Shown: piece after piece, positions 1 to 43,720 of the stretch | How the letters are laid out: every line of letters begins with the position of its first letter | How positions within the stretch are numbered: the first letter of the stretch is position 1 | Source: Gammaproteobacteria bacterium | GTDB taxonomy: Bacteria; Pseudomonadota; Gammaproteobacteria; UBA6429; Thiohalophilaceae | Direction of reading: 5' to 3' | Assembly: GCA_024641475.1 (NCBI GenBank) | Contig: JAHECZ010000022.1 | Location: forward strand, 1 to 43,720 | DNA length: 43,720 bases | Notes under the pieces: generated by a model | Databases searched by the model: none | Seen by the model: only the letters and a program-made list of their open reading frames with translations | Told to the model about the DNA's origin: nothing | Translations under genes and position numbers: made by a program

Positions 1-570
1 ACCAACGCCGTCGCGATCGCCTGGATCTGCGTCGACGTCAATCCACTCAGTGTGCCCATCACGTTGCCGGCATTATTGGTGATCGCCGTTTGGATCTGCG
101 TGGCGGTACGATTGAGCTTGGTACTGTTCGTCAGCGGATTATGGCAACCCGAACAATTGACAGCATACAGTGTCGGCCCGTCGGTCGGTGGCGGTGTCAC
201 CGATACCAACGCCGTCGCAATCGCCTGGATCTGCGTGGCGGTCAAGCCACTGAGTGATCCCATCACGTTGCCTGCGTTGTAGGTAATTGCAGTCTGGATC
301 TGCGCGGCAGTACGATTGAGTTTGGCACTGGTTGCCAACGGACCATGGCAGCTTTGACAGTTATTGGCGTACAGCGTCGGTCCATCGGTCGGTGGCGGTG
401 TCACTGATACCAACGCCATGGCGATCGCCTGGATCTGCGCAGTGCTTAAACCACTGAGTGATCCCATCACGTTGCCGGCATTGTTACTGATCGCCGTCTG
501 AATTTGCGTTGCCGTGCGATTGAGCTTGCTACTACTTGCCAACAGTCCATGACAACTTTGGCAATTGTTG
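1..570 (-). repeat. Tandem 204-bp coding repeat (heme domain units)
   Basis: Units begin at 570, 366 and 162 when read on the minus strand, giving a period of exactly 204 bp or 68 codons. Two full units and one unit truncated by the window edge are visible. The copies are very similar at DNA level, including long identical stretches around the segment encoding MGSLSGL, which points to recent internal duplication or gene conversion. Confidence 0.9.
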
Positions 571-1649
571 GCATACAGGGTTGGACCATCTGTAACAGGC
601 GGTGGTGGTGTTGATACGTCCGTGATCACCACAACCGTCTTGTCAAATCCGGTAAGATTATTGGCATCCTGCACTGCCAGTGCAACGGTGTATGAACCCG
701 GCTGCGCGAAACTATGACTGATAAGCGGCGAGGTTGTTATCTGTACGACTGAACCATCGCCAAAATCCCACAGATAGCGAACAATTGCTGCGGTGGAGGA
801 TTGACCGGCATCAAAACTGACGGATTGCCCGGTTGTTCCCGTGTAGGGGCCACCGAGATTCGCCACCGGCACAAGCGTGCCACCAATCGTGATGTCCACA
901 AAGGTGGTACTCGTCAGACTAGCATTATCGGTCACTTTTAACGTAACCGTGTAGATGCCGGCTGCACTAAAGGCGTTGACGGCTTGCGGGCCGACCGCCG
1001 TGTGGCCATCGCCGAAATTCCATTCGTATTGATAGATGGTGCCATCAGGATCGTACGAACCAGAACCATCAAAACTCACGGTGGCACCGATGGCAGCAGT
1101 CATCGGTGCGTTAATGACAGCCACGGGAGGCTTCGGCGCCGCATCAGACACCGACACAATCAAATTCGTGTTGGCAACACCATCACCGGTGTTATTGCCA
1201 TCGACATTTGCTGAGACGCTTGCTGCATAGAGAGTGGAGGAACCCAATGTCGCTGGTGCCCGCCAGTCAAAAATCCAGGAAACCGTGCCGTTCGCTGCAA
1301 CATTGGCCGGAGCGGTGTGAGTGATTTCTCCTGATGCCAGGCGTGTGTTGGTCTGCGCAATTAATGCCGAAAGAATCCCGGCACTGGCGCTGACATCCAA
1401 ACCACCTGTTTTCTGTTGACCACCAGAAATCGTTAAAGTGTAGCTATTGAGGCTATTCGGGGTAACGGCGTGAGGTCCCGACAGGGTAATCGAAGGCGCG
1501 ATACCACCTGCGTGACAAGCGGTACAGGTACTGCCGTTTTTGCCCGAATACCCGGTAATGCCGCCGCTATAACCAAATACCTGCTGACTGGTTAACAAGA
1601 TCAATGACATCAAAATGACATTGATATGAAAGTGTATGTTGATCTTCAT
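1..1649 (-). CDS. Secreted multiheme protein: choice-of-anchor V-like domain, two PKD domains, tandem cytochrome c repeats (partial, C-terminus off left edge)
   Basis: The frame is open from the ATG at 1649 to the left edge (549 codons, no stop). A signal peptide (residues 1-26, ending VFG) precedes a Tyr-Ser-Gly-Gly start and a heme motif CTACH at 42-46, in a segment resembling the choice-of-anchor V (Reeler-like) domain, about 27-168. Two PKD domains follow at about 172-257 and 259-345, each with a W-x-FGDG core. From residue 351 come small cytochrome c units with CQSCH at 363 and 431 and CSGCH at 499, spaced exactly 68 residues and joined by Pro/Thr linkers; each unit also has a Met (NVMGSLSG or NVMGTLSG) that could be the distal heme ligand. 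The product is probably exported and surface-exposed, and its position downstream of the mto-like genes suggests a role as an outer electron carrier. That role is inferred. The number of heme units is unknown because the gene is cut. Confidence 0.85.
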   Translation of the reverse strand, partial: MKINIHFHINVILMSLILLTSQQVFGYSGGITGYSGKNGSTCTACHAGGIAPSITLSGPHAVTPNSLNSYTLTISGGQQKTGGLDVSASAGILSALIAQTNTRLASGEITHTAPANVAANGTVSWIFDWRAPATLGSSTLYAASVSANVDGNNTGDGVANTNLIVSVSDAAPKPPVAVINAPMTAAIGATVSFDGSGSYDPDGTIYQYEWNFGDGHTAVGPQAVNAFSAAGIYTVTLKVTDNASLTSTTFVDITIGGTLVPVANLGGPYTGTTGQSVSFDAGQSSTAAIVRYLWDFGDGSVVQITTSPLISHSFAQPGSYTVALAVQDANNLTGFDKTVVVITDVSTPPPPVTDGPTLYANNCQSCHGLLASSSKLNRTATQIQTAISNNAGNVMGSLSGLSTAQIQAIAMALVSVTPPPTDGPTLYANNCQSCHGPLATSAKLNRTAAQIQTAITYNAGNVMGSLSGLTATQIQAIATALVSVTPPPTDGPTLYAVNCSGCHNPLTNSTKLNRTATQIQTAITNNAGNVMGTLSGLTSTQIQAIATAL

Positions 1650-1686
1650 AGCACCCACCTCTATCGTTATTCTTTTTACTGAGGTC

Positions 1687-1767
1687 GTATTAGGATCGCG
1701 ATACAGAACTACTGATTACCTGAGGTATTTCGCTATTTGTAAAAACTTTATTAGTTCGTCCTAATAC
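1687..1767. repeat. 9-bp inverted repeat in the probable leader of the repeat cytochrome gene
   Basis: GTATTAGGA at 1687-1695 is the exact reverse complement of TCCTAATAC at 1759-1767, with 63 nt between. If transcription starts from the FNR-type promoter near 1778, both arms lie in the untranslated leader and could pair at the base of a large stem. A function is not established. Confidence 0.35.
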
Positions 1768-1812
1768 ACCATGTTCGTTGATTCTTTCTACCATCTATAT
1801 GCAATAAATCGA

Positions 1813-1826
1813 ATGATCTGGATCAA
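1813..1826 (-). promoter_or_regulatory. FNR/Anr-type box upstream of the repeat cytochrome gene
   Basis: On the minus strand the site reads TTGATCCAGATCAT, matching TTGAT-N4-ATCAA at 9 of 10 positions. In a class II arrangement (centre at -41.5) the -10 hexamer would fall at 1790-1785, where the minus strand reads TAGAAA (4 of 6 matches to TATAAT). The transcript would start near 1778, leaving a leader of about 130 nt. Binding is inferred from the match and spacing. Confidence 0.5.
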
Positions 1827-2018
1827 GTGGTTTTTGATTTTGACTCTCCCATTGGTGATAGGTTATGTCCCTCAAAAATAAAGTGTATTTCTAATATGGA
1901 GATTATGCTGCAACCGAATTAATCCCTGAATAATCGCATTCTGGAATACTATTTCATGGCGGCGCCTGGTGTAACTTAGTTACGACCAAGCTGCAATATA
2001 TGAAGATACAGCCCCCGC

Positions 2019-2618
2019 TTATTCCTCATCTTCCTTATATTCTTTTGGAAGCAAATGCGCGATGCCCTTGTGGCAATCAATGCAGGTTTTATTTTCTTGC
2101 TTCGCCTTCTCATGTTCCTGCTGGGCACGAGGCTTTTGTTTTTTCACATCCATGCCATCGAAACTGTGACAATTGCGACACTCACGTGAATCGGTTTCTT
2201 TCATGTGCTTCCATTCGTTGGTTGCCAGTTCCATGCGTTTGGCCTCGAATTTTTCCGGTGTCCCGATCGTCCCCATTACCTTGGCCGGTAATTCCTTAAC
2301 CGTAGCTTGCGCCTTGCGAGCGACCTTGTGTATCCAGTCTTTGGGTACATGACAATCCGAACAAATGGCACGTACACCGGTGCGATTGGAATAATGAATG
2401 GTTTCCTTGTATTCCTGATATACCGTGTCGCGCATCTCATGACACGATGTACAGAATTCCAGACTGTTGGTGGCTTCCATCGCCGTATTAAATCCACCCC
2501 AGAAGATAATGCCGGAAAAAAAGCCCACCAGTAACAATGTCAGCAAGGAATATTTTGCGCTGGGTTGCTTCAGGACACTCCAGCAACGGTTAATCAGTCC
2601 GGGGTTATTGTTATTCAT
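2019..2618 (-). CDS. cymA: Tetraheme NapC/NirT-family quinol-linked cytochrome c (CymA-like)
   Basis: The 199-residue product has a single N-terminal membrane anchor (about 23-42) and four heme motifs: CTSCH at 56-60, CSDCH at 86-90, CRNCH at 147-151 and CIDCH at 179-183. The CTSCHEM sequence at the first heme is typical of NrfH/NapC/CymA proteins. The family exchanges electrons between membrane quinol and periplasmic cytochromes. The start at 2618 is preferred over an in-frame ATG at 2669 because GGAG lies 5 nt upstream of it and the downstream sequence begins the usual short cytoplasmic tail. It is the last gene of the mtoD-mtoA-mtoB-cymA-like run, starting 66 nt after the barrel gene. The exact member of the NapC/NirT family cannot be fixed from sequence reading alone. 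Confidence 0.88.
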   Translation of the reverse strand: MNNNNPGLINRCWSVLKQPSAKYSLLTLLLVGFFSGIIFWGGFNTAMEATNSLEFCTSCHEMRDTVYQEYKETIHYSNRTGVRAICSDCHVPKDWIHKVARKAQATVKELPAKVMGTIGTPEKFEAKRMELATNEWKHMKETDSRECRNCHSFDGMDVKKQKPRAQQEHEKAKQENKTCIDCHKGIAHLLPKEYKEDEE

Positions 2619-2684
2619 GACCACTCCAGTTGTTTTTCTTCCTGGATGAGATATCTGCCGTCCTACCAAGCTTGGCCATAAAAT

Positions 2685-4847
2685 CTAATGGAACTTGTAA
2701 ATATAGCGCAGCCCGATGAAATTCGACTTCTGTGTTTGTTTTGCCGTGACGGTGGTGCCGTCTACGACAGGCACTGGCGTGAGTGAACAACCGGTACACG
2801 TTATATTACCTGTATAATAAGTAAATGGTGTGCCGTCGGCGAAGTTCCAGGACCAGTCATCCGTGTGCCAACGCTCGTGAATCAAATCAATACGCAAGTC
2901 CGTATTCTTGTCGAAAGCATATTTGGCATCGAGTTTGAGACGGAGAAGATTGTTTCTGATATCGGGTAGAGGCCCGGTTGTACCCGTTGGGTAATCCGTC
3001 CCGGCGCCGGTCAGCGTCAAATCCTGAGGGTAGCTGCTGGTAGTTTTGTACCAATCAACACCCGCACCACCATCAATTTTGGCGCTGAGCTTACCGCGCA
3101 GATTGATCCCCAGAGAATCTCCGACATCCTTTAGATGTGCATTTTTAACTGCGTCGGCCGCGCCAGTAGACGCGGCTCGAAAACCAATTTGCTCGGCCTT
3201 GGTGACATCATTGGTGTACCAGGCAGATAACTTCCAATCTTCGGAGAAAGCATAGCTGCCATCGACGCCATAGAGTTGTGCGGTACCTTCCTTCAATCCA
3301 TACGGTCGCCCAGCGTCTGGATATTTGTCTTTACTATGTTCTACGCGAAATTGCATTGACAATTTTTCTAGCGGTTCCCAGTCCATCGCAGCACGCCATT
3401 TATCACGATTACGATCCGCAATATGGATTGGGTTGATCTCGTTGGCATACGGCGTACCGTTCGCGTCAGTATACGTAGATCCGTCTCGGCTGCTATGCAG
3501 ATAGGCCAGACTACCGCTGAGTGCATCCGCAAAGGCGCGACGCAATTGCAGCCGGTAAGTAGTTTCCTTGAGATCGGAACGGAAAGGAACATACACGTTA
3601 CCCATAGTCGGATAGGTACGATCCTGACTCGAATAATCCACGCCACCAATCACGCTGAAATTTTGCGGCAGACGATAATTCGCTTCCAGTTTTCCTGACG
3701 TGGTCTTAACAGAATGTGGTGTGTTCCATACACTGATAACACCTGTGCCATTGTTACCAACATAACCCGCCAACGGTGTCTTGTCATTGATATCGTTATA
3801 ACGCAGATTGGCCGTTATCGATAATTTTGGCATCGGCCGGGAATTGAGTCCGAGCTGCACTACTGTAGTATCAATCTGCCCGTCCAAATGCGATGGTGCA
3901 TTTACAAAAGGTGCATTGGCGCCGGCAAGATCATAGGAAGGCAAATGTTCATCCTGGGTTGCTCGCGTGTAGGAAGCCTTAAAGGTCCCGCGTGTTGTGG
4001 GAGTAAACGTATAACCGCTGTCGATGAATAATTGATGTGCTTGATTACTTAATGGCAGTGATAACGGAGTAGTTGCATTGAATTGTGCACTAGTTCCACC
4101 CGTCACACCATTTAGCTGTTCAAGTACCTGTAAATTGTGATTATCATACATACTGCCAAAGTAACCGCCAGAGATTTGCAGTTGTTCACCGGTATATTGC
4201 AAGATCATTTCAATCTGACGCGTGGTGCTGTCGAGTGGTTCCACTGAAAAGAGCGCGGCACTGCCCCAACCCCATTGCCGGGTTCCTGTCTTGTTTTCAT
4301 TTTTAAAATCGATCTTCAAGTCAAGGCCTGGACTGAGATTGATAAATCCTCCCAGGCGGGTCAATTCACGTGTTGTTCCCAGCTCGACCTCACGCTGGGT
4401 AAAGGAACCCAGTGATGTGCCTACCGTAAGATCTGTTGTGCCAATTCCTTGCAAGCCTGTCGTGAAGGTGTAAGGGTTATCGCGCGTGATCCGGTTAAAT
4501 TCAAAAAATCCTCCATAGTTACCCTGACGAATATAGTCACCGCGTACCTCTCTATTATCGATACCCAAATTGCGCACATCGAGCTTAAGCCAGGTTCCAG
4601 TTAAATCATCGCGGCTAACGATATCAGCATCAAATAACCCATAAATACCGCCATCACGCATACCATCGTATATGCCCAGCTGAGGACGATCGCCAGACCA
4701 ATTGCCGACACCAATAGAAATGGAACTTACCGGCTTAATCATTTGCGCCATATCTGCATCAGTTTCGTCGGCATGTACAGAACATAGAGCGGCCATTAGT
4801 GCAGCGGAGATCGCAGTTCGCTTGAATGTCAGGATATTCTTATTCAT
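2685..4847 (-). CDS. mtoB: MtrB/PioB/MtoB-family outer-membrane beta-barrel
   Basis: The 720-residue protein has a signal peptide ending near SVHA, then a long chain of alternating amphipathic strands with frequent aromatic residues and Asp/Asn-rich turns, ending in Tyr-Lys-Phe-His. Early blocks such as GDRPQLGIYDGMRD and FEFNRITRDNPYTF are typical of the decaheme-associated porin family. It should form the sheath that holds the decaheme cytochrome in the outer membrane. The start at 4847 sits 7 nt after a GGGAG; in-frame starts at 4853 and 4868 lie too close to or before that site. The only cysteines of the mature chain form a CTGC pair near the C-terminus (684-687); the N-terminal CxxC known in Shewanella MtrB is absent. 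It starts 21 nt after the decaheme gene. Confidence 0.88.
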   Translation of the reverse strand: MNKNILTFKRTAISAALMAALCSVHADETDADMAQMIKPVSSISIGVGNWSGDRPQLGIYDGMRDGGIYGLFDADIVSRDDLTGTWLKLDVRNLGIDNREVRGDYIRQGNYGGFFEFNRITRDNPYTFTTGLQGIGTTDLTVGTSLGSFTQREVELGTTRELTRLGGFINLSPGLDLKIDFKNENKTGTRQWGWGSAALFSVEPLDSTTRQIEMILQYTGEQLQISGGYFGSMYDNHNLQVLEQLNGVTGGTSAQFNATTPLSLPLSNQAHQLFIDSGYTFTPTTRGTFKASYTRATQDEHLPSYDLAGANAPFVNAPSHLDGQIDTTVVQLGLNSRPMPKLSITANLRYNDINDKTPLAGYVGNNGTGVISVWNTPHSVKTTSGKLEANYRLPQNFSVIGGVDYSSQDRTYPTMGNVYVPFRSDLKETTYRLQLRRAFADALSGSLAYLHSSRDGSTYTDANGTPYANEINPIHIADRNRDKWRAAMDWEPLEKLSMQFRVEHSKDKYPDAGRPYGLKEGTAQLYGVDGSYAFSEDWKLSAWYTNDVTKAEQIGFRAASTGAADAVKNAHLKDVGDSLGINLRGKLSAKIDGGAGVDWYKTTSSYPQDLTLTGAGTDYPTGTTGPLPDIRNNLLRLKLDAKYAFDKNTDLRIDLIHERWHTDDWSWNFADGTPFTYYTGNITCTGCSLTPVPVVDGTTVTAKQTQKSNFIGLRYIYKFH

Positions 4848-4868
4848 GTTCATTCTCCCTAAGATCAA

Positions 4869-5957
4869 TTAACGACGGAACCGACCGGCGGTTGCGCTGT
4901 TGACGGTGCTGTTGCCGCCATGAATATTCGTGTGACAGTTCAGGCAACCACGCGCGACAGAACCCATTAATGAGGTACTGTTACTCGGCGCATTGGGTAA
5001 TGCTGCTGCCTGACCCGGGTGACTGTCATGCGAATGACATTCCTGGCACAGGAACGGCGGACGCGCCTTCAGCAAGTTGGTAATGTTGGAGCCGTGCGGA
5101 TTGTGGCAAATACTGCAATCTTCGGTAACCGGCTGGTGATTGTGTACAAACGGCCCACGCTTCTCCATGTGGCAAGTAAAACAGGTTTCGTTGACACTGC
5201 CTCTAGCCATCATTTTTGGATTGTCGCCATGCACGTCATGACACGATACGCAGGCCAACTTACCTTCTGGAATAGGATGATGGGATAGTTTGCTGATTTG
5301 GGTACGTTGTTCTTTGTGACAGGAGAAACACACTTCGGGTTGCGTGCGTTTGTCACGCACCTTGTCATGCGCGGTATGAATCTGGTGACACGAAGTACAG
5401 GTGACATCGCGATTGGCGTGAACACCCATTTGCCAATTGATGTGTTTGCCACCCTGGTGGCAGGCTAAACAGGCATTTGTACGTTCCTCTGCCGAAGTAG
5501 GAGAATTTTTCGCAAAATAACGATCAGGCAGTGGGCGATCCTTACCGCCACCGGGATTGCTTTCATGCGCGCTACTCTCACCATGACAATTGGTACACGT
5601 CGGCGTACGACTATCTGCTACTGTGCCGTGTTTGGTTTTGCCAATGGATAACACCTTCGGGCTGTCGCTTTCATCGTGGCAACGCGTGCACTTTGCATCA
5701 CCCGTCAAGACGAGATCTTTAGGCGCAGGTTTGCTCGCCGTTGCCAGCGGCGCACCCGTTGCGGGTGATTCAGCTGTGGCGGGTGTTGATACAGCAGGCG
5801 ATTCGGTTGCAGCGGGAGTTTCGGTGGCAGCCGGCGCTACAGTTGCTGCGGGTGCCTCAGTTACAGGTGTAGCATCAGCAGCCCGTACATAATCGGCTAT
5901 TCCCAGTGCACTGCTCATCAGGCACATCAAAAATAATTTACTGAGCGCGTTCATCAT
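4869..5957 (-). CDS. mtoA: Periplasmic decaheme cytochrome c, MtrA/MtoA/DmsE family
   Basis: Ten CxxCH motifs lie at residues 90, 121, 163, 187, 210, 236, 259, 281, 304 and 338, the count and length expected of MtrA-type cytochromes (362 residues here). A signal peptide ends near YVRA at 26. Residues about 27-80 are a low-complexity Ala/Pro/Thr/Glu linker before the first heme. The family forms a heme wire inserted into the MtrB-type barrel, and the next gene encodes that barrel. Because AGGAGG lies only 2 nt before the first ATG, the second ATG (5954) may be the true start; the products differ by one residue. Together with the flanking genes it matches the mto gene order of Fe(II)-oxidising Sideroxydans, so inward electron flow is likelier than metal reduction, but sequence cannot settle direction. 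Confidence 0.9.
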   Translation of the reverse strand: MMNALSKLFLMCLMSSALGIADYVRAADATPVTEAPAATVAPAATETPAATESPAVSTPATAESPATGAPLATASKPAPKDLVLTGDAKCTRCHDESDSPKVLSIGKTKHGTVADSRTPTCTNCHGESSAHESNPGGGKDRPLPDRYFAKNSPTSAEERTNACLACHQGGKHINWQMGVHANRDVTCTSCHQIHTAHDKVRDKRTQPEVCFSCHKEQRTQISKLSHHPIPEGKLACVSCHDVHGDNPKMMARGSVNETCFTCHMEKRGPFVHNHQPVTEDCSICHNPHGSNITNLLKARPPFLCQECHSHDSHPGQAAALPNAPSNSTSLMGSVARGCLNCHTNIHGGNSTVNSATAGRFRR

Positions 5958-6025
5958 TCCCTCCTCTTCCTCGATTATTTAAGTCGCTATTGTCGGAGCG
6001 AGCAGCCGGGCAATGACTTCCTTAG

Positions 6026-6382
6026 CTATTGCAGTGAAAGGATCCAATTTACTAAATTCTTGATCTGTTCCATGTCTTTAGTCTTGATGATCTTGTGATC
6101 TTCTTCATGACCATCGGGAAACTTGGCCTTCTCACCCGTGGTGATGTGGGTTATCAGGCGTTCTTCTGATTTGGCGATGGGTTTGCCGCGATATTTATCG
6201 GCCACTTCTTTATAGGTTGGGCCATCTTTCTTTTTGTCGACGGCATGACATTTAAAACAACCGTTCTGCCGCGCCAGGGTTTTGGCGGCCTCGGCATCTA
6301 CTGCTAACACAGGGTGTGACAGGCTGAACACACAAGTGATTGCAAGTAGATTGAAAAGGGTTTTGGTTACGCGCGGGAACAT
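6026..6382 (-). CDS. mtoD: Periplasmic monoheme class I cytochrome c (MtoD-like)
   Basis: The 118-residue product has a signal peptide ending near VLA at 27 and one heme motif, CFKCH at 42-46. The C-terminal helix motif LVNWILSL is typical of class I cytochromes. The start at 6382 has AGGAG 9 nt upstream; the ATG at 6391 directly abuts that site and is unlikely. It is the first gene of the mto-like run, 68 nt before the decaheme gene, and probably shuttles electrons in the periplasm. The position where class I cytochromes usually carry Met-Pro reads Phe88-Pro89, so the standard axial Met seems to be missing; Met104, His92 or His96 could substitute. Confidence 0.82.
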   Translation of the reverse strand: MFPRVTKTLFNLLAITCVFSLSHPVLAVDAEAAKTLARQNGCFKCHAVDKKKDGPTYKEVADKYRGKPIAKSEERLITHITTGEKAKFPDGHEEDHKIIKTKDMEQIKNLVNWILSLQ

Positions 6383-6545
6383 ATTGTTCATCTCCTGAAG
6401 TATTAACAAAGAGTTATTAACCAAACTTTCAGATTGAAGATACACCCGAAATACGCGGAAGCAATATGGGTAACCAGCTATTTCGTAGTTTGTTGATCGC
6501 TGTCATATTCGTAATTGAATAGCTTAGGCGACCTGCGTCAATTTC

Positions 6546-6559
6546 GTGATCCAGATCAT
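6546..6559 (-). promoter_or_regulatory. FNR/Anr-type box upstream of mtoD
   Basis: The minus strand reads ATGATCTGGATCAC, matching TTGAT-N4-ATCAA at 8 of 10 positions. Its 12-bp core TGATCTGGATCA is the exact reverse complement of the core upstream of the repeat cytochrome gene. The -10 expected for a class II site (about 6523-6518) is weak here. Confidence 0.42.
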
Positions 6560-6732
6560 TAATTCTTACATTGCTGATACGAACAGTTGGGTAATTTTAG
6601 AGAACACTCGCCGTAATGCCATTTAAGTTAACTACCATTAGATGCTGGTAATTCCAACTCCCGGCGAGAATATATGTAGATACTTGCACTACCGCGAAAA
6701 TTCTACAGCTGTTTGACTTAGGATATTTTTGC

Positions 6733-6757
6733 GGTGCCAGCAAACCCTGCTGACACC
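6733..6757 (-). terminator. Hairpin downstream of ntrC
   Basis: A 10-bp stem (6733-6742 with 6748-6757, one G-U pair) closes a 5-nt loop about 23 nt after the ntrC stop. No T-run follows, so it may be a weak terminator or an mRNA 3'-end stabiliser. Confidence 0.4.
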
Positions 6758-6779
6758 GTATTGAAATGGCTGATTTGGT

Positions 6780-8183
6780 CTAGACGTGCTCTTCCATGCC
6801 TAATTCCTTGATCTTGCGTGTCAAGGTATTGCGGCCCCAGCCTAATAATTTGGCGGCATCCTGGCGGCGGCCACCGGATTTACGTAACGCGGTCTCGATC
6901 ATGACGCGTTCGAATTGCGGCATGACGCGTTCAAGAATGCCACTGTCACCGCCGGCGAGTTGTCGTTCGACCCAACGCCGTAACACTTCAACCCAGTCGC
7001 CGGTCTTGGTTTCTTCGCTTTGATCGGATTGCAGCTCCGTTGGCAGGTCTTCACTATGGATAACCTGACCAGGTGACATCACAGTTAGCCAGCGACAAGT
7101 GTTTTCCAATTGCCGCACATTACCGGGCCAGGGCAGACGACTCATGTATTGTTCGGAATCCTTATCGAGGCTCTTTTGTTCGACATTCAATTCGGTGGCG
7201 GCGCGACTCAGGAAATATCTGGCGAGCAGGGCAATATCTTCCTGGCGTTCACGCAGTGGTGGAATATGAATGCGGATCACATTCAAGCGATGGAATAAAT
7301 CTTCGCGGAACAATCCTTGCGTCACACGCTGCTCCAGATTTTGATGCGTCGCAGCGATGATGCGCACATCCACTTTAATCGGATTATGCCCACCGACCCG
7401 ATAGAACGTGCCATCTTGTAATACCCGCAACAAACGCGTTTGCAACTCTTGCGGCATATCACCAATTTCATCCAGGAACAACGTGCCGCCATCGGCTTGT
7501 TCGAAGCGACCAACTCGCGATCCCTGCGCGCCGGTAAACGCGCCTTTTTCGTGACCAAACAATTCAGATTCCAGCAAGTCGCGGGGAATCGCCGCCATGT
7601 TCAACGCGATAAACGGTTTGCTGGCTCGCGGACTGTGTTTATGCAGCGCCTTGGCCACCAGCTCTTTACCGGTACCGGATTCGCCGTTAATCAGCACGGT
7701 GATATTCGATCGCGACAAACGACCAATGGCACGAAATACTTCCTGCATCGATGGTGCTTCACCAATGATTTCCGGGGTAATCGCGATCTCGGTATTTTGT
7801 GGCTGTGTGCGTTGCTTGGCCAGGCCGATTGCGCGGCGGGTTAATGCCACGGCCTCATCGACATCAAAGGGTTTGGGTAAATACTCAAACGCTCCGCCCT
7901 GATAAGCTGACACCGCGCTATCCAGATCGGAATGGGCCGTGGTGATGATCACCGGCATATTCGGATCACGCGCATGAATATGTTTGAGTAATTGCAATCC
8001 ATCCATACCCGGCATACGAATATCGGTAATGATGACGTTGGGACTTTGCCGATCCAGCGCACGCAACACACTGTCGCCATTCTCGAACGTCTTAACCTCC
8101 AGATCCGCCTGTTTTAAGGCTTTTTCCAGTACCCACCGAATGGAACGATCGTCATCTACAACCCATACTGTTTCCATACTCAT
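6780..8183 (-). CDS. ntrC: Nitrogen regulation response regulator NtrC (sigma54 activator)
   Basis: The 467-residue protein has the three domains of NtrC: a receiver with acidic pocket DDD at 10-12 and phospho-acceptor Asp54, a sigma54-interacting AAA+ domain with Walker A GESGTGKE and an intact GAFTGA loop, and a C-terminal Fis-type helix-turn-helix ending in the block [20 protein letters not shown]. It activates sigma54 promoters when nitrogen is scarce. The start is supported by GAGG 5 nt upstream. It follows ntrB with an 18-nt gap and is surely co-transcribed with it. Length and motif content match enterobacterial and pseudomonad NtrC. Confidence 0.96.
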
Positions 8184-8201
8184 CGTTGCCTCACACCTGC
8201 A

Positions 8202-9269
8202 TTAAATTGGTAAGAAAATAGAAAACACGGTTTTACCCGGCATACTGTCGCATTCGATAATGCCACCATGCTGCTGCACCAACCGCTGCGCAATCGATAA
8301 ACCCAGGCCAGTACCATCGGCACGCCCGGTGATCATCGGATAAAAAATCTTGTCGCGAATATCTGCGGGCACGCCCGGACCATCGTCGATAACCTCAACG
8401 CCAAGCACCAGACGATGCTGCTGTTGACCAATGGTAAATTTACGCATCACTCGCGTACGGATAATAATGTTGCCGCGTTCTCCCAAAGCCTGTATTGCGT
8501 TATTAACGATGTTGAGTACGGCTTGAATCAATAAATCCGGATCGGCGTTTATATCAGGAATACTCGGATCGTAATCACGATGTATACGGATATCCTGCTG
8601 TTCCCCGCTGGTGACAATATTGCGTACGTACTCCAATACTTCGTGAATGTTCGTCTCGCGCATTTTTGGCATGCCACTCGGGCCGAGCAGACGATTCACC
8701 AGTTTTTGCAGGCGATCCGCTTCATCAATAATCACACGGGTATATTCTTTTAATTCATCATCCACTAATTGCTTTTCGAGTAATTGGGCTGCACCGCGCA
8801 GCCCGCCCAATGGATTCTTGATTTCATGTGCCAACCCGCGTAACAGTTCGCGCGTCGCGCTTTGTTGCGAAACCAGAGTTTCATCGCGCGAGATGCGAAT
8901 AATGCGATCCATCGGTTTGAGTTCCAGCAGTATTTCCGGTTGGGAAAGATTTTCGTGCAGGACCGTGACGGAGATATCCGCCGTCATCTCCTGGCCATTG
9001 AGTAACTCGAATACATGTTCATGTTTTGAAAACGGGTGGCCGCTGCGCAAGGCCTCCTGTAATGCCGGCAACAGCTGTTCGCGTGAATGGACCAATTCAT
9101 CCAACGGCAAGCCTGCCAATTGCCGGGCGCTGCCGCCAAATAACATCTCCGCCGCCGGATTGATATAGCGCAACCGCAAGGCAGCATCGAACAGCAATAC
9201 CGCGTTACTCAGATTTTCGAGTACCCGGCTGGGAATTGCCGTAGGGTGGGTGTTTTCGGTCATGATCAT
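8202..9269 (-). CDS. ntrB: Nitrogen regulation sensor histidine kinase NtrB
   Basis: The 355-residue soluble kinase has an N-terminal PAS-like domain (about 15-125), an H-box GLAHEIKNPLGG with phospho-acceptor His148, an N-box (NIVNNAIQAL) and G-boxes (DDGPGVP, GTGLGLSIAQ). It has no membrane segments, as expected for NtrB, which is controlled by PII. Two in-frame ATGs (9269 and 9263) are possible and neither has a clear ribosome binding site. A DUF4124 gene lies upstream on the same strand, a common neighbour of ntrB in gammaproteobacteria, but glnA is not in this window. Confidence 0.95.
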   Translation of the reverse strand: MIMTENTHPTAIPSRVLENLSNAVLLFDAALRLRYINPAAEMLFGGSARQLAGLPLDELVHSREQLLPALQEALRSGHPFSKHEHVFELLNGQEMTADISVTVLHENLSQPEILLELKPMDRIIRISRDETLVSQQSATRELLRGLAHEIKNPLGGLRGAAQLLEKQLVDDELKEYTRVIIDEADRLQKLVNRLLGPSGMPKMRETNIHEVLEYVRNIVTSGEQQDIRIHRDYDPSIPDINADPDLLIQAVLNIVNNAIQALGERGNIIIRTRVMRKFTIGQQQHRLVLGVEVIDDGPGVPADIRDKIFYPMITGRADGTGLGLSIAQRLVQQHGGIIECDSMPGKTVFSIFLPI

Positions 9270-9482
9270 GTTCTTTGTTTAGCAATTACCAAACCAAGAT
9301 AGTGCGTACTTAAGCCGCCTCGGCAAAATATCCAAAACAATATAATAATCAAAGAAAACAATAAGATATCTCGCGATGGACATTCCCCCGATCGACGCCT
9401 TAGACCTGATGACGCACCAATATGGAATTAGTGTAGCGAGACACGCCTGTAAACGCACTAAAAAGGTGCGAATGGCAGAGAT

Positions 9483-10049
9483 TTACTTTTTAACGGTTGG
9501 CCGACGTACAAAAAATGTGACCGGCGGGGTGGTCAGCACCATGGTTCCGGTATTATCGCGTATTTCCACGCTAACCTTGTGTTCGCCACGTGCTACGTTG
9601 GTTTGCAATAAGGACAGTCCATTGTGTGGTATCGCTTGTCCATCAAGGATGTAAACCAGACCATGGCCAGGCTGCAGACCGGGTTCGATCATGAGCTGGA
9701 TGGTGACTTCACCCGTGTCTGCCCACAATGTTTCTTCCTTACCGGGAAAACTGACATAGAACAAACTGTAGTTGTTCGCACTGTTGTGATTCGTTGGTTT
9801 GGACGGCGGAACATACGGAGTAAAATTTGGCACGGGCACGGGCTGGTAAGTATTACTGGCCGGCGGCGGTATGTCGATTTCCTGTGCGCCTTTGCTGGGC
9901 TGATCACTGAAGATCACTTCGCCGTTCGGGCCTACACTACGAAAAACCTTTTTCTCGCTGTCATCCGTCGCAGGCTTGGTCTCCTCAGCCAGCGCCACGT
10001 GGCTGACTAATGCCAGCAAGAGCAACCATTGCCAATATGTCCGGGTCAT
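9483..10049 (-). CDS. DUF4124 domain periplasmic protein
   Basis: The 188-residue protein has a signal peptide ending near VALA at about 21 and a DUF4124 motif at about 34-61 (KVFRSVGPNGEVIFSDQP). A Pro-rich linker leads to a C-terminal beta-rich domain with GLVYILDGQ and GEHKVSVEIRD, as in other DUF4124 proteins beside ntrBC. No catalytic residues are evident and the function is unknown. It lies 19 nt downstream of mshN and 213 nt upstream of ntrB, and that gap has no gene and no obvious terminator. Confidence 0.8.
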   Translation of the reverse strand: MTRTYWQWLLLLALVSHVALAEETKPATDDSEKKVFRSVGPNGEVIFSDQPSKGAQEIDIPPPASNTYQPVPVPNFTPYVPPSKPTNHNSANNYSLFYVSFPGKEETLWADTGEVTIQLMIEPGLQPGHGLVYILDGQAIPHNGLSLLQTNVARGEHKVSVEIRDNTGTMVLTTPPVTFFVRRPTVKK

Positions 10050-10068
10050 GCACTGATATTAGCTTATT

Positions 10069-11154
10069 TTAGTCGGTCGTACTTAATCCGGTTTCCTGCA
10101 GCACACGCAAACGATTATCTGTATAACGTGCTACTTCTAATGACAAATTGCCACTGGCGCGGGCATGTTCAAATGCCGTTTTGGCTGCGCCTTGCTGGTG
10201 TTGTGCCTCCAGTGAGATGCCCATACCGACCCACCACACGCCCACATTGGGATTTTTGGCCAATAGCTGCTGATAAATATTCACCGCCTGGGCATGTTGA
10301 CCCAAACGTTGCTGCAATACCGCCATGAGGGCGTAATGTTCCGGATCGACTGACGGTGGCGGTGCAAATTGTGTCAACACCGCGATGGCCTGTTTATCCT
10401 GATTCAGTTGCATCAGCGTCCGGGCCCGTAATTTTACCAACGATGGTTGTACCGGCAACAATTTCAATCCTTGCGCCAACACGGCATCGGCTTCAATCCA
10501 TCGGCCAGTCTTTATATATAGTCCCACCAGTAATTCCCGCAAACGGTGTTGTGTGGCATCCTGTTTTAGTGATTCACGCAATTGGCTTTCTGCTTCACGC
10601 CAGCGTTGTTGGGCAATGAGCTCGTAGGCTTGCTGATAATTTATTGCCAGCTGTTCTGTTGCGCTGGGCAAAACGGGATGTTTTTGTACAAGCATTGGCT
10701 CACTCGCACCGCTGCTCTCAACCTCTTCCTGTGATTGTGCTGCTACCTGCGGCTGGTTTGACTTACGATGCCGCGATGCGTGTATCGGCACTTCGGGTTG
10801 CCCGGATACCGTTGGCGGTGCTGCACTCATTGACTCTTTCATCTCCGGCACAGTCGCCGGAATGCTTGCCGGGGCAACCTGACTTGATATTGGTTGTGAA
10901 ATCACCGCGACTGGTGTTATTAAATTGGTTTGTTGTGCCGGAATATTCACAGCATGGTTACGCCATAAATAAATTCCGGTCGCTGCTGCAACGATTAACG
11001 CCACAACCACAATCCATTTTAAAATTAACCAGTTCCGTGAACCTGTGTTTGGTGCAGGCACATAACGCACATGTTGCAGAATTGTTGCGCCTTCACCGGC
11101 CTCGGCAACCTGGCGCTGCTCCAAATCCTTGAGTACCTGATTGATTAAACTCAT
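10069..11154 (-). CDS. mshN: MSHA biogenesis protein MshN (TPR protein)
   Basis: The 361-residue protein begins with the typical MSLINQVLKDLEQR block, has one membrane segment at about 42-64, a low-complexity periplasmic linker, and a C-terminal domain of TPR repeats (about 170-350). In Vibrio, MshN belongs to the MSHA type IV pilus assembly apparatus. It overlaps the mshM stop by one base (TGATG), so translation is coupled. It is the last msh gene of this block; the expected mshE does not follow. Confidence 0.9.
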   Translation of the reverse strand: MSLINQVLKDLEQRQVAEAGEGATILQHVRYVPAPNTGSRNWLILKWIVVVALIVAAATGIYLWRNHAVNIPAQQTNLITPVAVISQPISSQVAPASIPATVPEMKESMSAAPPTVSGQPEVPIHASRHRKSNQPQVAAQSQEEVESSGASEPMLVQKHPVLPSATEQLAINYQQAYELIAQQRWREAESQLRESLKQDATQHRLRELLVGLYIKTGRWIEADAVLAQGLKLLPVQPSLVKLRARTLMQLNQDKQAIAVLTQFAPPPSVDPEHYALMAVLQQRLGQHAQAVNIYQQLLAKNPNVGVWWVGMGISLEAQHQQGAAKTAFEHARASGNLSLEVARYTDNRLRVLQETGLSTTD

Positions 11155-12017
11155 CAGGCTGCCGCTGGACGATTTATCAAACGACGCCAGAATGATACGG
11201 CGGTTAATTCACACTGTGCATCGTCGGTATCTTTAATCGCCAGCCGCACCCAATCCGGTTGAATCTTACGTGAACCCCGTCCGTATGCCAGTAACAGGGA
11301 TTTGTGGCACAAGGTATTAATCAAGCGCGGAATACCGCGTGAAGCGCTATAAATATAATCCAGTGACTTCGTATCAAACGGTGGTGCTGACGCATACCCG
11401 GCAACACACAAACGATGATTGATATACGCAGCCATACCGTCACGATCGATCGGCTGCAATTCATATGAATACGTAATTCGCTGCTTGAGTTGCCGCACAC
11501 TCTTGCGGTTGAGCAGTTCATTCAACTCGGGCTGGCCAAACATAACGACTTGCAACAGTTTAAACTTTTCGGTTTCCAGATTGGTCAATAATCGTAGTGA
11601 TTCAATCGTTTCTTCCGGCATCGCCTGGGCTTCATCGATACATAATACGACGCGTCGCCCGGCCTGAGCACACTCAATCAATTTTTCCGTGATGGCTTTT
11701 TGTAAGCGATGCACATAACGGCTGACCTTGATCCCCAATTCTTCTGCCACTGCAACCTGCAGGCCGTAGGCGGTGAGTTGCGGGTTAGGGATATATACAA
11801 TTACAAATTTATCACCGAGGGTAGCCATGAGTTTGCGGCATAATAATGTTTTGCCCGTACCTACCTCACCGCTGACCTTGATAAAACCCTCACCGGAGCG
11901 TAACGCGACCAATAGTGTATTGAGTGCATTGGCATAATGCCCGTACGCAAAAAAATAACTCGTGTCGGGCGACAACGTAAACGGTATTTCTTTAACGCCA
12001 AAGAATTTTTGATACAT
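11154..12017 (-). CDS. mshM: MSHA biogenesis AAA ATPase MshM (ExeA-like)
   Basis: The 287-residue ATPase starts MYQKFFGVKEIPFTLSPD, typical of the ExeA/MshM family, with Walker A GEVGTGKT at about 45-52 and Walker B VVLCIDEAQ at about 122-130. Relatives use ATP to help the secretin find its place in the cell wall. It follows the mshL secretin gene by 7 nt and overlaps mshN. Confidence 0.92.
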   Translation of the reverse strand: MYQKFFGVKEIPFTLSPDTSYFFAYGHYANALNTLLVALRSGEGFIKVSGEVGTGKTLLCRKLMATLGDKFVIVYIPNPQLTAYGLQVAVAEELGIKVSRYVHRLQKAITEKLIECAQAGRRVVLCIDEAQAMPEETIESLRLLTNLETEKFKLLQVVMFGQPELNELLNRKSVRQLKQRITYSYELQPIDRDGMAAYINHRLCVAGYASAPPFDTKSLDYIYSASRGIPRLINTLCHKSLLLAYGRGSRKIQPDWVRLAIKDTDDAQCELTAVSFWRRLINRPAAA

Positions 12018-12024
12018 GATGGCT

Positions 12025-13773
12025 TTAACGTCTCGTCGTGGTTGCCGATTTTACGGCGACATTGTCCGGAAACATGTCATGAAATTGCGCCTGACTATTA
12101 CGCAATCCCTGCGCCCAGCTATTGGCGTCATCCACTACAGTGGGTTTGAGCAAGATGACCAGCTCACTCTTAATCATCACCTGCTTGTCATGCCGGAACA
12201 AATTACCAATTAACGGCAAATCGCCGAGCAGAGGTACTGACGCCTGATCGTTGGCTTTACGATTTTTCATCAATCCGCCAATGATCACCACCTGACCATT
12301 TTTGGCGCGAATCATCGTATCGGATTCACGTATTGAACTCACTGCCAGTGGCACGCTTAACGTCGTTGCTGAGGAAACACTGATATTTTTAACTCGCTCC
12401 GTCACATCAACTACAGTTGGATGGATATGCAAGGTGATATCACTGTCTTCCGAGATTTGTGGGATCACGTCCAGCGCCACACCCGAAAAGAACGGGGTAA
12501 GCTCTACATTGTTTTGGGTACTGCTGGTTGCAGTACCGGTATTGGTACTGGACTCCACATTGGTCACGAAAAATTCATCCGTTCCTACTTTAATGACCGC
12601 TTTCTGATTATTCATCGTGGCGACTTGCGGGCTCGATAGCACCTGCACGTCGCCCTGGGTCTTGAGCAACTCCAGGAAGGCTGAAAAATTCTGCTTGATA
12701 TTCAATGCGGCTGTAAACATGCCACCAAAGGCGGATGTCGCTGTTGACGTTACCTGTGCAAGATTGGCTGGATCAAGCGTACCGGTATTACCTTGCAAAT
12801 TGCTTACGCCACCTGACAAAATGGAACCTCCGCCTATCTGGCCCAACAATACCTGGCTGCCACTTGCCGTTGTCTTTAATGCGGACCAATTAATTCCTGT
12901 CTGATATCCATCGCTCAAACTTACTTCTACTACTTTGGCTTCGAGTAATACCTGTCGCTGCATGATGCTCTGCGTGGTTTCCAGATAGCGTGCGACCGCG
13001 CGCAATTCCTCTGGCATGGCACGAACAACAATCACACCGGATTGTGGGCTAATCACGACATTGCGACCCTTATCCTTGCCGATTAACGCGACTAAGGCCT
13101 GCTGCACTTCTTTCCAAAAATCCGAATCATTACTGGTGTCGATACTGCTTGCTGCCACGGTTTCACGCGAATTACCACTATTGCCTGCACTACTGCCGGA
13201 CGCGCTCTGCCCGCCGCCACGCGCAGTTTGGGTTACCTGTCCGGAACTGACCTTGAGTTTTGAACTGCCGCTACGATGAATGTCCAGATAGTTTACTTTG
13301 TAGATTCGTGTGCGCATGGCATCGGGGAAAACATGATAGGCATTGCGTGACTTTTCATAGTCAAACCCATAAACACTGCGTACCGTTTCCATCACTTCAT
13401 CCACGCTGACATTTTTCAGCTCCAGAGTGATTTGTCCCTTTACCTGCGGATGCACCACCATGTTATACGCGGTACCATCGACTAAACCCATAAAAAAGGA
13501 TCGCGCATCGGCCCGATCAACTTTTAAATCAAAATGCGGTTCTGTATCGATTTGTGCCTGTAACGGCAGATCCATTTGCAGTGGCGGTACTAATGCATTA
13601 CTTACTTCGCCGGGTGGCTTTGGCGTTGCTGCGCCTTGTTGATTTTGTTGCACGGCCTGTTGCAGGGTTTGTTCAATCATCGATTGCGTATGATTATCTC
13701 GCTGCGGAGCAGTCGCACAACTGCTGAGCCAGCAGACACTTAGCAGTAAAGTGAGCTTGTATTTATTTGCCAT
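12025..13773 (-). CDS. mshL: MSHA outer-membrane secretin MshL
   Basis: The 582-residue lipoprotein has a lipobox (LSSC at about 16-19), an N-terminal STN-like domain (about 80-175), a Ser/Gly/Asn-rich linker and a C-terminal secretin domain with the signature VPLLGDLPLIGNLF near residue 525. It should form the outer-membrane pore for the MSHA pilus. It overlaps mshK by 11 nt. Confidence 0.93.
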   Translation of the reverse strand: MANKYKLTLLLSVCWLSSCATAPQRDNHTQSMIEQTLQQAVQQNQQGAATPKPPGEVSNALVPPLQMDLPLQAQIDTEPHFDLKVDRADARSFFMGLVDGTAYNMVVHPQVKGQITLELKNVSVDEVMETVRSVYGFDYEKSRNAYHVFPDAMRTRIYKVNYLDIHRSGSSKLKVSSGQVTQTARGGGQSASGSSAGNSGNSRETVAASSIDTSNDSDFWKEVQQALVALIGKDKGRNVVISPQSGVIVVRAMPEELRAVARYLETTQSIMQRQVLLEAKVVEVSLSDGYQTGINWSALKTTASGSQVLLGQIGGGSILSGGVSNLQGNTGTLDPANLAQVTSTATSAFGGMFTAALNIKQNFSAFLELLKTQGDVQVLSSPQVATMNNQKAVIKVGTDEFFVTNVESSTNTGTATSSTQNNVELTPFFSGVALDVIPQISEDSDITLHIHPTVVDVTERVKNISVSSATTLSVPLAVSSIRESDTMIRAKNGQVVIIGGLMKNRKANDQASVPLLGDLPLIGNLFRHDKQVMIKSELVILLKPTVVDDANSWAQGLRNSQAQFHDMFPDNVAVKSATTTRR

Positions 13774-14143
13774 GGGAATCTTTTCCAGCCATGCGTTTGA
13801 AATCGTTGGGAAGCAATTGCAAATTTACGGTTTTATTGTTTTTTGCGGGTTGCAATGTGACTTGATTTGGCTCAATCGCCAGCACCCTGGCACCATTGAT
13901 GTCATCACCCACATCGACGCGTTTTCCATTTATCGTGGCAGTACGCCGCTCAGTTGCAATTAGTATTGCTGTCAGCATCCAGCGTGGCTGAACAGTTACG
14001 TGCTGACTGCCTTTATGACTACTTTCGCCGCCCGGCGGTAAGGTCGGATCGGATAAAATTTCAGCATACACAGTTCTACCGGCCAGGACTGCCAGGAATA
14101 TGGCACTAAGAAGCGGAAATTTGACGGTTAAATCAGACACCAA
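13763..14143 (-). CDS. mshK: MSHA biogenesis protein MshK
   Basis: The 126-residue protein has a signal peptide followed by the DPTLPPGG motif characteristic of MshK/PilP-like pilus alignment proteins, and a short beta domain with INGKRVDVGDDINGARV. It probably links the inner-membrane complex to the secretin. It overlaps its neighbours on both sides by 11 nt. Confidence 0.82.
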   Translation of the reverse strand: MVSDLTVKFPLLSAIFLAVLAGRTVYAEILSDPTLPPGGESSHKGSQHVTVQPRWMLTAILIATERRTATINGKRVDVGDDINGARVLAIEPNQVTLQPAKNNKTVNLQLLPNDFKRMAGKDSHGK

Positions 14144-14813
14144 TCCATCCTTGTTTCAAGCTCAGGGTATGTACGGTAATAACGACTCTTGCGAGAGGAT
14201 GTTTTTCCACATCCAGCCTGACCGCATCCCAATAGAATTCCCAAGGCAATGACTGTAAGGCATTCAGATAATCCAGTGTCGCCAGATAACTTCCAGTAAA
14301 CTCGATCTCCACACCGTGTTCGTACACCTCAACATCTGGTACCGGCTTCTCGCTGCTTTCCGCTTTCGCGTTGCTCAGCTCTTTAGTCAGTAACGGTTTT
14401 GCACCCAACGCTTGCACACGAGTTAATTGCAGGTTGGCGTTTTGTTTCAGCATCGCTTCGAGCACACCAGGCATTTGTTGTGGCGCAATTAAGCCACGTA
14501 ATTTTTCTTTTAACTCCAAATCCATTCTGGCGATCTCTTGCTGGGTCCGCGCCAATCTTTGTTTTATTTCCTGATTCGGATCCTGATTGAGTTGCGCCGA
14601 CATAAGCGTCAGTTGCGCGCGCATAGTAGTCATCGCAGCGGATGTTGTCGCAGCTTCGTTATGCCGCGACATATATCTTGCCTGCATTGGCCCATAGACT
14701 AATTGCGTCCACAATATAAACATAACTGCTGCACCGGCAATCCCAAACAAAATACGTTCACGTCGCGTCAGTGCGATATAGCGTTGCTGCAAATATTGCA
14801 TATTTATCGGCAT
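14133..14813 (-). CDS. mshJ: MSHA biogenesis protein MshJ (PilO-like)
   Basis: The 226-residue protein has a short cytoplasmic tail (MQYLQQRYIALTRRERIL), one membrane segment at about 21-41, a coiled-coil stretch and a C-terminal ferredoxin-like domain, the plan of PilO/MshJ. It shares one base with the preceding gene. The start could be residue 1 or 5. Confidence 0.85.
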   Translation of the reverse strand: MPINMQYLQQRYIALTRRERILFGIAGAAVMFILWTQLVYGPMQARYMSRHNEAATTSAAMTTMRAQLTLMSAQLNQDPNQEIKQRLARTQQEIARMDLELKEKLRGLIAPQQMPGVLEAMLKQNANLQLTRVQALGAKPLLTKELSNAKAESSEKPVPDVEVYEHGVEIEFTGSYLATLDYLNALQSLPWEFYWDAVRLDVEKHPLARVVITVHTLSLKQGWIGV

Positions 14814-15424
14814 TATTTACTCTTTTCTTCCGGCGTGGATCTTAAATCAAAATCCACTTGCGCCTTATCCTTCGTACGCTGCATTAAAAACGTTTTGAAT
14901 TCGATTCCATGAAAACTTGGCTCCATGGCCAGTCGCTGCAAATACTTTGGCAGTAAATCAGGTGAACTGGTGCTACCACGCAGATTCAACTTTTCTCCAC
15001 CGGCGTGGATATACAACCCGGTTAACCATAATCCATCAATGTGTTGTCGTGCCAACCCGCCAAACTGGGTCGCAAATCCTTTTACATTGCCTACATGACG
15101 ACCGGTGAGCAGTTGTATTACTTGTTGTTTATTTTGTAATTGCGTATCTTGCAGTGCCAATTGTTTTTCTAATGTGGCGGAATTATTTTCCGCCGCCCTT
15201 GCCTGTAATTGTTGTTGCAAGTGATTTACTTGTGTTTGCAGCTGCGCTTGTTCTGTCTGCAACACCTGATACTGTTGAGTTGCTCGCCAGGTGACTAATG
15301 CCTGACCTGCGTTTACTACACCCAAGCCCAGCAGTAATATACCCAGCAGCCGCCCGAGTTGTGCCAACGCCAGAAATTCACGGGCAGGCCGCAGCGCATC
15401 CTGGTATAGATTTATCTGTTGCAT
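14813..15424 (-). CDS. mshI2: PilN-like MSHA protein (MshI2)
   Basis: The 203-residue protein begins MQQINLYQDALRP, a hallmark of PilN-type proteins, followed by one membrane segment (about 25-45), a Gln-rich coiled coil and a small periplasmic domain. PilN-like proteins bind a PilM-like partner, here encoded by the upstream gene. The start at 15424 has GGGAG 5 nt upstream; a longer frame from 15490 overlaps the mshI coding end and lacks this support. Confidence 0.83.
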   Translation of the reverse strand: MQQINLYQDALRPAREFLALAQLGRLLGILLLGLGVVNAGQALVTWRATQQYQVLQTEQAQLQTQVNHLQQQLQARAAENNSATLEKQLALQDTQLQNKQQVIQLLTGRHVGNVKGFATQFGGLARQHIDGLWLTGLYIHAGGEKLNLRGSTSSPDLLPKYLQRLAMEPSFHGIEFKTFLMQRTKDKAQVDFDLRSTPEEKSK

Positions 15425-15441
15425 CACTACTCCCTTGCCTT

Positions 15442-16422
15442 TTACGCCGCCTTGGCATTTCGCATGGCGGCACCGATCGCAGGCAGGCAATATGATTGCA
15501 AGGCTTGTTCCACCTTTTCATCTGAATTAATAATGCTATTTAAATCTAATTCCCGCACATTCAACCCGGTATTGACTGCTAAATACGCCGACAATCTCTC
15601 TATATGGATCGGCAAAGGGGCCACGACTAAATTTCGGATGGCGGGCTGGGCAAAGTGGCTTTCGTAATAATCGAGTGAACGCTGCACTTCTAAAATAATC
15701 GCATCCAGGATTCGACTATTGGCCGGACTCATTTCTTCAGCCAGGTCCATATTACCCGTCGACTCCTGCCCAATAGCCTCAAAATGCTGCCATCCAACAT
15801 CCACATCGCGCGTCAAAAATAATTCACCTTGCCGACATAGACTGATCGCTCCGGTACGTTCTCCCAGGGTAAGTAAGGCAACACCCTGATTATCTTCCGG
15901 CAATTCATGCGCAATATTGCGCTGCACCATGGGAGGAATATCGATTGATCTGATCGTCAATTGGCATTTCTGGATGATATCGACATAGGCACGCAACACA
16001 TCGATTGCCGCACAGACGACATATGCCATCGATGCTCTACCACGCTCTTTCTGCCCAGGTATGGCAAAGACATCAACGACTGCATCTGCCAAATCGAATT
16101 GAATGAGATCCTTGACCTTCCAACTCATTGCCGCATTGAGTTCTTCAGGTTTCACGTCAGGTGCATCGGTCAGGATTAAGCTGTACATATGAGCGCCCAA
16201 CACAAAATTCACGGGTGCCCCTTTCAATTTATAGTCACTTACCCACTGCTGTAGTGCGGTGGTAACTTCTTCGATTGATCTACAAGGCGCATAGGCTACC
16301 TGTTGTAATCGACACCCTTGCGCGCCGACATGCGTACCTTTAGCTAGCGCCAGTCCATGTTCGGTTAAACTTAACCCAATAATGCACTGCTCACTGCTAC
16401 TTTGCTTACGCCGGCCAAACAT
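15442..16422 (-). CDS. mshI: MSHA biogenesis protein MshI (PilM-like, actin-fold)
   Basis: The 326-residue protein starts MFGRRKQ and has the actin-like fold pattern of PilM/MshI (IIGLSLTEHGLALAKG near the N-terminus, and LTLGERTGAISLCRQG mid-chain). It is the cytoplasmic part of the pilus alignment complex. TGGAG lies 6 nt before the ATG, and a sigma54-type promoter element lies about 25 nt further upstream. It heads the block mshI-I2-J-K-L-M-N. Confidence 0.88.
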   Translation of the reverse strand: MFGRRKQSSSEQCIIGLSLTEHGLALAKGTHVGAQGCRLQQVAYAPCRSIEEVTTALQQWVSDYKLKGAPVNFVLGAHMYSLILTDAPDVKPEELNAAMSWKVKDLIQFDLADAVVDVFAIPGQKERGRASMAYVVCAAIDVLRAYVDIIQKCQLTIRSIDIPPMVQRNIAHELPEDNQGVALLTLGERTGAISLCRQGELFLTRDVDVGWQHFEAIGQESTGNMDLAEEMSPANSRILDAIILEVQRSLDYYESHFAQPAIRNLVVAPLPIHIERLSAYLAVNTGLNVRELDLNSIINSDEKVEQALQSYCLPAIGAAMRNAKAA

Positions 16423-16457
16423 CTCTCACTCCAGGCAAGGGAATCCTGAGTGGATAG

Positions 16458-16473
16458 TGCAAAATACAGGCCA
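16458..16473 (-). promoter_or_regulatory. Sigma54-type -24/-12 promoter of the msh block
   Basis: The minus strand reads TGGCCTGTATTTTGCA, with GG and GC separated by 10 nt and 10 of 12 matches to TGGCACG-N4-TTGCW. Transcription would start at about 16447, leaving a 25-nt leader that contains the ribosome binding site of mshI. Confidence 0.6.
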
Positions 16474-16598
16474 GCGTTAAATACGAATACGAAACAGGGC
16501 GGGTGAAATTACGAAATGATTACTTATTTACATTAAGAAGTACCGAAATATCGGTTTAGATCATGAACGCTAATTCTCGTTTTAAAGACAATCTAAAT

Positions 16599-16985
16599 TT
16601 AGTTGAATAACCAGTTATGGAGCATTCTGCCTGGTAACAAGGCAAAACTACCGGCAATAAGAATTCCACCAATATATAGGCCGAGCATATTGCCACGATG
16701 TCGTTTGATATTACCCTGGCGTGCTGCGATATAGGCCGAAGGAACCAGATACAAGGTTAACAGGCTGAATAAATGGATAAAACCAAAATGACCAAGATAC
16801 TGTGGCCCAACTTCGGCAGGCATCAGCAAGGTGATCATCCCTGTCGCTGCCATTAATGATAAATACAATTTGCCCAGGCGCCGATGCAACAGGCTACCCT
16901 TTGTCGACACTAACAAATAACTGCCCAGTAAAAACGACGGCACTACCGTTGCCAAATGAAAATAAGCCAGCTGCAGGTGGGTCAT
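16599..16985 (-). CDS. Small four-helix membrane protein, DUF2306-like
   Basis: The 128-residue protein has about four hydrophobic segments (about 6-28, 40-56, 66-86, 102-120) and conserved-looking blocks GSLLHRRLGKLYL and RQGNIKRHRGNMLGLYIGG, which resemble DUF2306 membrane proteins. A function is not known. No ribosome binding site precedes the ATG, and a perfect TATAAT (16996-17001, minus strand) lies so close that the transcript may be almost leaderless. Confidence 0.75.
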   Translation of the reverse strand: MTHLQLAYFHLATVVPSFLLGSYLLVSTKGSLLHRRLGKLYLSLMAATGMITLLMPAEVGPQYLGHFGFIHLFSLLTLYLVPSAYIAARQGNIKRHRGNMLGLYIGGILIAGSFALLPGRMLHNWLFN

Positions 16986-17057
16986 AGTGGCCCGAATTAT
17001 ACCGGTTATCTACATGTTGACTAGTATCGTAACATCATTAATTGACTCTACGGGTTA

Positions 17058-18728
17058 TTATGCCGCCGTCGCGGTTGTGCCTTCTTGTACAAGCAACTCG
17101 CATTGCTGCATGGCCTTGCTGAAATCATCGAATACATTTTCACGACCGACCAGATCGAGAATTCCCGCACGCGCCAGTTTTTCCGTTACCGATTCGTTGG
17201 CGCCACTCAGCATGACTCTGACATGACGTTTATGTAAATCCTGAATGACTTCTTCCAGCGTTTGCAAACCGGTGATATCGATGAACGGCACCCACTTGAG
17301 GCGGATGAGTAATATTTGCGGATCGGTATGCGTTGACGCGAGGGCACGCTCAAAGTTTTCTACGGCACCGAAGAAAAACGGACCTTCAATCGCATACACC
17401 AATACACGAGGTGACATGGCTTTAAATCCGCGATGCCCGAATTCCTTCTGTAACTCTTGCTCGGATACCTGTAGCACTTCAACACTACCGGCCATTCTTC
17501 GCAGGAAATGTAGCGTGGCAAGAATCACACCGATATTCACGGCTACCACGAGATCCGCAAAAACGGTCAAGCCAAATGTTACCAACAGAATTATGACGTC
17601 AGCACGTGGTGCACGTCTTACCATTTTGACGACATGGCGCATTTCGCTCATGTTCCAGGCAACCACGAATAAAATTGCCGCCAATGCCGCCAACGGAATA
17701 TTGCCGGCCAATGGCGCCAGCATATAGATAATAAGTATCAACGTAATGGCATGAACAACTCCGGCAATCGGGCTGTTGCCGCCATTGCGGATATTGGTCG
17801 CGGTACGCGCAATCGCACCCGTGGCAGCAAATCCATTGAATAGCGGCGTCAGCAGATTGGCGATACCCTGTCCGATCAATTCCTGGTTCGAGTTGTGCCG
17901 CGTCTGCGCCATGCCATCGGCTACTACTGCCGATAATAACGATTCAATTGCGCCCAGCATGGCGATTGCAAATGCAGGCCCGATTAATTCAATAATGCGA
18001 TTCATCGTCACGACCGGTAAATGCAAACCGGGTAAGCCTTGCGGTATACCACCAAACGCACTGCCAATCGTCACCACGCCATTAAAATGGAATACTGCCT
18101 GGATACTGGTGGCGACGATCATTGCGACTAATGGCCCGGGTATACGTTTGAATAATTTAAAGCGAGGAACCAGTATCAGTAGTGCAAGGCTCAAAACAGC
18201 CAGGGCCGTTGTGGCCCAATGCGGATGTGCCAAGGCCTGCAATAAATGCCAGAGCTTTTCGTGAAAATGCTTTCCCTGCACCGCCGCTAAACCAAAGAAA
18301 TCCTTCCATTGGCCTACCCAGATGATCACCCCAATTCCGGCAGTAAACCCAACAATAACCGGGTCCGGGATAAATTTAATGATTGTGCCCAGACGGGCCA
18401 CGCCCAGAAACAGCAATATTGCACCCGCCATCAGCGTAGCGATTTGCAAACCATCGACACCGTGTTGTGCCGTGATGCTGGCAAGAATCACTATAAACGC
18501 GCCAGTGGGCCCGGCGATCTGCAATCGGCTGCCACCAAATATTGAAACGGCCAGACCTGCGATAATTGCCGTGTATAGTCCTTGCTCCGGTTTTACCCCG
18601 GAGGCAATGGCGAACGCCATTGATAAAGGCAGCGCAACCACACCCACGATGACACCGGAAATCAAATTGGATAACCAGTGTTGGCGCTGCAATAGCCCGG
18701 CTTTATGTGCTTCTAATAATGCGATCAT
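17058..18728 (-). CDS. SulP-family anion transporter with STAS domain (second of two)
   Basis: The 556-residue protein has the SulP core of many membrane segments, beginning LISGVIVGVVALPLSMAFAIASG, and a C-terminal cytoplasmic STAS domain with FIDITGLQTLEEV. SulP proteins carry sulfate, bicarbonate or related anions; the substrate cannot be read here. The start at 18728 is preferred: the alternative at 18785 falls inside a hairpin between the two transporter genes and has no ribosome binding site. The STAS loop has DITG rather than the DxSG of the neighbouring paralogue. It is probably in the same operon as the preceding SulP gene. Confidence 0.9.
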   Translation of the reverse strand: MIALLEAHKAGLLQRQHWLSNLISGVIVGVVALPLSMAFAIASGVKPEQGLYTAIIAGLAVSIFGGSRLQIAGPTGAFIVILASITAQHGVDGLQIATLMAGAILLFLGVARLGTIIKFIPDPVIVGFTAGIGVIIWVGQWKDFFGLAAVQGKHFHEKLWHLLQALAHPHWATTALAVLSLALLILVPRFKLFKRIPGPLVAMIVATSIQAVFHFNGVVTIGSAFGGIPQGLPGLHLPVVTMNRIIELIGPAFAIAMLGAIESLLSAVVADGMAQTRHNSNQELIGQGIANLLTPLFNGFAATGAIARTATNIRNGGNSPIAGVVHAITLILIIYMLAPLAGNIPLAALAAILFVVAWNMSEMRHVVKMVRRAPRADVIILLVTFGLTVFADLVVAVNIGVILATLHFLRRMAGSVEVLQVSEQELQKEFGHRGFKAMSPRVLVYAIEGPFFFGAVENFERALASTHTDPQILLIRLKWVPFIDITGLQTLEEVIQDLHKRHVRVMLSGANESVTEKLARAGILDLVGRENVFDDFSKAMQQCELLVQEGTTATAA

Positions 18729-18778
18729 GTGTTTTACGTCTTCTTGGTCTATATATAGTCGATAAAAGCTTGCACGTC

Positions 18779-18799
18779 GCGGCATCGGAATGATGCCGC
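18779..18799. repeat. Hairpin between the two SulP genes
   Basis: GCGGCATC at 18779-18786 and GATGCCGC at 18792-18799 are perfect complements around a 5-nt loop. No T-run follows on the minus strand, so it may tune expression of the second transporter rather than end the transcript. Confidence 0.5.
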
Positions 18800-18814
18800 A
18801 TCGAAATAATTCAA

Positions 18815-20503
18815 TTAAGGAATTTGATTAATTTCGGAAATTAACTTTTCGATGGCTTCATTATCTGTTTTATAGATATTACCCAAACCAATCTGGTCTG
18901 TTAAACCGGTTCGATCCATCACGTCACGTACCTGTTTTTTGATATCACTAAACACGATGCGGATACCACTGTTTTTCAAGCGAACAAACAGGTTCGCCAA
19001 CATGTCGACTCCGGATGCATCCAAATCATTCATGCCACTGGCCTTGATCAATACATGATTCATTTGCGGATTTTCTTCAATCAGGGATAACACGGCATCT
19101 TCAAAGTATGAAACGTTGACAAACTGCAAGGAACCATCGAAACGCAATGCGCCTAAACGGGGATGCAATGCGGGTAACGTATGAATGTGTTTGTCACGCA
19201 AGACACCATCATGATGCATGCCTAACACGGCAATTCGTGGTCGCATGAACCGATACAACAACAAGGCCAGCGACAGAATGATGCCGGTCAGGATACCGTT
19301 CTGAATGTTGGGTGCAAATAACAAGGTCGCAACAAACGTCACGATCGACGCAATTCCATCATCCCGGTTGGCTTTCCAGGCATCGCGTATCGATCGAAAA
19401 TTGATTAATCCAATCACGGCCATCATGATGATTGCCGCCAATACCGGTTTGGGGAGGTGATACAACAGTGGCGTCAGGAATAACAATGTTAATAACACGA
19501 ACACAGCAGAGATAACCGACGAAACTCCGGTTTTTGCATTTGCGCTGAGATTTAATGCTGAGCGTGAAAATGAGCCACTTACCGGCATGGAGTGACAAAA
19601 TGCTGCAGCTATTTTTGCCAAACCCTGCCCGATTAATTCTTTATTTTCATTCCAGGGCACGCGCGTTTTAATGGCGATTACCTTTGAGCTGGACATGGCT
19701 TCCATGAAACTGATTAATGCGATAACAAATCCGGCCGGTAAGAGTGCTACGGTTGCTTTCCAGTCCATCGTTGGCATGCCCAAACTAGGCAGGCCCTGTG
19801 GTATATCGCCGACAACTTTTCCGCCTAAATCGGCATAACCGGCAAAGTAACTGATGACCGTCAGTACCGCGACCGTGATCAATACCCCGGGGTACTTCGG
19901 TATATATTTCTTAAACGCAATCAGCGCTACGATTGCGCTTAATCCAAACCCCACAGAGAGTCCATGTAGCGTATTTAAATGTGATACCACATGCCACACA
20001 TCGAGAATAAAATGATCTGACTGTTTTGCCGGTATACCCAACAAGGCAGGTAGTTGTGACAAGCCGATGATTAATGCCGCCGCATTAATGAATCCCATCA
20101 ATACCGGGTGTGACAAGAAATTAAGTAACACCCCCATGCGCAGCGCACCGAATGCCACCTGGAATATTCCTGATATCAATGCCAACAATATGACATAACT
20201 ATAAAATAATTCCGTACCATGACCTGCCAACGGCGCAACACTCGCGGCAGTTAATAAAGACGTCATTGCCACCGGACCCGTTGATAATTGGCGAGATGAT
20301 CCAAATACTGCGCCGATAATGGTCGGTATTAATGCCGCATATAACCCGTAATAAGCCGGTACTCCGGCAAGTTGCGCATAAGCCAATGACTGCGGAATCG
20401 CTACCAGCGATACCGTCATGCCCGCAAGTAGATCGTCTTTAATTAGCGCTGGATCACATTTAAAACGCAGAAAGCCTGGCAAGGCACTTACAAGACTGTT
20501 CAC
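18815..20503 (-). CDS. SulP-family anion transporter with STAS domain (first of two)
   Basis: The 562-residue protein has the full SulP plan: a membrane core starting LLAGMTVSLVAIPQSLAYAQLAG and a C-terminal STAS domain (about 440-555) with the motif NDLDASGVDML. Its Ser lies where STAS domains of the SpoIIAA type are phosphorylated. Sulfate or bicarbonate are plausible substrates, and in an autotroph bicarbonate would be of interest, but nothing here decides. It follows the small gene at 20530-20751 by 26 nt and precedes the second SulP gene, so the three probably share the sigma54-type promoter at 20799-20815. Confidence 0.92.
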   Translation of the reverse strand: MNSLVSALPGFLRFKCDPALIKDDLLAGMTVSLVAIPQSLAYAQLAGVPAYYGLYAALIPTIIGAVFGSSRQLSTGPVAMTSLLTAASVAPLAGHGTELFYSYVILLALISGIFQVAFGALRMGVLLNFLSHPVLMGFINAAALIIGLSQLPALLGIPAKQSDHFILDVWHVVSHLNTLHGLSVGFGLSAIVALIAFKKYIPKYPGVLITVAVLTVISYFAGYADLGGKVVGDIPQGLPSLGMPTMDWKATVALLPAGFVIALISFMEAMSSSKVIAIKTRVPWNENKELIGQGLAKIAAAFCHSMPVSGSFSRSALNLSANAKTGVSSVISAVFVLLTLLFLTPLLYHLPKPVLAAIIMMAVIGLINFRSIRDAWKANRDDGIASIVTFVATLLFAPNIQNGILTGIILSLALLLYRFMRPRIAVLGMHHDGVLRDKHIHTLPALHPRLGALRFDGSLQFVNVSYFEDAVLSLIEENPQMNHVLIKASGMNDLDASGVDMLANLFVRLKNSGIRIVFSDIKKQVRDVMDRTGLTDQIGLGNIYKTDNEAIEKLISEINQIP

Positions 20504-20529
20504 AACTATTTTTTCCTGATGCTTTTATC

Positions 20530-20751
20530 TTAGCGTGCACACGCGAGGTGAGGTATTTTAGCAGCGCCATTTGTTTCGGTTGCACCTGTTGTCTTACTGT
20601 TCTTTTCAATTAGGGCAAGTTGACCCTTCGCATTCATTGCGGCAATGGCCTGCTTAGCCAGTAAATCTGGTAATGCGGTCGGACTGCCAACCTGGTTGGC
20701 AAACTCCATGGCTTTACCCAGTTGCCGTAACCAATTCGATTCTGTGCTCAT
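20530..20751 (-). CDS. Small hypothetical protein leading the SulP operon
   Basis: I do not recognise this 73-residue product, which begins MSTESNWLRQLGKAMEFANQ. It is soluble and partly helical, with an Ala-rich middle and a Thr/Asn-rich tail. The start at 20751 has AGGA 8 nt upstream and lies 37 nt after the predicted transcription start; a longer frame from 20847 would run through the promoter and is rejected. It may encode a small regulator or accessory subunit of the transporters, by position only. Confidence 0.6.
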   Translation of the reverse strand: MSTESNWLRQLGKAMEFANQVGSPTALPDLLAKQAIAAMNAKGQLALIEKNSKTTGATETNGAAKIPHLACAR

Positions 20752-20798
20752 ATATATGTCCTGCTCTGTATAAAGTTTGTCTCTATTCATTTCATAAG

Positions 20799-20815
20799 AG
20801 CAGTAAGTATGCCAA
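20799..20815 (-). promoter_or_regulatory. Sigma54-type -24/-12 promoter of the SulP operon
   Basis: The minus strand reads TTGGCATACTTACTGCT, with GG-N10-GC spacing and 9 of 12 matches to the consensus. The start of transcription would be near 20788. Confidence 0.55.
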
Positions 20816-20854
20816 CAATATAACTCATTGAAATATAAGATAAACACTCAATGA

Positions 20855-20889
20855 TTGGTGTTGTGTATTGATGTATATTGCAACACCAA
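20855..20889. promoter_or_regulatory. Perfect inverted repeat, candidate enhancer site for a sigma54 activator
   Basis: TTGGTGTTG (20855-20863) and CAACACCAA (20881-20889) are exact reverse complements with a 17-nt spacer. The centre is at about -84 from the predicted SulP operon start, a typical distance for activators of sigma54 promoters, and it lies between that operon and a divergently encoded activator. Confidence 0.5.
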
Positions 20890-20989
20890 ATTAAGAGAAC
20901 CCTAAGCTGCTGCTGCGATACTCGATCAATCTTGACTGTTGCGTAATACGACAGTCTGTCGCAAATAGCAGCATCCAGGAGTTTTACCG

Positions 20990-22501
20990 TTGCAGCCCTC
21001 ACTCCGCAAAAAAATTACCTACGGTTACCTGGCGGTCGCATTGCTCATTCTGGCGATTTCCATGTTCGCTTACGCCGAATTTCGCCTCATCGAGGAAAAG
21101 ATCTATCTTGGTGAACGCGTGACCACACTCTTTGATACAGCACTGGAAATTCGCCGCTTCGAGCGCAACTTTTTTCTACACGGTCAGGCAACCGATTTAG
21201 TTGAAAACCGTCGTTATGTCTCCGAACTGGATACTTTACTCACTCAGGATTGGCCGGATATGACTTTGCTTGGCGTTCAGCACAATGTTGCGCAACTACA
21301 TGCCGAATTACAGATTTATCAAACGCTGATCTCAGACTACGCCAGCAAACGTCAAGCTCATGATTTTCGTATCACCAAAGTCGAAGATCACATTCGCACC
21401 ATCGGTAAGCATATTGTTGTTGTTGTAACTGACATGCTCAACAACGAACGCCAACTTGTCGGGCATTCTCTGGCGAAACTGCGCAATATTCTTCTGGCTG
21501 CCATTATTGCTGTCGCTATCTGTGTATTGTTCATCGGTTTTGCTCTTTCGCGTCGGGTGGTACAACCCTTAACCCAGTTAGCACATAATGTTGATACCTT
21601 TTCACGCGGCAAGCGTGATTCTTTGCCACTACCGTCAAATGATCGCGAAGTCGTTTCCATCATCAGCGCTTTCAATCATATGCTCAAGGAACTGGAAGTA
21701 CGACAAAAACATTTACTACGTTCTGAAAAACTTGCTTCGCTTGGCACACTGTTATCTGGTGTAGCGCATGAACTTAATAACCCGCTGTCCAATATATGGA
21801 CTTCCTGTCAGATCATGCAGGAAGAACTCTCTCAGGCGGATATCCATTATCAACGTGAATTACTGACCCAGATTGACGAGCAATGTCAACGTGCGCGGCA
21901 TATTGTTCGGTCGTTACTTGATTTTGCCCGTGATCGTCAGTTCAATAAGGAATCCCTCGCGCTGCAACCCATTATCGATCAGACATTACGTTTTATTCGC
22001 CGCGAGGTACCGGCTAATGTCACCATTACCGCGCAAATTCCAGCTGATATACATATCTACGCGGACAAGCAGCGTATTCAACAGGTATTTTTAAACCTCC
22101 TGATGAATGCTATCGACGCAAGCGGCGAACAGGGTGAAATTCAAATTATTTCTAGTAAATATAATCCAGAACAAAAATCTGCTGTGGATGTTTTTGGTCA
22201 TGATTGCCTGGTAGATCAACCTGCCATCGATATCAGCATAACTGATACTGGTCAGGGTATTGCGGCCGACATTCTGCCGCGCATATTTGATCCATTCTTT
22301 ACCACCAAGGATGTAGGCAAAGGAATGGGCCTGGGTTTGTTTATTGTCTACGAAATTATCGAGGAACATGCTGGTTGCATCACCGTAACCAGCAACGTAG
22401 CGCAGGGTACCAGTTTTCATTTGCGCCTGCCTCAGCCAATTCATGATGAACAAGACATTGCTACAACAGCCAACAACTCTCCGACGGATATGAAAATATG
22501 A
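20990..22501 (+). CDS. Membrane sensor histidine kinase
   Basis: The 503-residue kinase has a membrane segment at about 11-28, a helical periplasmic sensor (about 30-163, with the [13 protein letters not shown] block seen in helical-bundle sensors), a second membrane segment (165-187), a HAMP domain, an H-box [12 protein letters not shown] with His260, and an HATPase domain ([30 protein letters not shown]). Translation starts at a TTG codon, supported by AGGAG 8 nt upstream. It overlaps the next gene by 4 nt (ATGA), so it is the partner of that regulator. The signal sensed is unknown; the divergent SulP operon makes an anion-related signal possible. Confidence 0.92.
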
Positions 22502-23865
22502 ATAGTCAGATTAATATATTACTGGTCGATGATGAGGCCATCGCATTACGTAACCTGCAACATCTTTTAAATTGCGATGCCTATGCCATCACCGCCACTC
22601 AATCCAGCGAAGCAGCGCTGCAATTAATCAAAAATCAGATGTTTGATGTTGTCCTCACTGATCTTCGCATGGAAAAAGTAGATGGCATGATGATATTACA
22701 CACAAGCCGTGAACATCACCCGGATTGCGAAGTCATAATGATTACCGGTCACGCCAGCACCGATTCTGCTGTCGAGGCCATGCGCCAAGGCGCTTTTTAT
22801 TACATTGCCAAACCTTTTCGAATTGAAGATGTCCGCAAAGTGGTTCGTGAAGCTGTTGAAAAAATAAAATTACGCCGGGAAAACCGCGCATTACGACTGC
22901 AAGTCGAATCGCTTGAAGGTAACAATCGCATCATAACTCACAATTCGACTATGCAGGCCTTGCTGCAACTTGCCCAGCAAATTGCACCGACGGATTGCAA
23001 TGTATTAATCAGTGGTGTCAGCGGCACTGGTAAAGAATTATTTGCGCGTTATATCCATCAACACAGTGAGCGCCACGCCAAGCCCTATGTTGCCCTGAAC
23101 TGTGGTGCATTCAGCCGTGACTTACTTGCCAATGAGTTGTTCGGCCATGTAAAGGAAGCATTTACCGGTGCAATTTCTGCCAAAAAAGGCCTGCTTGAAT
23201 CAGCCGATGGTGGCACATTATTTTTAGATGAAATCACTGAAATGCCTGTCGAAATGCAAGTTACTCTACTGCGTGTTATACAGGAACAGGAAGTACTGCG
23301 TCTGGGTGCAACTGAACCAGTAAAAATCAATATTCGTGTTATTGCCGCTACTAATCGCGACATTAACGATGCTGTCGCACAAGGGAGTTTGCGACAAGAT
23401 TTATATTTCAGGCTGAATGTGGTTAGCTTACGTATTCCAGCATTGGCGCAACGTACTGACGATATCCCACTGCTGTGTCACCATTTTCTGCAAAAATATT
23501 CGCTCACGATGCGAAAGAATGTTACCAATATCAGTCCTGAAGCCATGAGCATAATTCTCAGTTATCCTTTTCCGGGAAATGTGCGCGAACTTGAAAATCT
23601 AATTGCTCGTGGTACCGCAGTAACAAACTCGCAAACCATTGAATCGATACACTTACCAGAAGATTTACAACAATTGGGTTCGCCACCTGTACATCAGGTG
23701 CCCTCCGGTCAGCTCGCCACCCTGGAGGAGCATGAAAAAACCTATATTCAATGGGTCCTTGACCAACTGGGTGGTAATCAGTCCCTGGCTGCCCAGACTC
23801 TAGGCATCAATCGCAGCTCACTCTGGCGTAAATTAAAGGCTTATCAGAAAGTGAATACACACTAA
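22498..23865 (+). CDS. NtrC-family response regulator, sigma54 activator
   Basis: The 455-residue protein has a receiver (DDE at 11-13, phospho-acceptor Asp55), an AAA+ domain with Walker A GVSGTGKE at 173-180 and Walker B LFLDEI, and a C-terminal Fis-type helix-turn-helix (QSLAAQTLGINRSSLWRKLK). The loop that contacts sigma54 reads EAFTGA at 220-225 instead of the usual GAFTGA. It is translationally coupled to the kinase. Likely targets are its own intergenic region, with the inverted repeat at 20855-20889 and the sigma54-type promoter of the SulP genes. Confidence 0.92.
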   Translation: MNSQINILLVDDEAIALRNLQHLLNCDAYAITATQSSEAALQLIKNQMFDVVLTDLRMEKVDGMMILHTSREHHPDCEVIMITGHASTDSAVEAMRQGAFYYIAKPFRIEDVRKVVREAVEKIKLRRENRALRLQVESLEGNNRIITHNSTMQALLQLAQQIAPTDCNVLISGVSGTGKELFARYIHQHSERHAKPYVALNCGAFSRDLLANELFGHVKEAFTGAISAKKGLLESADGGTLFLDEITEMPVEMQVTLLRVIQEQEVLRLGATEPVKINIRVIAATNRDINDAVAQGSLRQDLYFRLNVVSLRIPALAQRTDDIPLLCHHFLQKYSLTMRKNVTNISPEAMSIILSYPFPGNVRELENLIARGTAVTNSQTIESIHLPEDLQQLGSPPVHQVPSGQLATLEEHEKTYIQWVLDQLGGNQSLAAQTLGINRSSLWRKLKAYQKVNTH

Positions 23866-23980
23866 CATTATTGCTATCCCTTGCGGATACTGTCTCGACA
23901 GGCCCCTTTGTGTATACTTCCACACCCTAACTGTTTGGTTAAATTTGATTATTTTTTGTTTCTTTTGAAGGAGAGTACAC

Positions 23981-24208
23981 ATGTCAGGCGTATTTAAATT
24001 TAGTGCCGATCCATTAATGAAACGGGCAAATGATAAAGGCTATCGTATTGGCTGGAAACATCGCTATGACCTGGTACGCGGGTTCCTCGATGGTGATATG
24101 ACCTTCGGTGAAGCCACTAAAAAGGCGGCTGATCTGGGCGCCAAGGACAAAGACAAGATTTATTGGGCTGAAATGATCCTGGTTCCACAATTTCCCAAGA
24201 TAGGCTAA
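23981..24208 (+). CDS. Small conserved-looking protein of unknown function
   Basis: I do not recognise this 75-residue soluble protein, which has a basic, aromatic-rich N-terminal half (RIGWKHRYDLVRGFLDGDM) and the block FGEATKKAADLGAKDKDK. It has no signal peptide, cysteines or membrane segments. AAGGAG lies 8 nt upstream and a strong terminator lies 21 nt downstream, so it is a monocistronic and probably well-expressed gene. Confidence 0.75.
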   Translation: MSGVFKFSADPLMKRANDKGYRIGWKHRYDLVRGFLDGDMTFGEATKKAADLGAKDKDKIYWAEMILVPQFPKIG

Positions 24209-24228
24209 TCAGATATTTTACATCTCCC

Positions 24229-24259
24229 AAAAAGGCATCTGAATAGATGCCTTTTTTAT
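24229..24259 (+). terminator. Rho-independent terminator after the small gene
   Basis: An 11-bp perfect stem (24230-24240 with 24245-24255, arms AAAAGGCATCT/AGATGCCTTTT) closes a 4-nt loop and runs into a T-tract. Confidence 0.92.
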
Positions 24260-24323
24260 TTACAGCTGACGTTTAAATCCATGCCACGTTATACTTGTTA
24301 CGCATTCGCTACAGGAAACTTCC

Positions 24324-24704
24324 ATGGGCACTCAACTGGTGTGTTGGCGCTGCGGCGCTTCTTTAAAGAAAGTTCCTCTACCGCTGATTCGTCTGGCACA
24401 ATGTCCTGCCTGTGCTTCTGATTTACACGTTTGCCGGCTTTGCCGATTTTATGATTCCAAACTAAGTGGACATTGCAGTCACGATTTGGCAGAACCGGCT
24501 CGTGAAGTGGATGTTGCTAATTTTTGTCATCATTTTAGACCCATTGCGGGTGCCTTCAGGCCACCGGAAAAAACCAAACAGGCCCAGGCTGCTACACAAT
24601 TTGAAGCCCTGTTTGGCCTAAATACCAATTCCGACGATCCATCACAAATCGACTCAAGTACGGATGCTAAATCCAAATTTGACGCGCTTTTCAAAGACAA
24701 GTAA
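24324..24704 (+). CDS. Small zinc-ribbon-like protein
   Basis: The 126-residue product has paired cysteines in its first 70 residues: CWRC at 7-10, CPAC at 27-30, CRLC at 37-40, then Cys and His residues including SGHCSHD and NFCHHF. This suggests one or two metal sites. The C-terminal half is low in complexity and ends with FDALFKDK, similar to an earlier FEALFGL, which may be a short repeated interaction motif. It is a conserved-looking gammaproteobacterial protein of unknown function. AGGAA lies 6 nt before the ATG. Confidence 0.75.
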   Translation: MGTQLVCWRCGASLKKVPLPLIRLAQCPACASDLHVCRLCRFYDSKLSGHCSHDLAEPAREVDVANFCHHFRPIAGAFRPPEKTKQAQAATQFEALFGLNTNSDDPSQIDSSTDAKSKFDALFKDK

Positions 24705-24715
24705 CTGATCATACT

Positions 24716-24729
24716 TTGATGATGATCAA
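24716..24729 (+). promoter_or_regulatory. Perfect FNR/Anr box upstream of the OmpA-like lipoprotein gene
   Basis: TTGATGATGATCAA matches TTGAT-N4-ATCAA at all 10 positions. For a class II site the -10 would be at 24752-24757, where the sequence is TAACAT (4 of 6), and transcription would start near 24764, 23 nt before the ATG. This is the best-supported FNR-type promoter of the window. Confidence 0.65.
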
Positions 24730-24786
24730 CAAATTAACTGCCTTATCGAATTAACATCTGTAAATGTACAAGAGTGAGGACATAGC

Positions 24787-25641
24787 ATGCTAAATTTAAC
24801 ACGCATTTCACCGGTTATTCTTATTACATTTATGCTCGGAGCTTGCGGCATCTCTACTGAAGTCCATCAGTCGGCTTTAAAGGACCTGGATCAATGTCGC
24901 GTAGACTTGGCCTACTGCAAAAAAACACGTGCAGACGATGCGGATTTTCAACGACAGTTACGCACCGATCTGGAAAGTCAAAATGCCAGTATCAAACAGG
25001 AACTTGATAGTACTCGCAAGGATTTGCTGTCATATCGCGGCAAGTCTGAAGCAGAACTGGTTACTTGTGTTGATGCACGCCATAAAACAGAAACGGATCT
25101 GGAAACAATTCGTCAATTGAATAACGCCTGCGAAACGGAACTGAATCAGAAAAAAACCAATTTACAGGAACTTGAAGACAAGATTACGCGTTTCCGTGAC
25201 AAATTTCAGTCCGAGATTGCAGCCCGTAATGTCGAAATCGAAAACTTACGTGGCCAGCTCTCGTTTCGTGTTTTAGACAAAATACTGTTTCGTTCCGGCA
25301 GCGCCGATATACTAGCCGAAGGCCAGCACGTACTGGCCAAACTGGCAGATTTGCTGACAAACGATGATGATCTGATTCGAGTCGAGGGTCATACGGACAA
25401 TGTTCCTATCGGTGCAGTCCTCAAGGAAAAATACCCGTCGAACTGGGAACTCTCCGGCGCGCGCGCTGCCAGTGTGGTTCGCTATTTTGAAATTAATAAA
25501 AAAATCGATCCAACTCGTATGGAGGCTGTAGGGTTTTCCATGTATCGACCGATTGCAACCGGCGATACGCCGCAGGAATTACAGCGTAATCGCCGCGTCG
25601 AAATTGTCTTGCAACCCCCGCGAAAACTGGATGCCAAATAA
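24787..25641 (+). CDS. OmpA-family lipoprotein with coiled coil
   Basis: The 284-residue protein has a lipobox (LGAC, Cys20), a long coiled coil (about 30-155) and a C-terminal OmpA/MotB peptidoglycan-binding domain with VEGHTDNVPIG, NWELSGARA and RNRRVEIVL. It should be anchored in the outer membrane and grip the cell wall. Four further cysteines in the coiled coil are unusual. Its stop directly abuts the stop of the convergent acyltransferase gene. Confidence 0.9.
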   Translation: MLNLTRISPVILITFMLGACGISTEVHQSALKDLDQCRVDLAYCKKTRADDADFQRQLRTDLESQNASIKQELDSTRKDLLSYRGKSEAELVTCVDARHKTETDLETIRQLNNACETELNQKKTNLQELEDKITRFRDKFQSEIAARNVEIENLRGQLSFRVLDKILFRSGSADILAEGQHVLAKLADLLTNDDDLIRVEGHTDNVPIGAVLKEKYPSNWELSGARAASVVRYFEINKKIDPTRMEAVGFSMYRPIATGDTPQELQRNRRVEIVLQPPRKLDAK

Positions 25642-27045
25642 TTAACTCGGGAGGGAATTGGCGTAATAGGCCAATACCTCCCGATCAGTTGAGCTTGCAA
25701 ATACCTTACCATTCTCATCTCGCACCAGACGTCGTAGCCGCAGCATATTCAGCGCTGTTGCAAATAAATATTCCCTGGTCGCAGTGGGAAGGACTACCAT
25801 GCGTCCCTGTGCCTGAAGTTGTTCAGCGATTTGATAAAATCGCGCTTTCAGATCAAATTCCGCAATACCTTGATCTCCAGCATCTACAATGGCTTTACAT
25901 AACATGGGAATCGGTACCGCGGGTATCAGATGTGCAATTTGCTGCATTAACAGACGCGCTAATTTGTCTACTTCTGCAAATCGTTGCTCCTGACTCAAAT
26001 GTATGAAATTTAATTGGTGTTGTGCACAGTAAGCCCGCACTGATACAGGTTGACCAAAATCAACGGCTGCAAAACCAAACCGCTGCCAGCGACTGCGTAT
26101 TTTCAACCACAGATTTCGCCAGATAAAACGCAACGTTGTACGTATGACAAACCATTGACTACGGCGTGTGACATTGGGATCCAATGCACGTACCAAAGTT
26201 CGATCTTCCAGCACACGATCATAATTTATCGCTACAGGAACAAAGACCAGATCTCGGCCGTGCTCACAATCATAACCACGCAGCATATAATCCAGAATAC
26301 CTAATTTGGGCTCACGCAATTTCCCGTCTCTGCTCAATCCACCCTCCGGAAATACCGCCTGACAGACACCTTCACTGGTAGCCATATGAACATATCGCTC
26401 CAGCACACGTCGGTATAGTGGATTATTGGATTTACGCCGCACAAAATACGCACCCATGGATCGGATTAATTGTTGCAATGGCCATATCCGTGCCCACTCA
26501 CCAACCGCATAGGACAAAGCACTTTGTTCAGCCGCAAGAAATGCCACCAATATATAATCCATATTGCTGCGGTGATTGATCACAAATACAACCGTTGCAG
26601 TTGGGTCGATATCACCGAGTCGATGTTCATCGACGAAGCCGCCACGAATTCGATAGAGTAAACGTGCAATTCGTCGTGCCATCCAATAACCAATTCTGAA
26701 ATAGACATACGCGTTAAAACTCGGGACGATCTCTTTGGCAAACCGCTGTGCTTCTGCCTGGGCAATTTCACGCGGTAAATGATTTTCCTGGGCGTATGCT
26801 TCAATAGACTCCATGACTTTGGAGTCAAATACCAATCGGTCAATTAACACCTGGCGCTTGGTTAGCTGAAATGCACGGATAGAAATATTTAAGCGGGTAT
26901 TTAATTCATCGATGACTTTATTTACTCGGCGCCGTAAAACCCACCGTGTGCTGGGTATCAATAATCGTGATAGTAATGCCCATCCTGTTACCAGCATTAA
27001 TATTACAAATAACCACAATGGTAATTCGATCCCTGAATTTAACAT
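25642..27045 (-). CDS. PlsB-like glycerol-3-phosphate acyltransferase family protein
   Basis: The 467-residue protein has the four acyltransferase blocks: NHRSNMDYIL (HX4D), GAYFVRRKSNNPLYRRV, FPEGGLSRDGKL and VFVPVAINYDRVLED. These resemble PlsB more than PlsC, but the chain is much shorter than the roughly 800 residues of E. coli PlsB. An N-terminal hydrophobic segment (about 8-30) may anchor it in the membrane. It probably acylates glycerol-3-phosphate or a related acceptor. It lies 14 nt downstream of the peptidase gene. Confidence 0.8.
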   Translation of the reverse strand: MLNSGIELPLWLFVILMLVTGWALLSRLLIPSTRWVLRRRVNKVIDELNTRLNISIRAFQLTKRQVLIDRLVFDSKVMESIEAYAQENHLPREIAQAEAQRFAKEIVPSFNAYVYFRIGYWMARRIARLLYRIRGGFVDEHRLGDIDPTATVVFVINHRSNMDYILVAFLAAEQSALSYAVGEWARIWPLQQLIRSMGAYFVRRKSNNPLYRRVLERYVHMATSEGVCQAVFPEGGLSRDGKLREPKLGILDYMLRGYDCEHGRDLVFVPVAINYDRVLEDRTLVRALDPNVTRRSQWFVIRTTLRFIWRNLWLKIRSRWQRFGFAAVDFGQPVSVRAYCAQHQLNFIHLSQEQRFAEVDKLARLLMQQIAHLIPAVPIPMLCKAIVDAGDQGIAEFDLKARFYQIAEQLQAQGRMVVLPTATREYLFATALNMLRLRRLVRDENGKVFASSTDREVLAYYANSLPS

Positions 27046-27059
27046 GCCTTCCCCTCTAT

Positions 27060-28115
27060 TTAATTATTCACAAATTTAGATTCTGTGAATTTGTGTAATT
27101 GCTCCAGGCGTTCTTGCTTGCTTAATTTGGCTAATTGTCTGACACTGGAATAAAAGTCTTTCATTTCCCCGTGGTTTTTATCAAGTAACGCTTTAAAATT
27201 AGGCACTAATTTATTATAGGTAGACATCAGGGCGAGATGTGCATTGTTCAGCGGTTGCGCCATCCAGCGGTCATAATTAATGAACCTGGCGTGTTGCCGC
27301 CACACATGATAACTATTCCCTAATTTGTTAAAGACTGTTTGCTTACAATTTAATTTAACAGCATCACTCGCAGAAGATGAGTAACAATTAGCCAGCTCAT
27401 CACGTGCGGCTGTTAATATTTGTTGAAATTCTTCCTGTTCTTTTGCAGTGTCAAGATACTGCTGATAGAGTACCGGTTTATTTTGTATATTAAACCACCG
27501 TCTAACGCCTTCTTGAGCTACTGCCGTGGCAAAGGCCTCATTAAATGCCGAATCATTTTTAATATATATTAGTTGATGCGCTAATTCATGAAACAGCAAC
27601 CCAATTAATTCTCCTTCGTCTTTTCGCAGCATCGTACTGAGGACCGGATCATCAAAGTATCCCAAGGTTGAATACGCTGCTACACCGCCAACGTATACAT
27701 CCAGACCTTCCTTATGTAATTCATCCGCGAATGCCTGTGCATCCTGTTGTAAAAAATAACCTCTATAATTCACACATCCAGCAATGAGGAAGCACCATTC
27801 TTTTGGTTCTATTGATAATTTTGGGGCGGCGATCACATTCCAAATTGCATATGGGCGCTGCAAATCCGCATAATAGCGATAACTGTCATTATCCGGCAGT
27901 AAAAGATCGCTGCTGGCAAAACTCCGGGCGCGTTCAATCAATTGCAATTGTTGGCGAAAATTATCTTCCGTGTTTTGCTTATTTAAAATAGATTGAATCG
28001 ATTCACGTTTGTTTAAAATTGCTATTTCACCACTGGCTGCCTGCCAATAGTATCCAATCGTACTGCAGGAGCTTAGCAGTATTCCTGCTATAACAACTAA
28101 TATCAATTTACGCAT
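27060..28115 (-). CDS. Predicted lipoprotein aminopeptidase (COG4324-like)
   Basis: The 351-residue protein has a lipobox (LLSSC), the zinc-binding motif HELAHQ and a downstream Glu in FNEAFATAVAQEG, which fits a zinc metallopeptidase with HExxH and a third Glu ligand. The sequence GGVAAYSTLGYFDDPVL is typical of the predicted aminopeptidases of COG4324. It should sit at a membrane facing the periplasm. The substrate is unknown. Confidence 0.8.
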   Translation of the reverse strand: MRKLILVVIAGILLSSCSTIGYYWQAASGEIAILNKRESIQSILNKQNTEDNFRQQLQLIERARSFASSDLLLPDNDSYRYYADLQRPYAIWNVIAAPKLSIEPKEWCFLIAGCVNYRGYFLQQDAQAFADELHKEGLDVYVGGVAAYSTLGYFDDPVLSTMLRKDEGELIGLLFHELAHQLIYIKNDSAFNEAFATAVAQEGVRRWFNIQNKPVLYQQYLDTAKEQEEFQQILTAARDELANCYSSSASDAVKLNCKQTVFNKLGNSYHVWRQHARFINYDRWMAQPLNNAHLALMSTYNKLVPNFKALLDKNHGEMKDFYSSVRQLAKLSKQERLEQLHKFTESKFVNN

Positions 28116-28179
28116 GTAATCATCATTATAGTCGCAATCTATGTTCTAACATGCTTAACAAGCTATTTTTAATATACCA

Positions 28180-29529
28180 CTATTTACCAATACAAAAACT
28201 TGCAAATATTTTTCCTAATAGTTCATCGCTACTCACAGCTCCGGTGATTTCACCCAGATGCAATTGTACCTGCCGTAATTCTTCTGCAATTAGGTCGCCA
28301 CGCCCAGACTTTACCAAATTTAACGCCGTTTCGATTGCCTGTTGAGCTTGCCCTAACGCCACAATATGCCTGCGCCGGGCCATATACATACCACCGGCAG
28401 GGCTTGTATAACCAACCAAATTCTTCAGATTTTCGGTTAGCGCAGCCATACCTGCACCAGTTTTGGATGAAAGATTTATTTGCACATAAGGTTTTACCCG
28501 TGCGATTCCAGCAGGTGCATTGGTCAAATCAATTTTTGTGTGAACAACAATTCTCGGTAATTTATCCGGTAACTGTCTTACGATATCATCATCATCCTTT
28601 TGCCATCCCTGCTCATCATCGATTAACACAATGATGCAATCGGCATTCTCTATTGCGTGCCAGGTTCTTTTCATCCCTTCCTGTTCAACAAGATCATTGC
28701 TTGCATGCAGTCCAGCAGTATCAACAATATGTAAAGGAATACCATCCAGATTTATTTCTTCGCGGATTAGATCGCGCGTAGTTCCTGCAATCGGCGTAAC
28801 AATGGCTGATTCTTTACCTGATAACCTGTTGAGCAGACTAGATTTACCAGCATTGGGTCGACCAGCCAATACCACGTGAATTCCTTCTTTTAAAATACTA
28901 CCTTGCCGCGCGCGTAGTAGAATATTATTTAAAATAGTAATTTGCTGGTGTAATTTTTCTTCTACCTGACCTGCAATTAAAAAATCGATCTCTTCTTCGG
29001 GAAAATCTATCGCTGCTTCTACATAAATTCTTAATTGTGTTACCACATCTATTAAATTCATAATTTCTTGCGAAAATTCACCTTGCAGTGAACGCAAAGC
29101 AGCTCGCGCCGCCTCTTCCGTACCCGCATCGATCAAATCTACAATAGCTTCGGCTTGCGCCAAATCGAGCTTGTCATTTAAAAAGGCCCGTTCTGAAAAT
29201 TCTCCTGGTCGCGCTAATCTTGTACCATGCACTAGTATACTTTTCAGGATCATGTCCAGTATGACAGGGCCGCCGTGTGCGTGTAACTCCAGGACATCTT
29301 CACCAGTATAAGAGTGTGGCCCAGGAAAATAGAGCGCCAGACCTACATCAATAATATTTTTATCTGCATCATGAAATGGACCGTAATCAGCGTATCGGGG
29401 TTGTGGAACCCTTTTCAAAACCAATGCAGCAATCTTGGTGACGAGTGGCCCTGAAATACGGATAATTCCAACACCACCGCGGCCAGCGGGTGTTGCTTGT
29501 GCCACAATAGTTTCAATCGAGTTTGCCAT
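28180..29529 (-). CDS. mnmE: tRNA modification GTPase MnmE
   Basis: The 449-residue protein has an N-terminal tetrahydrofolate-binding domain, an inserted G domain with GRPNAGKSS, DTAGLH and TKID motifs, and the C-terminal CIGK that is catalytic in MnmE. With MnmG it modifies the wobble uridine of certain tRNAs. The ATG at 29529 matches the usual MnmE N-terminus (MANSIETIVAQATPAGRGG); a longer frame from 29580 lacks support and runs into the yidC terminator. It follows yidC in the conserved order. Confidence 0.96.
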   Translation of the reverse strand: MANSIETIVAQATPAGRGGVGIIRISGPLVTKIAALVLKRVPQPRYADYGPFHDADKNIIDVGLALYFPGPHSYTGEDVLELHAHGGPVILDMILKSILVHGTRLARPGEFSERAFLNDKLDLAQAEAIVDLIDAGTEEAARAALRSLQGEFSQEIMNLIDVVTQLRIYVEAAIDFPEEEIDFLIAGQVEEKLHQQITILNNILLRARQGSILKEGIHVVLAGRPNAGKSSLLNRLSGKESAIVTPIAGTTRDLIREEINLDGIPLHIVDTAGLHASNDLVEQEGMKRTWHAIENADCIIVLIDDEQGWQKDDDDIVRQLPDKLPRIVVHTKIDLTNAPAGIARVKPYVQINLSSKTGAGMAALTENLKNLVGYTSPAGGMYMARRRHIVALGQAQQAIETALNLVKSGRGDLIAEELRQVQLHLGEITGAVSSDELLGKIFASFCIGK

Positions 29530-29576
29530 GAAATAAAACAAACCTGTGTTAGTAATAATAAATATCCAGACGCCAA

Positions 29577-29607
29577 ACAAAAAGGGGCGGCTTACGCGCC
29601 ACCCCTT
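29577..29607 (-). terminator. Rho-independent terminator after yidC
   Basis: On the minus strand a 10-bp stem (29607-29598 with 29591-29582, one G-U pair) closes a 6-nt loop and is followed by a T-run. It lies about 30 nt after the yidC stop and about 50 nt before mnmE. Confidence 0.85.
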
Positions 29608-29635
29608 AAGTTAAGCATATTTACTCAGAGAGATT

Positions 29636-31396
29636 TTATTCATCGCCCTTTTTCTTGGCATGATGTCCAGCCGTATGTTTTTCTTCGGATAAAACATGTT
29701 TGGTGATATACCATTGCTGAGCTATCGACAGTAAATTACTGACCACCCAATACAAGACTAATCCTGACGGGAATACCGCAAACATGACGGTAAACATGAG
29801 TGGCAGCACCATCATTATCTTTGCCTGTAGCGGGTCGGCTGGTGCCGGGTTTAATTTCTGCTGCACCAGCATCGTTACACCCATCAATATCGGCAACACA
29901 AAATACGGATCCATAATTGACAGATCTTGAATCCACAGTATCCATGGCGCCTGGCGCAATTCAACACTCTCTAGCAATACATAATACAGCGCAATAAATA
30001 CAGGAATCTGAATAACAATCGGTAAACAACCACCAAGAGGATTTATTTTCTCTTTCTTATACAACTCCATCATTGCCTGGTTCATTTTTTGCTTGTCGTC
30101 ACCGAATCGTTCTTTCAGTGCCGCCATGCGCGGACCTATGCTTTTCATTCTGGCCATTGACCGATAACTGGTCTCGGAGAGTTTATAGAAAGCTCCCTTA
30201 ACTAGTATCGTTAATAATATAATCGCCCAACCCCAGTTATGAATTACTCGTTCAATATGATCCAATGCCCAGAACAATGGCTTTGATATGAAAGTCAGCC
30301 AGCCGTAGTCAACACTCAATTCCAGGCCTGGCGCAATTGCGGCCAATTTGTTTTGTATCTTGGGTCCGACATATAGGCGGGCTGTTTCAGCGACATTTTG
30401 CGCTTTGGCTGGGACTGCTTGCTCAGCAACCATGCCAATCATATATAGATGTTCTGCTTCTTCCGTGCGTGACGTGAAATATTTAAAATTTATTTTGTCA
30501 TCCGGAATCCAGGCACCGACAAAGAATTGCTCGATCATGGCTACCCAACCGCCAGAAATATCACGTTGGATAGCATCTTTCACAGATTGATCTTTCACAT
30601 CATCAATGTGGCTAAATTGAATTTTCTGATATTTTTTATCCGGACTGTAATACACCGGCCCGGTAAATGTCGGCAACATAAAGAATCCGCCATTGGTTTT
30701 CGGGGCGTTTCGTTCCAGGCGTAAATACAGATTTGCTTTAAATTCTTTTTCACCTGGATTGCTGACAAAGTGGGTTACATTAATGATGTAGCTATCACGA
30801 TGAAATTCATATCTTTTGGTGAACTGCACACCTTGTGCATTCACCCAATGCAAATCCACTTGCAGACTATTATCACTCGGCTCCATGCGATAGCTGTCTT
30901 TATCTGCTTTATATACCGTGCGTGAGCCAGGCACGATATGATTGTCAGGATCGTTCGGCAGATACCATCCCGATTGTGCTACGAAGTGCCGCAATGCCGT
31001 GGTATCAAATAAGCGAAAAGGTGTTTCTTTTTGATTAAAGTGCAGCGGATATTTAGCTAAATCAACTTGTGCGAGATCCCCGCCCAAGGTGTCAATCTCT
31101 GCCCGATATACATCGGTTTGCACTGTTAGTCTATGGCCTCGTTCTATCTCTGTTTTTGACTTTGTCGAAGCCGCTTTTAAGTCCGTGTCAGCATTTTGCT
31201 TGGCACCAGAAGGCACCGGCATCAATGCGTTGCCTGAATTAACAGATTTTTCTTTTCCTGGAATCGCTGCAGAACCCGGGGTTGGGCTTGGCGAACTTAC
31301 AGTTTGAACAGGGTGATAATCTTTTTGCCAGGCCTCATACATCATGTAAGCTACAAAACACAGCAAAACAATTAATAAAGTACGATTTTGTTCCAT
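29636..31396 (-). CDS. yidC: Membrane protein insertase YidC
   Basis: The 586-residue protein has an N-terminal membrane segment, a large periplasmic domain and the C-terminal insertase core (FYKLSETSYRSMARMKSIGP, NPLGGCLPIVIQIPVFIALYY, LYWVVSNLLSIAQQWYI), followed by a basic tail. It inserts proteins into the inner membrane with or without SecYEG. It follows yidD by 2 nt. Confidence 0.97.
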   Translation of the reverse strand: MEQNRTLLIVLLCFVAYMMYEAWQKDYHPVQTVSSPSPTPGSAAIPGKEKSVNSGNALMPVPSGAKQNADTDLKAASTKSKTEIERGHRLTVQTDVYRAEIDTLGGDLAQVDLAKYPLHFNQKETPFRLFDTTALRHFVAQSGWYLPNDPDNHIVPGSRTVYKADKDSYRMEPSDNSLQVDLHWVNAQGVQFTKRYEFHRDSYIINVTHFVSNPGEKEFKANLYLRLERNAPKTNGGFFMLPTFTGPVYYSPDKKYQKIQFSHIDDVKDQSVKDAIQRDISGGWVAMIEQFFVGAWIPDDKINFKYFTSRTEEAEHLYMIGMVAEQAVPAKAQNVAETARLYVGPKIQNKLAAIAPGLELSVDYGWLTFISKPLFWALDHIERVIHNWGWAIILLTILVKGAFYKLSETSYRSMARMKSIGPRMAALKERFGDDKQKMNQAMMELYKKEKINPLGGCLPIVIQIPVFIALYYVLLESVELRQAPWILWIQDLSIMDPYFVLPILMGVTMLVQQKLNPAPADPLQAKIMMVLPLMFTVMFAVFPSGLVLYWVVSNLLSIAQQWYITKHVLSEEKHTAGHHAKKKGDE

Positions 31397-31398
31397 AA

Positions 31399-31629
31399 CT
31401 ACGCTTTCTCTTTCTTGTTTGTGGGAACAGGGTCATAACCCCCTGCATGCCATGGATGACAACGCGACAGCCGTTTTACCGCAAGCCAACTCCCCTGCAT
31501 TGCTCCATATCTTTCAACGGACTCAAGGGCATATTCTGAACAAGTTGGGGTATATCGACAATGTTGGCCAATAAAAGGACTTAATATCAAACGGTAGACT
31601 TTAATTAATAACAGGATTATTTGGCGCAT
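31399..31629 (-). CDS. yidD: Membrane protein insertion efficiency factor YidD
   Basis: The 76-residue protein shows the family signature YRLILSPFIGQHCRYTPTCSEYALESVERYG and RCHPWHAGGYDPVP. The ATG at 31629 gives the usual N-terminus and overlaps the end of rnpA, as in most gammaproteobacteria. Confidence 0.95.
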   Translation of the reverse strand: MRQIILLLIKVYRLILSPFIGQHCRYTPTCSEYALESVERYGAMQGSWLAVKRLSRCHPWHAGGYDPVPTNKKEKA

Positions 31630-31973
31630 ATCTTGATTGCCTTTTCCCAATGGCTTTTAAGCATGTCGCGAAGTAATGAATTACTCACATTACGAATATC
31701 GCTACGTAGCAATACAACCATATCAAAACCACGGAGTGTTTGCTTATTGTGACGAAAACTCTCGCGTATTTGACGCTTGATGCGATTTCGATCAATTGCG
31801 CGGCGGAGATATTTCTTGGCGATTACCATACCCAATCGGGCATGCAGCATACCATTGGGTCGACATAAGACATTGATTTGCCTGTCACCGCCGCGCTTGC
31901 CTTGATTGAAAACGGCTGAAAACTCACCGGGCTTTGTCAGCCGCAGGTGATGTGGAAATCGCCGATCTTGCAC
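31617..31973 (-). CDS. rnpA: Ribonuclease P protein component RnpA
   Basis: The 118-residue basic protein has FPHHLRLTKPGEFSAVF at the N-terminus and the RNR-type motif RNRIKRQIRESFR. It starts at a GTG codon 13 nt after rpmH; no clear ribosome binding site is seen, so it may rely on coupling to rpmH. It helps RNase P trim tRNA 5' ends. Confidence 0.95.
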   Translation of the reverse strand: MQDRRFPHHLRLTKPGEFSAVFNQGKRGGDRQINVLCRPNGMLHARLGMVIAKKYLRRAIDRNRIKRQIRESFRHNKQTLRGFDMVVLLRSDIRNVSNSLLRDMLKSHWEKAIKICAK

Positions 31974-31985
31974 GCTGCAAGTGAC

Positions 31986-32123
31986 TTATGCTGTTGTGAG
32001 GCGCTTGCGACCCTTGGCACGGCGACGATTTAACACCCGGCGACCACCTTTGGTGCTCAGGCGTTTACGAAACCCGCAGGCGCGTTTGCGTTTGATTTTA
32101 CTGGGCTGATATGTACGTTTCAT
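31986..32123 (-). CDS. rpmH: 50S ribosomal protein L34
   Basis: This 45-residue, highly basic protein begins [14 protein letters not shown] and ends with a [13 protein letters not shown] block, the clear L34 signature. The gene heads the rpmH-rnpA-yidD-yidC run and is divergent from dnaA. Confidence 0.97.
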
Positions 32124-32186
32124 GGCAAATTCCGGGTTGAACAGTGGTTTTCGCCCAGGATATTACCTGAGTTCGAAAAGTCGGCA

Positions 32187-32215
32187 AGGTTACTGTCTTG
32201 ACCGCATGTTGTCAA
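32187..32215 (-). promoter_or_regulatory. Probable sigma70 promoter of rpmH
   Basis: TTGACA at 32215-32210 (minus strand) is a perfect -35 element, followed after 17 nt by TAACCT (32192-32187). Confidence 0.6.
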
Positions 32216-32241
32216 CTTTAAAGGCCTAACTGTCTGTCACC

Positions 32242-32268
32242 TATACTGATTTATCTGCCTGTGGATAA
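32242..32268 (+). promoter_or_regulatory. dnaA -10 element and DnaA box
   Basis: TATACT at 32242-32247 is a likely -10 for dnaA, with a weak -35. A perfect DnaA box TGTGGATAA lies at 32260-32268, just after the expected start of transcription, which suggests autoregulation. Confidence 0.55.
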
Positions 32269-32348
32269 CCGCCGCAAGAAATCGTAGACTTGCCGGTCCA
32301 GGAATGGACCAGGCACTAATTCTTATAATCAAACGGGGAGGGAGCACG

Positions 32349-33692
32349 GTGTCAACATCGCTTTGGGATGCCTGTCTCGCACAATTAGAACGCGAGCTTT
32401 CTCCACAACAATTTAATACCTGGATACGTCCCTTGCATGCGGTTCCTGATTCTTCTGGCTTGCGCCTGCTAGCGCCAAACCGATTTGTTCAAGACAAAAT
32501 CAATGACCGGTTTTTGCAACGCATCAGTGAAATTATTTGCGGTATGAGTAACCCTGCGCCGGCTCTTTCTATCGAGGTTGGGACGGCAACATTGACCTCG
32601 CCTGTTTCTTCTGTCCAGGGCACCCAGTCAAATTCACACCAAAAATCAATCGAGTTACCGCTTCCAGCAAAAAACACCACCTTAAATCCAGGCTATGTGT
32701 TTGACACTTTTGTTGAGGGCAAGTCGAATCAATTGGCAAGAGCCGCTTCTCTGCAAATCGCAGAAAATCCGGGCAAAGCTTACAATCCCTTATTTCTATA
32801 TGGCGGAGTTGGGTTGGGTAAAACCCACTTGATGCAGGCAATCGGTCATGAAATTGAGCGTTCCAAGCCTGGGGCAAAAGTGGTTTATCTCCATTCCGAA
32901 CGTTTTGTTGCAGATATGGTAAAGGCACTACAACACAATACCATCGATGATTTTAAACGCCATTATCGGTCTGTTGATGCTTTACTGATTGACGACATAC
33001 AATTTTTTGCTGGCAAAGAACGCTCACAGGAAGAGTTCTTTCACACCTTCAATGCACTGCTGGAAGGCCAACAGCAGGTGATTCTTACTTGCGACCGTTA
33101 TCCAAAAGAAGTAGATGGCCTGGAAGATCGTCTTAAATCCCGTTTTGGCTGGGGCCTGACGGTGATGATTGAGCCACCCGAGCTGGAAACACGTGTCGCA
33201 ATTCTGAAAAACAAGGCACAACAATCCAACATCGATTTACCTGATGATGTTGCTTTTTTTATTGGTAAACGAATCCGCTCGAACATCCGTGAACTTGAAG
33301 GAGCATTACGCCGTGTCATTGCTAATGCTCACTTTACGGGGAAGCTAATCACAATTGATTTTGCTAAAGAAGCACTGCGTGACTTGCTCGCCTTACAAGA
33401 CAAATTGGTCACAATAGAAAATATTCAAAAAACAGTGGCAGAATATTATAAGATCCGCGTATCTGACATACTTTCCAAGCGTCGCAATCGTTCTTTAGCC
33501 AGGCCGAGACAATTGGCAATGTCTCTGTGTAAAGAGTTAACCAATCACAGTCTTCCTGAAATTGGTGATGCCTTTGGTGGTAGAGACCATACGACAGTTA
33601 TCCATGCCTGTCGTAAAATTATCGAACTTCGCGACTCTGATCAGCGTATGGGTGAAGATTATGCCAACCTACTTAGAGTATTGAGTACATAG
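32349..33692 (+). CDS. dnaA: Chromosomal replication initiator DnaA
   Basis: The 447-residue protein has an N-terminal domain starting [21 protein letters not shown], a variable linker, an AAA+ domain with GGVGLGKTH and LLIDDIQF, and the C-terminal DNA-binding signature ([15 protein letters not shown]). The GTG at 32349 is chosen because a GGAGGGAG stretch lies just upstream and the sequence from here matches the family N-terminus; an ATG at 32304 would add 15 residues not seen in DnaA. It opens the dnaA-dnaN-recF-gyrB run. Confidence 0.96.
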
Positions 33693-33907
33693 ATAAAACC
33701 TGTGAATAAACTGTGATTACAGATAGGATAAATTCATGATCAAACTTATCCACAACATATTTGCCAGCCACACACATGTTCAAGGTGATTTTACATGATA
33801 GTTAGTCTTTCATTAAGTTTATGTAAACACACATGAATAATGACTTACTAACAGAATACAGCTTGCCTAATAATAGTAATAATTATCTTTAAAGGATTTT
33901 ATTTAAA
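33693..33907. other. Candidate oriC between dnaA and dnaN
   Basis: These 215 AT-rich bases contain a perfect DnaA box TTATCCACA (33746-33754), a second matching TTATTCACA on the other strand (33701-33709), and an AT-rich stretch with TAA/TAG-type triplets at about 33869-33886. The dnaA-dnaN gap is a usual place for oriC. The gap between rpmH and dnaA, with one perfect box, is the alternative or a second part. Confidence 0.55.
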
Positions 33908-35008
33908 ATGAAAATTAGTGTAATACGTGAAAATCTTTTAAAACCACTTCAACTAATCGGTAATGTTGTAGAAAGGCGCCAAACAACACCTATTCTTGCC
34001 AATGTACTTCTCCGTGTTAAGGCAAACGAACTTGTTTTGATCGGCACCGATCTTGAAGTTGAATTACAGGTCAAATTGCTGGTTACTTCTGCAGAAGAGG
34101 GTGATATTACAATTCCAGCCAGAAAGCTACTCGATCTGTGCAGAACACTCCCCGATGCTGCGGTATTGGATATTCATTCAAATAAGGACAAGGTTGTTAT
34201 CAAATCCGGTCGTAGCCGTTTCACTTTATCAACTATGCCTGCAATAGAATTTCCGGAAACAGAAACAGCGCCTTCAGTTACACAATTAACTATCCCTCAG
34301 GATCAACTGAAATATTTAATTGAACAAACGCAATTTGCTATGGCACAACAAGATGTTCGTTATTACCTAAATGGATTAATGCTGGAAGTACAAGCAAGCA
34401 AGATCACTGCTGTTGCCACCGACGGTCACCGACTCGCTTGCAGTTCATATACTGGAGAGACCGGTGTAACTTCACCACAACAAATAATTATTCCAAGAAA
34501 AGGTGTTACCGAATTATTGCGATTACTAGATACAAATAACGCTACTGTTACACTACAAATCAGTAGTAACCAGCTGCGTGTCGAACTACCCGGCATAACG
34601 TTAACATCCAAACTAATTGACGGAAAATTTCCCGACTATCATCAAGTCTTACCCAAGGGCACGACGAAAGAAGTCTTAGCCAACCGCCTGTCCTTGCATC
34701 AAGCGTTTTCTCGTATCGCTGTCCTATCGAACGAAAAATTTCGCAGTATGCGCTTACTATTTGCTAATAATCTTTTGCGAGCTTCCGTACACAACCCGGA
34801 GCAGGAAGAAGCCGAAGAAGAAATTGAAGTTAACTACCAAGGTGATGAGTTAGAAATTGGTTTTAATATCAGTTACTTTCTGGAAGCTTTAGCTGCCATC
34901 AAACAGGAAGACATTGTTGTGCATTGTACTGATGCAAATCACAGTTGCCTGGTTCATGGTAAAAATGACACGACCTCCCAATATGTCATTATGCCTATGC
35001 GTCTGTAA
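33908..35008 (+). CDS. dnaN: DNA polymerase III beta clamp DnaN
   Basis: The 366-residue length and the sequence from MKISVIRENLLKPLQ to the C-terminal YVIMPMRL are those of the sliding clamp, with three similar domains. It tethers the polymerase to DNA. Its last base overlaps the recF start codon (TAATG). Confidence 0.97.
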   Translation: MKISVIRENLLKPLQLIGNVVERRQTTPILANVLLRVKANELVLIGTDLEVELQVKLLVTSAEEGDITIPARKLLDLCRTLPDAAVLDIHSNKDKVVIKSGRSRFTLSTMPAIEFPETETAPSVTQLTIPQDQLKYLIEQTQFAMAQQDVRYYLNGLMLEVQASKITAVATDGHRLACSSYTGETGVTSPQQIIIPRKGVTELLRLLDTNNATVTLQISSNQLRVELPGITLTSKLIDGKFPDYHQVLPKGTTKEVLANRLSLHQAFSRIAVLSNEKFRSMRLLFANNLLRASVHNPEQEEAEEEIEVNYQGDELEIGFNISYFLEALAAIKQEDIVVHCTDANHSCLVHGKNDTTSQYVIMPMRL

Positions 35009-36081
35009 TGTTGCAGCAACTCGACATTACCAATTTTCGAATTATTGAACATGCAGAATTTACACCCAGTGATGGTCTAACACTTATTGTTGGAGGGAAT
35101 GCGAGCGGCAAAACGAGTCTTCTTGAAGCGATAAATCTCGTATTTACAGGCAGGTCCTTCAGAACACATAAACTTGATCAAATCATATCTACACAACAGT
35201 CATCTTTTCAGTTACTTGCACAGTTCTCTGATAAAAATAGCCATAACCATTTGGTTGGCTGTGAACGAACTAATAAAAAACTACGTATTCGCTATAACAG
35301 TGAAAATCTCTCTAATCTTAGTCTTCTGGCTACTCAGGTACCAATTCACCTGATTCAGCCTGAAACACACTATTTACTGGAAAACGGTCCGAAATTTCGT
35401 CGTCAATTCATCGATTGGGGCGTGTTCCACGTGGAACCTGGTTATTTGGCCTCATGGAAGACATATCATCGAACACTGCGTCAAAGGAATACATTATTAC
35501 GCCGTGGGGCAGCGACACCACTTATCAATGCCTGGAATGCGCCTATGGCGGAACAGGCTGAGGCGCTGCATAGACAGCGCGCAGAGTATTTAACACTATT
35601 AACTAAATATTTTGACGTGGTCAGTTCAGGAATCATGGATGAAAAACCCAGTATGAGTTACTACCGTGGGTGGGACGAGGCAATACCATATGAAGAGCTA
35701 CTAAATAAGAGCATAAAAGCGGACCAAGAGCTGGGATTTACCAAGTTTGGGTGTCATAAAGCTGATCTTGTTCTCCGAGTAGGCGGAAAAACTCCGCAAT
35801 TGTATTATTCGCGTGGACAGCAAAAGCTCTTAGTCAGTGCATTAAGAATAGCCCACTATCTCGTTCTTCAGTTTTTAGCAAAACCGACAGGAATTCTGCT
35901 GGTTGATGATTTGCCGGCGGAACTTGATAAGAAAAGACGCCAACAGTTCCTTAATACTGTGTCAAAGACTAAAATTCAAACCATTATTACGGCCACTGAA
36001 CCAGAATTACTTCAAGTCGACATGTGGCCATCCCATAAGGTGTTCCACGTGGAACGTGGTCTTCTTCACGAAGTGATATAA
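35008..36081 (+). CDS. recF: Recombination mediator RecF
   Basis: The 357-residue SMC-like ATPase has Walker A GGNASGKTS, the ABC signature YSRGQQKLLVSALR and Walker B ILLVDDLPAELD. It loads RecA at gaps. It is coupled to dnaN by a one-base overlap. The coding sequence contains two identical palindromes that match parS and encode the repeated peptide VFHVE at two sites. Confidence 0.95.
   Translation: MLQQLDITNFRIIEHAEFTPSDGLTLIVGGNASGKTSLLEAINLVFTGRSFRTHKLDQIISTQQSSFQLLAQFSDKNSHNHLVGCERTNKKLRIRYNSENLSNLSLLATQVPIHLIQPETHYLLENGPKFRRQFIDWGVFHVEPGYLASWKTYHRTLRQRNTLLRRGAATPLINAWNAPMAEQAEALHRQRAEYLTLLTKYFDVVSSGIMDEKPSMSYYRGWDEAIPYEELLNKSIKADQELGFTKFGCHKADLVLRVGGKTPQLYYSRGQQKLLVSALRIAHYLVLQFLAKPTGILLVDDLPAELDKKRRQQFLNTVSKTKIQTIITATEPELLQVDMWPSHKVFHVERGLLHEVI
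35423..35438. promoter_or_regulatory. parS: parS-type site 1 (ParB binding) inside recF
   Basis: TGTTCCACGTGGAACC contains the perfect 14-bp palindrome GTTCCACGTGGAAC and matches the parS consensus known from Pseudomonas and, with small changes, Bacillus. Confidence 0.8.
36041..36056. promoter_or_regulatory. parS: parS-type site 2 (ParB binding) inside recF
   Basis: TGTTCCACGTGGAACG repeats the same 14-bp palindrome 618 bp after site 1, near the end of recF. Confidence 0.8.
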
Positions 36082-36099
36082 TTTCGACGTATCTGATAA

Positions 36100-38556
<2,457 letters not shown>

Positions 38557-38565
38557 GCCGCTGCT

Positions 38566-39285
38566 TCAGGCGTTTTCGTAAGCCCGAGAGATAAGGGGCA
38601 TTTGCGACTCGATCCATGATTTAGCTTCAGACTGAATCTGTTCGGCGGACTTTTCACGAGTTTCTATTGCTGGACCAATCCGGACATGGATAGTGCCGGA
38701 GCGCTTAACAAAACGGCCGCGAGGCCAGCATTCCCCGGCATTGTGTGCAACCGGTACAACGGGATAGCCGGATGCTGCTGCCAATAGGGCACCGCCTATT
38801 TTATATTTTCCAGGTTTGTTTGCAGCTGTGCGTGTTCCTTCCGGAAAGATAACGACACTGATGCCACTTTTTAAGCGTTGCGTACCCTTTTCAATAATTT
38901 GATCGACGGCTTGTTTGCCTGAACCACGGTTGATGGCAATCGGACGCATGGCGGCGAGTCCCCAGCCAAAGAAGGGGATAAAGAGAAGTTCACGTTTTAC
39001 GACATAACACACTTTTGAAAAGATGGTTTGCAGGGCATAGGGTTCCCATGTGGATTGATGTTTGCTAAATATTATAAATGCAGATTTTGGAATGTTTTCG
39101 ATACCTTGTACATCATAGTGAATTCCACAAATAAACCTAAGAGAATTTATCACCAAGTAGGCATAAACACGTAAATAGAGAGAAGTCACGATGAAAGGAA
39201 ACGGACGAAACAGAACCGAGGTCGTCGCAAACAAAACCGTGAGGAGAATCATTGCCAGACTAAAGATGACAGAGCGAATCAGCAT
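38566..39285 (-). CDS. plsC: 1-acyl-sn-glycerol-3-phosphate acyltransferase PlsC
   Basis: The 239-residue protein has two N-terminal hydrophobic segments and the acyltransferase blocks KHQSTWE, RGSGKQAVDQ, FPEGTR and VVPVAHNAG. The first block reads HX4E instead of HX4D, a variant common in proteobacterial PlsC. It makes phosphatidic acid. It follows gmhB by 6 nt; a PlsC-type gene occupies the same place in Pseudomonas. Confidence 0.92.
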   Translation of the reverse strand: MLIRSVIFSLAMILLTVLFATTSVLFRPFPFIVTSLYLRVYAYLVINSLRFICGIHYDVQGIENIPKSAFIIFSKHQSTWEPYALQTIFSKVCYVVKRELLFIPFFGWGLAAMRPIAINRGSGKQAVDQIIEKGTQRLKSGISVVIFPEGTRTAANKPGKYKIGGALLAAASGYPVVPVAHNAGECWPRGRFVKRSGTIHVRIGPAIETREKSAEQIQSEAKSWIESQMPLISRAYENA

Positions 39286-39291
39286 ATAGAA

Positions 39292-39834
39292 TTATCTCGA
39301 TCCAAGAATGTAATTAACCGCTGCAGATAGATTATCGTAAACCGGTATATTTATTAATTCCGAATGGTTCTTTTGTAGTGTCCGTAGTCCTTTTCCAGTA
39401 CGGACAAGAATAGGAAAAACCCCAAAAGGCTGACCAGCCTGGATATCACGCAGTGAATCGCCAATAGCTGGAACATTATTAATTGACTGTTGATAGAATT
39501 CCGAGATTTGTGCAAACAATCCGGGCTTGGGTTTGCGGCAGTTGCAGTGATCATCCGGACCATGGGGGCAAATAAAAAACTTGTCAATGCGGCCGTGATA
39601 AGGAGCTAGCAGTGTTGACAGCTTGTCATGCATAGCTTGCAGTGTTGCCATATCGTAATAGCCACGCGCAATGCCGGATTGGTTAGTCGCAACCGCAATG
39701 GTATAACCCGCCTGCGTAAGTTTACCGATAGCTTCGAGGCTGCCTGGTATTGGCACGAACTCATCGACAGATTTGATGTAGTCATCCGAGTCTTCATTAA
39801 TAACGCCGTCACGATCAAGAATTATCAGCTTCAT
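39292..39834 (-). CDS. gmhB: D-glycero-D-manno-heptose 1,7-bisphosphate 7-phosphatase GmhB
   Basis: The 180-residue HAD phosphatase has the nucleophile motif LDRDGVIN, the ATNQSG motif, a zinc loop CPHGPDDHCNC and the RKPKPGL and GDSLRDI motifs. It works in heptose synthesis for the lipopolysaccharide core. The C-terminus is slightly variable. Confidence 0.95.
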   Translation of the reverse strand: MKLIILDRDGVINEDSDDYIKSVDEFVPIPGSLEAIGKLTQAGYTIAVATNQSGIARGYYDMATLQAMHDKLSTLLAPYHGRIDKFFICPHGPDDHCNCRKPKPGLFAQISEFYQQSINNVPAIGDSLRDIQAGQPFGVFPILVRTGKGLRTLQKNHSELINIPVYDNLSAAVNYILGSR

Positions 39835-39839
39835 GAATA

Positions 39840-40184
39840 TTATTTTGTGCGGAATTCGGAGACGCGTATCCGGCCATTGACCATCCTGGCTTCGCGTAGC
39901 ATCAATTTATTCATCTTTTGCCAAAAGGCGGAATTCAGATCAAATTTGGCTGCAATAGCCGTGCCCATTAATAATATCATTAAGTCAGCGACCTCTTCGG
40001 CCAATTCATCTCGAGGTTTGCCTTTGCTGACACAGGCAGAAACTTCACCCAACTCTTCTGCCATGAGCGCGACTCGATAAATGAGTTCTTCACCACCGGT
40101 GCTTTTAAAGTCATGTTTGGTGTGAAAGGCCTGGACAGCGGCCAGCATGGCGGCATAGGAGTCTTTATCTGAATCACGTTGCAT
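39840..40184 (-). CDS. MazG-like nucleotide pyrophosphohydrolase
   Basis: The 114-residue, all-helical product has the MazG metal-binding pattern: EELGEV followed by EEVADL, i.e. ExxE and ExxD pairs. It probably hydrolyses non-canonical or excess nucleoside triphosphates. It sits between glyS and gmhB with 3 and 5 nt gaps, a position where Pseudomonas lacks such a gene as far as I know. Confidence 0.75.
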   Translation of the reverse strand: MQRDSDKDSYAAMLAAVQAFHTKHDFKSTGGEELIYRVALMAEELGEVSACVSKGKPRDELAEEVADLMILLMGTAIAAKFDLNSAFWQKMNKLMLREARMVNGRIRVSEFRTK

Positions 40185-40187
40185 AAA

Positions 40188-42266
40188 TTAGTTGGAAGTT
40201 TGCAATTGAGATATATCGGCCACATCCAGGAACAGATTGCGCAGCTGGGATAACAAGGCCAAACGATTGCGACGCAGATCCGCATCCTCAACCATGACCA
40301 TCACGTCATCAAAAAAGCGATCAACCGTAGGTCGCAGTCGCGACAAAATACGCAAAACACCGTCATACTCATGGCGTTGAATCAGCGGCGACAAGGCAAG
40401 CTGGGCATTGTGTATCGCTTCGGCAAGTTCCTGTTCGGCTTCTTCCTGAAGGAGTGAATTATTGAGTTGAACAGGAATAGTCTCCGTGGTTTTTTTCAGA
40501 ATATTGGTAATGCGTTTATTGGCGGCGGCCAGGGATTCTGCCGCAGGGTCTTCCAGGAAGGCATTCACTGCGCGCAGGCGTGCGTCAAAATCGGTAAGCA
40601 GGGTCGGACGCATTGCCAGAACAGATTCAAATACGTCAGGACGTATGTCCTGTTGTTGATAGTAAACACGGGTACGTTCGATGACGAAGTCAAAGACTGC
40701 GGTAGTCACTTTGTCAGCCTGAATCGTGGCGGTATGAAATTTTGCTGCATGCGTAATAAGGGCATGCAAGTCGAGTGGCAGTTCGGCTTCAATCAACATA
40801 CGTATAACACCCAATGCGGCGCGACGTAGACCAAATGGATCTTTATCACCGGTTGGGGCTTGTCCTATCGCGAAAATTCCGACCAGGGTATCGAGCCGAT
40901 CGGCAATGGCAACAGCCAAGCCGGTAGCAGAAGTTGGCAGAATGTCGCCGGCAAAACGTGGTTGATAGTGTTCCTTGATGGCAAGGGCAACATCACCGGG
41001 TTCGTGATCATGCTGCGCATAGTATTGCCCCATAGCGCCCTGCAGTTCTGGAAATTCACCTACCATCAACGTCATTAAATCACATTTGCAAAGTTCGGCT
41101 GCACGCATCGCCTGGAGTTTGTCAGCGTTAATGATGCTGGCGATTTCAGCGGCCAAGCGTGAGACGCGTTGAGATTTATCGAACAAGCTGCCCAGCTTGG
41201 CCTGGAATACAACGGATTTGAGTGTTTCCAGATGTGAAGCAAGAGGCTGTTTGCGATCCTGATTCCAGAAAAATTCCGCATCAGTAAATCGAGGCCGAAT
41301 AACGCGTTCATTACCGGTACGAACCTTGCTCATGTCAGGGCATTCGATATTGCTGATGGTGATGAAATACGGCAGCAATTGTTGTTTTGTGTCCACGATG
41401 TGGAAATAGCGCTGGTTCGCCGACATGGTTGAGATTAACGCTTCTTTGGGAACCTGCAGAAAGCGCTGATCAAACGATCCCAGTACTGCCGTCGGCCACT
41501 CAACCATCGAAGTAACTTCATCGAGTAAATCATCTGAGATAACCGCCGTGCCGTTGGTAGTATGGGCAACCTGTTCGATTTGGGCACGAATGGTTTGACG
41601 CCGTCGTTCGAAGGAGGCGACGACCTTGCCTTTGCTTTCGAGTAAAACTTCATATTCATTCGCAGCGGGAATAAAAATCGGTGCTGGTGACAGGAAACGA
41701 TGGCCGTAGGACTGTTGGCCTGAATGAATACTAAGAATCTCGGCTTTGATCAATTCCGTGCCAAATAACAACACGACCCAATGTACCGGCCGAACAAATT
41801 GAGCAGAGCGATCCGCCCAGCGCATGCGCTTGGCAATGGGTAACTTATCCAGAGCTTGCTGAACGATCGTCGGGATTAATGCGGATGTGGGTTGGCCTGC
41901 TTGTTGAGTACGAAAGACCAGCCAGGCACCTTTGTCAGTTTCCAGTCTTTCCAAACTATTGATGTCTGTGCCACACGATTTGGCAAAACCCAGCGCGGCG
42001 GGTGTTGGTTTGCCATTGCCGTCAAAAGCCGCTTGTAGCGCAGGGCCACGACGCTCGATGGATTGGCTGGATTGTTCAACCTGCAGATTTTTAACTAGCA
42101 GCGCCAGGCGTCGAGGGGTAGCGAATGGTGTTATAGCCTGAAATGCCAGACCAGCAGTCTGAAGCGCAGTACTGACGTGATCCGCAAATGAGTTACTTAA
42201 ATTAAAAAGTGATTTTGGTGGTAACTCTTCCGTGCCAATTTCAATTAACAAATCCTTGGTATTCAT
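40188..42266 (-). CDS. glyS: Glycine-tRNA ligase beta subunit
   Basis: The 692-residue protein begins [19 protein letters not shown], the usual GlyS start, and has the HD-like and C-terminal anticodon-binding regions at the expected length. The ATG at 42266 has TAGGAG 7 nt upstream and overlaps the glyQ stop (ATGA). It works with the alpha subunit as a heterotetramer. Confidence 0.97.
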
Positions 42267-43171
42267 GCTTTGGCTCCTACCGAGGCACACATCGGAAAGC
42301 CTAGCGATTCACGGGCGGTGTAATAGGCTTGCGCGACAGCACGAGCCAAAGTACGGACGCGCAAGATATAACCCTGTCGTTCTGTCACTGAAATTGCGCG
42401 GCGTGCATCCAGTAAATTAAATGTGTGGGAGGCTTTCACCATTTGTTCGTAGGCCGGTAAAGGCAGGCCTAACTCGATCAGGCGTTTACTTTCACTCTCA
42501 CAGGTGTTGAACCAGTTAAAGAGTACCTCGATATTGGCCTGTTCAAAATTGTAGGTTGATTGCTCGACCTCGTTTTGATGATACACATCACGATAGGTAA
42601 TCCGCCCCAATGGTCCATCGGCCCAAACCAGGTCAAACAGGTTTTCTTTCCCCTGCAGGTACATGGCGATACGCTCCAGGCCATAGGTGATTTCGCCCGT
42701 GACGGGTTTACAGTCCAGCCCACCCACCTGCTGGAAATAGGTAAATTGAGTCACTTCCATGCCATTTAGCCAGACTTCCCAGCCTAATCCCCAAGCGCCT
42801 AACGTCGGCGATTCCCAGTTATCTTCGACAAAACGGATGTCATTTGACTGCAAATCAAAGCCAATCCGCTCAAGTGATTTGAGGTAAAGATCCTGAATGT
42901 TCAGCGGTGAGGGCTTAATGACGACCTGATACTGATAATAATGTTGTAATCGATTGGGATTCTCACCGTAACGACCATCGGTAGGTCGACGGCATGGCTG
43001 TACATAGGCCGCGCTCCAGGGTTCCGGACCCAAAGACCGTAAAAAAGTGGCCGGATGAAAGGTGCCTGCGCCCATTTCCATGTCATAGGGTTGTTGAATG
43101 ACGCAGCCCTGCTCAGCCCAAAAGGTCTGCAGGGTCAGAATCAGGTCCTGAAAGGTAACTGGAGCTGCCAA
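42263..43171 (-). CDS. glyQ: Glycine-tRNA ligase alpha subunit
   Basis: The 302-residue class II synthetase subunit has the [20 protein letters not shown] start, the [12 protein letters not shown] block and the [11 protein letters not shown] motif. It heads the glyQ-glyS-mazG-gmhB-plsC run. Confidence 0.97.
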
Positions 43172-43204
43172 TGGGTATCCTTAAAACTTGTGATGAATCA
43201 GCGA

Positions 43205-43210
43205 ATTATA
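43205..43210 (-). promoter_or_regulatory. Likely -10 element of glyQ
   Basis: The minus strand reads TATAAT, a perfect -10, about 34 nt before the glyQ ATG. The -35 (TTACCT with a 17-nt spacer) is weak. Confidence 0.5.
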
Positions 43211-43304
43211 CGCATGCGCTGGCATCTAGGTAAGTGGCTCATAAATCAGGCCCGGCTTATGCATGATTTAGACAGGCATTCTGGGAGTAAATCGAGGTCA
43301 GAAC

Positions 43305-43720
43305 ATGTCATCACTGAATAGTGAATTGCAACCAACTGCACAATGGCAAAAATTGGTGAAAGAAGCCGAGGCATATAACCATCTGCAATTAGATGAGGAG
43401 TTGGAAAGTTATTTGGTATTTCTGTTGATGCGCTATACCAAAAAGCCCGATTTGGCCGCAAAAGTGATGGCGCTGGAATATTTACGCGGGATGCAGGCCG
43501 GTGGCAAGCACCGGCAAGAACAGTTACGTGATGTGGGAGATCAATGTTTATTGTATTGCGGATTGTTTCCGCTGCGTGCAGAACGTCGTCGCATTAAAAT
43601 TAGTTATTACGTCGACATAGGTCGCAGTGCCTATCACAGCGTGGCAGATGTATCACATAAGGCAATGGCGGTGATGTTTGCGCATTTGTCTGAAAAATTC
43701 ATAGTGCTGATGGATACCTT
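43305..43720 (+). CDS. Conserved hypothetical protein (partial, C-terminus off right edge)
   Basis: The reading frame is open from the ATG at 43305 to the right edge (138 codons). It begins MSSLNSELQPTAQWQ and is soluble and helical, with the block DVGDQCLLYCGLFPLRAERR and then KISYYVDIGRSAYHSVA. I recall similar uncharacterised proteins in gammaproteobacteria but cannot name a function. GAGG lies 7 nt upstream, and it is divergent from glyQ. Confidence 0.75.
   Translation, partial: MSSLNSELQPTAQWQKLVKEAEAYNHLQLDEELESYLVFLLMRYTKKPDLAAKVMALEYLRGMQAGGKHRQEQLRDVGDQCLLYCGLFPLRAERRRIKISYYVDIGRSAYHSVADVSHKAMAVMFAHLSEKFIVLMDT

Follow-up and report, generated by a model that had tools for sequence, protein, structure and literature searches.

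The closest described counterpart of the heme protein discussed here is PgcA of Geobacter, in which heme domains are borne on flexible linkers and for which electron exchange by tethered diffusion has been proposed (PMC11520253). PgcA is described as a lipoprotein whose linkers are long (PT)x stretches and one of whose domains is His-His, and the number of hemes varies across its homologues (PMC5732950; PMC11520253), paralogues with 3-14 hemes being mentioned in PMC11520253; the same source gives PDB 8QJ6 and 8QJG as heme domains I and II, both with His-Met ligation. PgcA is extracellular and reduces Fe(III) oxides, and its His-His domain is described as the mineral-reducing one. A second point of comparison is the MtrCAB conduit: MtrAB-like loci without MtrC are described in Methylobacter (PMC13322032) and in Gallionella and Sideroxydans (PMC8805035), and the survey presented in PMC8805035 required mtrC in the cluster.

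The window, that is, the whole stretch of DNA analysed here, is an entire contig (C12; 43,720 bp) of a 131-contig genome, and its base 1 is an assembly break, so that the gene at its left edge is cut there by the assembly. The gene lies in a minus-strand frame at 3..1658, translated into 552 residues and open at the contig end. Its likely start is an ATG at 1649, which gives the N-terminal 549 residues of the protein at 3..1649; the alternative start is a GTG at 1658. All features of this gene given below are on the minus strand. The N-terminus is a hydrophobic signal peptide, and translation shows no Cys before residue 45, hence no lipobox for N-terminal lipid attachment. A choice-of-anchor V domain (NF041895) follows at 1164..1601 (residues 20-165, counted from the GTG at 1658), with the heme motif CTACH at 1512..1526 (residues 45-49). 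Pfam recognises two PKD stretches, at 891..1133 (residues 176-256) and 630..836 (residues 275-343), and three Cytochrome_CBB3 stretches that correspond to tandem PgcA-like heme units. These units lie at 399..602 (CQSCH at residue 366, with the distal Met column), at 195..398 (CQSCH at residue 434; the best match to PgcA domains I and II) and at 3..194 (CSGCH at residue 502), the last being cut near its end by the contig end. Their CxxCH motifs are spaced by exactly 68 and 68 residues, and pairwise identities among the three are 56/68, 49/65 and 54/65 (75-83%). An earlier note on this DNA had described a CTACH motif, two PKD domains, 68-residue CxxCH units, a possible distal Met and Pro/Thr linkers, all of which are borne out by translation, Pfam and alignment; the N-terminal region, which it had left unnamed, is the known choice-of-anchor V domain.

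When the unit region was compared with PDB sequences (phmmer, E <= 0.001), only 8QJ6 (2e-13) and 8QJG (2.7e-13) were retrieved, with both CxxCH and Met aligned; PgcA of Geobacter sulfurreducens is represented in the PDB by 8QJ6, 8QJG and 8QK0. Of 66 aligned units from the window gene and its relatives (an alignment made without G790 and the second G029 piece), 65 have Met in the distal column, the 66th being cut by a contig end. His-Met ligation, as in PgcA domains I and II, is thus predicted for the units. The likeness to PgcA therefore lies in homologous monoheme domains, predicted to be of the His-Met type, arranged three or more in tandem and joined by Pro-rich linkers. The differences are several. 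The window protein has no lipobox; PgcA includes one His-His domain, whereas Met is found in each of the 65 complete units aligned here; the units come after a choice-of-anchor V domain and PKD domains; and the gene is found next to mtrA-mtrB, with a separate monoheme lipoprotein. In addition, the linkers between units are 6-16 residues long, much shorter than the long (PT)x linkers of PgcA, so that transfer between beads may be more ordered than free diffusion. Two types of unit can be told apart by what follows the heme, KLNR in one and GGxY or the like in the other. For some units the closest match is a neighbouring unit of their own protein (99% in L052, 88% in L053), which fits duplication inside the gene; for most units of G030, G031 and G032 it is the counterpart in a sister genome.

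The N-terminal domain of the window protein scores 153 bits against NF041895, with a cut-off of 42, and shares with the proteins of that family a domain bearing CxxCH. The proximal His of this heme motif is present in 17 of 17 aligned domains. The column of His114 (1317..1319) holds His in 15 of the 17 and Gln in the other two; His114 may therefore be the second ligand of the N-terminal heme, a candidate assignment under which the choice-of-anchor V heme might be of the His-His type. The proteins considered here differ from the NF041895 family at their other end: none of the eight complete MtrAB-linked members has a hydrophobic C-terminal tail or qualifies as carrying a C-terminal sorting signal, while G026, a distant relative that shares the N-terminal domain and this kind of unit, has a JDVT-CTERM sorting signal. 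The highest mean tail hydrophobicity among the eight is 1.08, compared with 1.58 in G026 and 2.28 in G018, although the values of some other members overlap on this measure. Domains of the choice-of-anchor V and PKD kinds are typical of surface proteins. An AlphaFold2 model of the G001 protein, built from 11 sequences (mean pLDDT 71, pTM 0.36, with low confidence in the heme part), consists of a beta domain, two PKD-like beta domains and three helical units. Among the 50 Foldseek matches listed for this model, PKD domains were among the best, the others were mostly beta-rich proteins, and no cytochrome appeared.

Elsewhere in the genome, the search showed such heme units at a single site, from about base 3757 of contig C102 onward; contig C71 gave two more weak matches, to the PKD part. 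The C102 frame lacks the N-terminal domain, encodes five units and closes with a Gly-rich tail, which would be the window gene's own end. It is followed by the gene of a monoheme lipoprotein, for which we coin the name lipoC, and by those of a decaheme MtrA-family cytochrome and an MtrB porin (PF11854); on the opposite strand are encoded a protein with two CxxCH motifs, labelled c4-like on size and motif only, and a CymA-like tetraheme cytochrome. In G001, a genome of the same genus, a complete protein of 564 residues with three units is encoded on a 128 kb contig, and the order protein, lipoC, MtrA, MtrB, then c4-like and CymA-like genes on the other strand, is found on that one contig. Given that C102 carries the sole other units of the genome, that this order stands on one contig in G001, that the final unit of C102 has its closest match in the final unit of G001 (73%) and that the gene of G029 is split over two contigs in like manner, we infer that C12 and C102 very probably hold two pieces of one gene with at least eight units. 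The two contig ends have no exact overlap of 9 bases or more, so part at least of one further unit is probably missing between them. In the window's genome the gene thus very probably sits between the mto-like cluster of the window and an MtrAB cluster of its own.

Two other explanations of the broken gene were rejected. Had it ended after the third unit as in G001, the C102 fragment would not have units without an N-terminal domain, nor would its last unit be nearest to the last of G001; that the repeats are an assembly artefact is at odds with the 12 genes of the same type, several of them inside long contigs. C102 is itself probably chimeric before base 3757, because its G+C content steps from 31% (bases 1-3756) to 47% (bases 3757-14000) and near base 3757 one repeat-rich frame abuts another to which it is unrelated. 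A plasmid search with bases 1-3700 of this contig gave no relative.

We counted as a member any gene that encodes this N-terminal domain and two or more such units, with no C-terminal anchor seen. There are at least 12, namely the window gene and those of G001, G029, G030, G031, G032, L052, L054, L053, G140, G338 and G790, the named-genome scan having taken in 80 of 253 relatives. L052 and L054 are two genes of one Gammaproteobacteria MAG, and L053 (uncultured Ectothiorhodospiraceae) is identical to contig C12 of G216 over the 17,001 bases compared. The gene is present in 6 of the 40 genomes of the window's family; among 398 genomes of the phylum, with at most two candidates scored per genome, only the window's genome itself gave a match at E <= 1e-30, and a plasmid search with the protein returned one archaeal record only, matching the PKD part. 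The earlier note had proposed a modular protein whose length may vary with repeat number, to be followed leftward beyond the contig end. By way of the inferred join, that extension adds the five further units of C102 and no unrelated terminal domain, and the complete relatives have 3 units (G001), 5 (L053, L054, G338, G790), 6 (G140), 8 (G030) or 10 (G031, G032).

In all nine single-contig cases that reach far enough (G001, G030, G031, G032, L053, L054, G140, G338 and G790), lipoC is the next gene, and a simple pattern finds a lipobox in eight of the nine lipoC proteins, that of G338 being without one. MtrA adjoins the gene-lipoC pair in eight of these nine cases, G790 being the exception; it is cut by the contig end in G030 and L054, and MtrB follows it in all six loci that extend further. 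In G140 and G338 the pair is oriented away from mtrA-mtrB. The window gene and that of G029 have the same order (gene, lipoC, MtrA), across a contig break. As regards the direction of electron flow, which may be inward or outward, RuBisCO was found in four of seven member genomes (the window's, G001, G140 and G338) and not in G031, G032 or G216, the last being 72% complete. In G001 a second match to the RuBisCO large chain (C37, 11280-12203) shares a contig with the conduit cluster, at a distance of about 100 kb.

The position of the gene was set against that of MtrC. With the C102 MtrA as query (E <= 1e-50), 28 loci were found in 25 of 369 genomes of the class, and the neighbours were inspected at all 28. 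The gene occurs together with lipoC at five of them (C102 of the window's genome, listed as G000; G001; G216; G140 C222; G338). At six others, MtrC is encoded directly before MtrA, with 470-508 bits against TIGR03507 (MtrC/OmcA; cut-off 209). The two kinds of neighbour never coincide (0/28), although G140 carries one locus of each kind. Neither is seen at the remaining 17 loci, some of which are cut by contig ends; the window's own mto locus is counted here since lipoC is absent from it, though the gene lies three genes downstream of mtoA. In the 22 loci newly added for this comparison, no frame of 80 residues or more matches the choice-of-anchor V profile, and the lipoC profile has two matches, to a three-heme protein of G091 and, weakly, to a two-heme protein of G403. 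TIGR03507 does not match the window protein, is absent from the window's genome (estimated 97% complete) and matched one of 11 genomes tested, G140.

By gene order, then, the gene and lipoC stand in the place taken by MtrC in classical MtrCAB loci, adjoining mtrA-mtrB; for the window gene itself, this position depends on its inferred continuation on C102. Loci of the two kinds also have MtrA proteins that are neighbours in a tree of 25 proteins (22 of the 28 from the class sample, leaving out G325, G251, G249, G344, G403 and G369, and three others): the eight gene-associated MtrA proteins form one group among the MtrC-associated ones, with moderate support (81/83), and the MtoA of the window falls in another part. 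Apart from the missing TIGR03507 match, the proteins differ from MtrC/OmcA in that their hemes are beads on a string, while those of MtrC are packed in a decaheme, and in that the lipoprotein role may here have moved to a second protein. The earlier note had suggested that the protein may fill the role of an MtrC missing beside the mto-like genes. The role itself agrees with the MtrC slot occupied in relatives and with the absence of MtrC from the genome, but the partner was misplaced, our results supporting a link to the second MtrAB cluster and not to the mto cluster. The search for proteins of the same domain order found homologues linked to MtrAB, and for these members the feared outcome, homologues apart from electron-transfer loci, did not arise.

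The mto-like cluster lies next to the gene in the window, in the order mtoA-mtoB-cymA, and all of it is on the minus strand: a CymA/NapC-NirT tetraheme cytochrome (2019..2669), an MtrB/PioB (MtoB-like) porin (2685..4868), a decaheme cytochrome of the DmsE/MtrA family (MtoA-like; 4869..5957) and a class I monoheme cytochrome c (6026..6445), which from its position we take to be MtoD-like. MtoAB belongs to iron oxidisers such as Sideroxydans. This neighbourhood raises the possibility that the gene serves the adjacent cluster, or both conduits: cymA, on the same strand, lies about 360-370 bp upstream of it, and in the window's genome it is flanked by the two conduits. We nevertheless regard such service as rather improbable. 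A close MtoB is found in one of 40 family genomes, the window's own, the next best having 28% identity (22 of the 40 genomes reach 90% completeness with no more than 5% contamination), whereas the second MtrAB accompanies the gene in other genera and in four families. The MtoA, moreover, groups apart from the MtrA proteins that accompany the gene. The adjacency to mto genes therefore looks specific to this lineage, in which the cluster (2019-6445) was probably acquired or solely kept, and we rejected it as a conserved partner.

Heme proteins of related make-up were met at other loci. In G026 and G018, which with G017 and G025 make up the set L046, L047, L049 and L050, a choice-of-anchor V protein has PKD domains and heme units interleaved, and two complete proteins of this kind have 1130 and 1234 residues with 11 and 12 hemes; the members of G017 and G025 are PKD-heme fragments. 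The neighbours at these four loci are a protein of about 670 residues and cytochromes with 21 and with 11 to 15 hemes, not MtrAB, with an 18-heme cytochrome as well in G026 and G018; this looks like another surface electron-transfer cluster. No electron-transfer neighbours were recognised beside the anchored choice-of-anchor V heme proteins of G075 and G322. In G164 (L173, 1697-4741 and 8244-10718), an 824-residue 10-heme protein with PKD-like motifs has a 24-heme cytochrome in its neighbourhood. A protein of G084 (L169, 7546-11826) has 1426 residues, 14 CxxCH and two PKD-like motifs, with no choice-of-anchor V match and no recognised electron-transfer neighbours. Finally, Nitrospirae GWC2_57_9 (L055, 2828-4672) encodes a 614-residue protein with a lipobox apparent by eye and five CxxCH units matching those of our query; it gave no choice-of-anchor V match, and nothing MtrB-like was matched in the locus.

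Taken together, we think it fairly probable that the protein serves an MtrAB-type outer-membrane conduit as its extracellular arm for electron exchange, a flexible string of tethered hemes that replaces MtrC. It would be exported by Sec through its ordinary signal peptide, and its choice-of-anchor V and PKD domains would form a stalk outside the cell; this placement is suggested by the signal peptide, by these domains, by the MtrC slot and by the JDVT-CTERM of G026. Beyond the stalk would extend a string of small His-Met heme domains, presumably with the fold of PgcA, and by homology electrons would hop from bead to bead through domain collisions, as in PgcA tethered diffusion. Gain or loss of units would change the reach of the arm. 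At the outer membrane, lipoC probably bridges the string and MtrA/MtrB, and gene order suggests a handover of electrons among MtrA, lipoC and the string. Against this reading count the locus of G790, where the gene and lipoC are present and MtrA and MtrB are absent in the 16 kb examined, and the G790 protein itself (L237, 7738-9684), whose choice-of-anchor V domain has C-x4-CH (CIKSGCH) where other members have CxxCH; the distant relatives that stand beside other multiheme clusters, or beside none that was recognised, are likewise counted against it. A nanowire polymer was also considered and set aside, the evidence being neither for nor against it.

The same hemes could instead form a periplasmic string that carries electrons from or to CymA or a diheme cytochrome and MtrA inside the cell envelope. 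Neither a lipobox nor a C-terminal anchor is seen, and the cluster also encodes CymA-like and diheme cytochromes. We think it unlikely all the same, since the choice-of-anchor V and PKD domains are of a kind typical of surface proteins, G026 has its sorting signal, and the gene takes the MtrC slot at loci several of which already encode CymA-like and diheme carriers. That the protein is an adhesin, or binds a polymer or mineral, with hemes secondary (e.g. for sensing or peroxide removal) is very improbable: its PKD domains do resemble those of collagenases and its heme units weakly match peroxidase and CcoP models, but these scores are far below the cut-offs, a Met ligand would block peroxidase chemistry, and the linkage to MtrAB holds in four families.

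What is new is the combination, the parts being known: in place of MtrC, a PKD stalk bears heme beads of the PgcA type, and gene order ties this protein to MtrAB and to a small lipoprotein. We found no paper that combines a PgcA-type, choice-of-anchor V or PKD heme string with MtrAB in the open-licence literature, which is weak evidence of absence. To the extended form of the extracellular arm reading we give an even chance: in a single evolutionary event, MtrC would have been replaced by a lipoC adaptor and a PKD-borne string of 3-10 PgcA-type hemes, its length tuned by tandem duplication, and the result would be a distinct porin-cytochrome system of Gammaproteobacteria and, as far as the literature searched shows, the first tethered-heme cytochrome genetically wired to MtrAB.

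Surveys that require mtrC, such as the one presented in PMC8805035, would miss a cluster of the gene, lipoC and MtrAB. For MtrAB loci without MtrC, lipoC and the heme string offer a specific candidate for the outside component, and a handover between two proteins that can be tested. The tethered-diffusion idea formed on PgcA would thereby be extended from Geobacter to a conduit with an identified genetic partner and, if the proposed mechanism is true, these bacteria would reach outward by adding beads instead of assembling nanowires.
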